A program made the translations under genes and the position numbers. Of a stretch of DNA of 64,000 nt, positions 1-64,000 are shown piece by piece (the first letter of the stretch is position 1; every line of letters begins with the position of its first letter). The notes beneath the pieces were generated by a model. The model worked only from the letters and a program-made list of their open reading frames with translations. It ran no database searches and was not told the origin of the DNA. The DNA comes from Candidatus Saccharicenans subterraneus (GTDB lineage Bacteria > Acidobacteriota > Aminicenantia > Aminicenantales > Saccharicenantaceae). The stretch spans positions 1 to 64,000 of the forward strand of contig QUAH01000002.1 in assembly GCA_003426165.1 (NCBI GenBank). The letters run 5' to 3'.

Positions 1-68
1 CTTGCCTCCTGGCTAATCTCATCCCCAAATCTATCCCCCTGACCAGCCAGAAGACAACCCGATTTCGC

Positions 69-123
69 GTAGATTTTCTCGTGAGGCAACGAATCGTTTT
101 CAAGTAGATTTTAAGTGAGGCAA
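69..123 (+). repeat. short direct repeat upstream of first operon
   Basis: Two imperfect copies of a unit made of GTAGATTTT followed by GTGAGGCAA occur at 69-89 and 104-123, about 35 bases apart. A weaker third version (a T-rich run, then TTGAGGCAG) lies at 171-186 and supplies the GAGG ribosome-binding site of the first gene. The copies stand just upstream of the promoter at 133-161. They could be regulator sites or simply remnants of duplicated sequence; nothing more can be said from the sequence. Confidence 0.4.
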
Positions 124-132
124 TTCGCATTC

Positions 133-161
133 TTGACAGGGGCTGGCGATTGGCGTTTAAT
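133..161 (+). promoter_or_regulatory. sigma-70-type promoter of the Lon-like operon
   Basis: TTGACA at 133-138 is a perfect -35 box. TTTAAT at 156-161 follows after 17 bases and matches the -10 consensus at five of six positions. The expected transcription start near 168 leaves a leader of about 24 bases before the TTG start at 192. Confidence 0.65.
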
Positions 162-191
162 TAGTGGGTATTTTTTATTGAGGCAGTCAGG

Positions 192-1244
192 TTGGCCGAG
201 GAACGGAAGATTCTTCTCAGGCTCTTACACATAATAAATAACAACTATACAGAATCCGACCTGGAAGACCTGATCATGTCCATGGTCAGGCTGATTCTTC
301 CCCTTATCACGAAACAGAGCGGCCTTTACCTGAAGCTGGCCGGCTATCAGCCCAGGGATATCGCCCTGTTGACCGTTTCTCCCCTGTTCATCAGGAACAG
401 GCAGGATAGGTTCCCGGTCCTCGAAAAGCTCTTCAACTGGAAAATAGTCGAGAAGTTCATGGTGGCCAGTGAAGCTGATTTCAGGCGTTACCTGAGAAAT
501 ATCCTGGCCCGGCGCCTGAAGCAGACTTTCTACTACCTGAGCGGTGAAATCCGACCCGAGAGGACCAAGATCAAGCGGGAAATCCTTTATGCCCTGAAAA
601 AGCTCCCCGGCTGCCGGATTGTCAAAGAAAGCGGCCGGACTCAGGTCACCATCTGGCAGGATGGCACGGAAAAAGTAAAGTCAACCCTGCTCCTGGACGA
701 CCAGGCAGACCGGTTGCTCGCAATCTGCCTGAACCGGGGACTGGGTGGTCTGCAGGTTCCAAAATTCTTCAAGAAACTGGTTGAGGTCATGTCCGACCAG
801 GGACTGGCGGCCGAAGTCTCCCTGAATACCCTCCTGGAAATCTACATCGAGACCCAGAAAAATTTCCTGCTGTCCGAAGTCAGCCACGGGCCGGTTCCCT
901 GGACCCATCCCGAAACCGGTACTTCCAGAACTGATTTGAGTAACTGGATTGAAGAGTTAAGAGCCAGAAACGCCCTGCTTCTTAACCGCTACCTGGCCAG
1001 AAACAAGATCGGAACAAAGGAAAAGGCTGCTTTTCTGCAGGCTCTTGACGACCTGCTCCAGGACTGGCAGGACGGGGGGCAGGAAAAATCGCTTTACGAA
1101 TACCTGAAGAAATACGCACCGGAGATATCCTCGGAGGAATACAGAAAGGAAAAGAGAAAAATACTGGAGTACCTGGTCAAAACTTCCAGGGATTTCCTCA
1201 AGATTAAACTTCACGAACAACAGACAGCTTCGGGGGGAATGTGA
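192..1244 (+). CDS. uncharacterised helical protein, first gene of Lon-like operon
   Basis: I do not recognise this 350-residue protein. It is rich in charged helical stretches with no signal peptide or membrane segment, so it is probably cytoplasmic. The part around residues 90-130 is strongly basic (an RRYLRNILARRLKQ-like stretch), which could bind nucleic acid, and the C-terminus (about 265-345) looks coiled. The start is TTG at 192, chosen because a GAGG motif at 180-183 lies 8 bases upstream and an in-frame stop blocks extension further upstream. It overlaps the next gene by 4 bases, so translation is probably coupled. Context (membrane Lon-like protease two genes on) suggests a role in the same regulatory or proteolytic process, but no function is assigned. 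Confidence 0.75.
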   Translation: MAEERKILLRLLHIINNNYTESDLEDLIMSMVRLILPLITKQSGLYLKLAGYQPRDIALLTVSPLFIRNRQDRFPVLEKLFNWKIVEKFMVASEADFRRYLRNILARRLKQTFYYLSGEIRPERTKIKREILYALKKLPGCRIVKESGRTQVTIWQDGTEKVKSTLLLDDQADRLLAICLNRGLGGLQVPKFFKKLVEVMSDQGLAAEVSLNTLLEIYIETQKNFLLSEVSHGPVPWTHPETGTSRTDLSNWIEELRARNALLLNRYLARNKIGTKEKAAFLQALDDLLQDWQDGGQEKSLYEYLKKYAPEISSEEYRKEKRKILEYLVKTSRDFLKIKLHEQQTASGGM

Positions 1245-1927
1245 TGGACGGGAATCAAAAAAAGGGAACCAATCAGAAACTCAGGGACCTGTGTTCAGAG
1301 ATAACCAGGCCGGCAGGTTTCCGGAACAGGATCAAACTATTCCATCATCTCAGCCAGGTGTCACCCTTTCCTCACCTGGTGGGCTTCAGCGGCCTACCCT
1401 CCTATGAAATTTATGCTGAAAAGAGGGCCCTGGTCTCCGCCGACCATAACTTTCTTCTGAGAATTCTCCATGACCAGTTGAGCGGACGCCTGGAAGCCCA
1501 TCTGCTACATCCCCTGGAACACAAGTACCGGTATGCTTTTGTTGTCCTGGAAAGCCTGAACCGGGAATTCCTGACCAACCTTCACGGCTGGGTTACCCTG
1601 GGCCAGATTGACGAAGACCGATCACTTTCCCCGATTTCCGTCTGCCCGCCCTCGGCCGTGTTTGAACTGAAGCCGGGTGGAGAGCCGGTTCAAGTTTATG
1701 CCGAGGAAGGCCTGAGGGACTGCCGGCTCAGGGCCGAGTTCTTTTCAGTAGGACCTCAACCGACGCTTAAAGTTCAGACCGTCAACCTGCCGGAGGGTGT
1801 CGAAATTAAGAGGATGGTCCTGGTAATCGACGCCGAGGAAACGCTGATTGCCGTCCCGCAAAAAGGCCTGGCTTTTTACGAGCTGCCGGAAGGTGCCCGG
1901 TCCTTGAGAATTTACCTGTATGAATAA
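1241..1927 (+). CDS. uncharacterised protein, second gene of Lon-like operon
   Basis: A 228-residue soluble protein of unknown family. No signal peptide or membrane segment is seen. The first half has a motif-poor mixed region; the second half (about 120-228) alternates short hydrophobic strands, as in a beta-sandwich. The start is GTG at 1241, inside the stop of the preceding gene; the next codon (ATG at 1244) could serve instead. The 3' end overlaps the following gene by 8 bases. These tight overlaps on both sides suggest that its amount is matched to its partners, perhaps as a subunit or adaptor of the Lon-like membrane protein. That last point is inference. Confidence 0.75.
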   Translation: MMDGNQKKGTNQKLRDLCSEITRPAGFRNRIKLFHHLSQVSPFPHLVGFSGLPSYEIYAEKRALVSADHNFLLRILHDQLSGRLEAHLLHPLEHKYRYAFVVLESLNREFLTNLHGWVTLGQIDEDRSLSPISVCPPSAVFELKPGGEPVQVYAEEGLRDCRLRAEFFSVGPQPTLKVQTVNLPEGVEIKRMVLVIDAEETLIAVPQKGLAFYELPEGARSLRIYLYE

Positions 1928-4298
1928 CAATAAAGATAATCAAGCAGGAAACCCGGTGATCAACCTGGAAAACCTGTACAACCAGACTCTATCCAGCCTG
2001 TCCATCGCCGCCGACGAACAGGAAAGGGTCAGGCTGATCATCGAGTTTTTGCGGTCCACCCGGGACCTGCCCGAGGACCTGACCCACTCATTTCACCTGC
2101 AACTGGCCGGTCTGTTTTTCTTTCTGACCTCCTCCTTTCAACCCGACGGCCTGCCGCCCGAGGAACTCAAGGACTACCTTGAAACTTGCTGGCTTCTTTA
2201 CAGAAGGTTCAAGGATAAAATTCAGCCCAATCAGTTAAAGGAAACGCTGAGCAATCTTCTTTTCTACCTGGCCCTCAGCCACTTCTACCTGGGTGAACTG
2301 GAAGACGGCCTGGGTGCTCTGCTCCAGAAACAGAAACTGGCCGGGGAAGCCTTCCCTGACCGCCTGGATAACGGCCCGGATAGAACCAGGCCAGAGTTTC
2401 CGGGCGATTTCCAGGAACTCAAAAACCAGGGCAGTTCCAACTGGTTGATTTTTCAAGAACTGGCCAAAAAAATCGGCCGGGAGAACGGTCTGGCCCTGGA
2501 TTTTGACCTCATCCAGGAGAAATGGAAAAGGTTTTCGGGCTGGAGTAGCGATAGCCTTTTCTGTCCCCTGGTCGAAAGGCGCGGCTTGCTGCAGGCCGGG
2601 CAACCGGCCAGGTTGCTGCTGCTCGAAAGCCGCTGCCGGAGGACGGGAGCGGCCGAAGGCCATAACCTGGTCAGGTTTTCCACCCTGCCCGTGCATCACC
2701 AGGAAAAAACCTACCTGATGGCCACCGATGCCCTGGAAGCGGCTGACTATTTGCTCAAGACCGAATACGGGCTGAGCCTGCCTCCCTGCACCCTTCTTTT
2801 TTCATTCAGCGAAAAAAATTTTATTTATTCCGGCGAGAGCCTCAGCCTGCCCCTGGCCACGCTTTCCCTGAGCCAGAAATTGATTGCCAGCCAGCGCCGC
2901 TTCTATTTTGCCTATTCGCGGGAAGCGGCCTTTACCGGCAAGGTTGACTTAAACGGAGAAGTCCAGCGTATTTCTCCCGAGGCCCTGGAAGAAAAGGTCA
3001 GGGCTGTTTTCTATTCCGGCCTCCGCTACCTGGTCATTCCCGCCCAAAACCTAAAAGAAGCCAGGAGCTTCCTTTTCAACCTGCTGGCCAAACACCCCTG
3101 GAGAAGACTGGAACTCATAGGGGTTGACAACATAAGAGAAATAATTGCCGACAGTCGAATCTGCCAGAAAATAAAGATACCTTTAATCGCTCACCTGGCC
3201 CGGACCAGGGGCCCGCTGATCCGCCGGTCGGTGCTGGCCGTCCTCGGCCTCGCCGTCATGATCACCGCCCTGGTCATCATCAACAAGAATCCATCCTTTC
3301 ACTTCTGGAAAATCAGGCACCCGGTAATAATCGAGCTTCACGACAGCCGGCTCTTCGCCCGCAACCCGGAGGAACAGCTGCTGTGGACCTTTCCCCTGAA
3401 GAGGCCTTTCAGACCGGATAGCCTGCAGCAGAAATTCGTGGACCTCGACGGAGACGGGGAAGATGAAATCCTGGTCTCGGGAGATTACCTGAGCGAGGAA
3501 AAGCTCAGCGCGGAACTGTTCTGCCTGAAAAAGTCCGGAAAATTGTTGTGGAGCTACCAGCCCGGGCGGAAGATAAAGACCCTGACCGATGAATTTTCCA
3601 ACCACTATACAATCAAAAAGTTCGAGGCTGCGAATTTTAGCCGCACTTCGCCCGAAAAATCTGTCCTGGTCATAGGAAACCACGTCACCTGGTATCCAAC
3701 CCAGATTGCCCTGCTTGACGCCCGGGGCCAGCTCCTCGGTGAATACTGGCACACCGGCCATCTTGGCCAGGCCGCCCTGTTGATAGAAGACCTGGATGAA
3801 GACGGCTGGCAGGAAATCATTACCGGTGGTACCAATAACGACTTCCAGCAGGCCTGCCTCCTGGTCCTGGACCCGAGAAACATAAGCGGTAGCTCGCCTG
3901 GAAGCGGCAACCCGGATTTCAGGTTCAGGGACCTGCCGGAGGGGACACAGGAATACTACCTGCTCCTCCCCAGGACCACCATTAATCAGGCCATGAATCT
4001 TCGCAACTATATTGTAACCATCCAGCTCTTCCGCGAAGAAAAGATCCTGGAAATAACCACCCATGAATTCAGCAAAGAGGTATCCTGCCGGATGATGTAC
4101 AACTTTGATTATCAAATGAATCCGCTGTTATCCCGGCCAACCGATATCTTGACAGAAGCCGTTAAGGAGCTGGTTATGTCCAGGGTTCTGCCGCCTCATG
4201 CCGAAACAGAACTCAGGAGCCTAAAAGAGAGAATTAGATACTGGGATGGCCAGGCCTGGGTAAATTACCCGTCCAGGAACAAAAAGCTCGATTTCTAA
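1920..4298 (+). CDS. membrane protein: Lon-like S16 protease domain plus FG-GAP-type outer domain
   Basis: A 792-residue protein with an unusual domain order. Residues 1-210 are helical and of unknown family. Residues about 215-400 resemble the Lon proteolytic domain: GES around Ser307 sits where Lon has its GPSAG serine, and the GKVDLNGEV...LEEKV stretch with Lys359 sits where Lon has its catalytic lysine; the following GLRYLVIP matches the Lon pattern GIKxVxxP. One transmembrane helix lies at about 436-455 with arginines on its N-side, which puts the protease inside and the rest outside. The outer part contains calcium-binding-like repeats (DLDGDGEDEI near 507, DLDEDGWQEI near 624), as in FG-GAP/VCBS proteins. 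No AAA+ ATPase module is present. The Ser-Lys assignment is by eye. Likely role: a protease coupled to an outside sensor, which is inference. Confidence 0.7.
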   Translation: MNNNKDNQAGNPVINLENLYNQTLSSLSIAADEQERVRLIIEFLRSTRDLPEDLTHSFHLQLAGLFFFLTSSFQPDGLPPEELKDYLETCWLLYRRFKDKIQPNQLKETLSNLLFYLALSHFYLGELEDGLGALLQKQKLAGEAFPDRLDNGPDRTRPEFPGDFQELKNQGSSNWLIFQELAKKIGRENGLALDFDLIQEKWKRFSGWSSDSLFCPLVERRGLLQAGQPARLLLLESRCRRTGAAEGHNLVRFSTLPVHHQEKTYLMATDALEAADYLLKTEYGLSLPPCTLLFSFSEKNFIYSGESLSLPLATLSLSQKLIASQRRFYFAYSREAAFTGKVDLNGEVQRISPEALEEKVRAVFYSGLRYLVIPAQNLKEARSFLFNLLAKHPWRRLELIGVDNIREIIADSRICQKIKIPLIAHLARTRGPLIRRSVLAVLGLAVMITALVIINKNPSFHFWKIRHPVIIELHDSRLFARNPEEQLLWTFPLKRPFRPDSLQQKFVDLDGDGEDEILVSGDYLSEEKLSAELFCLKKSGKLLWSYQPGRKIKTLTDEFSNHYTIKKFEAANFSRTSPEKSVLVIGNHVTWYPTQIALLDARGQLLGEYWHTGHLGQAALLIEDLDEDGWQEIITGGTNNDFQQACLLVLDPRNISGSSPGSGNPDFRFRDLPEGTQEYYLLLPRTTINQAMNLRNYIVTIQLFREEKILEITTHEFSKEVSCRMMYNFDYQMNPLLSRPTDILTEAVKELVMSRVLPPHAETELRSLKERIRYWDGQAWVNYPSRNKKLDF

Positions 4299-4394
4299 CC
4301 ACTTAAAAAAACCCGTCCATTTTTTCTGCAAAATCAAAATTGGTGAGCCTATATTTATCTCTCCAGGTGGAGGCGAGGGCAAAAGGGCAAAAGG

Positions 4395-4421
4395 AAAGAA
4401 GGATGGGAACCTTCTTTTTTT
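4395..4421 (+). terminator. intrinsic terminator after the Lon-like operon
   Basis: AAAGAAGG (4395-4402) and CCTTCTTT (4410-4417) form a perfect 8-base-pair stem with a 7-base loop, followed by more T residues to 4421. It lies about 95 bases after the stop of the Lon-like gene. Confidence 0.6.
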
Positions 4422-4864
4422 AAATGCTCAAAAAGCCAAGAATTGCAGCCACGAGCCAATAAATTTTCCCCTTAAAAAACCGGGGTGCCAGCATAAAAGA
4501 ACCGAGATCATATTAAGCCTCTACTAAAACATTTTCTCCTGTTCTGGCTGGAATTTATCAAGGGCAGGAGCCGGGTGGTAGAAATGTCTCTTCCGGGGAG
4601 CATGGTCCTCACGCTCAATGGCGTGTTTCTAACTGAAAATAAGAAAGATTGGCTTAAGAATATGATTACTGTTAGCCCGAGAGCCTGAAAGACTCAACCT
4701 GGCCTTGAAAAGCTCTCTGGTTCAGACCGCCAACTGAGGATTAAAATTAAATAATAGATAGAAAAATCACGGTGGCCATATCGCGAATAAAACGCGACCA
4801 GGACCTGGATTACACCCCCCCTCGAAATTGGTGTATCATAGTATCAGCTGAAGGAAAAGAACAT
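4422..4864. other. intergenic region before CoA-binding protein
   Basis: About 440 bases without a convincing gene. A -10-like TATCAT at 4834-4839 lies 26 bases before the start of the next gene. A possible 34-codon reading frame covers about 4583-4687 but has only a weak ribosome-binding site, and I do not support it as a gene. Confidence 0.4.
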
Positions 4865-5260
4865 ATGAACGGCGCCAGAAATAAGATTAATGAATTCCTG
4901 AATGAGAAGGAAATTGCGGTGGTCGGGGCCTCCAGGAACCCGGCCAAGTACGGGAACATAGTATTCAAAAAGCTCAAATCAGCCGGTTACCTGGTCTACC
5001 CGGTCAATCCCAGAGCTGACCTAGTAGACGGACAAAGGGCTTATCCCGACCTGGCCAGCCTGCCGGAAACGGTCAGGGCCGCCGTGGTGGTTGTTCCGCC
5101 AGAAATTTCGGAAAAAATTGCCGCGCAGGCCGTTGCTGCCGGCTTCCGTTACATATGGTTTCAACCCGGAGCCGAATCGGAAACAGCCATCTCCCTACTT
5201 GAAGCGGCAGGAATCAGCGTCATCCATGGAACCTGCCTTCTGGTCCGGGTCAGTCCCTGA
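4865..5260 (+). CDS. CoA-binding domain protein (YccU-like)
   Basis: A 131-residue single-domain Rossmann-fold protein of the CoA_binding_2 (YccU) family. The N-terminal strand and glycine-rich turn are visible in IAVVGASRNPAKYGN (about residues 16-30), followed by the typical VYPVNPRA segment and the C-terminal GTCLLV. The family binds CoA or a related nucleotide; the physiological role is unknown. I choose ATG at 4865, preceded by an AAGGAAAAG purine run, because the longer frame from 4772 adds residues not seen in the family. It converges on era with about 60 bases between. Confidence 0.85.
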   Translation: MNGARNKINEFLNEKEIAVVGASRNPAKYGNIVFKKLKSAGYLVYPVNPRADLVDGQRAYPDLASLPETVRAAVVVVPPEISEKIAAQAVAAGFRYIWFQPGAESETAISLLEAAGISVIHGTCLLVRVSP

Positions 5261-5319
5261 AAATCTGCCAGTGAAGATTTCGCCTGAAGCTGGTTAGAGC
5301 CAGGCTTAAGGCCGGTCAA

Positions 5320-6201
5320 TCAGGACCGATAGATCTTTCTTACAAAGGATTCCTTTTCCTTCCACTTCTCACTAACCTTAACCCGGAGAGACAGGAAGAC
5401 CTTTTTGCCGGTCAGGAATTCCAGTTCTTCTCTGGCCAGGGTACCAATCTTCTTGATCATTGAGCCTCCCTGACCGATGATGATCTTCTTCTGGGAGTCC
5501 TTTTCCACGTGGATATCAGCCTCGATTTCCAGAAGGCCGCCGGGTGTTCTTTCTCCCACCCTGAGCACCTCGACGGCCACGGCATGGGGAACTTCCTGGT
5601 AGGTATTAGCCAGGATTTTTTCTCGTATGATCTCTGCCGCCTGGATGGCCAGGGGGTAATCGGTCATCATGTCCTCAGGATAAAGAAGGGGACCTTCCGG
5701 CAGGAGGGAGATTATCCTGCTAACCAGGTCCTCCAGCCCGTCTCCCCTGAGCGCGGACAGGCTGACCACGTCCACAAAATCCAGCAATTCCCCGGCTGAT
5801 TTCCGGGCCACTTCAATCTGTTCCTCGGAGCACAGGTCCTTCTTGGTCAGGACCAGGACTACCGGCCGGCCGGTTTTTTTTACCTCCGCCGCCAATTGCC
5901 TATCTTCGTCGTTTAAGGCCCTGGAGGCATCGACCAGGAACAGGACCAGGTCAACTTCTTTAATTGTCCCGGTCACCTGGGAATTCAGAAAAGCACCCAG
6001 GGCATCTCTGGCCTGGTGGAAGCCGGGGGTATCGACCAGGATAATCTGGCCTTCGGGCCTGGTTATGATTCCCCTCAACTTAAACCGCGTGGTCTGCGGT
6101 TTCTCGGAGACTATGCTAATTTTCTTCCCGGTCAGGGCATTGATCAGGGTTGATTTTCCGGTGTTGGGTTTGCCCACCACGGCCACAAAACCCGATTTCA
6201 T
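5320..6201 (-). CDS. era: GTPase Era
   Basis: A full-length (293 aa) Era GTPase, which binds 16S rRNA near its 3' end and assists small-subunit assembly. The G1 P-loop GKPNTGKS is at residues 10-17, switch I threonine pair in QTTRFKLRG, G3 DTPG at 57-60 and G4 TKKD at 119-122 (the first residue is Thr instead of the commoner Asn). The C-terminal KH RNA-binding domain is at about 200-290, with its GxxG in IIGQGGS. The ATG at 6201 has GGAGG a few bases upstream. It lies 113 bases downstream of the FecR-like gene on the same strand; any link is probably only transcriptional. Confidence 0.96.
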   Translation of the reverse strand: MKSGFVAVVGKPNTGKSTLINALTGKKISIVSEKPQTTRFKLRGIITRPEGQIILVDTPGFHQARDALGAFLNSQVTGTIKEVDLVLFLVDASRALNDEDRQLAAEVKKTGRPVVLVLTKKDLCSEEQIEVARKSAGELLDFVDVVSLSALRGDGLEDLVSRIISLLPEGPLLYPEDMMTDYPLAIQAAEIIREKILANTYQEVPHAVAVEVLRVGERTPGGLLEIEADIHVEKDSQKKIIIGQGGSMIKKIGTLAREELEFLTGKKVFLSLRVKVSEKWKEKESFVRKIYRS

Positions 6202-6314
6202 GCTGGACCTCCAAGGCCGGTTTCAGGAATGAACATGAATGGTAAAATACAGAATTATTTTATCTTAAATTATTGGAAAGGCAATCCTCCAGCAACCCAG
6301 AACCGGGGCCCCGC

Positions 6315-8348
6315 TCAGTGTTTCTCGTGGCTCGAAGAAGAGGATTTCTGGCCGCCGGAACGGTCACCGCTCGAGCCCCTGGAAGCCGAGGCACTGGAAG
6401 TGGTGGCGCTGTCGGAGGAGCTGCCGGGAGAGGAGCTGCCGGAATAACTTGAAGCACCGGAACCCGGCCTGTAGCCAGGCGGGGGTCCTAATTGAACCAG
6501 GCCATGAGGAGTAATCCTCAGGCCCAGACCCCTGGCCTCCTGCGAGCTCAGGCCCAGCTCCGGGGAAACCACCGAATTCCTGGAACTGTCATACACGATG
6601 CGGACTCCAAGCTGGTGAGCGGTCTTCAGGTCAGGATTCCAGTCACGGAACCGCAGGCTGGAAGCCACGGGCTTTTCTGGCAGGGACCTCTGTTCCGTGT
6701 TTCTCCTGAGCTCCGGCCTGCCCTGAACCTCGGGCTGGGGGACCTGTTGCTTCAGGGCTTCCCGCTCCATCGGCTGGGCCTTCAAGGTTCCAGGACCGGT
6801 CATGGAAGCTTTTACAGTTTCCGTTTCATTCCTGTCCTTCAGGAAACGAAAAACAGCCAGGTTCCAGGCGGGAACAGTTCCCTGGCCCGGCCCTCTTGTT
6901 TCTCCTGCGGACTGAACCTGCTTTATTTTTTCGGCAACTTCATTCATAGAGACTCTTCGGGCCAAGACATCACGGGCCCCGAGGTCATCCGGCTTGACCA
7001 GCATCGGTTCAGGCGGCCTGGCTGAAATTCTCTTCAGGACTTCCTGGTCTCCCCTGTCAATGGCCTTGGCCAGGCTGGCTACCATTCTTTTATAGCTTTC
7101 AGGAATAGGAACGGTCTGGGCCTGGCCCTGAGGCTTTTTCAACTGGTCCCTGGTGATCTTGCGGAGAGCCGGCTGCGCCTGGGATTCACCTGGCGGAAGA
7201 ACCGTGCCACTGGGGCCATAATAATCCCAGTATCCATAACCGTACCCGTAATAGCCCAGCCAGTCATAAAGAAACCAGGGTCTCCAGCTATAATAACCGT
7301 AATAAAAATCCCAGACCGCCCAGGCCGGGGCAAAGGCCGAACCCGGAATCCAGATCCAGCCTTTCTTCTTATCCCACTGCCAGAGGCCCAGGTGGTAGGG
7401 CACCCAGCCCCAGGGTTCAGCCGGCACCCAGAACAGCTGCCCGTTCAGGTAGGTCCAGTTACCATAATAATAGGGACTCCAGTTACCCCAGGGATAGTAA
7501 TCATTATAAAAAGGCCTCCAGACATAGCCGAAATAATCGTCCCAGATCCATTCCCCGTACTGGTTGGAATAATACTGGGCAAAATAAAAGACGGCCGGTG
7601 GAAGTTTCTGGATGGGCTTGGGCAGTGGGGTGAGCCCTTTATGCAGTTCCAGGAAATGCTTATTAAGGTCGGCATTCCAGGCCTCAAACTCGCCGAATTC
7701 AGGAAAACTCTCTTTTATCTCTATCCTGTGTCCGGGGTCGACCAGCAGGCTGGTTCCCTTTCTGGCAACCAGGGTCTTCAGTTCCTTGCTGGAGGGTCCG
7801 TAAAGCAGGCTGGCCTTGCCTTCCTTCACCGTCAGCCAGGTCTCCCCGTTCTCGGTGAAACGGGCAACCACGACTGTCTTGTTTTTCATCTTCAGGGCGG
7901 TGTTGGCGGTTAAAAGCTGAAACACTTCCCAGGAATTGTAAGCGGTATACATCAGGTAAACCTGTCCCTTTTCCAGCAGCAGGTTGGACATCTGGTCATC
8001 AGAACTCAGGCTCTGGGCCATGATGGTTTCAATTTTCAGCCGGGTATCCGTTCCCAGGCGAACTATGGTTCCGCTGTCAAACTGAATTTCACAGGGCTTA
8101 TCGTAGGTGACCACAACGTCCCCGGGCCCCAGCGGAAAGTTAAGGCTGACCGGCTCGGGCCTGGGCAGACCGGGCCTGATCACCTCAGGCACCCTGGTCC
8201 CGGGTTCCTCGGGAATGTAACTGATAAAACCGTAGTAAAAATTTCCCTCGCCGTTTAACAGGGTATAATGCTTGCTGGCAGCAACAGCCGGCTGCAGCAG
8301 CCCGACCCCTAAAACCCCTATGATCAACCAAAATCTTATTCTTTTCAT
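6315..8348 (-). CDS. exported FecR-domain, Trp/Tyr-rich protein
   Basis: A 677-residue exported protein. The start at ATG 8348 gives a clear signal peptide (MKRIRFWLIIGVLG... ending near PAVAA); a GTG four codons upstream is less likely. Residues about 70-200 look like a FecR/iron-sensor-type beta domain (GDVVVTYDKPCEIQF, then VRLGTDTRLKIE and LLEKGQVYLMY). Residues about 255-385 are extremely rich in Trp and Tyr, with repeated W-x-PY-Y-GNW units typical of DUF6600-like proteins. The C-terminal 45 residues are a Ser-rich tail. Such proteins are common in Acidobacteriota-like genomes and act in the periplasm or at the surface; the function is not known. No sigma/anti-sigma partner lies beside it, so FecR-type signalling cannot be claimed. 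Confidence 0.85.
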   Translation of the reverse strand: MKRIRFWLIIGVLGVGLLQPAVAASKHYTLLNGEGNFYYGFISYIPEEPGTRVPEVIRPGLPRPEPVSLNFPLGPGDVVVTYDKPCEIQFDSGTIVRLGTDTRLKIETIMAQSLSSDDQMSNLLLEKGQVYLMYTAYNSWEVFQLLTANTALKMKNKTVVVARFTENGETWLTVKEGKASLLYGPSSKELKTLVARKGTSLLVDPGHRIEIKESFPEFGEFEAWNADLNKHFLELHKGLTPLPKPIQKLPPAVFYFAQYYSNQYGEWIWDDYFGYVWRPFYNDYYPWGNWSPYYYGNWTYLNGQLFWVPAEPWGWVPYHLGLWQWDKKKGWIWIPGSAFAPAWAVWDFYYGYYSWRPWFLYDWLGYYGYGYGYWDYYGPSGTVLPPGESQAQPALRKITRDQLKKPQGQAQTVPIPESYKRMVASLAKAIDRGDQEVLKRISARPPEPMLVKPDDLGARDVLARRVSMNEVAEKIKQVQSAGETRGPGQGTVPAWNLAVFRFLKDRNETETVKASMTGPGTLKAQPMEREALKQQVPQPEVQGRPELRRNTEQRSLPEKPVASSLRFRDWNPDLKTAHQLGVRIVYDSSRNSVVSPELGLSSQEARGLGLRITPHGLVQLGPPPGYRPGSGASSYSGSSSPGSSSDSATTSSASASRGSSGDRSGGQKSSSSSHEKH

Positions 8349-8835
8349 TTTGCACCCCACATCACATTATACAGCACAAAACGTGCCAGCCCGGGCCAGG
8401 AGCCTCTTTCCGTTATCCTGTCCTGTAAAGGCCAGGTGCTGTCCTATTCATGATACTCCTGACACCTTAATAATACACCCCCTGAGCCCATATTACCGAA
8501 TATTAGACTAAAGTCTTCCGTGGAGACCCTCCCCGGAACCGGTTGACCCGCGATTCGCAGACGGCAGCAGCCTGGAATTCCTCTGCTTGGTGTAGGCACG
8601 AAACCCCGGGCCTTGACCCGGGTGGACGGCCTTCCTCCACTCAGGCCCGCAAGCCAGGTCAGCCAAGAACCGGCAGTTATAGATGGCCCAGCTCTATTCT
8701 CTTCGGGTGGCTTTTCGGCGATCCCAACCGGAAGGCCGAATTCAGCTCCCGAAATCATGTTGCTTTCCAGTATTTCTCTATTTCTTGCGAATCGTGTTGC
8801 TTCTCACCGCCGAAGACGGGTAAAATGGTACCAGG
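8349..8835. other. divergent intergenic region
   Basis: About 490 bases between two divergently transcribed genes. It must hold promoters for both. The only box pair I can name is the one at 8797-8826. Reading frames on both strands here have no ribosome-binding site or recognisable protein pattern. Confidence 0.4.
8797..8826 (+). promoter_or_regulatory. possible promoter giving a near-leaderless transcript
   Basis: TTGCTT at 8797-8802 and TAAAAT at 8821-8826 are separated by 18 bases. Transcription would start only about 3-5 bases before the ATG at 8836, so the message would have almost no leader. Support is only the two boxes. Confidence 0.35.
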
Positions 8836-9195
8836 ATGGATAAGCCGGCCAAGCTACAGGAGCAACTCTACAAGCACCTGCCCGGGGTGATTGCGGTGCT
8901 GGTGGCCATCTGGCTCCTTTCACCCTTCATTAAGATCGACCGCTCTGATTATGCCCAGGGCAAGGTCCTGGTTTACAGGCTGGCTTTTGGCCTGATGATA
9001 ATGATCGTCATGCTGGGCAAGATGGGCTTTGATGTTTTCTTTCCCCAGGGAATCGCCCGGCCGGTCTCTAACGTCAAGTCAGCAATTTTCCTCCTGCTGG
9101 GAATCCTGCTCCTGGCCTTCGTGATTTACATCATCATCCAGGCTGGCTCGCTGTTCATGACCAGCTACCCGGACACTTCAGAATTCGGCCAGTAA
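8836..9195 (+). CDS. small three-helix membrane protein
   Basis: A 119-residue integral membrane protein of unknown family. Three hydrophobic helices are visible at about 16-34, 50-66 and 80-105, with charged loops. The N-terminus is cytoplasm-like with several lysines. ATG at 8836 has only a weak CCAGG before it, which fits a near-leaderless transcript. It is alone on its strand, between the divergent FecR-like gene and the convergent CPBP protease gene. No function can be inferred. Confidence 0.7.
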   Translation: MDKPAKLQEQLYKHLPGVIAVLVAIWLLSPFIKIDRSDYAQGKVLVYRLAFGLMIMIVMLGKMGFDVFFPQGIARPVSNVKSAIFLLLGILLLAFVIYIIIQAGSLFMTSYPDTSEFGQ

Positions 9196-9396
9196 AACCC
9201 ATCACCCAACTGGCCTTCACTCTGTCTGAGTTACAACTGGAGCCTGTTATTCAGCAGGGATGATTGCTCCCGTTCGTTTAGCCGGGATAGCAAGGCCCGG
9301 CCTGTAAAGAGCAAGTCAAGAGAAAAGTTGTTTGCCATCCGGTTCCAGGGTGCCAGCGCTGATCATAGAGGTCGGCCCCGGGATAACAAAAATCTA

Positions 9397-10203
9397 TTAC
9401 TTAAACATCTCTTTATTTCTGACCGCAATGAAGATGGCCGCCAGCAGGTAAAGCGCGGTCACCAGCCCCTCGGTGATGGGAGTCAGCTCGAAGAGCTGGC
9501 CGGTAAAATTTATCATGAAATGGAACAGGATGGCCGCCAAGGTGCTGCGCTGGTTCCTGAAGAACAGGTAGGTAAAGATGACTGACTTGGGAAAGAGGTC
9601 AAGAAAATAAAAGCCCAGAAGCAGCGGCTGGTCGGCTTTGGCTTGCAGGGGATAGCCTTTCACCATAAAAAGCGGGATATGCCACAGGGCCCAGACTGCG
9701 GCAATGAGCAGGCTGGCCCTCAGCCCCGACATCCGACTTTGCAGCTTGTCCAGCCAATAGCCGCGCCAGCCCAGTTCCTCGGGAAAAGGGCCAATGAAAA
9801 ATGTATAAAAAATAAAAACGAGAATTGACGGGATATGGGCCCGGACCTGGGGAACCAGCCGGAGCTGGTCCAGCGATTCTCCGAGAAGAAAAGAAACTAG
9901 AATGGCCATCACGGTGATGACCAGAGGCAGGAAAAAGATAAGACGGTAACTGCCGCGGCTTATCAGGGTTGGGTCAAACACCCGTCGCCAGTAATCCCAG
10001 TGGTATTCAGCCTCTTCTCCCAGCAGGATAAAGGCCAGGGCCACCACAGCCGGCACCAGTAACCCGCCCAGAAGCAGCACCTTTACCGCCAGGTTCTCCA
10101 GGCCCCGGCCGGTGGATACAGCCAGCAACCACGGTATCCAGGTCAGGGCCAGCACAAAAGGTATGTATAGGAAAGGATTAATATGAATTTTCTTTGAGAA
10201 CAT
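9397..10203 (-). CDS. CPBP-family intramembrane metalloprotease
   Basis: A 268-residue, multi-helix membrane protein of the CPBP (CAAX prenyl protease 2 / Abi) family. The two signature motifs are present: the EExxxR-type PEELGWRG in the middle of the protein and the later ALWHIPLF containing the metal-ligand histidine. About seven hydrophobic helices can be counted. The family includes intramembrane proteases of unknown substrate in bacteria. ATG at 10203 is preceded by AGGAGTG. It is a single gene; it converges with the small membrane protein gene. Confidence 0.88.
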   Translation of the reverse strand: MFSKKIHINPFLYIPFVLALTWIPWLLAVSTGRGLENLAVKVLLLGGLLVPAVVALAFILLGEEAEYHWDYWRRVFDPTLISRGSYRLIFFLPLVITVMAILVSFLLGESLDQLRLVPQVRAHIPSILVFIFYTFFIGPFPEELGWRGYWLDKLQSRMSGLRASLLIAAVWALWHIPLFMVKGYPLQAKADQPLLLGFYFLDLFPKSVIFTYLFFRNQRSTLAAILFHFMINFTGQLFELTPITEGLVTALYLLAAIFIAVRNKEMFK

Positions 10204-10549
10204 GGGTCACTCCTGTCTGTGCTCAGCCTCTCTTAAAATACAAGAAAAGGCCTTCCGGATAAAGAAAAAATTTTTGCCGGCCCGCAACTGTCCTTAAGCC
10301 AAGTGACCTGGCTTGCTTGAAAATGACAGGATAAAAGGACCGCGGTTGATATGGACACCGGGAAACCCTTAGGCCAGTCACAATTCAATCCATCCACAAT
10401 TACCAAGCGAGCTGATACTAAAAATTACTCCCATGAATGCTGCTCTTTTATGGATAAATTGTAGTATCATGTTATCTCCGGATAATGGCTGTTGAGCTAA
10501 TCCTCAACAGAACTTATCTATATAAAGGTTAGACCTCCTGCGGAGCAAG
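10204..10549. other. divergent intergenic region before zinc dehydrogenase
   Basis: About 345 bases. A -10-like TATCAT near 10465-10470 in an AT-rich stretch could serve the dehydrogenase, giving a leader of about 75 bases. No gene is seen. Confidence 0.35.
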
Positions 10550-11587
10550 ATGATGAAAGCAGTGCTATTAACCGGTACAAGACAGGTTCAACTCATGGAG
10601 AAACCAGATCCCGAGCTGCCCGACAGAGATTGGGTTCTGCTCAGAACCAGGGTGGCCGGTATCTGCGGCAGCGACCTGCATTACTTTATCTCCGATTCGG
10701 TCGGCGGCGAGAAAGTCCCCTACCCCTGCCTGGCCGGCCATGAATGCTCGGCTGAGGTGGTCCGGGTTGGCCCGGAAGCCGGGGACTTTAACCCCGGCGA
10801 GCTGGTAGCGGTTGAGCCATCCATCTCCTGCGGAGCCTGCGACCAGTGCCTGGTCGGCCGGTTCAACACCTGCCGGAAGATTAAATTCCTCGGTCACCCG
10901 GGAGAACTGGACGGCTGTTTCGCCGAATACTTCGTGATGCCTGCCAGAAACTTAATCAGGCTGGATTCATCCCTGACCCCGGAAGAAGCCATGCTGGCCG
11001 AACCGCTGTCCATCGCCCTGCACGCCATCAACCTGGCGGCACCGGTGGGCGGGGACAGGGTGGCGGTCCTGGGTGCCGGGCCCATCGGCCTGTCGTTGAT
11101 ATTACTTCTCCGGCATCGGGGGCTGAGTTCAATCTTTGCCACCGACCGCTCGGAAGCCAGGGTCAAGGCCGCCCTCAGGGCCGGGGCCGCCTGGGCGGCC
11201 AGCGTTGAGCAGGAAGACGTAGTCCGGGAAATTCTTTCCCGGCAGCCTTTGGGGCTGGACCTGGTGTTTGAGGCAAGTGGCGACCAGGAAGCCATAGACC
11301 AGTCCGTGGCCCTGGTCAAACCGGGTGGCCGGATAATACAGGTCGGGATTCCGGTTCCGGAGAGGGTGTCTTACCAGATAGCCCGCCTGCGCCGCAAGGA
11401 AGTTACCATAATCAATTCCAGGCGGCAGAACCGGTGCCTGGAGCCAGCCCTTCAGATGATCAAGAACAGGGAAATTGAGGTGGACTGGCTGCTCACCCAT
11501 CGCTTCCGGCCGGAAGAAGCCCAGCAGGCTTTTTCCACCGCGGCCGACCGCCTGGATGGGGTCCTCAAGGCGGCCTTCATTTTCTGA
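10550..11587 (+). CDS. zinc-dependent medium-chain alcohol/polyol dehydrogenase
   Basis: A 345-residue MDR-superfamily enzyme that oxidises a secondary alcohol or polyol with NAD(P). Catalytic zinc ligands are seen in GICGSDLHYF and GHE (AGHECSAEV); the four structural-zinc cysteines are in the CGACDQC...NTC stretch. The Rossmann glycine motif is VLGAGPIGLS in the middle. The pattern is nearest to L-threonine 3-dehydrogenase, sorbitol/iditol dehydrogenase and sugar-alcohol phosphate dehydrogenases; the substrate cannot be chosen from sequence. Two ATGs in tandem (10550, 10553) are both usable. It is a single gene, convergent with the next operon; a sugar-related role would suit the fucosidase and rhamnosidase genes nearby, which is inference. 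Confidence 0.9.
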   Translation: MMKAVLLTGTRQVQLMEKPDPELPDRDWVLLRTRVAGICGSDLHYFISDSVGGEKVPYPCLAGHECSAEVVRVGPEAGDFNPGELVAVEPSISCGACDQCLVGRFNTCRKIKFLGHPGELDGCFAEYFVMPARNLIRLDSSLTPEEAMLAEPLSIALHAINLAAPVGGDRVAVLGAGPIGLSLILLLRHRGLSSIFATDRSEARVKAALRAGAAWAASVEQEDVVREILSRQPLGLDLVFEASGDQEAIDQSVALVKPGGRIIQVGIPVPERVSYQIARLRRKEVTIINSRRQNRCLEPALQMIKNREIEVDWLLTHRFRPEEAQQAFSTAADRLDGVLKAAFIF

Positions 11588-11607
11588 TTGGTGAGGAAAG
11601 TTAACGG

Positions 11608-11627
11608 CGGCCCTGGAAACAGGGCCG
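11608..11627. other. GAAA-tetraloop hairpin between convergent genes
   Basis: CGGCCCTG and CAGGGCCG form a perfect 8-base-pair stem closed by a GAAA loop, between the dehydrogenase stop (11587) and the beta-barrel stop (11677). There is no T run on either side, so it is not a classic terminator, but it could protect 3' ends. Confidence 0.45.
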
Positions 11628-11676
11628 GATTGAAGCGGCAAGAATAAATTCGGGAAAGGCTTATGCCCGAAATTTC

Positions 11677-12252
11677 CTAAAAAATAAAGCCCAGCACCGC
11701 CGAAGCCCGGGTTCCACCGATCTTGAAATCGACCCCTTCGTAGGTATCACTGGCGGCGCAATAACTGCCGCACAGTCCGAAGAGGACCGCCTTGAACCTT
11801 AGGTACAGTCCTGCCTCCGCCAGAAATCCCAGCTTGTTGCCGCTGACCTTGATGTCCATGGCCTCTTCTTCGTAGGTGGCCGAGGCCACTCCGGCCCCGA
11901 TGAAGATTTTCAAGCTCCGGGCCACGGAGGGGAAATAGGCCAGCCCTCCGCCCATAAATTGCTGCTTGGAATGGGCGGGTTCATTCAGCTCCGGGGTGGT
12001 GCCATTTTTGCTCAGGGTGGAAAACATTCCGTAGATATAGACATCGCTGATAACCCTGAACCCCAGCTTGAATTCCGGCACCATGACCTTGCTTCCGTAG
12101 ACTTCCTTGTAGCCGGAATCGGCGGGAAAAAGATAACCGTAGCTGAACGACAGCATCACGGTGTCAGCCCGCAACGCAGGGGCCAGAAAAATTGAAGACA
12201 GGATCAGTGAAAACAAAACCGCGAGGGTGCCTGTGGCTTTGTAGTTATTCAT
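11677..12252 (-). CDS. small outer-membrane beta-barrel protein
   Basis: A 191-residue exported protein. A signal peptide covers about residues 1-29 (hydrophobic core LAVLFSLILSSIFLAPALRA). The rest alternates polar and aromatic residues in short strands (FSYGYLFP, FKLGFRVISDVYIYG, GLYLRFKAVLFGLCGSY), and it ends ALGFIF with a terminal Phe, as outer-membrane proteins often do. An 8-strand OmpW/OmpA-like barrel is plausible. The start lies one base after the stop of the M6 protease gene, so both are probably one operon and may act together outside the inner membrane. Confidence 0.8.
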   Translation of the reverse strand: MNNYKATGTLAVLFSLILSSIFLAPALRADTVMLSFSYGYLFPADSGYKEVYGSKVMVPEFKLGFRVISDVYIYGMFSTLSKNGTTPELNEPAHSKQQFMGGGLAYFPSVARSLKIFIGAGVASATYEEEAMDIKVSGNKLGFLAEAGLYLRFKAVLFGLCGSYCAASDTYEGVDFKIGGTRASAVLGFIF

Positions 12253-12253
12253 G

Positions 12254-14383
12254 CTATCCCTTCTTGTTTATGATTTTAAGAATTTTTTCCCTGGTTAACT
12301 CCGAACCGGTCTTCTGCTGCGAGGAAGAGCTGATGACCCGTCCGTAGCAATCGAGGGCCTGAATGGTGTAGAGGTAAGTTTTATCTGCTTCCAGGTACTT
12401 GTCAATGTAGACAACCTGGCCTGACGAAAAATCAGAATCCCTGAAGGTCTGGACGATATGGGGATTGGCCCCGCTGCCCGCTTCCTGCCGGGTAAGCTGG
12501 TAGCTATCGACGTTGAAGGGCGCCGCCTTGCTGACCTGAATGGTAATCCGGGCAAAGGCCCTTTGCAGGATCCAGGCTCTTTCCACCTTGCGCTCCACCT
12601 GGATATTGATGTTTATTTCAGGAATAAAACCTGTCCCGCTCAGGCTGAGCAGGGCCTGGGGTGTGGAGGGGTCGTTAGAATTTATGGCGAAAGTGGCGGT
12701 CAGAGGCCCGGTGTTGTAGGCTCCAAGCCTGAAGCCGACTTCCCGGCTGCTTCCGGCATTGACCGTAAAGGGAAAGGTGGTGGTCAGGCAGGAAAAATCC
12801 GTAGCCCCGGATAGCCGGCTGATGCTGTTGACGATCAAGGGCCCGGCCCCGTCATTATAAATCGTCAGGGTCAGGTCGGCATTGGTGCAGACATTGACCT
12901 GGCCGAAGCTGAGACTTGAAGACGACAGTCGCAGGGCAGGGTTGGCCCCGGCATACATCCTGAAACTTATTGGAGTGCCGGAACCGGTGATTTCGGTCAT
13001 ACCCATTCCGGTCGGACTGCCGTCATACCGCAAGGTTGCCGGGTAGGTGGAAGGACCCAGCTCCGAGCCCGGCCGGTAAAAATCAGCCGCATTGACGCCC
13101 CTGATGCCCAGCTCGATCTCGTCCAGGCCGTCGGCCTGGACCAGCATCAGCAATTTATGTTCGGTATAGGAATTGTCATAGAGGAAGTTGGTGCCGTAGG
13201 AATTAAGCCTGGCATCAACGTGCCAGACGGCCAGGCCAACGTTGCCGCCGTTAACGCTGACCAGCCTGGAGTCGTTCTTTATGGCATACCGGTTCTGGAC
13301 CAGGTAATATTCGTTGAAAATGTCTCCGCTGATCGCCCCCGGAAAGAAAATCAGGGCTTCTGGATAATTACCCGTGGCTCTCAGGCTGTAAACCTGGCTG
13401 CCTGAACTGAAGACTGCCGGGGTTAGCCAGTCCAGGACAAACTTGGAAAAGGCGTTGTGGTCGAAGTTGTTGGAGTCCATCATGTCAAAGCCGCCCACGC
13501 CACCCTTGGGACCAATCGAATCATCATAATCATAGTAATCCGGCAGGCCCAGGGCATGTCCCGTTTCGTGGATGGCCACCTGCGGGGTGAACTGGCCGGA
13601 AGGATAATTATAAAGCTCCCACTGCCAGGAATATCTCCTGAGCCTCTTGCCGTCAAGCAGATAACTGGTATCACTGAAAGTCGTCTGGTAACCCCACCAG
13701 AAAGAAGCCCATTCGCCGTGGGGCCCGGTCCAGAACACCAGAAAGTAATCAATGTAGCCGTCATTATCGTTATCGTACTGGGAAAAATCGTGCCCCTGGG
13801 TGTCGTAATAATTAAGAACTTCTTTAATGAGATTCTGGCGGCCCTGGGTTGTTTCTTCCACCTGGGAACGGTTATAAGCGGTGGTATACCAGCCGAGCAC
13901 ATTGCCCTGAATATCAAGCTGACTGTAAGAGGCCCGCGAATAATAGGCCCTCATGGTTTCATATGGATAGGTTGGGTCGTAAATGTCTTCCGAACCGAAA
14001 AGCTTTAGAGCGATGAAATCAGCACTGGTAATGGGCGCATAATCCTGGAAGGCAACCAGGATGGCCAGGACCTTAACCTGGCCCCTGGTGGGCATTCCCC
14101 GTCGGCTCGGTGGCGGAGCCAGCAGCCGGTCAATCTCCTGCGGGCTCAAGCCCTGGGCTTCCAGGGCCAGGCGTTTCACCCGGTAATTCAGTTGAGCTAC
14201 AACGTCGGGGTCCATCCGGTGATTGCCGATTTCCCTGGCCGCGGCCACCCGGGCGGCATAGGTGCCATCCTGCTTGTATTTCTGAATCTGCTCCCTGGTG
14301 GGTGGCTCCAGGGCCCGCAGGCCCGCGTTTAACAGGAGAATAAAGATTAACAATAAAAAAAAGACCCTGTTTCTTATCAGCAC
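12254..14383 (-). CDS. secreted M6-family metalloprotease with choice-of-anchor D-like domain
   Basis: A 709-residue exported zinc protease. The zinc motif is complete: AIHETGHALGLPDYYD (HExxHxxGxxD) in the middle of the M6 (immune inhibitor A-like) domain. After the catalytic domain come an ASPM/HYDIN-like or choice-of-anchor D beta-domain (about residues 495-600, LRLSSSSLSFGQVNVCT) and a fibronectin-like end. I choose GTG at 14383 because AGGGGAGGA stands just upstream and the protein then begins with a signal peptide (VLIRNRVFFLLLIFILLL); the longer frame to 14488 puts 35 unnatural residues before it. It is followed after one base by the beta-barrel gene. Substrate unknown; extracellular protein breakdown is likely. 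Confidence 0.9.
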   Translation of the reverse strand: MLIRNRVFFLLLIFILLLNAGLRALEPPTREQIQKYKQDGTYAARVAAAREIGNHRMDPDVVAQLNYRVKRLALEAQGLSPQEIDRLLAPPPSRRGMPTRGQVKVLAILVAFQDYAPITSADFIALKLFGSEDIYDPTYPYETMRAYYSRASYSQLDIQGNVLGWYTTAYNRSQVEETTQGRQNLIKEVLNYYDTQGHDFSQYDNDNDGYIDYFLVFWTGPHGEWASFWWGYQTTFSDTSYLLDGKRLRRYSWQWELYNYPSGQFTPQVAIHETGHALGLPDYYDYDDSIGPKGGVGGFDMMDSNNFDHNAFSKFVLDWLTPAVFSSGSQVYSLRATGNYPEALIFFPGAISGDIFNEYYLVQNRYAIKNDSRLVSVNGGNVGLAVWHVDARLNSYGTNFLYDNSYTEHKLLMLVQADGLDEIELGIRGVNAADFYRPGSELGPSTYPATLRYDGSPTGMGMTEITGSGTPISFRMYAGANPALRLSSSSLSFGQVNVCTNADLTLTIYNDGAGPLIVNSISRLSGATDFSCLTTTFPFTVNAGSSREVGFRLGAYNTGPLTATFAINSNDPSTPQALLSLSGTGFIPEININIQVERKVERAWILQRAFARITIQVSKAAPFNVDSYQLTRQEAGSGANPHIVQTFRDSDFSSGQVVYIDKYLEADKTYLYTIQALDCYGRVISSSSQQKTGSELTREKILKIINKKG

Positions 14384-14729
14384 AGGCTTCCTCCCCTCTT
14401 CACTCTTTCGAAACCTCAATTCTATTATCCTGATTGAGTCCCGTCTGTCAACCGAAAATTGGCCACAGCAGAACCGGGCCCGGGCCACCAGCCAAAAAAT
14501 CAGTTAGAGCATCCGATTGGAATCCGGCAATATATTAAATTGGCTTTTTAAGCTTGAGCTCAGGGATTGTCTCTTCATTTTACACTTCCCCTGACAGTTC
14601 CCTGGAAGCTGGGGGGCAGGCTGTGGCCAGGTCGGAGCCATAAATTTTCTTTGTTTATCATCATTCTATTTGCTTATAATATCCCTGATTAATCGGGCTG
14701 GCGAAAAAGCCGGAGATGAGGAGTTAGCC
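14384..14729. other. divergent intergenic region
   Basis: About 345 bases between the M6 protease and the symporter genes. It holds the symporter promoter at 14651-14680; nothing else is recognisable. Confidence 0.4.
14651..14680 (+). promoter_or_regulatory. promoter of symporter-fucosidase operon
   Basis: TTGTTT at 14651-14656 and a perfect TATAAT at 14675-14680 are separated by 18 bases. A start near 14687 would leave about 43 bases before the ATG at 14730. Confidence 0.6.
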
Positions 14730-16274
14730 ATGCAACTTCACTGGTTGGACCTTTCGGTCTTCATACTCTTTTTCATCGTGGTGGTTTCGGTCAGCATGTA
14801 CAAGAGCCGCAAGGAGCGGACCGGGACAGATTTTTTCCTGGCCGGGCGGGGGCTGGTCTGGCCACTGATCGGTTTCTCGCTGATAGCGGCCAACATTTCC
14901 ACCGAGCATTTTGTCGGCATGTCCGGCCAGGCCGCGGGTGTGGCCGGCATGGCCGTGGCCAGCTACGAGTGGATGGCCGCCATCACCCTGGTTTTCGTGG
15001 CCCTGTTCTTCCTGCCAAAATTCCTGCGCAGCGGGATTTATACCATTCCTGAATTCCTGGAGTACCGCTACAACCCGGCAGCCCGCGGCATCATGGCTTT
15101 TTACATGATCCTGATGTACACCCTGGTCAGCATCGCGGCCGTGGTTTACACCGGGGCCCTGGCCCTGCACACCATATTCGACTTCGACCTGGTGAAAGCC
15201 GTCTGGCTCATAGGCATTATTGCTGCCGTTTACACCACCTGGGGCGGGCTCAAGGCCGTGGCCTGGGCCGACCTCTTCCAGGGCTCGGCCCTGATCCTCG
15301 GCGGGCTGGTGACCATGGTCCTGGGCTTCAGGGCCGTGGGCGGGATCGGAGCCTTCGTGGCCGCCAACCAGGACAAGCTCCACATGATCATGCCGGCCAA
15401 CCACCCGGTGATTCCCTGGACCACCCTGGTCATCGGGCTCTGGATCCCAAATTTTTATTACTGGGGACTGAACCAGTTTATTACCCAGAGAACCCTGGCC
15501 GCCAAGAGCCTGAAGCAGGGACAGCTGGGAATCATGTTTGCCGCTTTTCTCAAACTGCTCATACCTTTCATCATCGTCATGCCGGGCATAATCTCCTACC
15601 AGCTCTACAAAGACCAGCTGCTGGCCCCCGGCCATACCACCGACCAGGCCTACCCGCTTCTCATCCGCAACCTGGTTGGGCCTGGAATGAGAGGCTTCAT
15701 CCTGGCCGCCATCGCCGGGGCCGTGATCAGCACCCTGGGTTCACTCCTGAACTCGGTTTCCACCATCCTGACCATGGACCTCTATAAACGCCACCTGAAG
15801 AAGGAGGCCAGCCAGCAAACCCTGATCAAGATCGGCCGGGTGGCCACCATCGTTTTCGTGCTGGTGGTCTGCTTGCTGGCACCCAAGCTGGGAGACCCCA
15901 GGTTCAAGGGCATCTTCAACTACATCCAGGAATTCCAGGGCTTTGTCTCGCCGGGCGTGCTGGCCGCCTTTGTTTTTGGCCTGTTCATCAAGCGGACGCC
16001 GCCGGCGGCCGGAGTGACCGCCCTGGTTCTCTCCGTTCCGGTTTATGGCTTCCTGAAATGGCAGTTTGGCGATGTAGCCTTCTTGAACCGCATTGCCATC
16101 AACTTTATCGTCCTGGTGCTGGTCATGGCCATCATTACCCTGGTCAGACCGCTCAAGCAGCCAAAAGAACTTCCGGTCCAGGAAAACTTTGACATGCGTT
16201 CCACCCCGGTTCTCAAGTACCTGTGCGCCGCCATCATCATTCTGACCGTCGCCCTTTACATAATTTTCTGGTAA
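14730..16274 (+). CDS. sodium:solute symporter (SSS family)
   Basis: A 514-residue transporter of the SSS (SGLT-like) family that would couple Na+ entry to uptake of a sugar or related solute across the inner membrane. About 13-14 hydrophobic helices are visible. Family patterns include TDFFLAGRGLVWPLIGFSLIAANIS at the start (kept here only in part), YTIPEFLEYRYNP, TTWGGLKAVAWADLFQ and NSVSTILTMDLY. The ATG at 14730 is preceded by GAGGAG; the longer frame from TTG 14670 overlaps the promoter. The alpha-L-fucosidase gene follows 27 bases later, so L-fucose or a fucosylated sugar is the best guess for the substrate, by context only. Confidence 0.93.
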   Translation: MQLHWLDLSVFILFFIVVVSVSMYKSRKERTGTDFFLAGRGLVWPLIGFSLIAANISTEHFVGMSGQAAGVAGMAVASYEWMAAITLVFVALFFLPKFLRSGIYTIPEFLEYRYNPAARGIMAFYMILMYTLVSIAAVVYTGALALHTIFDFDLVKAVWLIGIIAAVYTTWGGLKAVAWADLFQGSALILGGLVTMVLGFRAVGGIGAFVAANQDKLHMIMPANHPVIPWTTLVIGLWIPNFYYWGLNQFITQRTLAAKSLKQGQLGIMFAAFLKLLIPFIIVMPGIISYQLYKDQLLAPGHTTDQAYPLLIRNLVGPGMRGFILAAIAGAVISTLGSLLNSVSTILTMDLYKRHLKKEASQQTLIKIGRVATIVFVLVVCLLAPKLGDPRFKGIFNYIQEFQGFVSPGVLAAFVFGLFIKRTPPAAGVTALVLSVPVYGFLKWQFGDVAFLNRIAINFIVLVLVMAIITLVRPLKQPKELPVQENFDMRSTPVLKYLCAAIIILTVALYIIFW

Positions 16275-16301
16275 TCCTGAAAAAGCGAGGAATGTTTTAA
16301 G

Positions 16302-17909
16302 ATGCCAGCGGGCCCGACCATGAGATTGTCCCGGGCAACAAAGATCCTGCCTGCGCTGTTCCTGGCCACATTCATTGCTCTTTCCAGCCTGGTGGTTTCC
16401 CGGGGCCAGCCGACAGAAATTACTTTCAGGAATGTCCAGATCATTGAACCCGGCGACCCGCCCGATATCATAATTTTGAAAGCGGCCCGGGTTGTCCCGA
16501 CCAGGCGGCAGATAAAGTGGCAGGAAAAGGAACTGGCCGCCTTTGTCCATTTCGGGCTTAACACCTTCACCGACCAGGAACACGGCGACGGAACCGCCAG
16601 CCCTTCTCTTTTTCAGCCATCGGCCTTCAATCCGAGGCAGTGGGCCAGGGTATTCAAGGAGGCCGGCTTCCGGATGATAATCCTGACCGCCAAGCATCAC
16701 GACGGATTCTGCCTCTGGCCAACCCGGACCACCGAGTACTCGGTCAAATCGAGCTCCTGGCGGAAGGGAAAGGGCGACGTGGTCAGGGAAGTGGCCATGG
16801 CCTGCCGGGAAGAGGGCCTGGATTTCGGGCTTTACCTTTCCCCCTGGGACCGGCACGAAAAGAGTTACGGCAGCCCGCAGTACAACGAGTTTTTCCGTCG
16901 CCAGTTAAAAGAACTGCTGAGCGATTATGGCCCGGTGGCCGAGGTCTGGTTCGACGGATATTGCGGAGAAGGCCCGAACGGTCGGAAGCAGGATTATGAC
17001 TGGAACTCCTACTACCAGTTGATAAGAAAACTCCAGCCGGAAGCGGTCATCGCCATCATGGGTCCCGACGTTCGCTGGGTTGGCAACGAAAGCGGCCTGG
17101 CCAGGGAGAGCGAATGGAGCGTTCTTCCCCTTAACATTTCTGAAGCTTCTCTGAACCTGCTAAAGGCCGGGCGCACGCCGCTGGAAAGAATATTCCAGCC
17201 GGCCAACGTCATGGGTGAAGACCTCGGGAGCCGGGAGGTGATCGGCGGAGCCCGGGCGCTGTTCTGGTACCCGGCCGAAGTCGATGTTTCCATCAGGCCA
17301 GGCTGGTTTTACCACCAGGACCAGGACAGGCAGGTTAAATCGCCCCCGGAGCTTTTTGAAATTTATCTTAAATCGGTTGGCAGAAATTCTGTCCTGCTGC
17401 TTAACGTTCCGCCGGACAGGAGGGGCCTGGTCAATGAAAACGACGTGCGGGCTCTCCGGGGCTGGCGGCAATTGCTGGATCAGACCTTTAAGGAAGGCTA
17501 CATCAAAAAGACCGCGGCCAGAGCCTCCGGCCAGTCCCCCGGAACCGAGGCCAGCTACCTGGTCAGGAAAAACCCGGATGGGGTCTGGAGCCCTCCGCCC
17601 GGCCAGTTTCCGGCCTGGCTGGAGTTCACGCTGGAAAGAAATAGCCGCTTTGATTGCCTGGAAATAAGGGAAGACATCTCCCGCGGCCAGAGAATTGAGG
17701 ACTTCTCGGTCGAAGCCTGGCTGGCGGGTAAATGGACTGAAATTGCCGGGGGTACGACGGTGGGTTATAAAAGGCTGCTGACCTTTTCCCCCGTTTCGGC
17801 TGACCGGGTGAGGCTGGTGATACGGCAATCCCGTGATGTTCCCCGGGTGAAGAGTTTCAACCTTTACAGGCTGGCCCACCCGGCTGCGCGGCCGGCCGGC
17901 AATCGCTGA
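16302..17909 (+). CDS. exported alpha-L-fucosidase (GH29)
   Basis: A 535-residue glycoside hydrolase family 29 enzyme that removes terminal L-fucose. The N-terminus is a signal peptide (LPALFLATFIALSSLVV), so it acts in the periplasm or outside. GH29 patterns are clear: AAFVHFGLNTFTD, LTAKHHDGFCLWPT, GLYLSPWD and the nucleophile Asp218 in EVWFDG. A C-terminal F5/8 type C (discoidin-like) beta-sandwich from about residue 390 probably binds sugar. ATG 16302 or 16320 may be used. The general acid/base residue is not assigned because it varies in the family. It is co-transcribed with the sodium symporter upstream, which would import the released sugar. Confidence 0.93.
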   Translation: MPAGPTMRLSRATKILPALFLATFIALSSLVVSRGQPTEITFRNVQIIEPGDPPDIIILKAARVVPTRRQIKWQEKELAAFVHFGLNTFTDQEHGDGTASPSLFQPSAFNPRQWARVFKEAGFRMIILTAKHHDGFCLWPTRTTEYSVKSSSWRKGKGDVVREVAMACREEGLDFGLYLSPWDRHEKSYGSPQYNEFFRRQLKELLSDYGPVAEVWFDGYCGEGPNGRKQDYDWNSYYQLIRKLQPEAVIAIMGPDVRWVGNESGLARESEWSVLPLNISEASLNLLKAGRTPLERIFQPANVMGEDLGSREVIGGARALFWYPAEVDVSIRPGWFYHQDQDRQVKSPPELFEIYLKSVGRNSVLLLNVPPDRRGLVNENDVRALRGWRQLLDQTFKEGYIKKTAARASGQSPGTEASYLVRKNPDGVWSPPPGQFPAWLEFTLERNSRFDCLEIREDISRGQRIEDFSVEAWLAGKWTEIAGGTTVGYKRLLTFSPVSADRVRLVIRQSRDVPRVKSFNLYRLAHPAARPAGNR

Positions 17910-18099
17910 ATTGAATTCATTCGGTTCCGACCCTTACGGCCCAACCTAATTGTTCAGAAACCGGCCGGTATGCCTGGTCAAGTATAGTTGGCAATATGTT
18001 CGGCGCAATCCCTCCATTCCCCGATAGCCATCAGAATTCTGCACCTGATTGACAGCCCCAGTGAAGTGATTAAATTATTTAATACGGGGAGAAAAAACG

Positions 18100-18822
18100 A
18101 TGAAAAAGTTAGCGGTCATCCTGGTGCTGGTCGTTTTTTACTGGAGCTGCCTGCCAGCCGGAAAAGCAGGTTCGGAAGCATCTTTTGACCGGCATCTCAA
18201 CGCCGGCCTCGCCCACATGAGAAACAGAGACTACGCCCTGGCCAGGCAGGAATTTTCCCGGGCCTTGAATCTCAATCCGAAATCGACACGGATTCATAAC
18301 CTCCTGGGCCTGACCTACTTTCACGAGCAGAACTACGACATGGCCGAGATGTACTTCCAGCGGGCCATAAAAATTGACCCGCAATTCAGCCTGGGCTACC
18401 TCAACCTCGGCGGTGTCTATGCCATGAAACAACTCTATCCCCGGGCCAGGGAATACTACGAAAAGACCATCAGCCTGGCCCCGGGCCTGGTGGCTGCCTA
18501 CTACAGCCTGGGCGCGGTCTGTTTCCAGATGGGTGATGAGGAGGCAGCTCTTAATTATCTTTCTAAGGGCTTTGAGCTCGAGCCTGATTTCCTGGAAAAA
18601 CACCCGGACAGTTTGGTCGGTTTGCCGATGAAAGGGGCCTCCCTGGCCGAGCTTTACTTTTCCTTCGCCCGCCTGTATGCCGGGCGGCAGGACCTGGACC
18701 GGACGGTTGATTACCTGAAGCGGGCCAGGCAGGCCGGCTTCAGGGACTGGAAACGGATAGAGCAGGAACCGGAATTTGAAAAAATCAGGGACAACCCGGT
18801 CATCAGGGAATTTCTGAAGTAA
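18100..18822 (+). CDS. TPR-repeat lipoprotein
   Basis: A 240-residue protein with a short hydrophobic N-terminus ending in YWSC (Cys17), a plausible lipoprotein signal, then about four tetratricopeptide repeats (about residues 32-170; units such as AEMYFQRAIKIDPQFSLGY and AREYYEKTISLAPGLVAAY). TPR proteins act as protein-binding scaffolds; here it would be in the periplasm, anchored to a membrane. ATG at 18100 is preceded by GGGGAG. The neighbouring GWxTD-domain gene, 160 bases downstream on the same strand, also ends in TPRs, so a shared assembly is possible. Specific role unknown. Confidence 0.85.
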   Translation: MKKLAVILVLVVFYWSCLPAGKAGSEASFDRHLNAGLAHMRNRDYALARQEFSRALNLNPKSTRIHNLLGLTYFHEQNYDMAEMYFQRAIKIDPQFSLGYLNLGGVYAMKQLYPRAREYYEKTISLAPGLVAAYYSLGAVCFQMGDEEAALNYLSKGFELEPDFLEKHPDSLVGLPMKGASLAELYFSFARLYAGRQDLDRTVDYLKRARQAGFRDWKRIEQEPEFEKIRDNPVIREFLK

Positions 18823-18984
18823 GACCTGCAACCTTTTATTCCGTACCTGGTTTTTCATGAAGGAGAGTATTTATGTTTCCCGGGGCTGGCCGGATTTCTT
18901 GACAGTTATCGCCCCTTGGTTTAGCATTTAGTTGACTTTCGGGCAAACCAGAGTGAAACGACCTAAATTTTAACAGGGAAAAAA

Positions 18985-21066
18985 ATGATGAGAAGAATCG
19001 GATGGGTCCTCGTTATCCTGATGACAATAACCGCCGCCGTTTCAGCCGGACAGAAGCAAGCGGATATCATCAAAGGGCTTAACCCCAAGTACCAGGACTG
19101 GCTGAAGCTGGTCAATTACATCATCCTGCCCCAGGAAAAAGACGTTTTCCTGAAACTAAATAACGACAGGGAAAGGGACCTGTTCATAGAAACCTTCTGG
19201 AAGATGAGGGACCCGACTCCGGGCACCCCGGAAAACGAGTACAAGGAAGAAATAATCAAGAGATTTAACTACGTGAACAAGACCTTCCGGCGGGGCTCCA
19301 CCCGTGAAGGCTGGCAGACGGACATGGGCAAAATCTACATGATTCTCGGCCCCCCGGAGAGCATAGAAAGGTTTGAGGGTGTTAACGGCATAGTCCCCTG
19401 CCAGGCCTGGACCTACCACGGCGACCCGGAAAAGGGGCTGCCCCCCGTTTTCATATTCATTTTTTTCCAGAGGCACGGCAGTATTGAATACAAGCTCTAC
19501 GACCCGTTGATAGACGGCCCGGCCAGCCTCCTCCAGGATAAGCGCGGACTGGACGGACTGACCTACGAAGAACTTTACGAGAAAATCCTGGAAATTGCCC
19601 CCACCCTGGCCAACACCGCCATCTCCCTGATTCCAGGAGAATTTTCTTACGATTATTCTCCTTCTCCCCGCTACAACCTCATCCTGGCCGATATCCTGAA
19701 CTCGCCCAAGAAAGATGTCAACCCGTCCTATGCCACCCACTTCCTCAATTACAAGGGCGTCGTTTCCACCGAGTACCTGACCAATTTCGTCGATTCCGAA
19801 TCCATGGCCGAGGTCATCCTCGACCCGGTCACCGGCCTGAACTTTGTTCATTTTTCGGTGGCTCCCAAAAGCGTCTCGGTTGATTATTACGAGCCGAGAA
19901 GCCAGTACTACGTCCCCTTCCAGATGGATGTCAGCCTCAGGTCCAAGGATAAGATAGTCTTCCAGTACAACCGCAACATGTCATATTACTTTTCCGAAAA
20001 CGACCTGCCCCGAATCCAGGGCAACGGGCTGGCCCTTGAAGATACTTTCCCTGTGGCCGAAGGCTCGTACCAGTTAACGGTCCTGCTGCGGAACCCGGTC
20101 TCCAAGGAATTCACCATCCTGGAGAGGCAGATTGAAGTGGCTGAAGCCGGAAACCAGCCGCGACTGGCCAATCCGCTCATCGGCTACCGGACAGAAAAAT
20201 TCGCCCGGAACCAGCATCTGCCTTTCAAGGTGGATGACACCAAGATCCTGGTGGACCCGAAGAATACCATCTCCGCCTCCGATATCCTGGCCGTCAGCAT
20301 CGGCGTCCTCAACCTGACCGAAAGCCTGCGCCAGAACGGCAAGATCAAAGTGGATATCAGGGGCCTGGGCCAGAACAACCAGTTGACCAGGACCGTAGAA
20401 ATCAACCTGAATGAAAAGGAATTCAGCCGGGTCAGCAACTACCTCAGGGAGATCCCGGTACGAGACCTGATTCCTGACTATTACGAATTAAAATTGAGCC
20501 TGCTGGACGGAGCCGGCAACCAGCTTGACCAGAAAAAGGGCACTTTCATCATCTCGCCGGAGAAGACCATCGGTCATCCCATAGTCCAGGCCAAGAGTTT
20601 TAACCTGGGTAATCTCTTCTACTATCATTACATGCTGGCCAGCCAGTACGACAAGCTGGACCAGACGGACAAGGCCGCCTACTATTACGAGCAGGCTTTC
20701 CGTCAGAATCCACAGTTCAAAGAAGGCCTAAAAGAATACTGCCAGTTCCTCATCAAGGTCGGCCAGTTCGACCGGGTGTTGGAAATGGCCGAAGGACTGA
20801 AAACCGACGACAGCCAGGCCTTTGATTATCATCTGTTCCGTGGACTGGCCCTGATGGGCAAAAAGGATATGGCCGGAGCGCAGGACGAGCTGTTGAAAGC
20901 CATAACCATCTATGACAGCGATACCCGGGCCCTTAACGCCCTGGGCCGGGTCTATATCCAGACCGGCCAGAAAGAGAAGGCCAGGCAGCCACTGGAGGCC
21001 TCCCTGCGGCTGAACCCGGACCAGCCTGAAATCAGGAAGTTGCTATCCGAACTGGATAAGAGGTAG
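18985..21066 (+). CDS. GWxTD-domain protein with C-terminal TPRs
   Basis: A 693-residue exported protein. The N-terminus is a signal peptide (MMRRIGWVLVILMTITAAVSA). The GWxTD motif is GWQTDMGKIYMILGPPE at about residues 110-126, preceded by FWKMRDPTPGTPENEY, both hallmarks of the GWxTD domain found mainly in Acidobacteriota, Aminicenantes and related groups. The middle is a beta-rich region (about 270-520). Residues about 540-690 hold TPRs (KAAYYYEQAFRQNPQFKEGL; KARQPLEASLRLNPDQPEI). The family's function is unknown. Two ATGs in tandem open the gene behind an AGGGAAAAA run. The gene is a useful taxonomic marker for this window. Confidence 0.92.
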   Translation: MMRRIGWVLVILMTITAAVSAGQKQADIIKGLNPKYQDWLKLVNYIILPQEKDVFLKLNNDRERDLFIETFWKMRDPTPGTPENEYKEEIIKRFNYVNKTFRRGSTREGWQTDMGKIYMILGPPESIERFEGVNGIVPCQAWTYHGDPEKGLPPVFIFIFFQRHGSIEYKLYDPLIDGPASLLQDKRGLDGLTYEELYEKILEIAPTLANTAISLIPGEFSYDYSPSPRYNLILADILNSPKKDVNPSYATHFLNYKGVVSTEYLTNFVDSESMAEVILDPVTGLNFVHFSVAPKSVSVDYYEPRSQYYVPFQMDVSLRSKDKIVFQYNRNMSYYFSENDLPRIQGNGLALEDTFPVAEGSYQLTVLLRNPVSKEFTILERQIEVAEAGNQPRLANPLIGYRTEKFARNQHLPFKVDDTKILVDPKNTISASDILAVSIGVLNLTESLRQNGKIKVDIRGLGQNNQLTRTVEINLNEKEFSRVSNYLREIPVRDLIPDYYELKLSLLDGAGNQLDQKKGTFIISPEKTIGHPIVQAKSFNLGNLFYYHYMLASQYDKLDQTDKAAYYYEQAFRQNPQFKEGLKEYCQFLIKVGQFDRVLEMAEGLKTDDSQAFDYHLFRGLALMGKKDMAGAQDELLKAITIYDSDTRALNALGRVYIQTGQKEKARQPLEASLRLNPDQPEIRKLLSELDKR

Positions 21067-21382
21067 GGCAACTAAACCCAGCTTACCCCGGGGCGGTTTC
21101 AAGAAGGTGTAACCCTGCCAGAAAGACGATGGGTTAAAATCCCATAAAACTGAAGAAGAGCTACTCTGTTATCGTCCAGGACAAGCCGTTAACGCAATCC
21201 CGGGTTTATATCTTTTCAGGACGTGGCGAACCGGCAATTTTCCCGGCCATCGCGGCGAAAGTTAAAGCTCATTAAACGTAGTGTAGGTATCCTGCCGTTA
21301 GCCAAAGAGACTTCGCAATGCTATCCTCTGAATTCCACCTGCTCTTGATAACATGAAACGGCGCTGGCCCCGGTCATAACTA
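21067..21382. other. intergenic region between convergent genes
   Basis: About 315 bases between the ends of the GWxTD gene and the alpha/beta hydrolase gene. I see no gene and no strong terminator, only a weak 5-base-pair ATGGG/CCCAT stem near 21130-21147. Confidence 0.4.
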
Positions 21383-22759
21383 TCAGTGAATAGATAGAAT
21401 CCAGCCGGCCAGGTCATTGATCACTTCTTCCGAGACATTCCCAACCCGGTACATGTACTCGTCTGGAGTGATCAACCCCTTGCCTTCCATGAACAGATGG
21501 TTGCAGATGGGATAGAGCTTGAAGCTAACGTTTTTCTTCCCCTCCAGCGCTTTTTTCCAGGCGTTAAAATCCACCTCGGTCACCTGGTAGTCTCTCTTGC
21601 CCTGAAGAATGAGTAGCGGCTTTTCAATTTTCCTGGCCTCTTCGGTTGGGCGATAATCTCTGAGATCAAGCCAGTAAGAAGGAGCGGCCCCGATCAGGAT
21701 TTCTGTAGAGTTCTTATCAGCCTCGGTCAGCGATTTAATCTTTCCTACCGTCGTTTCCAGCTCCTGGAGCTTTTTCTTCGTTTCTTCCGTGGCCGGACCC
21801 TGCAGGGCCAGAAGGTACCTCGTCTGCTCCAGGATGGTGTCCTCCATCGGCCTGGTCAGCCCGGCCAGGATGATAAACCCGGCGGCCCCTGTGGCCTTCC
21901 GGGCAATCCTGGGCACAAGCATTCCTCCCAGGCTGTGCCCCAGGACAAAGACTCTGCCCGGGTCAATCCCTTTAGTTTGCCGCAGCAGGTTCACGGCCGA
22001 AACCGCATCGTCCACGGTTTCCTCGTTAACTGTAAAGGAACTCAAAATCTGTTTATCAGTGCCCAGCTTCTGACCGTAAACTCTGGTCCGCTTTTCGTAC
22101 CTTAAGACCGCAATGCCTTTTGAAGCCAGCCCCCAGGCAATATCACGGAAGGGCTTATTGGGACCGACCGTCTCATCGCGGTCGTTGGGACCAGAGCCAT
22201 GAACCAGGACCACTGCCGGAAAGGGGCCGGGCCCAACAGGCCTGGTTAAGGTGCCGGGCAGAACCCAGTCCCCGGTTCTGACCTGGACTTCCTCCTCCCG
22301 GAAAGAATCAGGGCGGGCATAGGGCGGGGGTGGGCTCTCCTTGACTTCAAGATGGGGCACGAAGCTGAATCCGGCAATTTCCGCCTGTTTGTTGAAAACC
22401 ACCCTCAGGTCCAAGGTCTGCTTTTCGAAAAAGCAGGCCAGGTAGACAAAATCGTAAGGCCCCTGGGATTCGAACCTTGACCCCTTTACCTCCTTCAAGA
22501 CCCCGAGCTGAGCCTGTAGTCCTTCCCAGATCATCTTGAGCGTGGCCGGGGTGGCCTGGGTTTTCATGGTCTGGTCAAAATGTTCGCTGGCTGCGTCGTA
22601 CTTTCCTTCACGGAGGTTATCCACCAGGGCCCTGGCCCTTGCTTCCAGCTTATTCAGGTCGGGCTTTTCCTGGCCGAAGACCTGGCTGCCGAAGGCCAGC
22701 AGGCCAGCTAAAATGACCACTATAAAGATGTGTTTCCTGTTTGTTGTGATGATTTTCAT
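21383..22759 (-). CDS. exported alpha/beta hydrolase with DUF3887-like N-terminal domain
   Basis: A 458-residue exported hydrolase. A signal peptide is at residues 1-29. Residues about 35-140 resemble the DUF3887 module (a cone-shaped NTF2-like fold; GKYDAASEHFDQTMK). The rest is an alpha/beta hydrolase: oxyanion region VLVHGSGPNDRDET, nucleophile elbow GHSLGG with Ser276, an acidic residue near LLILQGKRDYQV and the late histidine in CNHLF. Such proteins are commonly annotated as dienelactone-hydrolase-like or acyl peptidase-like esterases; the substrate is not known. It is a single gene with its 3' end facing the GWxTD gene. Confidence 0.9.
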   Translation of the reverse strand: MKIITTNRKHIFIVVILAGLLAFGSQVFGQEKPDLNKLEARARALVDNLREGKYDAASEHFDQTMKTQATPATLKMIWEGLQAQLGVLKEVKGSRFESQGPYDFVYLACFFEKQTLDLRVVFNKQAEIAGFSFVPHLEVKESPPPPYARPDSFREEEVQVRTGDWVLPGTLTRPVGPGPFPAVVLVHGSGPNDRDETVGPNKPFRDIAWGLASKGIAVLRYEKRTRVYGQKLGTDKQILSSFTVNEETVDDAVSAVNLLRQTKGIDPGRVFVLGHSLGGMLVPRIARKATGAAGFIILAGLTRPMEDTILEQTRYLLALQGPATEETKKKLQELETTVGKIKSLTEADKNSTEILIGAAPSYWLDLRDYRPTEEARKIEKPLLILQGKRDYQVTEVDFNAWKKALEGKKNVSFKLYPICNHLFMEGKGLITPDEYMYRVGNVSEEVINDLAGWILSIH

Positions 22760-23024
22760 GTGGCTATTTAAACTCCCTTTATGTCAGTCAGAGCCCCAGA
22801 AAGAGTTCTATAATCTCTTCTTTATCTGACCTATTTTCTCAGTAAATTGCTTCCTGCCGGGGCCTTAAGCAAAGAGTCCGGCTACTGAGATTTAATGCCA
22901 GTGCATATCACCTCTATTTTATAAGGCTAAGTGCTCATTTTTTCAAATGAAGAAAAATAAAATGGCCCTGGCCTTGATACCAGAAGTGCTCTCTAAAAAA
23001 GGATTTGCCCCTGGCCTGCCCCTG
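22760..23024. other. intergenic region between hydrolase and FadL-like gene
   Basis: About 265 bases up to the terminator of the FadL-like gene; it must hold the promoter of the hydrolase on the minus strand. A 104-codon plus-strand frame beginning at 22947 runs into the antisense of the FadL-like gene and is not supported. Confidence 0.35.
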
Positions 23025-23069
23025 AAAATAAAAATCCCTGCCCCCGGTTTTTATTCCAGGAGGCAGGGA
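23025..23069 (-). terminator. intrinsic terminator of the FadL-like gene
   Basis: Read on the minus strand, TCCCTGCC (23069-23062) and GGCAGGGA (23042-23035) form a perfect 8-base-pair stem with a 19-base loop, followed directly by TTTTTATTTT. It lies about 50 bases after the stop of the gene at 23122. Confidence 0.8.
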
Positions 23070-23121
23070 CTTGATTCTGCTTCAACAATAACAGCCGATG
23101 AAGTTCTGATCCAGCTCCACC

Positions 23122-24441
23122 TCAGAAACGGTAGTTTATGCCGACAGCCGCATCCCAGGTGCTCCTGTTATAGGTCACCGGGTAAGCGGGGAAGGGATAT
23201 ACTGAATCCTGCTTCTGGTACTTCTTGTAGAAAACGTAAATGGCCCCGAGTTCCAGGCTGAGCCGGTTGGTCAGGTTAAGTTTCAGGCCGCCGCCAATGG
23301 TGTCGCTGCTGAGTTCATGGTTGATATCATCCTGGTAATCTGGAGCCAGGTCGAACTGGGTTCGGAGATAACCGGCACTCAGAGTAACCAGGCGGCTCAG
23401 GTCATATTCCAGCCCGGCTCCCAGCTCGTAGGTATTCTTGTTAACCAGCGTTTCAGCTCCTCCCCAGTTGGCACTCCTGTCGAAATAGTAGCTGAAGGAC
23501 AGGTAGCTGCGGAAAGCGGGAGTGAAGGCATAACGCAGCCCGGCTGACAGGATGGCCGGAATGTCGTTCCGGAATTTCTCGCCGTCCGGGAACATTCCGG
23601 TGTCATCGACCGTGGTCTTGTTGGTCAGTTCCAGTTTGGTGTTGAACTCATACTTCAGGCTGAAGGCCAGCGACTCGCTGGGCGTGAAGTTCAGGCTCAG
23701 GATGGGAGTGAAACCGGTGCCGGTCTGCTTGACATCGACCTGCTTGTCAGCCACCATGGCGGCATAACCCGTCTGGCCTACAGACATGAAGAAAGCATAG
23801 GCACTGACCCAGGTACCATTGGGGTTGATCATGACGTTGGTTATAGACCCCTCGTACTTGTTGGTGGCGGTGATAAGGCGAGCCCCGACGCCCAGGGCCA
23901 GGCTGGGGCTCAGGGCATAGGAGAAATTGAGCTGGTAGCCCATGAAGACCGATTCCCCCTTGAAGGCGATGTCCACGTCGTAGCCCGTAGTCGGCACCCC
24001 CATGTTGGAAATTAGCACGGGCAGGGTGGAAAAAGGAATCTCGAACGACGGCAGCCCGGTTTTGAAGTCGGCTGTTCCGCCACCGGCATTGGGTCCCACT
24101 CCGAAGGAAATGGCCAGGTTACCCTTCTTATAAACCGCGTACAGGTTGGGGAAAAAGGGCACCCGGACTTCCCCCAGGTAATTGGGGTCGTTGAGCAGCG
24201 GGAAACCGTTAAGGATCTTCTTGTCCTGGGTGATTATCTGGTTGTGCAGCGAGAGGTGAAAGCCGTCTGATAGCTTGACCAGGCCGGCCGGGTTGTAATA
24301 GACGGCATCTACGTCGAGGGAAGCGTTTCGGGACAGGAGCCGGATGAAGGTAGCACTCTGGTTGTTGTTGGTCAGGATGCCGGCCGTGGCACTTGAGGCC
24401 AGGAGGGCCAGAATCCCCATAAGACACACCGTTTTCCTCAT
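23122..24441 (-). CDS. OmpP1/FadL-family outer-membrane protein
   Basis: A 439-residue outer-membrane beta-barrel of the OmpP1/FadL family, which lets hydrophobic compounds such as fatty acids or hydrocarbons cross the outer membrane. The start at ATG 24441 follows a strong AAAGGAGG and gives a signal peptide (MRKTVCLMGILALLASSATA). The family's NNQSATFIRLLSRNASLD...AVYYNPAGL segment is just after cleavage, and the chain ends in Phe (INYRF). Many amphipathic strands are visible. A perfect terminator follows. It is a single-gene unit. Confidence 0.92.
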   Translation of the reverse strand: MRKTVCLMGILALLASSATAGILTNNNQSATFIRLLSRNASLDVDAVYYNPAGLVKLSDGFHLSLHNQIITQDKKILNGFPLLNDPNYLGEVRVPFFPNLYAVYKKGNLAISFGVGPNAGGGTADFKTGLPSFEIPFSTLPVLISNMGVPTTGYDVDIAFKGESVFMGYQLNFSYALSPSLALGVGARLITATNKYEGSITNVMINPNGTWVSAYAFFMSVGQTGYAAMVADKQVDVKQTGTGFTPILSLNFTPSESLAFSLKYEFNTKLELTNKTTVDDTGMFPDGEKFRNDIPAILSAGLRYAFTPAFRSYLSFSYYFDRSANWGGAETLVNKNTYELGAGLEYDLSRLVTLSAGYLRTQFDLAPDYQDDINHELSSDTIGGGLKLNLTNRLSLELGAIYVFYKKYQKQDSVYPFPAYPVTYNRSTWDAAVGINYRF

Positions 24442-25081
24442 TCTTAACCTCCTTTGAGATGTGCTGAATATTATTCGAATTTTTGAATTAATTGCAACTA
24501 GTTTTTTTAGCCCGGCAGGCCGGGCCAAGGGTCAGAAAATTTCAGGATGTTCATGCAGATAGGCATGGTATTTCTGACCTGGCCAGAGGCCAGGTCTGGA
24601 TGATCAGGACTGGATTGCTCCTCCTTAAGGATCATCCAGGCGAAGCCTGAAAGAGTTCTCTCGTGTACCAAGGGCAAGATTTCAACCCACCCCAACCATC
24701 CGGAGACGATCTCCTCCCCGGCCGGTTCTTTAATTCTTAATTTTTCTCCCTTAAGTTTTCTACTGAGTGTGTTCGTCTTTTACTTGACAGGAATTGACCA
24801 AAGGTTTAACTTAAAAACATAGCGGGAGGCCAATACAGAGAAACCGGGGAGGGGTAAGTATTGCTTTTTGAAGCCGCGTCGAGTCCTGCACGAGAAGAAT
24901 TCCGCACCGGGTGGACTGCATTATCAATCTCCGCAATCCCTTGTATTTTTATCGGAATAGTAGGATAATGGAAGAGTCATGACAGCCGACAGGATTGACC
25001 GGCGACCTGAGATAAAAACCAGGCCCGGTTTTCATAACCGGATCAGACCTGACTCAATAGTAACCAAAAAGGAGGCTTGAT
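24442..25081. other. divergent intergenic region upstream of tusA
   Basis: About 640 bases. It contains the two-stem structure at 24576-24639 and a TTGACA at 24784-24789 that lacks a good -10 at the right distance (TAACTT after 17 bases). A 35-codon frame from TTG 24861 to 24968 has a GGGGAGGGG ribosome-binding site and a hydrophobic end; I regard it as only a weak small-gene candidate. Confidence 0.4.
24576..24639. other. two adjacent RNA stems upstream of the FadL-like gene
   Basis: GACCTGGCC (24576-24584) and GGCCAGGTC (24588-24596) form a perfect 9-base-pair hairpin with a 3-base loop. CTGGATGATC (24596-24605) and GATCATCCAG (24630-24639) form a perfect 10-base-pair stem with a 24-base loop. 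Read on the minus strand the loop contains AAGGAGGAG, a ribosome-binding-site-like run. The element lies about 135-200 bases before the FadL-like start and could be part of its leader. Confidence 0.4.
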
Positions 25082-25321
25082 ATGTCCGAACTTACACCAG
25101 ATGTCACCCTCGATAACAGCGGGCTGGCCTGTCCCATGCCCATCATCAAGACCAAGAAGGCCATCGACGGGATGCAGGTCGGCCAGGTGCTGAAGATGAT
25201 CGCCACCGACCCCGGTTCCATCCCCGATGTCCAGGCCTGGGTCAGCAAGACAGGTCATGAGCTCCTGAAGCATGAAACCGAGGGCAACAGGTTCATTTTT
25301 TACATCCGCAAGACAAAATAG
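25082..25321 (+). CDS. tusA: TusA-family sulfurtransferase
   Basis: A 79-residue TusA/SirA-family protein that carries sulfane sulfur as a persulfide on a cysteine. The CPxP signature is intact: GLACPMPI with Cys17. The usual beta-alpha-beta fold pattern follows (ATDPGSIPDVQAWVSKTGHELL). The ATG has a strong AAGGAGG 7 bases upstream. It is the first gene of the hydrogenase-sulfur cluster; DsrE-type and lipoyl-carrier genes follow. That context points to sulfur relay for energy metabolism instead of tRNA thiolation, which is inference from the neighbours. Confidence 0.93.
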   Translation: MSELTPDVTLDNSGLACPMPIIKTKKAIDGMQVGQVLKMIATDPGSIPDVQAWVSKTGHELLKHETEGNRFIFYIRKTK

Positions 25322-25326
25322 CAGCC

Positions 25327-25352
25327 GCCAGGGAAGACCATTCTTTCCTGGC
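25327..25352 (+). other. hairpin just after tusA
   Basis: GCCAGGGAAGA and TCTTTCCTGGC form an 11-base-pair stem (one G-U) with a 4-base loop, 5 bases after the tusA stop. No T run follows, so it may stabilise or process the tusA message instead of ending transcription. Confidence 0.45.
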
Positions 25353-25390
25353 CGTTAGAATAAAAGCCCCGGGCTGAAGGAGAGCTAAGA

Positions 25391-25561
25391 GTGGCGGAAC
25401 TCAAGCGGGAGGCTTTTTTCGGAAAGCCGGTTAATCCCTCTCTGCCGGGAATATTTTTCAATCCGAACTATGCGAAACGATACTCGCCCCCTGCCATCCT
25501 CGACTCTTTCAGCCACTCGTTTCGGAATTTAAGTCAAGCTAACTTCAAAAAAGGAGGATAA
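25391..25561 (+). CDS. possible 56-aa small protein between tusA and dsrE2
   Basis: A short frame starts at GTG 25391, with AAGGAGAG at 25377-25384 giving ideal spacing of 6 bases, and stops at TAA 25559-25561, overlapping the ribosome-binding site of the next gene. The product would be 56 residues, begin MAELKREAFFGKPVNPS and be basic, with several aromatic residues and no cysteine or clear membrane helix. The start signal and the exact fit between the two neighbours favour a real gene and translational coupling; I know no family for it. It could also be chance. Confidence 0.4.
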   Translation: MAELKREAFFGKPVNPSLPGIFFNPNYAKRYSPPAILDSFSHSFRNLSQANFKKGG

Positions 25562-25564
25562 ATA

Positions 25565-26038
25565 ATGCCTGAAGGAAAAAAGAGACTGGCCATCATCTGC
25601 TTGCACGGCAGTATTGACGTGGCCTTTGCCACCTTCGTCCTGGCCACGGCCGGGGCCGCCATGGAAATGGAGACCGCCGTTTATTTTGCCTTCTACGGGC
25701 TGGAAGTCCTCAAGAAGGGGAAAATCAACAAGCTCAAGGTTTCACCGCTGGCCAACCCGGCCATGCCGGTGAAAATTCCCAACATCATTGCCATGCTGCC
25801 CGGGATGACCGCCGCGGCCACGGCCATGATGAAATCCTGGATGAAAAAATCCAAGGTGGCCACCCTGGGCGAACTGCTGGACACGGCCCGGGAACTGGGC
25901 GTCAGGCTTATCGCCTGCCAGATGAGCATGGACGTCATGGGGATCAAGAAGGAAGACCTCATAGACGGCGTTGAAATCGGAGGGGCGGCTACCTTCCTGG
26001 AATTTGCCAGCCAGGATGCCATCACCCTGACCTTTTAG
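25565..26038 (+). CDS. DsrE2-like sulfur carrier protein
   Basis: A 157-residue protein of the DsrE/DsrF/DrsH-like (DsrE2-type) family that passes sulfane sulfur between partners. The conserved cysteine is Cys118 in LIACQMSMDVMGI, followed by the usual EDLIDGVEIGGAATF segment. The N-terminus has the family strand RLAIICLHGSIDVAFATFVLA. Residues about 74-90 are long and hydrophobic (IAMLPGMTAAATAMM), as in DsrE2 proteins. ATG at 25565 has AAAAAAGGAGG 6 bases upstream. The next DsrE gene starts 9 bases after the stop, so they are one transcript. Confidence 0.9.
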   Translation: MPEGKKRLAIICLHGSIDVAFATFVLATAGAAMEMETAVYFAFYGLEVLKKGKINKLKVSPLANPAMPVKIPNIIAMLPGMTAAATAMMKSWMKKSKVATLGELLDTARELGVRLIACQMSMDVMGIKKEDLIDGVEIGGAATFLEFASQDAITLTF

Positions 26039-26047
26039 GAGGAAGCC

Positions 26048-26416
26048 ATGGCCGACGATAAAATCCTGATCATCATGACCAGTGGTCCGGATACACCCCG
26101 GCGCTGTGCCACACCCTTTTTCTTTGCCACCCTGGCCACCGCTATGGATTACGATGTCACCATGTTCTTCACCATTGACGGAACCCTGCTGCTCAAGAAA
26201 GGCCTGGCCGATACAGTTTTCCCCAAGGAAGGAGGCAAATCGGTCGGCGAATTCCTGAGAGAGGCCATCGACTCCGGGGTCAAGATGACCGCCTGTACCG
26301 CTTCCCTCGAGCTTCACGGCCTGAGCCCGGATGACCTGATTCCCGAGGTCAAGATGGTCGGGGGAGCGTCCATGTGGCAGATGGCCGAAGAGAGTAAAAC
26401 CGTATTAACTTTCTGA
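26048..26416 (+). CDS. DsrE-family sulfur carrier protein
   Basis: A 122-residue DsrE-like protein, shorter than its neighbour. The likely active cysteine is Cys83 in KMTACTASLELHGL, followed by SPDDLIPEV and VGGASMW; a second cysteine is in RRCATPFFFATLA. Such proteins receive or donate sulfur, often with TusA. GGAGGAAGCC precedes the ATG. With the DsrE2-like gene upstream and the lipoyl carrier gene 22 bases downstream, it probably forms a relay that loads or unloads the lipoyl group, which is inference. Confidence 0.88.
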   Translation: MADDKILIIMTSGPDTPRRCATPFFFATLATAMDYDVTMFFTIDGTLLLKKGLADTVFPKEGGKSVGEFLREAIDSGVKMTACTASLELHGLSPDDLIPEVKMVGGASMWQMAEESKTVLTF

Positions 26417-26438
26417 GCGAATCAAAAAGGAGGAAACC

Positions 26439-26885
26439 ATGGCCATAATTCGCGGCTGTAACCTTCCCGAAGATCTTTACTATTACCCGGAAAAGCACCT
26501 GTGGCTAAAGCCGCTCGGCGGCAACCTCTTCCGCATCGGGCTAACCCCCATCGCCGGAAAACTGGCCGGCGGGAAACTCAACGCCGTAACCATCAGGTCC
26601 AAGAACATCGGCCAGGAAGTCCAGCAGGGGAAAAGCCTGGCCACCCTGGAGAGCAGCAAGTACGTGGGCCCGGTGCCGGCTCCCATTACCGGTATCGTCA
26701 AGTCCGGAAATGACAGGCTGGCCGCCGATCCCAACCTGGTCATCAGCGACCCTTACGGCGAAGGCTGGGTGGCCGAAATCGAAGCCACGAAGTGGGACCA
26801 GGAAAAAGCGACCCTGCTGACCGGGGCTGAAGGCCTGGCCGAGTACGAAAAGAAACTGGAAGCGGCCGGGATCTCCTGCGGGTAA
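26439..26885 (+). CDS. GcvH-like lipoyl carrier (LbpA-like)
   Basis: A 148-residue lipoyl-domain protein resembling glycine cleavage H protein. The lipoylation site is Lys74 in TLESSKYVGPVPAPITG. Unlike typical H proteins of about 125-130 residues it has an N-terminal RGCNLPEDLYYYPEKH and a C-terminal tail ending GISCG, so a cysteine lies near each end. No other glycine cleavage gene is present; instead it stands among TusA and DsrE genes and an FeS/hydrogenase operon, with a lipoate ligase nearby. This matches the setting of LbpA, the lipoate-binding protein of the sulfur-oxidising sHdr pathway. I therefore favour a sulfur carrier over glycine metabolism. AAAAAGGAGG precedes the ATG. Confidence 0.85.
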   Translation: MAIIRGCNLPEDLYYYPEKHLWLKPLGGNLFRIGLTPIAGKLAGGKLNAVTIRSKNIGQEVQQGKSLATLESSKYVGPVPAPITGIVKSGNDRLAADPNLVISDPYGEGWVAEIEATKWDQEKATLLTGAEGLAEYEKKLEAAGISCG

Positions 26886-26944
26886 TATTTCTTTGGGTGC
26901 GACGGAAAATTAAAAATTAAAGTTTATAAATCGCGAAAAAATAA

Positions 26945-26960
26945 CTCCTTCGCCAAGGAG
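26945..26960 (+). promoter_or_regulatory. hairpin that can hide the hydrogenase small-subunit ribosome-binding site
   Basis: CTCCTT (26945-26950), CGCC loop and AAGGAG (26955-26960) can pair perfectly. AAGGAG is the ribosome-binding site of the hydrogenase small-subunit gene starting at 26966. The stem would limit translation unless opened by a ribosome, protein or RNA. Confidence 0.45.
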
Positions 26961-26965
26961 GGCAA

Positions 26966-28117
26966 ATGAAGGAAAAAACGATTTATGAGCATTTGAGGGA
27001 AAAGGGGCTCTCCCGGCGGGATTTCATGAAACTCTGCGGCACCATTGCCGGAATGATGGGCCTGGAGTTCGTACCCCCGGTCAAAGCTCTGGGCAAAACA
27101 CTAGGCCAGAGCCCGGAAGAAGTGGTGGCTCAGGCCCTTAAGACCAAGCCAAAAGTTCCCATCATCTGGCTGGAGTTCCAGGACTGTGCCGGGTGCAGCG
27201 AAGCCATCTCCCGCTCCAGCTCTCCCCTTCTCAGCAACCTGGTCCTTAATGACATCGCCATCGAGTACCATGAAACCCTGATGGCCGCAGCCGGTTTCCA
27301 GGCCGAAAAGGCCAAGGAAGAATGTATGAAGCAATTCTTCGGGAAATACGTGCTGGTGGTTGAGGGCAGTCCGACCCTGGCCGACGACGGCATCTACTGC
27401 ACCGTGGCCGGAAAAAGCAACCTGGACCTGCTAAAGGAAGCCGCGGCCGGGGCTGCCGCCGTCATCGCCACCGGAAACTGCGCCTGCTTTGGCGGAATCC
27501 CGGCAGCCCATCCCAACCCGACCAGGGCGGTCGGCGTGGCCGAGCTCATCAAAGACAAACCAGTCGTCAACATACCGGGCTGCCCGGCTATTCCGGAAGT
27601 TACCACTGGCACCATACTCCATTTCCTCATCATGGGCCAGCTTCCTGAAACTGACCAGCTGAAAAGACCTTTGCCCTTCTATGGCAACACGGTTCACGAC
27701 CATTGCCTGCGCCGGCCATTCTACGAAGCCGGAAAATTCGCCGGAAGCTTCGATGACGAAGGAGCCAGGAAAGGCTATTGCCTTTATAAGCTGGGCTGCA
27801 AGGGCCCGACCACCTACAATGCCTGCGCCGGCCTGAAGTGGGAGCGAGGCCTTTCCTACCCCGTTCAGTCCGGCCACCCCTGCCTCGGCTGTTCCGAACC
27901 CCATTTCTGGGATGGCGGCGGTTTTTACCAGGGCCAATCGGCTCCCATCATACGGCTCGATAAGGGTTCCACGGCCAACCTGGTTGGAGTCGGCGTGGCA
28001 GCCGGGGCCGCCCTGGCTGGCCTCAATGCCGTCAAGAAGAGCCGGGCCAAAAAGGACCTGAGAAAAGATCAGTCCCAGGCCCCCGGGTCTGAGCCCGGGT
28101 CAAAGAAGGAGGGCTGA
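26966..28117 (+). CDS. [NiFe] hydrogenase small subunit, Tat-exported (Isp-type)
   Basis: A 383-residue electron-transfer subunit of a membrane-bound uptake-type [NiFe] hydrogenase. A twin-arginine signal is seen in SRRDFMKLCG near residue 17, so the enzyme is exported folded. Cluster ligands: proximal Cys74 and Cys77 (DCAGC), Cys172 (GNCACFGG) and Cys206 (PGCP); distal His244 and Cys247 (HDHC) with later cysteines in GYCLYKLGCKG; medial cysteines in NAC and HPCLGC. A weakly hydrophobic segment (LVGVGVAAGAALAGL) followed by a Lys/Arg-rich tail at the C-terminus probably anchors it. The gene ends one base before the cytochrome gene. The order S-Isp1-Isp2-L is that of Isp-type (group 1e-like) hydrogenases. 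Confidence 0.95.
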   Translation: MKEKTIYEHLREKGLSRRDFMKLCGTIAGMMGLEFVPPVKALGKTLGQSPEEVVAQALKTKPKVPIIWLEFQDCAGCSEAISRSSSPLLSNLVLNDIAIEYHETLMAAAGFQAEKAKEECMKQFFGKYVLVVEGSPTLADDGIYCTVAGKSNLDLLKEAAAGAAAVIATGNCACFGGIPAAHPNPTRAVGVAELIKDKPVVNIPGCPAIPEVTTGTILHFLIMGQLPETDQLKRPLPFYGNTVHDHCLRRPFYEAGKFAGSFDDEGARKGYCLYKLGCKGPTTYNACAGLKWERGLSYPVQSGHPCLGCSEPHFWDGGGFYQGQSAPIIRLDKGSTANLVGVGVAAGAALAGLNAVKKSRAKKDLRKDQSQAPGSEPGSKKEG

Positions 28118-28118
28118 G

Positions 28119-28796
28119 ATGAACTGGACGAATATCTTGAATTTCAGCCGCGGGCCACTGCTTCATGTGGCCATGATAATTTTCGTGGCCGGCCTGAGCT
28201 ACCGGCTGGTCCGGGTTCTTTTGCTCGGCTGGGCGAGAGACAGGGCCAAGAACAAGGGCAGCAAGCTCTGGGGGGTAATCGTCAATTACCTGAAGGGCCT
28301 TTTCGTCCTGCCGTTTATTCCCTGGGTCCGGCGCACCTTCCGCCACAACGAGCTGACCTTTATCGCCGGCGGGCTGTTCCACCTCAGCCTGTTCCTGGTC
28401 CTGGTCTTCGGCACGGCCCATATTTTGGTCTGGAAGAGCCTCTGGGGTTTCGGCTGGAAGGGCCTGCCAACGCCCATCCTGGCTTTCTTCTCGGCCGTGG
28501 GCATAATCTCCATGATTGTCCTGCTGATAAACAGGCTCACCCACCCGGTGTTAAAAATGCTGACCAAGTTCCCGGTCTGGATAAACTGGCTGGTAGTTTT
28601 CCTGCCGATGATTACCGGCTTCATCATGGCCAGGCACCTGTGGTTCAGGTACGAGGTGATTTTCAGCCTGCACCTGATATCGGTCAGCCTGCTTCTAATC
28701 TGGATTCCCTTCGGTCGCATCTCCCACTTCCTGTTTTACTTCTTTTCCAAGACCATCCACGGGGCCCAGGCTGGTAAGCGCGCGGTAACGCCCTGA
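28119..28796 (+). CDS. Isp1/DsrM-like membrane cytochrome b subunit
   Basis: A 225-residue integral membrane protein with five hydrophobic helices, resembling the NarI/DsrM/Isp1 family that carries two b hemes. Candidate heme-ligand histidines lie within or near helices: GGLFHLSLF and TAHILVW in one part, MARHLWF and SLHLISV in another. It would pass electrons between the hydrogenase small subunit outside and the quinone pool or the Isp2 protein inside. It starts one base after the small-subunit gene and is followed 14 bases later by the FeS gene. Confidence 0.9.
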   Translation: MNWTNILNFSRGPLLHVAMIIFVAGLSYRLVRVLLLGWARDRAKNKGSKLWGVIVNYLKGLFVLPFIPWVRRTFRHNELTFIAGGLFHLSLFLVLVFGTAHILVWKSLWGFGWKGLPTPILAFFSAVGIISMIVLLINRLTHPVLKMLTKFPVWINWLVVFLPMITGFIMARHLWFRYEVIFSLHLISVSLLLIWIPFGRISHFLFYFFSKTIHGAQAGKRAVTP

Positions 28797-28810
28797 AAAG
28801 GAGGCAAGCC

Positions 28811-30076
28811 ATGAAAAGCCAGAAAACGCAATCAGCCATAAATACCTACCTTAAGGAGACAGGTGGCTGGGTGGCCAGTCAGCTCGAAGCCTGTACCCGC
28901 TGCGGCATCTGCGCCGAAGCCTGCCATTTCTACCAGGCCCTGGGCAATCCAGAATATGCTCCCATCTGGAAGCTGGAGCCGCTGCGCCGGGCCTATGAGC
29001 AGCGCTTCACCGTGGCCGGCAAGCTGAAATTAGCCCTTGGCCTGGAGAAACGGCTCGCCGACTCCGACCTGGAACACTGGAGCAAAATCGTCTACGAAGC
29101 CTGCACCGTCTGCAACAAGTGCGCCCACGTCTGCCCGATGGGCATCCAGCTCGGGCCGCTCATCCACGAGGTCAGAGCCGGGATGGCTGCGGCCGGAGTG
29201 GTGCCCGCAGACCTGGCCGAAGCCACGGAAAAGCAGAAAACCATCGGCAGCCCGCTGGGGGTTACCGACGAAATGTGGCGGGAAAGAATCGACTGGATCA
29301 CCGACGAATGGGAAGCTCAAATACCAGTTGATAAGGCCGGGGCCGAGAGCCTGGTAGTTTTCACCTCCATCGAGCTTATGAAATTTCCTGATAACCTGGC
29401 CGCCATAGCCAAGATTCTCAACAGGGCCGGAGAAAACTGGACAGTGAGCTCCACCGGCCGGGAAGTGGTTAACTTCGGCTACTTTGAAGCCGACGAGGAG
29501 CTGACCAGGCTTTTCATGTACCGGGTCTTCAAGGCGGCCGAGGAGCTGGGCGTAAAGCGCATCATCATCAGCGAGTGCGGTCACGCCTACGACGCTTTCC
29601 GCTGGGCAGCGCCCAACATGATGAAAGTTCCGAAGGGAGTGGACATCGCCCACATCAGCGAGTACATCCACCACCTCTGGAAGACCGGCCGGATCAAGCT
29701 CAAGGAAGGAGCCTTTGACGGTGAGACCATCACCTTCCACGACTCCTGTAAAATTCAGCGCCGCGGCGGCATCATCAAGCAGCCGCGGGAGCTGCTCAGG
29801 GTACTGGCTCCTAAGAGCTTCAAAGAAATGACACCCAATAAGGAGCAGTCACTGTGCTGTGGCGGCGGAGGCGGTGTTATCTCCATCAAGGAAGCCGACG
29901 CCAACCGCTATGCCGTCTTCGAGATGAAAATTGAGCAGCTCCAGGAAGTCCAGGCCAAGGCCGTCTGCATGGTCTGCAGCAACTGCCGCTTGCAGTTCGT
30001 GGACAGCGTGGGGCATTTCAACCTGCCGGTAAAAGTCCACGGCCTGGCCGAGCTGGTTTCCAGGGCCCTGTTATAA
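28811..30076 (+). CDS. Isp2/DsrK-like heterodisulfide reductase-type FeS protein
   Basis: A 421-residue cytoplasmic FeS protein related to HdrD, DsrK and Isp2. Two [4Fe-4S] ferredoxin motifs are at Cys28-31-34-38 and Cys98-101-104-108. The C-terminal CCG domain is complete: Cys313 (HDSC), Cys349-Cys350-Gly and Cys386/Cys389, which in HdrB/HdrD binds the special cluster that splits disulfides. The first CCG domain is degenerate (NFGYF, then SECGHAYDAFRW), a pattern I recall from DsrK proteins. It would accept electrons from hydrogen through Isp1 and reduce a disulfide or persulfide. No DsrC is seen nearby; the lipoyl carrier could be the partner (inference). Confidence 0.92.
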   Translation: MKSQKTQSAINTYLKETGGWVASQLEACTRCGICAEACHFYQALGNPEYAPIWKLEPLRRAYEQRFTVAGKLKLALGLEKRLADSDLEHWSKIVYEACTVCNKCAHVCPMGIQLGPLIHEVRAGMAAAGVVPADLAEATEKQKTIGSPLGVTDEMWRERIDWITDEWEAQIPVDKAGAESLVVFTSIELMKFPDNLAAIAKILNRAGENWTVSSTGREVVNFGYFEADEELTRLFMYRVFKAAEELGVKRIIISECGHAYDAFRWAAPNMMKVPKGVDIAHISEYIHHLWKTGRIKLKEGAFDGETITFHDSCKIQRRGGIIKQPRELLRVLAPKSFKEMTPNKEQSLCCGGGGGVISIKEADANRYAVFEMKIEQLQEVQAKAVCMVCSNCRLQFVDSVGHFNLPVKVHGLAELVSRALL

Positions 30077-30091
30077 GGAAAGGAGGGCAAC

Positions 30092-30412
30092 ATGGCATCC
30101 TTTAATCTGACCCCGGTGGAAAAAGGAATCCTCAGGTGCCGCCACACCGGCCCCTTTACTCCTGAGGATATCCAATCCCTGACGGTTTTCTTTAGGGAAT
30201 ACCACGGCAAGCTGCTTATTGACCTCAGCGGGACCGACCCGTCCGAATGCCTGCGGCACATTAAGCACATGAGGCCGATCATGCCAACCGCGGCCATTTT
30301 CGGGGCCGAAATAGACCCCAAGATTCTGGAGATAGACCGCAGCTACTACGCCAACGAAGTACGCTGGTTCCGGACCGAAAAAGAAGCCCTGGAATGGCTT
30401 CGCAACCAGTAA
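30092..30412 (+). CDS. STAS/SpoIIAA-like protein inside the hydrogenase operon
   Basis: A 106-residue protein resembling SpoIIAA-like/STAS-SEC14-type small proteins: a central strand LLIDLSGTDPSE, then AAIFGAEIDPKILEI and the typical ending VRWFRTEKEALEWL. It has no cysteine cluster or membrane helix. AAGGAGGGCAAC precedes the ATG. Its place between the FeS gene and the large-subunit gene is not part of the usual Isp-type gene order, and the spacing (15 bases on each side) shows it belongs to the operon. A role in controlling or assembling the enzyme is possible but unproven. Confidence 0.75.
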   Translation: MASFNLTPVEKGILRCRHTGPFTPEDIQSLTVFFREYHGKLLIDLSGTDPSECLRHIKHMRPIMPTAAIFGAEIDPKILEIDRSYYANEVRWFRTEKEALEWLRNQ

Positions 30413-30427
30413 TGGAAGGAGGGCAAC

Positions 30428-32167
30428 ATGGCTAATCGAATCGTCATCGATCCTATAACCAGGATAGAAGGACACTTAAGGATTGAAGCCGCGCTCGACG
30501 GGAACAACACCATCACCGAGGCCTACTCGGCCGGGACCATGGTGCGCGGCATCGAAAACATCCTGAAGAAGCGTGACCCGCGCGACGCCTGGGCCTTTGC
30601 CCAGAGAATCTGCGGGGTTTGCACCACGGTCCATGCCATTGCCTCCATCCGGGCGGTGGAAGACGCCCTGGGCATAAACATTCCCAAAGCCGCCAACCTG
30701 ATGCGGAACATGATCATCGCCCAGCAGTACATCCACGACCACGTGATGCATTTCTACATCCTGCACGCCCTGGACTTCGTGGACGTGGTCAGTGCCCTGA
30801 AAGCTGACCCGAAGAAAACTTCGGACATCCAGCAGAGCATCTCCGGCTGGCCCAATTCCTCCCCGGCCTACTTTGCCGAGGTCCAGAAAAAAGTAAAGGC
30901 CATCGTCGATAGCGGCCAGCTGTCGCTATTCAGCAATGGCTACTGGGGCCACCCGGCCTACAAGCTCCCGCCGGAAATCAACCTGCTGGGCGTGGCTCAC
31001 TACCTGGAGTGCCTGGACTGGCAGTCGCAGGTGACCAAGATCCACACCATCTTTGGCGGCAAGAACCCGCATCCCAACTTCGTGGTGGGAGGGGTGCCTC
31101 TCCCCATCGACATGAACTCGGACCAGGCCCTGAACGCCGAGAAGCTGGCGGTCATCGCCGATTCCATCCAGCGGATGAATAACTTCGTTGACCAGGTTTA
31201 CCTGCCGGACCTGCTGGCCGTGGCTCCCTATTACCTGGAATATGCGGCGGTCGGCGAGGGACTGGGTAACTTCCTGGCCTGGGGCGAATTTCCTGAGGGA
31301 CAGCTCAACGAGATTGATAAGCTGATTTTCCCCAGGGGTGTGATCGTCAACCGAGATCTGAAGAACGTTATTGTACCCGACCCGAGAGATGCGACCAAGA
31401 TGAAAGAATTCGTTACCCATAGCTGGTATAAGTACAGCCAGGGCGATGAAGCCGGGCTTTTCCCCTGGGAAGGCGAAACGGTCTTTAATTACACCGGGCC
31501 CAGGCCGCCCTATGAATACCTGAACGTCGAGGGCAAGTATTCCTGGTTGAAATCACCCCGCTGGAACGAGCTGCCAATGGAAGTGGGCCCCCTGGCCCGG
31601 GTTCTGATTCTCTATGCCACGGGGCATAAGGAGACGGTTGCCCTGGTCAATGCCGTCCTGGAAAAGCTCAAGGCTCCGGTCAGCGCCGTGTTTTCGACGC
31701 TTGGACGGACAGCGGCCAGGGCCATTGAGACCAAGGTCATCGCCGGGCTGCTTCAGAAGTTCTATGACGAGCTGGTGGCCGAGATTAAAGCCGGAAACAC
31801 CGATACCTTCAACGACGAAAAATGGGAGCCCCGGACCTGGCCGAAAAAGGCGCTCGGCTTCGGCTATACCGAGGCACCGCGCGGAGCCCTCGGGCACTGG
31901 GTGGTGATAGAGAACAGGAAAATCAAGAATTACCAGGTGGTGGTGCCGACCACCTGGAATGCTTCGCCCCGCGACCACAAGAACCAGGCCGGCGCCTATG
32001 AGGCCGCGCTCGTGGGAACCAGGCTGGTCAATCCAGAGCAGCCACTGGAAATCCTGCGGACGATACACTCCTTCGACCCGTGCCTGGCCTGCGCCGTGCA
32101 CCTGGTCGATGCCAGCGGGAAGAAGGTCGGGGAGGCGGCCACCGGCTTTAACCTGGTAGTGCGCTGA
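30428..32167 (+). CDS. [NiFe] hydrogenase large (catalytic) subunit
   Basis: A 579-residue catalytic subunit that splits or makes H2 at a Ni-Fe(CN)2CO centre. Both metal-binding motifs are intact: RICGVCTTVH with Cys62 and Cys65 (L1) and DPCLACAVH with Cys552 and Cys555 (L2). After His558 follow 21 residues that should be cut off by a maturation protease, whose gene lies 400 bases downstream. Family patterns at the start (IVIDPITRIEGHLRIEA) are typical of group 1 enzymes. AAGGAGGGCAAC precedes the ATG. No hypA-F genes are in the window, so cofactor assembly must be encoded elsewhere. Confidence 0.97.
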   Translation: MANRIVIDPITRIEGHLRIEAALDGNNTITEAYSAGTMVRGIENILKKRDPRDAWAFAQRICGVCTTVHAIASIRAVEDALGINIPKAANLMRNMIIAQQYIHDHVMHFYILHALDFVDVVSALKADPKKTSDIQQSISGWPNSSPAYFAEVQKKVKAIVDSGQLSLFSNGYWGHPAYKLPPEINLLGVAHYLECLDWQSQVTKIHTIFGGKNPHPNFVVGGVPLPIDMNSDQALNAEKLAVIADSIQRMNNFVDQVYLPDLLAVAPYYLEYAAVGEGLGNFLAWGEFPEGQLNEIDKLIFPRGVIVNRDLKNVIVPDPRDATKMKEFVTHSWYKYSQGDEAGLFPWEGETVFNYTGPRPPYEYLNVEGKYSWLKSPRWNELPMEVGPLARVLILYATGHKETVALVNAVLEKLKAPVSAVFSTLGRTAARAIETKVIAGLLQKFYDELVAEIKAGNTDTFNDEKWEPRTWPKKALGFGYTEAPRGALGHWVVIENRKIKNYQVVVPTTWNASPRDHKNQAGAYEAALVGTRLVNPEQPLEILRTIHSFDPCLACAVHLVDASGKKVGEAATGFNLVVR

Positions 32168-32571
32168 AGCTTCAAGCGAACTGGGTTTATGAAGTGATTG
32201 GATGGCCAAGAGCTTGAAACGCAGGTACTGGCCCGCTGACCGGGTCCATCATAATTCCGGAAAGGCGAGAGTAAAGACGGAGTGCTAACGACGGCAGATG
32301 TCAGAAACGTTTGAAAAATTAAGGAAATGTAAATCCACAAGAACAAACGGTCCGGGTACGACTCCAGCCGGCCGTGGACAAAACGATCTTCAAGAAACCA
32401 CCCTATTCCAGGTTGGCCACAAATGGCTCGTAGCTGCAAACCAGGACCAGACTGCGTGCGGTCAGCCGTCCGGGCCAGAAAGAAGCAGCAGTCAAAAAAC
32501 GTCGTCAGGGATAGCAAAACGCATGAGACATATGAATGGTTGTTCATATATCCTGAACCCAGCCGAATCTC
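32168..32571. other. intergenic region between hydrogenase operon and maturation protease
   Basis: About 400 bases. It contains the operator palindrome at 32530-32549 and no convincing gene; a 28-codon frame from about 32202 has no good start signal. The gap suggests the maturation protease has its own promoter, although I cannot name its boxes. Confidence 0.4.
32530..32549. promoter_or_regulatory. operator palindrome, copy 1 (TetR-type)
   Basis: ATATGAATGGTTGTTCATAT has perfect 7-base arms (ATATGAA/TTCATAT). The same 20-base pattern recurs at 58598-58617 and 60750-60769, which makes chance unlikely. It stands 22 bases before the maturation protease start and could block its promoter. Confidence 0.6.
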
Positions 32572-33078
32572 ATGGTGAAAACTGAAATGGCCAAGAGAAT
32601 TGTGGTGCTTGGAGTGGGAAATATCCTGAACCGGGACGAAGGAGCGGGAGTGCAGGCGCTAAAAGAACTAGAAAAAAGGCTGCCCGACGACTGGAAGGCG
32701 AAAGTGGAGCTGTTAGATGGCGGGGTGCTGGGGATGGACCTCCTCCCCTACGTGGAACGGGCCACCCACCTGCTCGTCCTGGACGCGGCTGATTTCCAGG
32801 GCCGGCCGGGAGCAATCAGGGAGTTTTCGGGAGGGGCGCTAAAAACATTTTTCTCCGGCAAGATTTCCTGGCACCAGCTCGGCTTCCAGGAGGTGCTGGA
32901 AGTGGCCCGGGTCAGAGGGCACTATCCGGGACAGGTTCACCTGATCGGCGTTCAGCCTGGGGACATGGAAGTCGGACTGGGGTTAAGCGAAGCTCTGGAG
33001 CTTTCCGTGAGGGATATGGCCAGAAGGGCTCTGGACATACTAAAAAACTGGCTCGAGGATACTGACCATGCAGAATAG
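32572..33078 (+). CDS. hydrogenase maturation protease (HyaD/HupD family)
   Basis: A 168-residue endopeptidase that trims the C-terminus of the large subunit after nickel insertion. The family start GVGNILNRDEGAGV includes the metal-sensing Glu, DAADF holds the Asp and SWHQLGFQEVL the His. ATG 32572 or ATG 32587 may be the start; neither has a clear ribosome-binding site. The 21-residue tail after His558 of the large subunit is its expected substrate. It is separated from the hydrogenase operon by about 400 bases and has an operator palindrome just upstream, so maturation may be regulated separately. Confidence 0.93.
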   Translation: MVKTEMAKRIVVLGVGNILNRDEGAGVQALKELEKRLPDDWKAKVELLDGGVLGMDLLPYVERATHLLVLDAADFQGRPGAIREFSGGALKTFFSGKISWHQLGFQEVLEVARVRGHYPGQVHLIGVQPGDMEVGLGLSEALELSVRDMARRALDILKNWLEDTDHAE

Positions 33079-33417
33079 ATTCCGGAGGATTCTCCATCGA
33101 ATAAAAATGTTAGCTTGCACCATCTACAGGGCCAGGACCAAGTACAGGAAACAGAGGAGTTATCATGCAGTTGGGGTTCAAGCGGCAGCAAGAATTCTGA
33201 CTGGCTGAAGTCTTGATCAAAGGTTCCTGGCCTTTACCAGATATTCAGCCCAAGAAACCTTGACTGCGAAGCCTGGCCTGAGGCGTTAATAAAACAAATT
33301 TTCGAGGGATTGTCCGAGAGACTGATTTATAATAAGGCAAAAAATAAAAAAATTACTGGCATGCTAATAAGTAAACAAAAGATAAATCATTTGAAGAACC
33401 CCGAAAGGAAATAAAGG
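33079..33417. other. intergenic region upstream of lipoate ligase with a -10 box
   Basis: About 340 bases without a supported gene. A perfect TATAAT at 33328-33333 could be the -10 of the lipoate ligase gene; no good -35 stands at the right distance. The leader would be about 80 bases. Confidence 0.4.
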
Positions 33418-34518
33418 ATGGACGGAAACCAGAGGAAAAGATTAAGGGTCATAGACCTGGGGGAAGTGTCGGCCGTTAGGTCGCAGACCTGCTACCATGC
33501 TGTCGGCTATGCCTTCGGACCCGAAACTCCTGATACCATCATACTGGTCAGCCCCGCGAGTCCTTATGTCTGCGTTGGCTTCCACCAGGAAGCGGAGAGG
33601 GAAGTTGACCTGGAGTACTGCCGGCAGGCCGGGCTACCCGTCTACCGGCGCGAAGTCGGGGGCGGCGCTGTCTATCTCGACCGGAATCAACTTTTCGTGC
33701 AGTGGATTTTCCACCCGGAAAGCCTGCCCCTGGAGCTTGATGATAAATTCAGGTTCTACGTGGAACCAATTATCCGCACCTACCGGCAGCTGGGAATTGA
33801 AGCCTCCTACCGCCCGGTTAATGACATCCACGTGGCAGGAAAGAAAATTGGAGGCACGGGCGCGGCCAGGATCGGCCAGGCAGACATCCTGGTCGGAAGT
33901 TTCATGTTCGATTTTGATAAAAAAACAATGGCCAGGGTGCTCCGGGTGTCTTCAGAAAAGATGAGGGACAAGGTCTTCCAGAGCCTGGAGCAGTACATGA
34001 CTACGATGAAAGAACTGTTGCCGGAACTTCCTGCCAGAGAGATGGTTAAGAGAATTTACCTGAATAAGGTGGCAGAACTGCTGGGAGCTGAAGTAGAGGC
34101 AGGCGGGATGAGCGAGGCGGAACTTCAAGAGGCGGAAAGGCTGGACCGCCTTTTCCAGAGCAAGGACTGGAGTTTCCAGAAGGGACCGCTGCGCCGGCCT
34201 TCCGTCAAGATCCACGAAGATGTCCACGTGCGCGAGGTAGACTATAAAGCGCCGGGCGGATTGATCAGGTTGACGGCCAGGATCAGGACGGAGGGTGAAA
34301 AACCGATCCTCGATTCGGTCTGGATTTCCGGCGACTTTACCGCCATTCCCAAGGAGGGTGTTTCCATCCTGGAAGATAGGCTGCGGGGTATGGCCATCGA
34401 GGAAAAAAGCATTGGAGAAGCGGTCTGCCGGGCGCTTGAAGAATCAGGCCTGCAGTGTCCCGGCCTGACAGAACAGAGCTGGATTTCAGCCCTGCTCAGG
34501 CTGGCCGGTTCCGAGTAA
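33418..34518 (+). CDS. lplA: lipoate-protein ligase A-type enzyme
   Basis: A 366-residue enzyme that activates lipoate with ATP and attaches it to a lysine of a carrier protein. The catalytic N-terminal domain shows RREVGGGAVYLDRNQ and NDIHVAGKKIGGTGAAR (lipoyl-AMP-binding lysine Lys142 or Lys143). A C-terminal accessory domain begins near residue 265, as in two-domain LplA proteins. ATG 33418 follows an AAAGGAAATAAAGG run. The nearest lipoyl protein is the GcvH-like carrier 6.5 kb upstream; no pyruvate or glycine cleavage complex gene is present. A dedicated ligase for the sulfur-type carrier would resemble the sHdr system (inference). Confidence 0.9.
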   Translation: MDGNQRKRLRVIDLGEVSAVRSQTCYHAVGYAFGPETPDTIILVSPASPYVCVGFHQEAEREVDLEYCRQAGLPVYRREVGGGAVYLDRNQLFVQWIFHPESLPLELDDKFRFYVEPIIRTYRQLGIEASYRPVNDIHVAGKKIGGTGAARIGQADILVGSFMFDFDKKTMARVLRVSSEKMRDKVFQSLEQYMTTMKELLPELPAREMVKRIYLNKVAELLGAEVEAGGMSEAELQEAERLDRLFQSKDWSFQKGPLRRPSVKIHEDVHVREVDYKAPGGLIRLTARIRTEGEKPILDSVWISGDFTAIPKEGVSILEDRLRGMAIEEKSIGEAVCRALEESGLQCPGLTEQSWISALLRLAGSE

Positions 34519-34879
34519 ATATTGGTTGGCGCCTGTCCCCCAAGCAGATAAGATCCATCAAGCCGGAGAAGTAAATTATAAAAGCTTTTGACCGCCGGAT
34601 TTTTATACTATCGAGTGAGCCCTATCGGTTCTCTCTCAGCCAACGTATATAAAGTGAATTTTTCACCGGGGCAGCCGGCAAATGACCTTTTCAAGGTCTG
34701 CCGCAGGAACTACATCACGCTGTCAGATAAAGCAAACGGCCTGGCCGGCCCGTAACTTCCTCATAATAATAAAAATAAATGAAAGAATACGCCTGGCTCC
34801 CGGGCAAATAAAATCAGGTCTTTAAGTTGCCTAACATCACTTAGCCATCTATAATAGAGGATAAGGCAGGAGGTAAAAC
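34519..34879. other. intergenic region upstream of ferritin
   Basis: About 360 bases holding the ferritin promoter at 34827-34855. Nothing else is recognisable. Confidence 0.4.
34827..34855 (+). promoter_or_regulatory. ferritin promoter
   Basis: TTGCCT (34827-34832) and a perfect TATAAT (34850-34855) are exactly 17 bases apart. The leader would be about 18 bases, just enough for the AGGAGG before the ATG at 34880. I see no Fur-like box over it. Confidence 0.65.
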
Positions 34880-35374
34880 ATGATCAGCAAAAAGATGGAA
34901 GAAGCCATCAACAAACAGATCAACGAGGAAATGTATTCGGCCTATCTTTATCTGTCGATGGCCGGGTACTTTGCCGAGCAGAACCTGATGGGTTTCCACA
35001 ACTGGTTCTACGTTCAGTACCACGAAGAGCTGGCGCACGCCGAGAAATTCTACAGGTATCTGGTGGAACGCGGCGGGCAGGTCAGGCTGGCCGCCATCAA
35101 GGAACCCGAGCACACCTGGAAGGGCCCCCGGGATGCCTTCGAGGCAGTGCTCAAGCACGAACGGCACATCACCGGCAGGATTAACGAGCTGGTGGACATG
35201 GCCGAAGCCGAAAAAGACCGGGCTTCCTTTGCCATGCTGCAGTGGTTCGTCAACGAGCAGGTGGAAGAGGAGGCCAACGCCCAGGACATCCTGGCCAAGC
35301 TGGAGATGGTGGGCGACCACAAGCAGGGCCTGCTGATGATCGACCGGGCCCTGGCCGAGCGGAAAAAAGGCTGA
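34880..35374 (+). CDS. ftnA: bacterial non-heme ferritin
   Basis: A 164-residue four-helix ferritin that oxidises Fe(II) and stores iron as mineral inside a 24-subunit shell. Ferroxidase-centre ligands fit the family: Glu in NEEMYSAYLYLSMA, the EELAHAEKF pattern (E..H) and the later Glu in FVNEQVEEEANA. Length is normal. AGGAGG precedes the ATG and a consensus promoter stands upstream. It is a single-gene unit closed by a strong bidirectional terminator. It may serve iron needs of the nearby FeS and hydrogenase proteins or protect against oxygen; that is only context. Confidence 0.95.
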   Translation: MISKKMEEAINKQINEEMYSAYLYLSMAGYFAEQNLMGFHNWFYVQYHEELAHAEKFYRYLVERGGQVRLAAIKEPEHTWKGPRDAFEAVLKHERHITGRINELVDMAEAEKDRASFAMLQWFVNEQVEEEANAQDILAKLEMVGDHKQGLLMIDRALAERKKG

Positions 35375-35382
35375 CTTAAAAA

Positions 35383-35406
35383 GGGGGACACAATATCGTG
35401 TCCCCC
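35383..35406. terminator. bidirectional terminator / REP-like palindrome
   Basis: GGGGGACAC and GTGTCCCCC form a perfect 9-base-pair stem with a 6-base loop, between the convergent ferritin (stop 35374) and DUF3857 (stop 35410) genes. A T-rich run follows on the plus side and a short one on the minus side. The inner ACACAATATCGTGT also makes it look like a mobile REP-type palindrome; a degraded half copy occurs at about 44005-44028. Confidence 0.7.
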
Positions 35407-35409
35407 GTT

Positions 35410-37494
35410 TCACTTTTTCCTGAGGACTATCGGCTGACTGTCGCGGGCCTGGACGAAGTCAAAAAACTCTTTCAGGTGAATATACTCGGTGACCGGAAAT
35501 AGGTTTTTCTTGATGGCCACCCGTCTTTCCACACGCAACTGACCCGGCCCTTCCTGGCTGCAGGCCAGGCTAAAACCGGCCCTTTCTGAATCCCTGATCT
35601 TGGCTTCGGGAAGCGCCTCCACCTCGTAGCCATCGGGTAATTCGATTACGATGTCGTCAATTTCAGTGTACGGGTAATTGAAACATACCGGGTATTTCCT
35701 GAAAGCGGAGCGGAAGGGATAGCGGCCCGGATTGGTCAGGCCATAGACCGGAAGCAAGAGCTTGTCACCGGCCTCAGTAACCACCCCGGCGACCGTGGCC
35801 TCAAACTCCGCAGCCAGGTCGGCTGCCCTTGCAGAGAGCCAGACAAGATTCTTGAACTTGACCTTGCTACCGGCGGGCAGCTTCTTGAGCAGCTCTTCTT
35901 CCAGGATTTCCTTGAACTTTATCTCATCCTTTTCCCGGTACTCGAGCTTCTTGGACAGGGCTTCCTGGCCACTGTACTCAACCCGGATGGTGCCGGCCAG
36001 ATTGCCCTGGCCATCAGGTTGCAGTTTCGCTATTTGCCTCCGGCTTGAGTCATCAGCCGAAGTCGAGGGACTGGTGAAAAAGCTCATCCGGTCATTCTCG
36101 AAGGTCAGGGCCGTGGTCCCGGTCCTCGGCCAGTAAACAATACCGTAAGGGCAACCGGGCAGGCCGGGGTCAAAGGCCTGGAACTTATTTCCCATTTTTA
36201 CCATGACGATTTCCGAATCGAATTGTCCGTAAAACAGGGGAAGATTTGGGTTAAAAAATTTATCATCCCGGCTGACCACCCGGACCAGGTAGGTCTCGAA
36301 GCCAGCCGCCCGGGCCAGGGCGGCAAAGGTCCTGGCAATAGCAATCTCTCTTCCATAATTCCTTTTCAGAACGTCGACCACGTCTTTATTCTCTTTTAAT
36401 TTTTCCCTTTCTTTGGTCGACATCTCTCGAGCATAGTCCAGGTTATTGATGCCCTGGACGCGTTCATAAATTTTCTCCAACCTGGCCTCGGGATCGGTCT
36501 CCTCCCCGACCAGGTTCTGAACCTCTCTATCCAGCGCCTTTCCCCCTTTCATGTATTCTTCATAATCTTTCTTCCAGGCCTGGGCTGATTTTTCCCAGTA
36601 GGTTTGAATATTCTTTATCGAGGGATCCAGGTAATAAACCTCGAAGGCCATCTTCTCATTGCTTTCCGGAGCCATGAATTCTTCTTTCTCGAAAGGCAGT
36701 ATATCGTTCAGCTCCAGTTCCAGCCCTTTATCGCCAATTGTGGGCTGGACGTTTTTCAGTTGATTTGACACCCAGGCCAGGTTGTATTTACTCTTTCTGG
36801 CCACCGCGATCGCCGGATCCGGCACAAACCGGTACCTGGCCTTGCGGATATAGATTGAATCCTGCAGGCTCCAGCTTACCCCCAGCGCAGAATAGAGGTC
36901 GGGGATGGATAGATTGAGAAGGAACAGTTTTATCCTTATATAAAGCAGATTGCCCAATATCGTAATCCAAGAATTATCCTCTCTGGGCTGGATCCTGTAT
37001 TCATAATCAATTATCTGTCCCGGAGAAACGTCCGGAATGGCCAGGGTCTTGATTCGGTACTCGGATTCGCCCCGCTTGGCGGCGATCTTTTCCAGGATCT
37101 CCGGTTTTACCTCGCGAGTCTTTCCGCTGGTTTCATATACGTTGACTTTTATATCCTTGACCTCGTCCATGAAAGCATAATAAGGGATCTCAAGGTTAGC
37201 GTAGTCTCGCCCAGAAGGTGTCAGAATCTTTATCCTCTTAAAAACGGATAGCTCCATTTTCTCCCGGTCATCTATTCTTTCATAATACAGGCAGACAGCC
37301 GGGGCCCCGGGGAGTTCCGGCAGGTCGGTCAGGGCCAGGTCTTCGGGAGTTATCGGGGGCCTGGGCCTGGCCGGTTCCTTGGTTTGAGCGGAAAGGCAAA
37401 AATCAAGGAGCGCAACCAGCGAAATCAGCAGAAGCATCATCTGGCCTAAATGGTAACCGGATTTATTCTTTCGAAATGAAAACCGACTTTCCAT
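35410..37494 (-). CDS. DUF3857 / degenerate transglutaminase-like exported protein
   Basis: A 694-residue exported protein with a signal peptide (LGQMMLLLISLVALLDFCLSA), an N-terminal DUF3857 beta-domain (about 60-260) and a transglutaminase-like core (about 330-460). At the place of the catalytic GDCKDKA motif it reads NYGREIAIA near residue 380, so the catalytic cysteine is missing; a family-like FDPG remains later. It therefore probably binds instead of cutting or cross-linking. A GGAGG precedes the ATG. It begins 11 bases after the related gene upstream, which keeps the full triad, so the two are a duplicated operon pair with different fates. Confidence 0.88.
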   Translation of the reverse strand: MESRFSFRKNKSGYHLGQMMLLLISLVALLDFCLSAQTKEPARPRPPITPEDLALTDLPELPGAPAVCLYYERIDDREKMELSVFKRIKILTPSGRDYANLEIPYYAFMDEVKDIKVNVYETSGKTREVKPEILEKIAAKRGESEYRIKTLAIPDVSPGQIIDYEYRIQPREDNSWITILGNLLYIRIKLFLLNLSIPDLYSALGVSWSLQDSIYIRKARYRFVPDPAIAVARKSKYNLAWVSNQLKNVQPTIGDKGLELELNDILPFEKEEFMAPESNEKMAFEVYYLDPSIKNIQTYWEKSAQAWKKDYEEYMKGGKALDREVQNLVGEETDPEARLEKIYERVQGINNLDYAREMSTKEREKLKENKDVVDVLKRNYGREIAIARTFAALARAAGFETYLVRVVSRDDKFFNPNLPLFYGQFDSEIVMVKMGNKFQAFDPGLPGCPYGIVYWPRTGTTALTFENDRMSFFTSPSTSADDSSRRQIAKLQPDGQGNLAGTIRVEYSGQEALSKKLEYREKDEIKFKEILEEELLKKLPAGSKVKFKNLVWLSARAADLAAEFEATVAGVVTEAGDKLLLPVYGLTNPGRYPFRSAFRKYPVCFNYPYTEIDDIVIELPDGYEVEALPEAKIRDSERAGFSLACSQEGPGQLRVERRVAIKKNLFPVTEYIHLKEFFDFVQARDSQPIVLRKK

Positions 37495-37505
37495 CCCTGC
37501 CTCCT

Positions 37506-39587
37506 TCAGTCCTGCTTGCCGGTCTTCTTGAGGAGCAACCGGCGCCGCTCTTCGCTCGAAAGCAGCCTGAACATTTCCAGGATTTCCCGGAACCGGTCAG
37601 GCGGCAGATAATCCTGCTTGATTTTGAATAACCTCTTCAGCCGCAGCGCCCCCCCATTCAATTCCAGACTGCTGTAATAATCGGCAAATCCATTTCTCAA
37701 CTCAACCGGCCCCGGAACAACCTCTAAGATGTAACCTGCCGGGAGCTTGATTTCAAACTCGTCTTGGCTGGTGCCAACCACAGATAACAGGACCGGATAT
37801 TTCCGGTCGTCTTTCTGTTTTAGGACCTCATAGTCATCAACCATGGCCAGGATATTCGGCCTGAAGCTGAAAACGTCGCCGGTCTTACTTAGGTAAGAGG
37901 CAGCCCGGAAGCTGTACTGAAGCACAACTTCCCTGTCCGGTTCGTTAAGGTTAAGGTACTGATAATTTTCGAGGGTGAAGGACCCAACGCTCCTGGCCAG
38001 GAAATCTTCCATATCCTTCCGTCTCTCTTGCTCGTGGACATCCCGGAGCCTCAACCGGGCTACCTCCGCCTGGAAGCCAGCCAGGGTTTCGGTTACATCT
38101 CCTTTAAGGGTGCCATCGGCCAAAAGCACAAATTGCCCCCGGCGGATTAATTCCAACCTGTCCGGGGATGAGCCCGGAAAGTGGAGCAACCGGCTGTGCT
38201 CCCCGGCCACCAGCAGTCCGTTGTTTTTCTGCAGGTAGAATGGCAGCCGCCCGGGCGGGCTGTGGGGCATGGTTGGGTCAAAGATCAACAGTCGGCCCAG
38301 GCCCGGGATTGAGACCACGGCCTCAGAACCTTCGTAGAGCTTATCATCAGGCAATTTTATCCCGAGGATAACATGATTAAACCAGAACAGGGAAACGGGG
38401 GAATTCTCTTTGACCACCTGGGGCTCGATATTAACAATGAGGTAATACGAATCTATGTTCAGGGAACTCAGCAGCGCGGCCAGCAGGGTAGCCTTATCCT
38501 TGCAGTCCCCGTAGCGGTTGGCCAGGATTTCAGAAGCCCGGTGCGGTTGATACCCGCCGATACCTATCTGGATGGAAACATACCTGATTTCCTGCTGGAC
38601 GAAGGCAGCCAGTTTTTCTATCTGGGTCCTCTGATCCGTTATCCGGGAAACCAGCTCGCTGGCTTTTGCCCTGACACTTTCATCCGGCTGGCGCCGCTCC
38701 CTTGAGAGCTGCTCATACCAGAGTCCCATATCTTTCCAGTCGGAGAAAAAATAGCCGTACCTTGGGGCGTTTTCGGTCTTGAAACGCACCAGCAGGCGCC
38801 CGGCGATGGCTTCATCCGGGGGTTTGAGCGGTTCATCTTTTATGGCGGGGACATCTGACAGCTTGACTGAAAATGACCGTGGTCCAATGGTCACCGAGGA
38901 TTCAGGCCAGTTTATCCAGTCCAGCCGGGGCTGGCAGCCTGAGGAATACTCGGCCTGGTAGATGGCCTGAAGGACAGGAAAGCGAAGCTGAAAAATGAAG
39001 ACGTCTTCCAGGGAAAGTGGCTTGACTTCCTCTTCCCATTCATAGCCGATCAGGCTGCCTTGGGTTACTTCCGACATAACCAGGAACAGCGTCTTGACAT
39101 CCCAGTAAAGCGTATCCGGCGCCAGCGAGGTGGAAATAGCCGATTTTATGTCGTAACCCTGCTTGCTGCCATCAGGATTGATTACCCAGGCATTCATCTT
39201 CCGCACCCGGGTATTAAAGGTGTTGGCTCTGGCCAGAAATTTCAGCCGTTCTATGCCTTCCGACCTCAGGATCTTGATAGCCTGCCGGCCGTAGCGAACC
39301 ATGTTCCCGGATGAGCTGTAGGTTATCTTCTGCTCGTTTAGAAGGTAAACAGCCTCTGTTTCTGGCGCCAATTCAGGCAGCGGTGTTTCCGCCATTTCGG
39401 TCAGCCAGCGCGGCGGCCTGGAACCCCCCGGAACTGCCCCGGCCCGAATCCCGAAAAGTATCGTGATTAAAACAATCCCCAATAATGTCTGCTGACCTAT
39501 GTGGTATAAAAATCGCTTACGAGATAATTTAGCCCGACTCTTAAGAAGGAAATTAAGAGGGTTTACCTGATATGGACATCCTTCCAT
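37506..39587 (-). CDS. DUF3857 and transglutaminase-like exported protein
   Basis: A 693-residue protein of the same architecture as its neighbour: signal or anchor helix near residues 33-50, DUF3857 domain (about 75-270), transglutaminase-like core (about 300-450) and a C-terminal DUF2569/3858-type beta-domain. The Cys-His-Asp triad is intact: Cys362 in GDCKDKA, His405 in FNHVILGI and Asp437 in FDPTMP. Such proteins are common in Bacteroidota and Acidobacteriota; their substrates are not known. It is first in a two-gene operon. Confidence 0.9.
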   Translation of the reverse strand: MEGCPYQVNPLNFLLKSRAKLSRKRFLYHIGQQTLLGIVLITILFGIRAGAVPGGSRPPRWLTEMAETPLPELAPETEAVYLLNEQKITYSSSGNMVRYGRQAIKILRSEGIERLKFLARANTFNTRVRKMNAWVINPDGSKQGYDIKSAISTSLAPDTLYWDVKTLFLVMSEVTQGSLIGYEWEEEVKPLSLEDVFIFQLRFPVLQAIYQAEYSSGCQPRLDWINWPESSVTIGPRSFSVKLSDVPAIKDEPLKPPDEAIAGRLLVRFKTENAPRYGYFFSDWKDMGLWYEQLSRERRQPDESVRAKASELVSRITDQRTQIEKLAAFVQQEIRYVSIQIGIGGYQPHRASEILANRYGDCKDKATLLAALLSSLNIDSYYLIVNIEPQVVKENSPVSLFWFNHVILGIKLPDDKLYEGSEAVVSIPGLGRLLIFDPTMPHSPPGRLPFYLQKNNGLLVAGEHSRLLHFPGSSPDRLELIRRGQFVLLADGTLKGDVTETLAGFQAEVARLRLRDVHEQERRKDMEDFLARSVGSFTLENYQYLNLNEPDREVVLQYSFRAASYLSKTGDVFSFRPNILAMVDDYEVLKQKDDRKYPVLLSVVGTSQDEFEIKLPAGYILEVVPGPVELRNGFADYYSSLELNGGALRLKRLFKIKQDYLPPDRFREILEMFRLLSSEERRRLLLKKTGKQD

Positions 39588-39739
39588 TATTTAATACCCC
39601 GAGCTTCTGATGCATGACACTTCTATCTTAAAAAGGCAGGGTAATTCAGTCAAGATAATTCTTTCTGAATAGGGTAGCCAACCATGCGCACCCGGTGTCA
39701 AGGAGATTTTATTAGACTTTCACGACATTGCGCCCAGTT

Positions 39740-40096
39740 TTATTTTTTCCTGAGGGTAATTTCGGTGGCGCCCCAGCCGCCGGCGGTCAGGTCGGCCTCC
39801 CTGAAGCTCAGCACCGCCGGGTGCTTCTTCAAGACGCCGTGGACGATGGCCCTTAAGGTTCCAGTCCCCTTGCCATGGATTATCCGCAGGTCATAAATGC
39901 CCCGGTTGAGACATTCCTCAATGTAATCACCTACCAGCCCCTTAACTTCCTTCGGCTGAAAGGCATGTAAATCCAGCACCCCGTCTATCGGCATTTCTAC
40001 CGGTTCTTCCACTCCCCCGGCTCCCGGTAACTCCGCCATTCCGGCAGCATTTTTCTTTTCTGTCTTGACTGTCTTCTCGGTTTGATCTTTTTTCAT
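39740..40096 (-). CDS. Smr-domain protein
   Basis: A 118-residue protein that is almost entirely an Smr (small MutS-related) domain with a charged N-terminal tail of about 35 residues. The two signature motifs are LDLHAF (about residues 43-48) and IIHGKGTGTLR (about 76-86). Smr domains nick or bind nucleic acid, for example in MutS2 or on stalled ribosomes. No MutS2 region is attached. It is a stand-alone gene, with the DUF3857 operon downstream on the same strand. Confidence 0.9.
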   Translation of the reverse strand: MKKDQTEKTVKTEKKNAAGMAELPGAGGVEEPVEMPIDGVLDLHAFQPKEVKGLVGDYIEECLNRGIYDLRIIHGKGTGTLRAIVHGVLKKHPAVLSFREADLTAGGWGATEITLRKK

Positions 40097-40385
40097 GACA
40101 TCTTATTATTCACCCATTTCACCGGCAAATTCAAACCCGAAACTTTGCCTTTTTGATGTCGATTATGAGTTCATGAATATCAAACCGGGAGTTTACCGGA
40201 TTTCAGTCAAAGGACCATATCAACCCCAGGACGAGCCTCTGCTGAAATTTGTGGTTGCCCTGAAAGGTCCGGTCTCAGGAACGTTCTGCGTCCCCCGAGA
40301 AAAGTACCCCTGGGGACTGTAAAAAATTTAAGCCAGTCCCTCAACCGAGTCTTAAAGCGAAATTGAAGATTCTCTTCAAGACTGA

Positions 40386-41174
40386 TCAACCGGAAGCCCG
40401 GCGCAGCATCTCGGCATATTCCACCGGCAGCCCGCTCTGTTCCACGGCCCGGGCCATGGCTTCCACCTCGTAAGGCACCCGCACTATTTCATATTTTATG
40501 CCCCCGTCCTTAAAATCTAACAGGGCATATCCGGCCCGCGGGTCTCCGTCCTTTGGCTTGCCCACGCTTCCGGTGTTCACCAGGATATAGCGGCCGCCTG
40601 GCTTTCTTCTGGTGACCTGCCGGCCGTCAGCTTCGGTTACCGTCTCCAGGCCCTCCTCGACCATGAGGTCATGAACATAAGGCAGATGGGTATGGCCGCA
40701 GGTGATGATGTCAACCTTCTCCGCTTCAAACATTCTGATTATGGAAGCGGTCGGCCGGTCCTCGAACAGATACTCATTGATCCTGCGTGGACTTCCGTGA
40801 ACCATCAAAATCTTTTTTCCGTCTATGGTCAGGCTTATTCTCTCGGGAAGATGGCGCAGGTAAGACTTGTTTTCGGGAGTTACTGTGTCTCTGGTCCAGG
40901 CTATCGAGCGCTTGCCCAGCGCCCTGGATAACTCGTCCCGGTAGGCGCAGCCGCAGTCGTCCGAGTCATTTCCGATACCCTGGTCGTAATTGCCCATGAT
41001 TGTGGGAATATGATTTTCCCTGATTAGAGAAATTACCTCGTTGGGAAAGGCCCCGTAGCCGACCAGGTCTCCCCCGCAAAAGACCATGTCCACCCCGCGA
41101 CTCTGGATATCGGCCAGCACGGCCCGCAGGGCCATAAGGTTCCCATGGATGTCAGAAAATATGGCCACTTTCAT
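40386..41174 (-). CDS. calcineurin-like metallophosphoesterase
   Basis: A 262-residue phosphoesterase with a full set of metal-binding motifs: SDIHGN at the start, GGDLVGYG, GNYDQ, MVHGSPR and CGHTHLP. The pattern is closest to the YfcE/DR1281-like families of small bacterial phosphodiesterases, whose natural substrates are mostly unknown. The N-terminus begins MKVAIFSD directly, so it is cytoplasmic. It is a single gene; nothing in the context gives its substrate. Confidence 0.92.
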   Translation of the reverse strand: MKVAIFSDIHGNLMALRAVLADIQSRGVDMVFCGGDLVGYGAFPNEVISLIRENHIPTIMGNYDQGIGNDSDDCGCAYRDELSRALGKRSIAWTRDTVTPENKSYLRHLPERISLTIDGKKILMVHGSPRRINEYLFEDRPTASIIRMFEAEKVDIITCGHTHLPYVHDLMVEEGLETVTEADGRQVTRRKPGGRYILVNTGSVGKPKDGDPRAGYALLDFKDGGIKYEIVRVPYEVEAMARAVEQSGLPVEYAEMLRRASG

Positions 41175-41542
41175 TCCCTTCCCTCCCGCAGGACTCGGGT
41201 CATCATAGCCCGAGCCTATCCCGAATTTATATATTTCAGGAATAACTGCATTTACTCAGTCTTTCTAACTGCCATCTGCTTTACCTTCGCCCACTTTTTC
41301 TCGTTATTGAATCAACATCAAAAAATCCCGGCCCCGCAAAATGATCGTGGCTGACGGTCTTAAACTTTTATTCAGAATTAAATTGGCACCGGTCAGGACC
41401 CCGGCTATCCCGCCACTTTAACTTTACCAGGCTGCCACTCATCGTGTTCCAGCTTCTATTTTACCTCCCTGAAACAGAGGCCTGAAGCGCTTAACAATAA
41501 TTTAACCAAAAAAATTACCCGGGAAGCTCAAAACCCGTAAGC
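41175..41542. other. intergenic region between two minus-strand genes
   Basis: About 370 bases. A stem CTCGGG/CCCGAG lies at 41195-41215 near the start of the phosphoesterase gene. An imperfect stem followed by seven T residues on the minus strand (about 41510-41540) may end the small membrane protein transcript. No gene is seen. Confidence 0.35.
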
Positions 41543-41797
41543 CTAATTTTCTTCCCCGGGGGGCAGGTCGCCGGCTTCCTGCTGGTCACGGCGTTCATCC
41601 TTCTTAATCTGCACCACGTATTTTTTGGATGGTTCCAGCAACTGCTGGACCTCCAGGCAGGCATTGCTCAGGGCGCTGGAACTCGGTTTCTTCTTCCGGT
41701 AATAAATCCAGCCCCTTCCCTCCATATAAAGAAAAAGGCGGTCAAGCAGAAGTAAAACAGCAATTCCGCAACCCATCCAGATAATCACTTTCAACAT
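41543..41797 (-). CDS. small single-helix membrane protein
   Basis: An 84-residue protein with one N-terminal transmembrane helix (LKVIIWMGCGIAVLLLLD, residues 2-19) and a charged C-terminal part that contains KKYVVQIKKDERRDQQ and an acidic end. The ATG has GGAGAGAAG upstream. The composition and start signal argue for a real gene; the family is not recognised. It lies alone, with ychF 274 bases upstream on the same strand. Confidence 0.65.
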   Translation of the reverse strand: MLKVIIWMGCGIAVLLLLDRLFLYMEGRGWIYYRKKKPSSSALSNACLEVQQLLEPSKKYVVQIKKDERRDQQEAGDLPPGEEN

Positions 41798-42071
41798 TTC
41801 TTCTCTCCATGGCTATTTTCCCTCAAATGTCGAGGGCAGGCAACTGAATCTATCCCCGGGGAAAAAGCCCCCGCTTTATGAAAGGGTTTTTTGCCACTAA
41901 AAAATGGCCATCTGCTCGGGACCGGTCAAGAACCTCGGCCCCCTACCAGGCGACGGCTGGCCTGAAGCCAGCAGCTTCTACCCGGTTTACAAAATGCGGT
42001 CCCGAATCTAAGCCTTTTCCGAAAATTTGACAGGACTCCAGGGAGCAGAAAAGACGGTGGAGCTTGTTCCC

Positions 42072-43151
42072 TCAGGCCGTTTTGGAGACGTTGAACCGGA
42101 TGCTGAGGATGTCTCCGTCCCTGACCGGATAATCCCGGCCCACCAGCTTGAAATGTCCGTTGCCCCTGACCGCTTTATCAGAGCCGGCGGCCATCAGGTC
42201 ATCATAGTGGAAGCATTCGGCGGCGATGAAGCCCCGGGCCAGGTCGGTATGGATGGCAGCCGCAGCCTCCAGGGCCGTGGCTCCCCGACGGATGTTCCAG
42301 GCCCGGACCTCGTCCTCGCCGACGGTAAAGAAACTGATATAACCGAGGGTCTCATAGGCCAGCCCGGTCAATCGGTCCCGGGCCGATTCTCTTATCCCCA
42401 TGTCTTCCATGAAGGCTTGCGCCGACATTTCATCCAGCCGGGAGAGCTCCAGTTCAAACTGGCCCGCGAATTCAATAGCCGGGTACCGCTGGCTGATTCC
42501 AGAAAGGACTCCAGGATTTTTGCCGTATCTATCTTCACCAGAATTGAGTATGACAATGGCTGGTTTTCGCGTTAGAAACTGGAAGCAGCGAATGGCCAGT
42601 TCCTGGTTCGGGTCAAGGTCAACTTCACGGGCGGGTCTGGACTTATTTAGAGCTTCAGCTATCAGGCGGAGCGCCGACTCCTCAACTTTCTGGGCCGGGG
42701 CGACGTTTCCCTTTCTGGAATTAGCTTCGATTTTCTCCAACCTTTTTTCAGCAATGATCAGGTCGGCCAGCAATAGCTCCTGTTCTATCCTGCTCAAATC
42801 GAGAAGCGGCTCCGGTTCCCCCTGCCAGTCGGTCCGGAAGTTTCTGAGGACGATGGCCAGGGCCTCGCAGTTTCGGGCCAGTTTCATCAGGTCACCGGAA
42901 AAGGCATCCGCCTTCCCATCGCCCTCGCTCACACCGGCCAGGTCCACGATATCTATGGTTGGATACACCTTCCGTTTCGGATTGTATATTTCTGCCAGTT
43001 TCTCAACTCTCTCGTCTCCAATTTTAACCGCAGCCAGGTTAGGCCCCGCCTTAACAGTGGAAAAAGCCGAGACCTCGGCCGAGGAGCCGGTCAGGACATT
43101 GAACAGGGTTGTCTTGCCTGATTTTGGAAGCCCGATAAAACCGATTTTCAT
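42072..43151 (-). CDS. ychF: YchF/Obg-like ATPase
   Basis: A 359-residue OBG-family P-loop protein that prefers ATP and associates with ribosomes. The P-loop is GLPKSGKTT near residues 7-15, the Walker B/G3 region reads DIVDLAGVSEGDG and the C-terminal TGS domain (about 275-355) is marked by RRGATALEAAAAIHTDLARGF. Length and ending are as in other YchF proteins, which end in a basic or polar tail. ATG at 43151 begins MKIGFIG directly. Single-gene unit. Confidence 0.95.
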   Translation of the reverse strand: MKIGFIGLPKSGKTTLFNVLTGSSAEVSAFSTVKAGPNLAAVKIGDERVEKLAEIYNPKRKVYPTIDIVDLAGVSEGDGKADAFSGDLMKLARNCEALAIVLRNFRTDWQGEPEPLLDLSRIEQELLLADLIIAEKRLEKIEANSRKGNVAPAQKVEESALRLIAEALNKSRPAREVDLDPNQELAIRCFQFLTRKPAIVILNSGEDRYGKNPGVLSGISQRYPAIEFAGQFELELSRLDEMSAQAFMEDMGIRESARDRLTGLAYETLGYISFFTVGEDEVRAWNIRRGATALEAAAAIHTDLARGFIAAECFHYDDLMAAGSDKAVRGNGHFKLVGRDYPVRDGDILSIRFNVSKTA

Positions 43152-43447
43152 AGATGAAGCTCCAGATTTAAGCCATTGACGGATAAAAGTTCCAGGTGGG
43201 GAAAACCTGACTGTAACTTTTTAAGGCTAAAAATATAGCAGAAAGTCCGTCGCCTGTCGATATCCGGGCCAGTTTAAATCGGCCGCTAATTTCAGGGTAG
43301 GATAAGATTTATCAGCTCAATAGACCGGCCTCGCTCGAATCACCTTACGAACAGGCAGCCAAACGTGGCCGGGCTGCCCGGGCCGCAACTTGACAGCATT
43401 TCAGGCCAGAGATAAATTTTTTATGTAAGGTATGGTTGGGGCTTATC
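43152..43447. other. divergent intergenic region between ychF and the lipoprotein gene
   Basis: About 300 bases with promoters presumably for both sides. I cannot name a box pair with confidence, and no gene is seen. Confidence 0.3.
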
Positions 43448-43951
43448 ATGAACATGGGGGTAATTAAATTATCAGGCCGGAAGCTGATCATTCTGTTTTG
43501 CTGCCTTATATTCACCGCCCTTCCTGGCTGCCGGAGTCCCTTCTCTCCGATCGACGACCTGGAAAACATCCCGGAAGCTGCTGTGATCGAAGGTACAAAA
43601 ATCACCATGAAGGCTTTCCTTTACCGGGATTTCATGCCGGGCGGTGAGCCAGGGGGCTCATCACTCATCGCTGGAATCGAACTCACCGCTGAAGGGGTAT
43701 CTAACTTCCCCGATAACGTCGCGGCCGACAGGCTCTGGGTAACCAACAGGACCGATACCTGGGAAACCGGGTTCGAGTCAGAAATAAGGCCCAAGAGTCC
43801 GGGCGAGCCAAACAAGATTGAAGTCGTGGCCCGCGGCGGCCCGAAATGGGAAATCGGCACCAAAGCTGACGTGGTGGTCAGGCTCAAGGTTGACGGGAAG
43901 CTTTCCCTGTTCATCAAGTCGCTTAACAATGAGGTCGGGGCCGTCTATTGA
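43448..43951 (+). CDS. uncharacterised lipoprotein
   Basis: A 167-residue lipoprotein with a clear lipobox ALPGC (Cys28). The mature part is beta-rich, with no recognised domain; the end is VVVRLKVDGKLSLFIKSLNNEV, suggesting an immunoglobulin-like sandwich. I choose ATG 43448 (or 43454); the longer frame from TTG 43436 is less natural. It converges with the GH106 gene, 75 bases apart, so the two are not an operon. Function unknown. Confidence 0.7.
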   Translation: MNMGVIKLSGRKLIILFCCLIFTALPGCRSPFSPIDDLENIPEAAVIEGTKITMKAFLYRDFMPGGEPGGSSLIAGIELTAEGVSNFPDNVAADRLWVTNRTDTWETGFESEIRPKSPGEPNKIEVVARGGPKWEIGTKADVVVRLKVDGKLSLFIKSLNNEVGAVY

Positions 43952-44025
43952 AAGCACAAGTTTTTCTTAAAAATTGACCTGGCCAGCAGCTTAAAATTGA
44001 GGAATGAGTATTGTGTCCCGCGTCT

Positions 44026-47000
44026 TCACTGCTTATGGATAACTACGGGGCCGAGAAGGCCGGAGGGGAGCAGCGGGTCGCCTTGCTTGTAAAAACGGTG
44101 CGTGGTAAAAGTATAGCGTCGGGTGGGGCGGGGTTCATCTTTTAAGAGCCACTCGGGCCATCTGCCGTCGGCCACTCCATCCCAGGGCTCATTCTCATCG
44201 CCGATAAGTCGGTTAACCCAGAGGTTGGCCACTTCAATTTCCAGGAGATTATTTTTCTTTTTAAGCCCGCCTTTAAGGAGAACCCGGGGCGGGGCCGTCC
44301 AGACTATACCCAGCTCCTGTCCGTTAAGTTTCACCCGCGCCAGGCAGTTCACTTCACCCAGGTCAAGGTAAAGCCGGTTCTTCCGGGAAATTTCCAGGCC
44401 AGCCGGCAAATCGAAGTTTATGCTATATACCGCGGTTCCCGAATAATACCTGATACCCTCGGCCGGGTGTTTCGTCCAGTCGAGCAATTTTTCAAAAATG
44501 ACTTCCCCGGGACCTCCCCATTTCGGGTCAAACCACACCTTCCAGGGACCAGCGATCTCCATCAGGTTCTGCCCCTCGGGAAAATTTTCAAGGATAGCTT
44601 TCTTGAGCCGGTCCAGAGACTGGTTATTAATTTCTTCATCTGGCCAACTGCTGTGTTCAGGTTCAGCTTCAGTGACAGCATCATCAATTCTCTTGCCATT
44701 TATTTGGACCGCCAATCCTTTAGGCTTTTCTTTACCGTTTTCGCTTTCCTTTTGGGTTATAAAATTGAGTGATTCGAATCCTTTAGTTGCTACTTTTGCT
44801 TTTTCTATTTCGTTACTTCTTATTTTTTTCTTGATTAACTCATTCTGCTCATCTTCATTTCGTAATCCTGTTTTATTTCCTGACACAGTTTTATATTCAG
44901 CTTCAGATTCAATCTTAGGTTTAACCCCGCTCTGGCCCTTCTCAAAAACCACAAAGAAGCTTTGGTACGGTTCAAGCCTGATTCCGAGTTCAACGCCCGC
45001 CGGGCCAGCTTTAACTCCCTCAAGTTTGCGGATTTCCCCGGTAACCGGGTCCCAGAGCTCGGCCCGCAAGGAACCAGCTCTGAACCGGCAGACATCTTCC
45101 ACCCGCTCGGCCGTCCGGTTCGAAATAAAATAGATTTCGCACTCCAGTTCAGGCAGCAAACGGTGGGTATAGCGAATCTTCCCCGTATGGCAGGTAAAAT
45201 CGGGCCTAACACCCATCGTTTCGAGCACCGCTACCGTGTCTTCATAATCAGGATAAAGCCGGGCCTCAAGCGGGTTGGAATCACTTCTCACCGGCGCCGG
45301 GCTCAGCTTTCCACCCCAGAATATTTTTCCCTTTCCATAATCGCGCAGGGTGGAATCTTTTGGCCATTCCAGGCTTCCCCAGACCCTTTCGGCTGCTTCC
45401 TTAACCTGCCGGTCGCAGTCGGGATAATTTTCCAGGGAAGGCGACCTCCGGGGTGGACTGCCGACGACCACCGCCCCCTCCTTCACCAGCTCTTCAATCC
45501 TGGCCAGGAGCTCGGGCGTCATGGTTTCCAGGGCAGGAAGAACCATCAGCCGGTAGGAAGCCCCTCCCGGAAAGACTATTTTTCCATCTTCTACCTTAGC
45601 CAGCTTCATCAGCGCCGTCGGAGAACAGCCGTCAAAAGCATAACCGCGCTTATCAGGAAGGAACTCAGTACCGTCAGTGGCTCGGGCCGCCGGCCTGAAA
45701 ACCTGTGGCGCTCCTTCGGGCGTCAGGTACAGAATATCAGCCACCGGCTTCCCCTGGCTCAGGAGAAACTGGCACCTGGCAATGTATTCATGATACGGCC
45801 TGACCATTGACCACCAGGTCTGGCCGCGGTCCCAGTGCACACCGTAGGGGCCCATTGTCATTCCAGGCTTAAGCTCGTCATCGAGCGGATTATGGACAAA
45901 GGTATGAAAAATCAGCCGGTTCAATCCCTGGCAGAAAGCCCAGTCGGTCTGGCTTTTCATGTTACCGGGGTATTTCTTCCAGGCTTCCTGGGGCATGGCC
46001 GTAAAGGATTCGGCCGCAATCACCGGACGCCCCATCACGTGTCCGATTGAAGTGGCTTCGATAACGCTGAAGGCCGAATTAAAACCATAGCCGTCGCTCC
46101 AGAACTCACCCATGGGCACATCGGCCACGGCCCCCAGGTCAAAATCAGCCGCCGGGTTCATATCGTAGGGCTCAATTGAAAGGGTAAACCCGTATCTCCG
46201 ACCGAGCTCCTTGAATTTTTCGGCATGATTTTCCACGATGAGTTCGCTTGAGGTGCGCCTCAGGTCCCAGAGAAAACGCTCGCTTTCTTCCAGGCTGCCA
46301 ACAACGAGGCCGGCATAGACCGGGTAATAGGGCAAGGGGTCATAGCCACGACGGCGCTTGAATTCTTCCCGGAAATTCTGCGTGAAGTTCTGGGCTCCCA
46401 TTTCCCAGCTATCGATGTGGATCATAGTCCAGCCACCGCCGGCTGGCGACTTCTGCGGCCCGGCCCGGTGGATGAGCTTTCCCGCGTAGGCTTCAAAATG
46501 GGCCTCAAAGGCTTCCCGGCTGAACTTGTCGCACTCAAATCCCAGCCCCGGCACCGGAGCCGGCCTGGTCACCGCGCCGTTATTCCTGGCCACAAACCGC
46601 ATCACCGTCCAGCGGCCGGGCGGCACTTCCCAGGCCAGGCTGCCATCGGGCTGCAGGCGGTCAGTAAGGTTCACGAGGCGGTCTGGAGATATGGCGGCTT
46701 TCATCAGTTCCCATTTCTCGTTCCCGCGGTTATCAATTGCTTCCACACTAAACGGCGGCGGAAGATAAGGCCAGACACCCGGTTGCGAGGTATAAGGCGC
46801 GCGGTAATAAAGAGCCTTCTCATCTATCAACGAAATTCTTGGCTCAGTTTCAGGCGCCGGAAAAGCCAGCACGGCCACATCCCGGTACCATTCATCGCGC
46901 AGCTTCTTCAGTTCCGGGGTCAGGCTGCTCTCGCCGAAAAAGGGTTTTTTAGGTTCGGGCAGGGGCAGCTTCAAATTCATGGCGCCCGGACCCCTGACTG

Positions 47001-47478
47001 TAACTTCGGAAGCTACCAGGTGCTGCATCGATTGTTCCGGCCTGACCCAGGGCCCGCCGCTTCCGGCCCAGCCCGGACCGGAACCGAGGATGAGCCTTAT
47101 TCCCAGCCTCTCCGCTTCCCTGACCGCATGGGTGAAAAGCTCCTGCCACTCTTCACTCAGAAAATCAACCTTTCCCCTGGGCACACCCACGTTGACTTCC
47201 AGGAAAAGGGCCCACCTGATTCCGGCTCTTTTCATGGCTTCGAGATCCGCCGTCATTTTTTCCCGGCTAAGATTGCCATCCATGAAGTACCAGTAAACGC
47301 CGGGCCAGCAATCGTCGGGTGGTGAGATGAACCCCTTTTTCAGGGCAGATTCTTTTGAAGGCAGGCAGGCCTGGTTGAGCAGAGAAAGAACCACAAATAC
47401 AAGGATAAATAAAGAAAACGATACCGACCTGGCCACGATTAGACCAGACTTGGCAGCCTTTGTGTTCTTATCAGCCAT
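44026..47478 (-). CDS. GH106-like alpha-L-rhamnosidase, probable lipoprotein
   Basis: A large (1150 aa) glycoside hydrolase. The start SPPDDCWPGVYWYFMDGNLSREKMTADLEAMKRAGIRWALF is characteristic of GH106 alpha-L-rhamnosidases (shown here only as GVYWYFMDGN and LEAMKRAGI). The N-terminus has a hydrophobic helix ending NQAC (Cys38), probably a lipid anchor. The central catalytic part continues to about residue 830; a C-terminal galactose-binding-like beta-sandwich is at about 990-1150. Between them lies an unusual Lys/Glu-rich, AT-rich linker (about 860-960). It would remove L-rhamnose from plant or microbial polysaccharide outside the inner membrane. It is divergent from the isomerase-like gene. 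Confidence 0.85.
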   Translation of the reverse strand: MADKNTKAAKSGLIVARSVSFSLFILVFVVLSLLNQACLPSKESALKKGFISPPDDCWPGVYWYFMDGNLSREKMTADLEAMKRAGIRWALFLEVNVGVPRGKVDFLSEEWQELFTHAVREAERLGIRLILGSGPGWAGSGGPWVRPEQSMQHLVASEVTVRGPGAMNLKLPLPEPKKPFFGESSLTPELKKLRDEWYRDVAVLAFPAPETEPRISLIDEKALYYRAPYTSQPGVWPYLPPPFSVEAIDNRGNEKWELMKAAISPDRLVNLTDRLQPDGSLAWEVPPGRWTVMRFVARNNGAVTRPAPVPGLGFECDKFSREAFEAHFEAYAGKLIHRAGPQKSPAGGGWTMIHIDSWEMGAQNFTQNFREEFKRRRGYDPLPYYPVYAGLVVGSLEESERFLWDLRRTSSELIVENHAEKFKELGRRYGFTLSIEPYDMNPAADFDLGAVADVPMGEFWSDGYGFNSAFSVIEATSIGHVMGRPVIAAESFTAMPQEAWKKYPGNMKSQTDWAFCQGLNRLIFHTFVHNPLDDELKPGMTMGPYGVHWDRGQTWWSMVRPYHEYIARCQFLLSQGKPVADILYLTPEGAPQVFRPAARATDGTEFLPDKRGYAFDGCSPTALMKLAKVEDGKIVFPGGASYRLMVLPALETMTPELLARIEELVKEGAVVVGSPPRRSPSLENYPDCDRQVKEAAERVWGSLEWPKDSTLRDYGKGKIFWGGKLSPAPVRSDSNPLEARLYPDYEDTVAVLETMGVRPDFTCHTGKIRYTHRLLPELECEIYFISNRTAERVEDVCRFRAGSLRAELWDPVTGEIRKLEGVKAGPAGVELGIRLEPYQSFFVVFEKGQSGVKPKIESEAEYKTVSGNKTGLRNEDEQNELIKKKIRSNEIEKAKVATKGFESLNFITQKESENGKEKPKGLAVQINGKRIDDAVTEAEPEHSSWPDEEINNQSLDRLKKAILENFPEGQNLMEIAGPWKVWFDPKWGGPGEVIFEKLLDWTKHPAEGIRYYSGTAVYSINFDLPAGLEISRKNRLYLDLGEVNCLARVKLNGQELGIVWTAPPRVLLKGGLKKKNNLLEIEVANLWVNRLIGDENEPWDGVADGRWPEWLLKDEPRPTRRYTFTTHRFYKQGDPLLPSGLLGPVVIHKQ

Positions 47479-47596
47479 ACTAACCCTTGAACCCTCAGAC
47501 GAAATTTAAGAACCTGACCCGACCAGAATAAAACTCCGGCAGAAATGGTGTCAAGAAATTCCTGGCTGAGAAACTAACTTAAAAGAGTTCCCTGGT
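47479..47596. other. divergent spacer upstream of GH106 gene
   Basis: The first part of a 407-base divergent region. It should hold the minus-strand promoter of the GH106 gene, which I cannot identify. The rest of the region holds the plus-strand promoter at 47597-47626 and a small frame at 47657-47830. Confidence 0.3.
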
Positions 47597-47626
47597 TTGA
47601 CAGCCGCGGAAGGCAAAACTTATAAT
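47597..47626 (+). promoter_or_regulatory. full-consensus sigma-70-type promoter
   Basis: TTGACA (47597-47602) and TATAAT (47621-47626) are both perfect, 18 bases apart. Transcription would start near 47633, about 250 bases before the isomerase-like gene, and would first cover the small frame at 47657-47830. Confidence 0.7.
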
Positions 47627-47656
47627 CCGGCCGTAAGGCCTGAGGATTAGAGGAAA

Positions 47657-47830
47657 ATGCGCTCCAGGTACGCTCCTGTTCTGTTCCCTTACCGGCAATG
47701 TTCAAAAAGGTGCCAGCCACATGCTCCTGGCTTCCGGCTGGAACACCCGGATTCCATTTCCAGCCTGTTTGAAAACATTACGCAAATAAAAAGCGATGAC
47801 TTATTGGCCGGAAAACATAAATTTATTTAA
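47657..47830 (+). CDS. possible 57-aa small protein or leader peptide
   Basis: A 57-codon frame begins at ATG 47657, with GAGG at 47650-47653 close upstream and a perfect promoter 30 bases before that, and ends with TAA at 47828-47830. The product begins MRSRYAPVLFPYRQCSKRC, is basic with two cysteines and has no membrane helix. It ends 55 bases before the isomerase-like gene. The short ribosome-binding-site spacing and lack of any known family keep it uncertain; it may instead be an untranslated leader. Confidence 0.3.
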   Translation: MRSRYAPVLFPYRQCSKRCQPHAPGFRLEHPDSISSLFENITQIKSDDLLAGKHKFI

Positions 47831-47885
47831 CTTGCGGGCGACTGGAAAAGCCCGGCGCTGAAAATGGCAGTAAAGGGAGGCATGA

Positions 47886-49448
47886 ATGACGCCCAGAACC
47901 AAAATCCATAATGGGTTCTTATCATCATTAATTTTAACGTCCACACTCATTTTTCTGATTTCAGGTCTGGCCCTGGCTGGCAACACGGGAGCGCCAAATG
48001 TTCAAGCCGCAAAAGCCGAACTCAATCCTGCGCCCGTGAAAATCGGCCTGTTCGGTATCGGGCTTAACACCTACTGGGGACAGTTTGCCGGCCTGCGCGA
48101 TCGGCTCGAGGGCTATCTCAAGACCATAGAAACCAGGCTGTCTTCGGGCCAGGGTTGCCAGGTAATCTCCGCTGGCCTGGTGGACTCCGTGGATAAGGCC
48201 CGGGAGGCAGCCAGCCTGTTCAAGGCCCGGGATGTAAGAATCATTTTTCTCTATGTCTCCACCTATGCCCTGTCCTCAACCGTTCTGCCGGTGGTCCAGG
48301 AAGTTAAGGTACCGGTCATTGTCCTCAACCTGCAGCCCGCACCGGCCATCGATTACAGGTGGTTTAACTCGCTCGGCGACCGGGGCAAGATGACCGGTGA
48401 ATGGCTGGCCTTCTGCCAGGCCTGCTCGGTTCCGGAAATAGCCAATGTCTTCAGCCGGGCCGGAATTGACTTTCAACTGGTAACCGGAACTCTCGATGAC
48501 CCCGAGGCCTGGAAAGAAATAAACGAATGGGTGGAAGCTGCCCGCGTGGCCGAAATCCTGAGCCAGACCACCCTCGGCATTCTCGGGCATTATTACAGCG
48601 GTATGCTCGACGTCTATTCTGACCCGACCCAGCTGGCAGCCAGCCTTGGACTTCATATCGAATTTCTGGAAATGGCTGAACTAAAAGTCCTCAGGCAGAA
48701 AGTAACCAGGAAAGAAATTGAGGCCAAAATCAAGGAAATGCAGGCCGCCTTCAAAATCCTGCCCGAATGTTCCCCGGCAGAAATTGAGCGGGCAGCCAGG
48801 ACCGCCTGCGCCCTGGATCGCCTGGTAGCCGAAAAGAACCTGGGCTGCGTGGCTTACTACTACGAAGGAACTCCTGGAAGCGAAGAAGAAGACATCGTTA
48901 CTTCCATGATTGCCGGGAATTCCCTGCTGACCGCCCGGCATGTGCCCATGGCCGGGGAAGGCGAGCTCAAGAATGCCGTGGCCATGAAAATTATGGATGC
49001 CTTCGGCGCCGGCGGCTCTTTCACCGAGTTCTATGCCATGGACTTTAACGAGGGTGTGGTGCTCATGGGCCACGATGGCCCGGGGCACGTTGGCATAGCC
49101 GAAGGCCAGCCGCTGCTCAAGCCGCTCGGCGTTTTCCACGGCAAGCCGGGTCGGGGCCTGAGCATTGAAATGAAGGTAAAAAACGGGCCGGTGACCCTGC
49201 TGTCGGTGGTGCAGACCAGGAACGGGGAACTCAAGCTGCTGGTGGCCGAAGGCGAATCGGTTCCCGGGCCCATCCTGGAAATCGGCAATACCAATAGCCG
49301 CTACAAGTTCTCGCTTGGCGTAAAGGGCTTCATAGAAGCCTGGAGCAAAGAAGGCCCGGCCCATCACTGCGCCGTTGGCCTCGGCCACATTGCCTCAAAA
49401 ATTCAGAAATTGGCCGCCATAATGGGCCTGAAATTCGTCAGGGTCTGA
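47886..49448 (+). CDS. L-arabinose/L-fucose isomerase-fold protein with a signal peptide
   Basis: A 520-residue protein. From residue 50 on it resembles L-arabinose isomerase-type and L-fucose isomerase-type enzymes: KIGLFGIGLNTYW, the Glu-containing YYYEGTPGSEEEDIVTS, NSLLTARHVPMAGEGELKNAVAMKI and FMALMGHDGPGH-like GVVLMGHDGPGH with metal-ligand-type Glu and His residues. Unusually, the N-terminus is a signal peptide (FLSSLILTSTLIFLISGLALAG), and no internal start codon precedes the enzyme domain, so export seems intended. Sugar isomerases are normally cytoplasmic. It is next to a GH106 rhamnosidase and may act on released sugars in the periplasm (inference), or be a binding protein of that fold. 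Confidence 0.78.
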   Translation: MTPRTKIHNGFLSSLILTSTLIFLISGLALAGNTGAPNVQAAKAELNPAPVKIGLFGIGLNTYWGQFAGLRDRLEGYLKTIETRLSSGQGCQVISAGLVDSVDKAREAASLFKARDVRIIFLYVSTYALSSTVLPVVQEVKVPVIVLNLQPAPAIDYRWFNSLGDRGKMTGEWLAFCQACSVPEIANVFSRAGIDFQLVTGTLDDPEAWKEINEWVEAARVAEILSQTTLGILGHYYSGMLDVYSDPTQLAASLGLHIEFLEMAELKVLRQKVTRKEIEAKIKEMQAAFKILPECSPAEIERAARTACALDRLVAEKNLGCVAYYYEGTPGSEEEDIVTSMIAGNSLLTARHVPMAGEGELKNAVAMKIMDAFGAGGSFTEFYAMDFNEGVVLMGHDGPGHVGIAEGQPLLKPLGVFHGKPGRGLSIEMKVKNGPVTLLSVVQTRNGELKLLVAEGESVPGPILEIGNTNSRYKFSLGVKGFIEAWSKEGPAHHCAVGLGHIASKIQKLAAIMGLKFVRV

Positions 49449-49644
49449 ACTGGGAGCGGGAGTTACTGCCTGTTGATTATCTACAACTCATTCAGGAAAA
49501 GACGGCTAATTTTTTAAAAATTCTGAACCAACAAGGGCTGAAATCGACGAGGCTATTTCTAACCCTGCAGTTGATTCGATATTTGCGATTTAAGAGGTTG
49601 ATAAAGAATAAATTAAACCCATCCCCAAAGGCAGAAAAATCTTC

Positions 49645-49673
49645 TTGACACCCCCGCCGGAAATCATAATCAT
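49645..49673 (+). promoter_or_regulatory. promoter of the GDSL esterase gene
   Basis: A perfect TTGACA (49645-49650) is followed after 17 bases by AATCAT (49668-49673), which matches the -10 at four of six positions. The start near 49680 lies just before the AAGGAGG of the gene at 49694. Confidence 0.45.
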
Positions 49674-49693
49674 AATAGTCAAGGAGGGCCAAA

Positions 49694-51325
49694 ATGTTTA
49701 CCAGGGTTAAAGGGAGTATTCTTTTCTTTTTTCTGGCGGGGCTGGCTGTCTCGCTGCTGGTTTTCTTCGCACCGGCAGCCGGCCAGGAGCGCCTGATAGC
49801 AAAAAAATCCACGCTCCGGACCAATTCCCTGCTGTTTGTCCCGAAAACGACACTGCTGGCCGTGGGCGACAGCCTGACCCAGGGTACCAGGGACGCCACC
49901 AACAACCAGTACCATCTGCAGAATGCTTACCTGCAGAAGGTGGCCAATAAGCTGAGCCTGGTTCTGCCGTTGAAATTCAGCCAGGCCTGGCTCGATGTCA
50001 ACGGCACCCGGCTTAACCCCCTGACCGTTCCCAGCAACCTCGGCGTCGACGGAGAGGACATCTTTTCGGTGGAAGGATACGAATACTACAAGCGGGCCGG
50101 CACCAGTTCAAATTATATTTCATCGGATTACCTCTGCGACCGGCTTCAGCCCTACCTCTTCACCGACATGCACGACAAGGTGCTCTACCCGATCAACATC
50201 CTGGCCGGAAAGCCGGTCAGCCAGATCGATGCCCTGATCTGGCACCTGAACAACCGGACCGGACCGGCCATCGTCATTTTCTGGGTGGGAAACAACGATG
50301 CCGCTCTGTCGACGCTGGGCCTCGGGGGGCAGAACCCGCAGTACCTGCCCATTCCGTTTGACCAGATCAAGGACAGGTTGAAACCGGTAGTAAGTTACCT
50401 CCTGAACTACGGGCTAAGCCAGGGAGCCATCGCTTTTGAACCATACACCCCGGCCCAGATCGAGCATAACCTGACCGATATTGCCGATTTCCAGGCTCAG
50501 CTCACCAGGCTGGTCACCCGGATTAACCTCAACCGCTCCGGGGTCAAGTATTTCTTCCTGACCTATCCTTACTACCCGGAAATCGGCTACCTCATGGGCA
50601 AAGAGGACCTGGAATTCTATTTGACCAACAAGCTGGGCTACGTTGTCCCCGATGGCTTTACAGGCCGGATTCCGCTTCTAACCTTCCTCTGCCTTTATGA
50701 GCTGGCCAGGGAAGGCGAGTTTGTCCGGATTGGCACCGTTCTGGCCAACGACCGGCTGGTCATGAGCCCGGATGAAGCCTTGATTATCAAAAACCGCATT
50801 GACCTGTTCAACGCCGCCGTCAAGTCGCTGAACGGCCGGCCCAATTCTTACATCGTGGATATTGGTGACAGGCTCAACCAGACTTTCTACACCGGCCTGC
50901 CGGTTGGCAGCTATACTCTGACCAGGAACTGGGGGCGCGGTGGCTCTTTCTCCCTGGACGGCGTGCACGCCGGGCATACTGTCCACGCTCATATTGCCAA
51001 TATTGTTCTTGAGGCCATAAATAATGCCACCGGCCTGAACGCTCCGCTCTGGGACCTGGCCTCGGTCCTGCCTTCTGACCCCTACTTCGATTTCGACGGC
51101 GACGGCTGGGTGCCCGGGCCCAACCTGGCGGCTTCGGGCCGGACCAAAATCCTCTACCTGTTCAAGGACTACCAGGAAGGCGTTTACGGCCCGGCAGTAA
51201 TTGACACCATGAACCCTGCTGACGTCTGGTCGCTTATCTCCGATGCCCTGCTGGAAGAGATCCTCGGCATTTCACTGATCAGGGCTGAAGCTGAAAGAAT
51301 TGGCGTGGTGCAGCTCAAAAAATAA
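49694..51325 (+). CDS. secreted GDSL/SGNH-family esterase
   Basis: A 543-residue exported hydrolase. A signal peptide is at residues 1-32. The SGNH blocks are present: GDSLTQG with Ser60, the Asn-containing WVGNNDAAL block III, and the DGVHAGHTVH block V with the catalytic Asp and His. The C-terminus (about 455-540) is an extra segment with DFDGDGWVPGPN, an EF-hand-like calcium motif. Likely substrate is a lipid or an acyl ester on sugar, but it is not known. AAGGAGG precedes the ATG. Confidence 0.9.
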   Translation: MFTRVKGSILFFFLAGLAVSLLVFFAPAAGQERLIAKKSTLRTNSLLFVPKTTLLAVGDSLTQGTRDATNNQYHLQNAYLQKVANKLSLVLPLKFSQAWLDVNGTRLNPLTVPSNLGVDGEDIFSVEGYEYYKRAGTSSNYISSDYLCDRLQPYLFTDMHDKVLYPINILAGKPVSQIDALIWHLNNRTGPAIVIFWVGNNDAALSTLGLGGQNPQYLPIPFDQIKDRLKPVVSYLLNYGLSQGAIAFEPYTPAQIEHNLTDIADFQAQLTRLVTRINLNRSGVKYFFLTYPYYPEIGYLMGKEDLEFYLTNKLGYVVPDGFTGRIPLLTFLCLYELAREGEFVRIGTVLANDRLVMSPDEALIIKNRIDLFNAAVKSLNGRPNSYIVDIGDRLNQTFYTGLPVGSYTLTRNWGRGGSFSLDGVHAGHTVHAHIANIVLEAINNATGLNAPLWDLASVLPSDPYFDFDGDGWVPGPNLAASGRTKILYLFKDYQEGVYGPAVIDTMNPADVWSLISDALLEEILGISLIRAEAERIGVVQLKK

Positions 51326-51755
51326 TTGCCAATATCGAGAGCGGAATGTCCTGTAAAAGGGAGCAGCCTCAGTTTTCCAGAGAGGACCTTCTCATTGCCG
51401 GCTGAAGAGGTTGCAGGGAAGACACTTATAATCAAAGGAGTGATTTCTTTTGCCTTGAAGGGGAAAACATCGATAACTTCTTGGCCATGATGAGAATCAC
51501 CCTGCGGGATAAAGGCGGCCAAGTTACCTAAGGTTGGAGATATTTGTGGCAGGATAGCCAGGAAAGGACAGAATTTCATTCCCAAATAAAGCAGGGGAAA
51601 TAAGCGGGAAATCCGAAGTACGGTTCTGCGAGAGCCCGATGTCCGTATTTACCAGTCTCCAGTAGCACAATCACTCTCAACGCTGGAATAAGAACTGGAA
51701 ATAAATAAAATAGTTATAAAAACCCTGGTATTTCCTGGCAGGAAGGGAGAAACAA
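51326..51755. other. intergenic region between esterase and TspO-like gene
   Basis: About 430 bases. I see neither a gene nor a clear promoter; a purine-rich GGAAGGGAG stands directly before the next start. Confidence 0.4.
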
Positions 51756-52595
51756 ATGGAAGAAAATCAGGCCTTTCTCAGGGGGCAAAGACCCGAAATC
51801 AGGAAGCGAACAGCCGGCAACTGGCTGGCCTGGCTCAACCTGGCCGGCTTCCTGGGCATGGTTGTGGTCAACTACCTGGCCAATGCCCTGCCCATCAACA
51901 ACCTGAACACCGGACAGCTTTCCGACAAGTACCCCAACCTGTTCGTCCCGGCCGGCTTTACCTTTTCCATCTGGGGAGTTATCTACCTGCTCCTGGCTGT
52001 CTTTGTCTTCTTCTCGCTGAAGCAGGCCATAACGGGGCGCGAGGTTTTCCCGGCTTTTAAGACCATCGGGCTTCTGTTTTTCCTGACCTGCCTGGCCAAC
52101 GCCGGCTGGATTTTCGCCTGGCACTACGAACAGCTTCTTCTTTCGCTCCTGATAATGTTGACCCTGCTGGCGCTGCTCGTAATAATTTACCAGCGACTGA
52201 GCCGTCGCCCCTACGAAGAAAAGCAGCACGACCGCTTCCCGGCCCGGCTGCCCTTCAGCATCTACCTGGCCTGGATATCGGTGGCCACCGTGGCCAACAC
52301 CACCGCCGTCCTGGTTGGCTTCAAATGGGACCGTTTTGGCCTGAGCGAGCAGTTCTGGACCATCGTCGTCCTGGCCCTGATCACGGTCCTGACCCTGGTT
52401 TTCATGCTAAAGAAAAAAGACCTCCTGTTCGGGCTGACGGCCATCTGGGCCCTTTCCGGGATTCTCTACAAGAGGGTCCAGGATACCGCGGCCGCCGACC
52501 GGGCCGTAGAAACGGCAATTGTCGCCGCCCTGTTCATCATCCTGCTGGCCCTGATCCTTCGGGTTGTTGTCCGTCAGGCAGGGAAAACTGTTTAA
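51756..52595 (+). CDS. TspO/MBR-related tryptophan-rich membrane protein
   Basis: A 279-residue protein with about eight hydrophobic helices. The N-terminal pattern VVNYLANALPINNLNTGQLSDKYPNLF (kept in part) and PAGFTFSIWGVIYLLL are typical of the long TspO-related family often called tryptophan-rich sensory protein. It is longer than ordinary TspO (about 160 residues) because of extra helices. TspO proteins bind porphyrins or other hydrophobic ligands; the role of this long form is unknown. Single gene; the start has GGAAGGGAG upstream. Confidence 0.85.
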   Translation: MEENQAFLRGQRPEIRKRTAGNWLAWLNLAGFLGMVVVNYLANALPINNLNTGQLSDKYPNLFVPAGFTFSIWGVIYLLLAVFVFFSLKQAITGREVFPAFKTIGLLFFLTCLANAGWIFAWHYEQLLLSLLIMLTLLALLVIIYQRLSRRPYEEKQHDRFPARLPFSIYLAWISVATVANTTAVLVGFKWDRFGLSEQFWTIVVLALITVLTLVFMLKKKDLLFGLTAIWALSGILYKRVQDTAAADRAVETAIVAALFIILLALILRVVVRQAGKTV

Positions 52596-52854
52596 CCAGA
52601 AGGCGAGAAATAGAATATCAATCAGCACATAAACTTATAAAGACTAAAGAAGCGGGGCAGCAAAAATTCTCTTATTTGCTTTAATTGCCCGGTCTAGCCA
52701 TGACCTCTTCAGGCTATTCTTCAGTTCAGGAAAGCAAAGATGCCCTGCTCATTTATGGGTATGGTTTCAGGGCGGGGTATTGGCCAGAATAATTATTTTC
52801 TTGACTTTTTTAGCCCGGGTGGAATAAAGAGAGAGTATAAAGGAGGGAAGCACC

Positions 52855-53757
52855 ATGAAAAAGCTGGTTATCCTGTTCTTTCTCTTTATTTTCCTGGCCA
52901 CCTTCCCCGGCCTGGCCGATAAGACGGTCAGGGACCCGGAAGAGGCCACTCACATCCTGGTGGGAGAAGTGGCCGAGGTGGAAGGGTACTACGATTACAA
53001 TGAATACGGCGACTACCTGATCTTCAGCCGGGTGACGGTCCGGGTGGACAAAGAGCTTAAGGGCCGGGCCGAGAAATTCGTTGCCTTCTCGGTCGAGGGC
53101 GGCGAGGTTGGGGAGCTGGGGCTGAGGGTTTCCAACACCCCGGTCTTCAAGAAAGGCCAGGTCCACAAGTTCTACTTAAAAAAGCTGAATGCCGTCTATA
53201 AATTAATCAAGCAGGAAAAACTCCAGCCCGAGGTCAAAGCCCAGACCGTATGCTGTCTCACCTTTGCTAAATGGCCCTCAACTACCGCCACCTTCTACCT
53301 CAATCCAAACTGCAATGACATGACCTCAAGCTGCACTTATTCAGAGATCGACCTGGGCTCGGGCAGCTGGCAGCCAGTTTTCAATTTGGTCATCGGCGGC
53401 ACCACTTCCCTGACCAAGGTCAGGCAGGACTACCAGAACATCGTTTTCTTCAGAAAAGTCAAAGGCGGGAGCACCATCGCCGTTACCTATACCTGGTACA
53501 ACCGGACCACCGGGATAATCATCGAATTCGACATGATGTTCTATGATGGCTGGAAGTATTTCAGCTTTAATAACAACTGCACCACAGCCTGCAATGGCGG
53601 CTTTTACCTGAGCGTCATCGCCGCCCACGAGTTCGGGCATGCCATAGGTATTGACCACAACGACTGCCCCACTTCCATCATGTACCCGTACGCAGATTAT
53701 TGCGAAACCGGCCTGGTGCAGAGCGATGATAGGGCCTGCGCCGCCACGATTTATTGA
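52855..53757 (+). CDS. secreted matrixin-like zinc protease
   Basis: A 300-residue exported protein. A signal peptide is at residues 1-19. Residues about 22-115 form a beta-domain of unknown type (VGEVAEVEGYYDYNEYGDYLIFSRVTV), followed by a matrixin-type catalytic domain. The zinc motif is complete: AAHEFGHAIGIDH (HExxHxxGxxH), followed by the Met-turn-like SIMYP. Several cysteines are spread through the catalytic domain and could form disulfides outside the cell. AAAGGAGGG precedes the ATG. Role: extracellular proteolysis, substrate unknown. Confidence 0.88.
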   Translation: MKKLVILFFLFIFLATFPGLADKTVRDPEEATHILVGEVAEVEGYYDYNEYGDYLIFSRVTVRVDKELKGRAEKFVAFSVEGGEVGELGLRVSNTPVFKKGQVHKFYLKKLNAVYKLIKQEKLQPEVKAQTVCCLTFAKWPSTTATFYLNPNCNDMTSSCTYSEIDLGSGSWQPVFNLVIGGTTSLTKVRQDYQNIVFFRKVKGGSTIAVTYTWYNRTTGIIIEFDMMFYDGWKYFSFNNNCTTACNGGFYLSVIAAHEFGHAIGIDHNDCPTSIMYPYADYCETGLVQSDDRACAATIY

Positions 53758-54238
53758 CGGGATAGAAGATCGCAAATCATAGAGCCACACGCGCCTGGCT
53801 TGGCCGCCAACGAAAGAAAAGATAACGGGAGTATGATTTCCGGGCTGGATAATCAGCGGTGATATTCCCAAGTTTTCTAAGCTTTTCCCTGAACCAGGCT
53901 ATCTTTACTCTAACTAAAACCGATTAATATTCAAAATTTTCTACCGGGATCTTTTACCTAAAAGAGAGGGCAAAAATCATCTTTAACTTATCTCTTCTTT
54001 TTCCTGTGCTAAATCCGTATCCCAGTTCTTTTAATATAAACAATTTTTGCTCTGACCATAGCCATCATTTTTTCTTGTTCTCAACCGGAACAGGTCTCAA
54101 TTTCCGTCGACTCCAATTATCCAATTTATTATCCGCACTATCTCCGCTCTCCTGGTCAGCTGTTCCTTCCTGATTCCCTTCTATATATCAGTCCGGGCGA
54201 AAATAGGATAAAATTTGAATGCTGAAAGAAGTATTAAA
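53758..54238. other. AT-rich intergenic region before hrpA
   Basis: About 480 bases, noticeably richer in A and T than the genes on both sides from about 53880 to 54180. No gene, stem or box pair could be supported. Confidence 0.4.
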
Positions 54239-57200
54239 ATGGGCAGAGAGCCAACCAGGGAGACCCGGAAGGAGCCGGCCGGCCCCGAGCGAACCCGGCT
54301 GCAGGACCTGAGGAACGAAATCTCCCGGCTTCTGCCCGAAGCCATGCTCCGGGATTCTTACCAGGCGCGGGAACGGCTGGTTCAGCTTCTTAGTTCCAGC
54401 CTGCCCCGAAAGAACCCGGCCAGGGCAGCCGAAGTCTTGCTTCGCCTGAAACAAAGACTTCAAGATTCAGCCGAGGAAAAAAGGGCCCGCCACCGTAAAA
54501 AACCCCGCCTGTCCTATCCCCGCGAGCTGCCCATAACCCGGCACCGCCAGGAAATCGTCCGGGCCATAAGGGACAACCGGGTCATCATCGTCAGCGGCGA
54601 GACCGGCTGTGGCAAGAGCACCCAGCTGCCCAAGATGTGCCTGGAAGCCGGCCTTGGACTGGCCGGGAAAATCGCCTGCACCCAGCCCCGGCGGATTGCG
54701 GCCATGACCATCGCCCAGCGAATTTCCGAGGAGCTGGGCCAGCCCCTGGGAAAAGCCGTCGGCTACAAGATTCGCTTCCAGGACCGCACCTCTCCCGGCT
54801 CTTACATCAAGGTCCTGACCGACGGCATGCTGCTGGCTGAAACCCAGGGCGACCGCCTGCTGACCGAGTACGACACCATCATCATCGACGAGGCCCACGA
54901 GCGCAGCCTGAACATTGATTTTCTTATCGGTCTCTGCCGGCGCCTTCTGGAAAAACGTCCAGAACTCAAACTCATCATCACCTCGGCCACCCTGGAAGTG
55001 GAAAAATTCGTTGAGGCTTTCAACCATCCCCCGCTCTTCAAGGTCAGCGGGCGGATGTACCCGGTGGAGGTGATTTATTATGAGCCGGAACCTGCCCGCC
55101 AGAAAAAAGAAGAGCCCGACTACGTTGACCTGGCGGTGGAGGTCGTCAACTTCATCAAGCGGGAAAAGCCGCCCGGCGACATCCTGATTTTCATGCCCAC
55201 CGAGCAGGACATCCTGGAAACCTGCCAGCGCCTGCAGGGCAAGCACTACCCGGATTCGGTCATCCTGCCGCTTTTTGCCCGGATGCCGGCCCACCAGCAG
55301 AAACAGATATACCATGTAAAAGAAGGAAAAATCGTGGTGGCCACCAACGTGGCCGAGACCTCGCTGACCATTCCCGGAATCCGCTACGTGGTGGACACCG
55401 GCCTGGCCCGCATCTCGCAGTACCAGACTTCCTCCGGAATCCACAGCCTGCCGATTCTGCCCATCTCCCGGGCCAGCGCCGAGCAGCGCAAGGGTCGCTG
55501 CGGCCGGGTGAGCGCCGGCCTGTGCCTCCGTCTTTATTCGGAAGAAGATTACCGGTCCCGGCCCGAGCACACCCCGCCCGAAATCCTGCGCAGCAACCTG
55601 GCCGAGGTCATCCTGCGGATGCTCGACCTGGAACTGGGCGACCCGCTCAAGTTTCCCTTCCTGGACCCGCCGGCCGCCAGGGCAGTGCGCGACGGCTACC
55701 GGACCCTGGTTGAGCTGGGTGCCCTGGAGAGCTCGGAATCCGGCTACGAACTGACCGACCTGGGCCGGAAGATGGCCCGCCTGCCACTCGACCCGCGGCT
55801 CTCGCGGATGCTGCTCGAAGCCGAGCGGAGAGGCTGCCTGGAAGAGGTGGCCGTGATCGCCGCCGCCCTGAGCATCCAGGACCCCCGCCTGCGGCCCCTG
55901 GAAAAGGCGGCCGATGCTGACCGCGTCCAGTCCGTCTTCCAGCACCCGGAATCGGACTTCCTGACCTTCTTCAACCTGTGGCAGGCCCTCCAGACCGCCA
56001 GCCAGGGACAACCCTCAGGCCCCGGACTTAAGAAATTTGCCCGCGATTACTTTCTTTCCTACAACCGGCTGCGGGAATGGATTTTTGTCCACAACCAGAT
56101 TTTAGAAATTCTCGAAGAACAGAAAATCCGGGTGAGCCGACCGGCCAGGCCGCGGGAAGCCGAGACGGACCGCTACTCGGCCATCCATAAGTCCATCCTG
56201 GGCGGTTTCATCTCCCACCTGGCTGCCCACAAGGAAAAGAATATCTACGAAGCGGCCCGTGGCCAGGAGGCCATGCTCTGGCCGGGCTCGGCCCTTTTCC
56301 GGAAGCCGCCGACCTGGGTGGTGGCGGCCGAGCTCATCAAGACCAACCGGCTATACCTGAGGACCGTGGCCCGCATCTCGCCGGCCTGGGTTGAAGAGCT
56401 GGCCCCGCATCTCTGCCGCTATTCCTACGAAGACCCTTACTGGGACCGGAACCGGGGCCAGGTTCGGGCCAAGGAGAGAGTTACGATCTTTAACCTGTCG
56501 ATAATCAGCGGTCGGGATGTGCCCTTCGGCCGCCAGGACCCATCGCTGGCCCACGAAATTTTCGTAGACGAAGCCCTGGTCAAGAACCAGGTCAACCGCC
56601 AGCTTCCCTTCCTCGAACACAACCACCGGCTGGTCAGCCGGGTGCGCCTGCTGGAAGACAAGCTCCGCCAGCGGAATATCATGATTCCCGGGCAATATCT
56701 TTTTGATTTCTATTCCGGGCGCCTGCAGGGGGTTTACAGCCTGGAAGGCCTGGAGCAGAGGATTAAAAACGCCGGCGGCGACGACTTCCTCAGGCTCCAG
56801 GAAGAAAACCTCTACCTGACCAGGCCGAAAGAAGAGCTGGTGGAAAAATATCCCGACAGCCTGAAGATTCTCGGGCACACTTACCAGCTAAAGTACCGCT
56901 TTGCACCGGGCGAGGACGATGACGGGGTGACCATTGTGGTCCCGCGGAAGCTCATCGAACAGGTGCCTGAAGCGCTGCTGACCTGGCCGGTTCCGGGCCT
57001 GCTCCAGGAAAAGGTCGAAGCCTGCCTGAAAGCCCTGCCCAAGGAATACCGCCGGCTCCTGCAGCCACTGGGAGAAAGGGCAGAGCAGATCGCCCGGGAG
57101 CTGAAGCCAGCCCCCGTGTCCTTTTTTACGGCCCTGGCCGCGCTACTCAGGGACCGCTACAAGATGGATATTCCCAGGGACGTCTGGGAAAAACTGGAAA

Positions 57201-58255
57201 TCCCGCGCTACCTCAAAATGAGAATCTCGATCGTTAACGAAGCCGGCCAGGAAGTCCTCAGCGGTCGCGACCTCGATTTCCTTAAGAAAATGCTCAGCAG
57301 CCAGGCCAGGCAGCCGGCAGCCGAAGAATCGCCGGGCTGGCGGGAAGCCCGGTCGAGGTGGGAAAAGAGCGGCCTGGCCGGCTGGGAAGAAACCATCCCG
57401 GAAATTCCAGAGGAAGTGGCCATAGACGATTTCCTGAAAGGCTACCCGGCCCTTGCGGCCAGCGGGGAAAAATATGAAGTCCGGCTTTTTAAGAGCCCGG
57501 ACGAGGCCAGGCGGGCCCATCTCCGGGCCGTGGAAGAAATCCTGAGCCGGCAATTCCAGAAGGACCTGAACTTCATCCAGCGAAGTTATGTCTTTCCGGA
57601 AGACCTGCGCCCGGTGATGCTGTTTTTCGGGGGCGAAGCAACCCTCAAGAGCCGCATTTTACAGAGGATAAAGGCGGAAGTTTTCCAGAAGAACTTCCGA
57701 AGGCGGGAAGAACTCCAGGCCTTTATCATGGACAGCGCCCTGAAACAACTTTTTGAGACCGGGCACCGGGTTTTTTCCGCCGTCCAGGAAATTCTCCAGG
57801 AATACCGGAAAACCAGGGCCCTGATCCAGGAGATGGAAGAAGCCAGGAAAAAGCTCGGGGTGAGTTCCACCCTGCCCGAGCTGCTGAAAGAGGAGCTTAC
57901 GCGCCTGGTGCCGCCGGACTTTCTGGCCGCCTATCCTTCAGACTTCCTGGCCCGGTTGCCGCGCATGGTCCAGGCCCTGGGCCTTCGGGCTGAAAGGGCC
58001 AGACTGTCGGCCGAGAAAGACCGGGCCAAGGCCGCCCAGGTCGAGCCTTTCCTGGCCGAGTTCGAGCGTCTGAGCCGGCTGGCCCGTAAGAAGCCTGACC
58101 CGGAAAAAGAGAAATTGCTCTTCGAGCTGCGCTGGATGATCGAAGAGTTCAAGGTCTCGCTCTTTGCCCCGGAAATCAAGACGGCCTTCCCGGTCAGTGC
58201 CAAGCGCCTGGCCGCGCGGGTCAAAGAAATAGAAGCGCTCCTGGAACAGGGTTAA
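54239..58255 (+). CDS. hrpA: HrpA-type DEAH ATP-dependent RNA helicase
   Basis: A 1338-residue helicase of the HrpA family, which unwinds RNA and helps rescue stalled ribosomes. Motif I is SGETGCGKSTQ (near residue 120), motif II DEAHER, motif III SATL and motif VI QRKGRCGRV. The C-terminal half is the HrpA-specific DUF3418 region (to about residue 1330). Length is normal for the family. ATG 54239 is chosen; TTG 54215 in the same frame is possible. It is a single gene with a long, high-GC open frame on the other strand that is only a shadow. Confidence 0.95.
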   Translation: MGREPTRETRKEPAGPERTRLQDLRNEISRLLPEAMLRDSYQARERLVQLLSSSLPRKNPARAAEVLLRLKQRLQDSAEEKRARHRKKPRLSYPRELPITRHRQEIVRAIRDNRVIIVSGETGCGKSTQLPKMCLEAGLGLAGKIACTQPRRIAAMTIAQRISEELGQPLGKAVGYKIRFQDRTSPGSYIKVLTDGMLLAETQGDRLLTEYDTIIIDEAHERSLNIDFLIGLCRRLLEKRPELKLIITSATLEVEKFVEAFNHPPLFKVSGRMYPVEVIYYEPEPARQKKEEPDYVDLAVEVVNFIKREKPPGDILIFMPTEQDILETCQRLQGKHYPDSVILPLFARMPAHQQKQIYHVKEGKIVVATNVAETSLTIPGIRYVVDTGLARISQYQTSSGIHSLPILPISRASAEQRKGRCGRVSAGLCLRLYSEEDYRSRPEHTPPEILRSNLAEVILRMLDLELGDPLKFPFLDPPAARAVRDGYRTLVELGALESSESGYELTDLGRKMARLPLDPRLSRMLLEAERRGCLEEVAVIAAALSIQDPRLRPLEKAADADRVQSVFQHPESDFLTFFNLWQALQTASQGQPSGPGLKKFARDYFLSYNRLREWIFVHNQILEILEEQKIRVSRPARPREAETDRYSAIHKSILGGFISHLAAHKEKNIYEAARGQEAMLWPGSALFRKPPTWVVAAELIKTNRLYLRTVARISPAWVEELAPHLCRYSYEDPYWDRNRGQVRAKERVTIFNLSIISGRDVPFGRQDPSLAHEIFVDEALVKNQVNRQLPFLEHNHRLVSRVRLLEDKLRQRNIMIPGQYLFDFYSGRLQGVYSLEGLEQRIKNAGGDDFLRLQEENLYLTRPKEELVEKYPDSLKILGHTYQLKYRFAPGEDDDGVTIVVPRKLIEQVPEALLTWPVPGLLQEKVEACLKALPKEYRRLLQPLGERAEQIARELKPAPVSFFTALAALLRDRYKMDIPRDVWEKLEIPRYLKMRISIVNEAGQEVLSGRDLDFLKKMLSSQARQPAAEESPGWREARSRWEKSGLAGWEETIPEIPEEVAIDDFLKGYPALAASGEKYEVRLFKSPDEARRAHLRAVEEILSRQFQKDLNFIQRSYVFPEDLRPVMLFFGGEATLKSRILQRIKAEVFQKNFRRREELQAFIMDSALKQLFETGHRVFSAVQEILQEYRKTRALIQEMEEARKKLGVSSTLPELLKEELTRLVPPDFLAAYPSDFLARLPRMVQALGLRAERARLSAEKDRAKAAQVEPFLAEFERLSRLARKKPDPEKEKLLFELRWMIEEFKVSLFAPEIKTAFPVSAKRLAARVKEIEALLEQG

Positions 58256-58778
58256 GGGCCTTTTTTCAATTGCGGTAATGCTCGGTTAGCTTTCACCTTT
58301 CCGGTGTGCCAGCTCAGATACATTAGCGACTCTCCAGGGTGAGAAGGACAGGTGTTAATATTTATACGCACTCGGCGCGGGTCTGCAGTCATATCATTCC
58401 GGGCTCAGGGTGAACCAGGTTTATGCTTCACCCGGCGATAATCTTCAAGAACGCGGTCAACAGGCTGAGGCGGTTTGACTGCCACGCTGCCTGTGGCAAT
58501 TCGGGCAGGAGCCGCCGTTATCAGCATTCGGGCTGGCCCTCTCAATCTGACCGGTCAAGCTTCAATTTGTATTTCTGTATCCCGGCTGCCAGGCCATATA
58601 TGAATGAAGTTTCATATAATAAAAAGGGTTGAAGTGAAGCTTAAAATTAAATAGATATATAATGCCCTTAAAATAAGGAGGCTGCTTCAAGCAGGTGGCC
58701 AGGGATGGATGGTCAGATGGTCCGGTCAAACCCGGGGTCAGCCTGGCCTGGCCGGAACCAGGGCCCGTGGAGGTTCAA
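58256..58778. other. intergenic region before the MaoC-type gene
   Basis: About 520 bases holding the operator at 58597-58618 and a perfect -10 TATAAT at 58658-58663, with only a weak -35 (TGAAGC at 58635-58640). A strong AAGGAGG near 58675 has no good start codon at the right distance except GTG 58695, which would add 28 unnatural residues to the next protein. Confidence 0.45.
58597..58618. promoter_or_regulatory. operator palindrome, copy 2 (TetR-type)
   Basis: TATATGAA and TTCATATA are perfect 8-base arms around TGAAGT. The core 20 bases match copies 1 and 3. It stands 40 bases upstream of the TATAAT at 58658, just before the expected -35 position of the MaoC-type gene. Confidence 0.65.
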
Positions 58779-59279
58779 ATGAGTGATGAGAAGATAAGCG
58801 GGAACAGCTTACAGGGAATGGACGAAAAGAAGATAAAGCCCCGCCTGCTCAAGAAGATGCTCGGCCAGGAATTCTGCCTCTCCGACTGGCTGACCATGAC
58901 CCAGGACCGGATCAACGCCTTTGCTGATTGCACCGAGGACCACCAGTGGATTCACGTCGACGTGGAGAGGGCCAGCCGGAGCCCGCTCAAGAGCACCATC
59001 GCCCACGGCTTTCTGCTGCTGTCGCTGCTGCCCCATTTCCTGGCCCAGTCGCCCCTGGCCAGGATCAAGGTCCGGATGATTTTCAACTACGGCCTGGACC
59101 GGATCAGGTTCATCCAGCCGGTCAGGCCGGGAGACCGCATCAGGAACCGGGCCGTTCTAAAAGAAATTAAAAGGAAAGGTTTCCGCCGCTGGCTGGTGAA
59201 AATTGAAAACACCCTGGAAATAGACGGCAACCCCAAGCCGGCCCTGGTGGCCGAGCTCCTGGTCTTCGTGATTTTCTGA
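58779..59279 (+). CDS. MaoC-type (R)-specific enoyl-CoA hydratase
   Basis: A 166-residue hotdog-fold hydratase. The catalytic Asp/His motif is seen in FADCTEDHQWIHVD (about residues 48-61), followed by the typical STIAHGFLLLSLLP. Such enzymes add water to enoyl-CoA and link fatty acid breakdown to other acyl-CoA pathways. I choose ATG 58779 because GGAGG stands 5 bases upstream. The operator upstream resembles FadR-type TetR sites that control fatty acid genes; regulation by acyl-CoA is therefore plausible but is inference. The aminotransferase gene converges on it. Confidence 0.9.
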   Translation: MSDEKISGNSLQGMDEKKIKPRLLKKMLGQEFCLSDWLTMTQDRINAFADCTEDHQWIHVDVERASRSPLKSTIAHGFLLLSLLPHFLAQSPLARIKVRMIFNYGLDRIRFIQPVRPGDRIRNRAVLKEIKRKGFRRWLVKIENTLEIDGNPKPALVAELLVFVIF

Positions 59280-59300
59280 GGCCGGAAACCACGGCCCCAA

Positions 59301-60482
59301 TCAACGACCGGCGGCCAGGTCTTTCAGGATGTCCACGGTCCCGTCTATTTCTTCGAAGGAATTGTAGATATGGGTGGACTGGCGCACTCCGTAGACTTCT
59401 CCCATGGAGCGGGGCCGCAGTCGGGCCCTCTTCCAGAGCTCATCCTGGATAAAATTCCCCGTCAGACCTTCAATATTGTAAACGGTAATACCGGCGGCCA
59501 TTTCGGGGTGAAGAGGTGTAAATAGCTTAATTCCCGGAACTTCCTGCAACCTGGACCTCAGGTAATCACCGAGAGCCTTAATCCTGGCATAGACCCGCTC
59601 CGGGCCAAGTTCAAAATGAAAATCGAGGGCCTCGTCCAGTCCGAAGAGAAGCGACAGGTTGCCGGTGCCCCGCTGGCTCAGGCGGAAGCCGTGGTCTTCC
59701 CGGTTATCCCACTGGGTGCTGGCCAGGGTGGTCCAGACTTTCCCGGCCATGTCATGCCGGAGATATAAGAAGCCGTTACCGGCCGGGGCGCAGAGCCACT
59801 TGTGAAAGCTGCCGTAGTAAGCGTCGCAGCCGAGCTCTTTCAGGTCAACCCGGATCTGGCCGACAGTCTGGGCCCCGTCTATGACCGTGAAAATTCCACG
59901 CTGCCGGGCTTCGGCGCAGAGCTCTTTAACCGGCAGGATGGCCCCGCTGCCGGTGATGATATGGGGAATGGCCAGGACCCTGGTTCTGGGGCCCATGGCC
60001 CGAACGAAGGTGTCGATAACTTCCCGGGGCGATTTGATCGGTTTTCCCAGAGGCAACTGGCGGTAGACAATACCGCAACGCTTGGCCTTGAGCAACCAGC
60101 CGGACTCGCCGCCGGGATGTTCCTGGTCGGTCCCCAGGACCTCATCCCCGGGCTCCAGGTCAAGGCCGTTCGAGATGTAGTTCATTCCGGCCGTGGCGTT
60201 TTCGGTCAGGGCGATTTCCCCGGCCTGACAGTTCAGCAGGCGGGCGATTTTCTCCCTGATCTCAGTCCAGGGCTGGTAGCCCGAAATCCAGTCGGCCCCG
60301 TAATAATCCCACTCGGCAATCTTTTCGGCCGTGAGCCGCAGGTGGTTGACGACCCGGTCAAAAACCCGGCGGGGCATGGCTCCCAGGGTGCCGGTGTTGA
60401 AAAAGACCTGGCCGGGGTCGAGCAGGAATTCCGCCCTCACTTTCTTCCAGAATTCTTTTTCTTCGGTTTCACGCTCTAACAT
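59301..60482 (-). CDS. class V aminotransferase (isopenicillin N epimerase/desulfurase-like)
   Basis: A 393-residue PLP-dependent enzyme. The PLP-binding lysine is in GSFHKWLCAPAGNGF, preceded by the DGAQTVGQI aspartate region that contacts the cofactor ring. The overall pattern is that of isopenicillin-N epimerase-like and cysteine desulfurase-like class V proteins; no active-site cysteine loop of desulfurases is evident, so a desulfurase role is not claimed. The ATG has GGGAGGAG upstream. An operator palindrome lies 265 bases before the start on its strand. Confidence 0.88.
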   Translation of the reverse strand: MLERETEEKEFWKKVRAEFLLDPGQVFFNTGTLGAMPRRVFDRVVNHLRLTAEKIAEWDYYGADWISGYQPWTEIREKIARLLNCQAGEIALTENATAGMNYISNGLDLEPGDEVLGTDQEHPGGESGWLLKAKRCGIVYRQLPLGKPIKSPREVIDTFVRAMGPRTRVLAIPHIITGSGAILPVKELCAEARQRGIFTVIDGAQTVGQIRVDLKELGCDAYYGSFHKWLCAPAGNGFLYLRHDMAGKVWTTLASTQWDNREDHGFRLSQRGTGNLSLLFGLDEALDFHFELGPERVYARIKALGDYLRSRLQEVPGIKLFTPLHPEMAAGITVYNIEGLTGNFIQDELWKRARLRPRSMGEVYGVRQSTHIYNSFEEIDGTVDILKDLAAGR

Positions 60483-60908
60483 CTTCTCCTCCCGGACTGA
60501 AATTCTCCAGAAATCTTCCCGGCCCGAAACCGCTGAGCCGACCGGGCCAGGTCCAGGAGCCTTCGACTACGGCTCAAAGCCGCTTCATGGATTCAAGGCT
60601 TCAAGTCTCCTGGTTCCTGCCTGAGCCAATAAGTTTAGCCGATTCTTGCCCATGGATAAAGTGAGCCACGTCGCACAAGAAATAAATTCTGCGGACCGGT
60701 AATTCTTCGGCCAGGAGCTGGTCTCCAAGGCTTAAGAAAAAAAATTAATATATGAATGACCATTCATATATTGTTCTCGGGACATGGAGATCTTGATAAC
60801 CCTTCTTTGAATACAGAAAAAATTGCTGCGCCGGGGAACTTATCCCCTCGATGCCTATCAGTTCAGTTAATCAGGATGTTATGGTGCTCTATTAAATCCT
60901 GTCCTGGC
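60483..60908. other. intergenic region with operator, before the beta-lactamase-like gene
   Basis: About 425 bases between the start of the aminotransferase gene and the end of the next minus-strand gene. It holds the operator at 60747-60772; no gene is supported. Confidence 0.4.
60747..60772. promoter_or_regulatory. operator palindrome, copy 3 (perfect 12-base arms)
   Basis: Two 12-base arms are perfect reverse complements with a 2-base centre (AC). The core ATATGAATGACCATTCATAT at 60750-60769 matches copies 1 and 2 and resembles the TGAATGA-type operators of TetR-family FadR proteins. It is the strongest of the three and lies upstream of the aminotransferase gene. Confidence 0.7.
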
Positions 60909-62306
60909 TCAATTACCTTTCAGCGAATAAGACTTTTCTATGGCCTGGTAGACCATGGCCCGGAACTTGTTCTGCAGGTCGCCCAGTCCGGCCGGAACCG
61001 GCAGGACCTGGATCATGAACACCGCCACCAGCTTCTCCACCGGGTCAACCCAGTAGCTGGTAAAATAGGCCCCGCCCCAGCCGTAGGAACCAACGGTGCC
61101 CGGGAGTCCGGAAGTCCCCAGGCTCTTGGTGACCCAGAAACCCAGGCCAAAGCCGGTGGCTCCGCCAGAATAGAGCTGCCCCACGTGGTCGGCGGTCATC
61201 AGCTCAACCGACTTCGGGCTCAGGAGCCGCGAGCCGCCCAGCTCGCCGCCATTCTGGAGCATGAGCAGAAAGCGGGCATAATCCTCGGCCGTTGAGACCA
61301 GCCCGGCCCCGCCCGAATAGCATTTCTTCGGGCCATAGACATAAGGACTCCTGGCCGGGTCTTCGGTCATTTTTAGCTCGCCTTTTTCATCGGCCCCGTA
61401 GGACGGGGTGAGCCTTGACACCTTGCTTTCCGGCAGGAAGAAGTGGGTATCCTTCATGCCCAGCGGCCCGGTTATCCGTTTTTCCACGAACTCGGCCAGG
61501 GTCATCCCGGAGACAACTTCCACCAGGTAGCCCAGGATGTCGGTGTTGTAACCATAGACGAACTTTTCTCCGGGCTGGGCATCAAAAGGCAGCCTGGCCA
61601 GTTTTTTGACCAGCTCGCCGATGGTCATATCCTTGTCGGTTAAGAACCAGCCATGAATTCCAGCTTTCAGGTATTCTTCCCTGGCCGGGCCTTCTCCATA
61701 GGATATGCCGGCCGTATGGGTCAGCAGGTCGCGGATGGTAATCTGGCGCCTGGCCGGCACCAGGCTGTACCCCCTGGCTTCCTTGTTTTCGGCCCTGACG
61801 GCCACAAAGGTTTCTTTGAACTCGGGAATATACCTGGACACCGGGTCGTCCAGAAGCAACTTCCCTTCTTCCATCAGCATCATGACCGCCACCGAAGTCA
61901 CCGCCTTGGACTGGGAAGCAATACGGAAGATGGCGTCCGGAGGCATCGGCTCCGGCCGGTCCAGCCTGAATTTTCCAAAAGCCCGGTGGTAGGCGACCCG
62001 TCCATTCCTGGCCACGAGAACCACCATTCCCGGAGCTCCCTTCTGGTCGCAGTAGCCCTGCAAGACCTGTCCCAGTCGTTCCAGGCGGCTGGCCGAAAGC
62101 CCGACCTCGCCCGGGCGGGCAGCGGGCAGGCTGGTCGACCAGGCAGAGAGGCTTAATGTCAGGACCAGCAAAGCCAGGCCGAGAAGGCGGATAAGAGGCC
62201 TGGAACCGATTCCCGAAGTTCTATCCGCGGTTTTTCCTTTTTTGACGGAAGATCTTTCTTTTTCAGACGCTTCACCCAGATAACCCGAAAATACTCTCAA
62301 GTTCAT
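60909..62306 (-). CDS. exported serine beta-lactamase-like hydrolase
   Basis: A 465-residue protein of the serine hydrolase (class C beta-lactamase/esterase EstB-like) family. The SxxK motif is Ser131-Gln-Ser-Lys134 in IASQSK, the YxN motif is in VYGYNTDI and a GWGG-like late block is YGWGGAYF. A signal peptide core is at about residues 40-60, after an unusually long basic N-region of about 38 residues. AGGAGG precedes the ATG. Such proteins are usually esterases, D-amino peptidases or cell-wall enzymes, and antibiotic resistance is not implied. Confidence 0.9.
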   Translation of the reverse strand: MNLRVFSGYLGEASEKERSSVKKGKTADRTSGIGSRPLIRLLGLALLVLTLSLSAWSTSLPAARPGEVGLSASRLERLGQVLQGYCDQKGAPGMVVLVARNGRVAYHRAFGKFRLDRPEPMPPDAIFRIASQSKAVTSVAVMMLMEEGKLLLDDPVSRYIPEFKETFVAVRAENKEARGYSLVPARRQITIRDLLTHTAGISYGEGPAREEYLKAGIHGWFLTDKDMTIGELVKKLARLPFDAQPGEKFVYGYNTDILGYLVEVVSGMTLAEFVEKRITGPLGMKDTHFFLPESKVSRLTPSYGADEKGELKMTEDPARSPYVYGPKKCYSGGAGLVSTAEDYARFLLMLQNGGELGGSRLLSPKSVELMTADHVGQLYSGGATGFGLGFWVTKSLGTSGLPGTVGSYGWGGAYFTSYWVDPVEKLVAVFMIQVLPVPAGLGDLQNKFRAMVYQAIEKSYSLKGN

Positions 62307-62960
62307 ATTGCCTCCTGTTTCCTGTTTTATTTTATAGTCTCTGGCAGGACTGCCATCATTTTTCCGGCGAGGTAGAGAAGCACTCCTTCTTTTCTTTTAT
62401 AAATTCCTGGAAGGCAAGCAATCAATGACATTCTCGGTTTTATTACCTGACTATATCCCATCCTGCCGACGGCTGTCAAAATGGAGGCCGCACCCCGGCC
62501 TGAGCAGGGCCCGCAGATGGTCCCTGGCCGAGTGACCGCGCCGCCACCTGCTTAATTCAACTCTGATTAATACCTCCTTCCCGGTTGCTGCCAGACTGAA
62601 TACCTGGACCCTTTAAATTGACTAATTTCAGCACAACACGATTTAGGCTCATCTCACCAGGTCAACTATTTTCCTTAGTGCCTATCCATCGCGGAGCCAC
62701 CATCTCATTCTTCTTTTTCCCCATCACCCCCTTGACCGAAGAACCCCTCTCGTCCCGGTTGCCCCATGAGAGAATTTATATGAAGACCTAATCACTGGCT
62801 CGCCTGAGAATTCATACCAAAATTTGTGCAGTTTCTGTTCACTCCCGACAACCATCACAGCCTGGCCCCGGGTCTGCCCGTCTCCGCTTTTAGGTTCACC
62901 ACCTTGAGCTCCTGGTTGGCGTCTTGACTGAACTGAAGTGGCCATAATATACTCACGGGC
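62307..62960. other. divergent intergenic region
   Basis: About 650 bases. A reading frame on the minus strand here extends through the next gene and looks like a shadow. I see no RNA gene, repeat or clear box pair apart from a CATAAT-like hexamer at 62943-62948 just before the next gene. Confidence 0.35.
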
Positions 62961-63689
62961 GTGACCAAAGACTCTCCGGCCCGCATCTGGGAAATAGACT
63001 TCCTGCGGGGGCTGGCCATCATCCTGATGGTCGGCTACCACCTGCTTTATGACCTCGGCGATTTTGCCGGCCTGGAAAAATTCCTGGGCTTTACCACCGA
63101 CCTGACCACCCCGGCCTGGCTCCTGGCCCAGCATTTCTTTGCCGGTTTGTTCGTCGTACTTTCCGGGGTGAGCTCCAATTTCAGCCAGAACAATTTCCGG
63201 CGCAGCCTGAAATACCTGGCCGTGGCCCTGCTGATCACCGCGGCCAGCTATGTTTTTGACCCGGAGTCGGTCATCCTGTTTGGTATCATTCATTGCCTGG
63301 GAGTCTCGGCCCTTTTATATGGCCTGTTCTTTAAGAAGTCCACGGCCACAACCTGCCTGATTTCCGGCGCTATCATCACCGGCCTGAGCACCCTGCTGCC
63401 CTCGGCTCACAGGATACTGGCCATAAACACCAACTGGCTCCTGCCCCTTGGCCTCCACCGCCCGGACTTTGCTTCCTTCGATTATTTCCCGCTCATCCCG
63501 TGGCTGGGGATCTTTTTAATCGGGGCCGCTCTTGGCCGCTGGCTGTACCCGTCTCGAAAAAGTCTCCTGGGCCGAGAACTGTCTCCGAATCTCTTCAACT
63601 GGTGCGGCCGCCACTCCCTCTGGATTTATCTTCTCCACCAGCCGATAATTCTCGGGATTCTCTATATCCTCGGATACGTCACCCTATAA
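62961..63689 (+). CDS. DUF1624/heparan-alpha-glucosaminide N-acetyltransferase-type membrane protein
   Basis: A 242-residue protein with about seven transmembrane helices. The N-terminal IWEIDFLRGLAIILMVGYHLLYDL pattern (here only in part) and the later HSLWIYLLHQP are typical of the DUF1624/HGSNAT and acyltransferase-3-like superfamily that moves acyl groups across the membrane. The start is GTG 62961. It is a single gene between two minus-strand genes; the substrate is unknown. Confidence 0.85.
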   Translation: MTKDSPARIWEIDFLRGLAIILMVGYHLLYDLGDFAGLEKFLGFTTDLTTPAWLLAQHFFAGLFVVLSGVSSNFSQNNFRRSLKYLAVALLITAASYVFDPESVILFGIIHCLGVSALLYGLFFKKSTATTCLISGAIITGLSTLLPSAHRILAINTNWLLPLGLHRPDFASFDYFPLIPWLGIFLIGAALGRWLYPSRKSLLGRELSPNLFNWCGRHSLWIYLLHQPIILGILYILGYVTL

Positions 63690-63735
63690 GAAACAATAAG
63701 GTGGAATAAATAAAATGCCCTGGAGGGACCAGATT

Positions 63736-64000
63736 TCAGATGTTTTTCATCAGCTTCTGGAAATCGCTCTTTTTCAGCATCTTTTCCATCTCGAAGAACT
63801 GCTTTAAGAGCTGGTTAACTTCCTGGATCGGGCGGCCGCTGCCCCGGGCGATCCTGGCCCGCCTCCGGCCGTCGATGATTCGCGGATTTTCCCGCTCGGC
63901 CGGGGTCATGGAGTTGATGATGGCTTCGAAATAAACGAGCTTCTTATCGTCAACGTCCAGGTTGCCCATCTTCTTGAAGGGCCCGGCCTTGGGCAAAAGG
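63736..64000 (-). CDS. ffh: Ffh (signal recognition particle GTPase), C-terminal part only
   Basis: The last 88 or so residues of Ffh, cut by the window edge; the 5' part lies outside. The M-domain pattern is clear: [26 protein letters not shown], then [31 protein letters not shown], which binds 4.5S RNA and signal peptides. The protein targets membrane and secreted proteins to the Sec machinery. The GTPase domain is not visible here. Confidence 0.93.

Follow-up and report, generated by a model that had tools for sequence, protein, structure and literature searches.

The cytoplasmic electron acceptor of the Isp-type [NiFe] hydrogenase of Candidatus Saccharicenans subterraneus is, on balance, most likely a lipoylated LbpA-like protein, in what would be a small H2-sulfur respiration. 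The hydrogenase, sulfur-relay and lipoyl-carrier genes form one block, an arrangement that hints at how certain bacteria might reduce sulfur with H2. As recognized by sequence, the components of this cassette are shown to be conserved as one unit, with a lipoate ligase neighbouring in most loci. The question addressed is the route of H2 electrons from Isp-type hydrogenases to sulfur, for which the cassette provides a concrete, testable acceptor. No link between a hydrogenase and a lipoyl carrier was found in the literature searched, and a literature search on Saccharicenans and hydrogenase returned nothing.

The window was a stretch of 64,000 nucleotides (assembly GCA_003426165.1, contig QUAH01000002.1, positions 1-64,000, forward strand), and families were assigned by hmmscan to the open reading frames of the region 25082-34518. 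All genes of the block lie on the plus strand. It starts with tusA (25082..25321; PF01206, E 9.5e-26), encoding a sulfur carrier with the active Cys17 in a CPMP motif, followed by genes for a DsrE2-like sulfurtransferase (25565..26038; PF13686, E 5.8e-46; NF047629 below the cut-off), a second DsrE-type sulfurtransferase (26048..26416; PF02635, E 9.1e-21) and an LbpA-like lipoate-binding carrier (26439..26885; PF01597, E 9.5e-26) with Cys7, Cys147 and the lipoyl site Lys74 in ESSKYVGP. Then come hydS for the [NiFe] hydrogenase small subunit with a Tat signal (26966..28117; TIGR00391 and TIGR01409 over the cut-off) and hydL for the large subunit (30428..32167; PF00374, E 7.6e-229). Between them are located isp1 for a membrane-anchor subunit (28119..28796; NF045723 TmcC and NF045716 HmcE, both below the cut-off), isp2 for a DsrK/HdrD-like protein with two [4Fe-4S] clusters and a CCG domain (28811..30076; PF02754, Fer4; NF045796 DsrK below the cut-off), and an optional gene for a SpoIIAA-like protein of 106 aa with Cys16 and Cys53 (30092..30412; PF11964 just below the cut-off). 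A hydrogenase maturation protease (32572..33078; TIGR00072 over the cut-off, TIGR00140 below it) and a sLpl(AB)-like lipoate-protein ligase with LplA and LplB parts (33418..34518; PF21948) complete the block; the ligase matches TIGR00545 at 39-336 and NF053749 LplB at 275-354, both below the cut-off. Consecutive genes between dsrE2 and hydL are spaced by 1-80 bp, and wider gaps set apart tusA (243 bp), the protease (404 bp) and the ligase (339 bp). The block is thereby confirmed as real: the genes and motifs listed in an earlier note on this DNA, including a lipoate ligase near the carrier, stand where that note had placed them, and its inventory left out only the SpoIIAA-like reading frame between isp2 and hydL.

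With isp1 and isp2 between the genes for S and L, the enzyme is an Isp-type (HydS-Isp1-Isp2-HydL) hydrogenase, the type of HydDB group 1e. The best solved-structure match both for HydS and for HydL is 3myr, presumably from A. vinosum. The gene order S-Isp1-Isp2-L is shared with the Isp-type HydSL/HynSL enzymes of Thiocapsa and Allochromatium. For Thiocapsa, the passage on this enzyme in PMC10892978 names H2-dependent elemental sulfur reduction as the only known major physiological role of HydSL-Isp and describes Isp2 as similar to heterodisulfide reductases; it gives the four genes consecutive locus tags and mentions no lipoyl carrier. Unlike in Thiocapsa, the hydrogenase here is joined to TusA-DsrE2-DsrE-carrier genes, mostly with the lipoate ligase.

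Isp2 scores 223.4 bits against the DsrK profile NF045796 (cut-off 400) and also resembles TmcB and HmcF, again below the NCBI cut-offs; no export signal was seen on it on inspection by eye. It may work like DsrK, not being a member of that family, and to this extent (profile resemblance and CCG domain) the DsrK-like nature ascribed to it beforehand holds. The DsrMK, TmcBC and HmcEF systems of sulfate reducers likewise combine a membrane subunit with a CCG protein, Isp1 resembling TmcC/HmcE and Isp2 resembling DsrK/TmcB/HmcF. They differ in that Isp1 and Isp2 fall below each NCBI cut-off, the neighbouring carrier here is LbpA-like instead of DsrC, and the electron source is a hydrogenase of the same operon.

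From a GTDB scan, the 80 carrier loci with the most similar carriers were retained. An Isp-type hydrogenase (small subunit) adjoins the carrier in 45 of them, found in Aminicenantes, Chloroflexota and Actinomycetota; a hydrogenase match is absent from the remaining 35, of which 33 contain an sHdr gene. Several of the 45 loci are cut by contig ends, and some come from the same species as the four genus relatives considered below. Wherever the contig has room, none of the 45 lacks DsrE, HydS, Isp1, Isp2 or HydL, two lack TusA and DsrE2, and three lack the downstream ligase; the ligase detected at L078 and at L084 goes with a second carrier gene. The carrier gene is immediately 5' of hydS in the 45 loci, which were themselves found through the carrier. 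The SpoIIAA-like gene occurs in 18/45 loci with both cysteines invariant.

The gene order is repeated in all four genus relatives fetched, one of which misses the SpoIIAA-like gene. Among 19 genomes of the genus, the carrier is present in 13 of the 15 with the hydrogenase and in none of the four without it; in the two hydrogenase-bearing genomes with no carrier match its position would fall off the contig. In one genome (G308) the hydrogenase and the carrier sit on different contigs, so their linkage is not visible there. Isp hydrogenases without the carrier were sought in these 19 and in 400 Chloroflexota genomes; HydL of at least 69% identity was found in six of the 400, one being the search centre, and all six are within the 45 loci. 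Thus the sulfur genes, whose independence from the hydrogenase had been set beforehand as a reason to abandon the proposal, are co-conserved with it both in the genus and in the scan.

Catalytic and ligand residues are conserved as well. Cys17 of TusA is invariant in 39/39 aligned copies, Cys118 and His14 of DsrE2 in 40/40 (of the 42 loci counted for DsrE2, two, L067 and L092, owe their match to the second DsrE), and Cys20 and Cys83 of the second DsrE in 44/44. Isp2 retains C313, C349, C350, C389, C392 and eight cluster cysteines in all 40 copies, HydL retains C62, C65, C552 and C555 in all 35, and the copies with invariant cysteines (TusA, both DsrEs, carrier, Isp2, HydL) span 47-100% protein identity. 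Six histidines of Isp1 (H88, H101, H173, H185, H203, H214), conserved at 0.98-1.00 in 43 copies, are candidate heme b ligands. Chance neighbourhood is ruled out by the invariant cysteines and by the recurrence of the order in the four genus relatives and the 45 loci.

The phylogenetic tree of the carriers places all hydrogenase-linked ones on one side of a branch with support 100/98, and they are joined with the first LbpA of sHdr clusters (98/92), with the 12 GcvH rows apart (99/96). The lipoyl motif ES[SAG]K[YFW]VGP with K74 is found in 45/45 hydrogenase-linked carriers, as are Cys7 and Cys147; conserved N- and C-terminal cysteines, not found in GcvH, are named as the LbpA hallmark in PMC6067878. 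We conclude from these sequence features that the carrier is an LbpA-like protein of a hydrogenase-linked sister clade of the sHdr LbpA; it is named LbpA-like and not an sHdr part because hdr-like genes are not encoded alongside. The relation to LbpA supposed in the earlier note is borne out, and the tree proposed there as a check did not group the carrier with GcvH.

The proposed scheme is as follows. Lys74 would be lipoylated, we infer, by the cassette ligase or by canonical LipA. The dihydrolipoyl thiols would receive sulfane sulfur from TusA and DsrE, and Cys7 and Cys147 may take part. The Tat-targeted hydrogenase would oxidise H2 in the periplasm, and electrons would cross via Isp1 to the CCG protein Isp2. 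The CCG cluster of Isp2 would cleave a persulfide, trisulfide or disulfide on the lipoyl group, with release of H2S and return of the carrier to its dithiol form. With H2 oxidised outside and protons taken up inside, such a system would be electrogenic. Lipoylation, the lipoyl persulfide and the contact between Isp2 and the carrier are proposals drawn from sequence, and we infer both the substrate and the direction of the electron flow. The broader claim is that at least three phyla share an H2-sulfur respiration whose membrane hydrogenase complex acts on sulfur borne by protein-bound lipoamide; in our estimate it stands at slightly under even chances.

If the scheme is true, sulfur respiration employs the lipoyl carrier as a cofactor both for oxidation, together with sHdr, and for reduction, together with the Isp hydrogenase, and a cytoplasmic acceptor is named for an Isp2 subunit. 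Lipoic acid thereby becomes a candidate participant in the reductive metabolism of sulfur. It predicts H2-dependent sulfide formation in Aminicenantes, Anaerolineae and the Chloroflexales strains ZM17-4 and ZM16-3.

The order tusA-dsrE2-dsrE-lbpA also stands 5' of the hdr genes in two sHdr clusters (L041, L042), so the hydrogenase takes the place of Hdr behind the same carrier module. This shows modular exchange of one sulfur-carrier module, placed either before Hdr genes or before the hydrogenase. The sHdr-LbpA system (Hyphomicrobium; group III clusters of Actinobacteria) is similar also in a ligase nearby, a carrier with a lipoyl lysine and two cysteines, and a CCG protein as partner; it differs in having Hdr genes where the hydrogenase stands here and in its carrier clade. 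Searches with sHdr queries beside the 45 hydrogenase-linked loci gave Isp2 as the sole match, at about 25%. No sHdrB was found in the own genome, and a strong match occurs in only 3 of the 40 cluster genomes tested (six more at 23-26%), so the carrier seldom serves sHdr there.

The same module bears on the strongest rival, which we nevertheless consider unlikely: the carrier is a plain dithiol/disulfide shuttle, Isp2 reducing the lipoyl disulfide to feed cytoplasmic reductases, with TusA and DsrE secondary. Lipoyl is a redox disulfide, CCG proteins such as HdrB/HdrD act on disulfides, and two Chloroflexales loci (L082, L084) keep DsrE, carrier and hydrogenase with no TusA or DsrE2 in the stretch examined. 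However, given room on the contig, none of the 45 loci lacks DsrE and only two lack TusA and DsrE2, and in L041 and L042 this relay also accompanies the nearest kin, sHdr LbpA.

Still less probable is reverse flow, in which sulfide or thiols would be oxidised on the carrier and electrons released as H2, to the benefit of fermentation or syntrophy. Anaerobic fermenters are numerous among the hosts. LbpA is described from sulfur oxidation, the opposite of the reduction proposed here (PMC6067878), and the Thiocapsa hydrogenase as working reversibly (PMC10892978). Against this, no sulfite-forming partner was seen: 37/40 cluster genomes have no strong sHdrB, and siroheme sulfite reductase was found in none of the 19 genus genomes, the own one included. 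Such a flow is also energetically uphill unless H2 is very low.

DsrC encoded elsewhere could be the true substrate of the DsrK-like Isp2, the lipoyl carrier serving something unlinked; we regard this as improbable, slightly more so than reverse flow. The own genome does encode a DsrC with two C-terminal cysteines, and DsrC is found in 18/19 genus genomes and matched in 30/45 cluster genomes. Yet three of the four genus genomes without the hydrogenase keep DsrC and none keeps the close carrier: it is the carrier, not DsrC, that tracks the hydrogenase in the genus. No DsrC match was obtained in 15/45 cluster genomes, most of them draft MAGs, and the carrier gene directly precedes hydS in the 45 loci, although these were retrieved by means of the carrier. 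DsrC as the sole carrier is weakened by these distributions. The suggestion that the lipoyl protein replaces DsrC stands only in part, given the presence of DsrC in the own genome and the genus; DsrC does not follow the hydrogenase, siroheme sulfite reductase was found in none of the 19 genus genomes, and 15 of the 45 cluster genomes have no DsrC match. By analogy both proteins are proposed protein-bound thiol/persulfide substrates of a DsrK-type CCG protein; they differ in family and chemistry, C-terminal cysteines in DsrC as against a lipoyl arm here.

Further down in probability is the reading that the sulfur genes build Fe-S clusters, of the hydrogenase or others, and take no part in respiratory sulfur carriage. 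The block also holds a maturation protease and a ligase, and kin of TusA and DsrE act in biosynthesis too. We compared 14 other Chloroflexota HydL regions, from 14 of 59 genomes with a HydL match (HydL identity 41-65%). No TusA, DsrE or carrier match was found around these HydL genes, some contigs ending close by, and none of the 14 regions matched Isp1 or Isp2, which rules out Isp genes as a general trait of Chloroflexota uptake hydrogenases. In some regions (L231, L235) contig ends hide what precedes hydS, and there it is firm only that no Isp genes separate S from L. To our knowledge, cluster assembly needs neither a carrier of the LbpA-like clade nor a CCG subunit. One of the regions (L222) has HydL 65% identical, yet without Isp genes. 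On a Methylovirgula plasmid, a 30%-identical Fe-S protein accompanies a hydrogenase, while the 17 kb inspected contain no gene annotated as a lipoyl carrier.

The carrier shares with the glycine cleavage H protein the Pfam GCV_H match, the lipoyl lysine and the predicted fold (pLDDT 93.6); the fold does not separate the two, since all 22 matches of the structure search at E <=0.001 are H proteins or a GcvH-like protein. That it is a second glycine cleavage H protein is nonetheless by far the least probable reading, excluded by its separate clade, scores below both NCBI GcvH cut-offs (TIGR00527: 66.4 bits, 115.85 required), the two LbpA-type cysteines (11/12 GcvH rows of the tree alignment are entirely without Cys) and a separate gcvH beside gcvP genes elsewhere in the genome (contig C15).

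All genes named in the earlier note (tusA-dsrE2-dsrE-lbpA-hydS-isp1-isp2-hydL, followed by a protease and a ligase; 25082–34518) are plus-strand ORFs lying where it placed them, and family profile searches matched each to the expected family. The window is the initial 64 kb of contig C12; the genome is 2.9 Mb and 93% complete. Intergenic gaps between dsrE2 and hydL measure 1–80 bp; tusA lies 243 bp upstream of dsrE2, and the distances from hydL to the protease and from the protease to the ligase are 404 bp and 339 bp, respectively.

The order of these ten genes is identical in all four genus relatives fetched. GTDB was scanned with a seven-sequence alignment of the carrier (the GcvH-like protein encoded at 26439–26885), and the best 80 of more than 80 loci were analysed. 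Among them, 45 adjoin a hydrogenase small subunit gene and the other 35 lack such a neighbour, with a break between the two groups at 54% to 49% carrier identity. Going by record titles, the linked loci come from Aminicenantes/Acidobacteriota (about 14), Chloroflexota (29) and Actinomycetota (2), the taxon being assigned from carrier similarity for L058 and L073 (“uncultured bacterium”) and L089 (“Pseudomonadota”). Most of the linked genomes are labelled as MAGs, but neither Oscillochloris sp. ZM17-4 nor Chloroflexales ZM16-3 is; several are the same genus genomes used in the other comparisons. Of the 35 unlinked loci in the best 80, 14 are flanked by HdrA, HdrB or HdrC genes and 19 by an HdrD-like CCG gene alone; no Hdr gene was found in the flanks of L112 and L126.

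The sulfur genes, described in the earlier note as joined to the hydrogenase, are co-conserved with it: DsrE, HydS, Isp1, Isp2 and HydL are missing from none of the 45 linked loci where the contig has room, and TusA and DsrE2 are missing from two (L082, L084). The downstream ligase is missing from three (L082, L087, L096), L096 having a ligase upstream. In pairwise comparisons, carrier distances correlate with the distances of HydL (r = 0.87), Isp1 (0.85), Isp2 (0.82) and HydS (0.81), and, for the sulfur relay, with those of DsrE2 (0.68), TusA (0.68) and the second DsrE (0.44); each value was calculated from 35–44 loci, and for every partner none of 999 permutations was as high. The catalytic and ligand residues invariant across the aligned copies are C17 of TusA, C118 of DsrE2, C20/C83 of DsrE, C7/C147 of the carrier, C62/C65/C552/C555 of HydL, and C313/C349/C350/C389/C392 plus eight Fe-S cysteines of Isp2.

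Of 19 genus genomes, 15 have a large HydL match of the cassette type and 13 have a close carrier. The two with HydL and no carrier are G300 and G304, where HydL is near the contig start and the lbpA position would be off the contig; G308 has its hydrogenase and carrier on separate contigs. All four genus genomes lacking this HydL (completeness 63, 74, 90 and 91%) lack a close carrier. HydL was matched at E ≤ 1e-60 in 59 of the 400 Chloroflexota genomes searched, with an identity of at least 69% in six (one being the search centre), all among the 45 linked loci; neither Isp genes nor a carrier were found in the next HydL region (65% identity) and 13 more that were fetched. L222 (5351–8871), which lacks Isp genes, has an odd gene order: the 65%-identical HydL comes first, then a protease and then a HydS of 43% identity.

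Judged by its sequence, the carrier is LbpA-like, that is, akin to the lipoate-binding proteins of sHdr sulfur-oxidation clusters, and is not GcvH. A lipoyl lysine together with N-terminal and C-terminal cysteines that GcvH lacks is typical of LbpA (Cao et al., PMC6067878); the window's carrier has Lys74, Cys7 and Cys147, as do all 45 hydrogenase-linked homologues among the best 80 loci. In a maximum likelihood tree of 69 rows, the 24 hydrogenase-linked carriers fall on one side of a branch (support 100/98) and join the first LbpA of sHdr clusters (98/92), with the 12 GcvH rows set apart (99/96). The AlphaFold model has the H-protein fold (pLDDT 93.6), and all 22 solved-structure matches at E ≤ 0.001 are H proteins or a GcvH-like protein; since this fold is expected for LbpA too, they are uninformative between the two. 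A glycine cleavage role, which would have undone the earlier reading, is rejected by the separate clade, by a score under both NCBI GcvH cut-offs, and by a second GCV_H gene in the genome (contig C15, 153.6 bits) immediately upstream of glycine dehydrogenase genes.

The next best carriers in Acidobacteriota relatives (G095, 37% identity; G031, 34%) follow tusA-dsrE2-dsrE and precede Hdr genes, which encode FAD, CCG and Fe-S proteins, with EtfAB also found in G095; in the window the same four genes precede hydS-isp1-isp2-hydL. The same carrier module stands before Hdr genes or before a hydrogenase, which is a module exchange. Sequence identity between Isp2 of the linked loci and the HdrD-like protein encoded in sHdr clusters is about 25%. 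The sHdrB search gave a match in both control genomes and, in 40 cluster genomes tested, a 68–74% match in three and a weak 23–26% match in six. In two of the three, a second, divergent LbpA gene lies close downstream of the hydrogenase, accompanied by genes for a ligase and for a LipS1-type radical SAM lipoyl synthase (L084, 16342–20093; L078, 10137–12803). The LipS1 score exceeds the cut-off in L084 and falls slightly short of it in L078; a LipS2-like gene scoring under its cut-off is also present in L084. A canonical LipA match above the cut-off is present in the studied genome.

Both halves, the hydrogenase and the LbpA sulfur relay, are already known in kind, and their combination appears to be new. 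Among the open-access papers searched, mostly by titles and abstract openings and including PMC8551704, PMC10332631 and PMC6067878, none was seen to link LbpA with a hydrogenase; such a link may be in print elsewhere. For Thermomicrobium, PMC6776052 describes a group 1h hydrogenase separately from an hdr-etf-lbpA cluster.

At the level of sequence, the comparison demonstrates the components, the Tat signal, the conserved cofactor ligands and the co-inheritance. We infer that the carrier would be lipoylated and loaded with sulfur by TusA/DsrE, and that Isp2 may reduce the lipoyl-bound sulfur in a putatively electrogenic process. The direction would be sulfur reduction with H2 uptake, because the sole major physiological role known for the Thiocapsa Hyd is to take up H2 in the dark and reduce elemental sulfur (PMC10892978), and because searches of the studied genome for a sulfite-forming partner (sHdrB or siroheme sulfite reductase) found none.

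DsrC is present in 18 of the 19 genus genomes, including three of the four without cassette-type HydL, and matched in 30 of the 45 linked genomes among the best 80 carrier loci (15 without a match). Siroheme sulfite reductase was found in none of the 19, by a search positive in 11 of 14 controls; hence no DsrAB partner is seen for the DsrC of the studied genome. This DsrC is a stand-alone protein with two C-terminal cysteines (1498–1818 of L033, contig C18), its gene lying next to those for a cysteine-desulfurase-family protein and a histidine kinase.

Several neighbouring genes were also observed. A SpoIIAA-like gene (106 aa; 30092–30412, plus strand), missing from the earlier list, lies inside the hydrogenase operon. 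It is present in 18 of the 45 linked loci among the best 80, with C16 and C53 invariant, and its product is possibly an extra thiol partner; it is absent in L038, where the isp2-hydL spacing is below 20 bp. Two Chloroflexota loci (L074, 7615–8397; L084, 8578–9321) have, shortly before the cassette, a gene for a candidate regulator with HTH and PocR-type sensory domains. Downstream of the ligase in the window there is a ferritin gene (34880–35374), as in eight of ten close Aminicenantes scan loci with contigs reaching that far (L055–L057, L059–L062 and L065; not L063 and L066).
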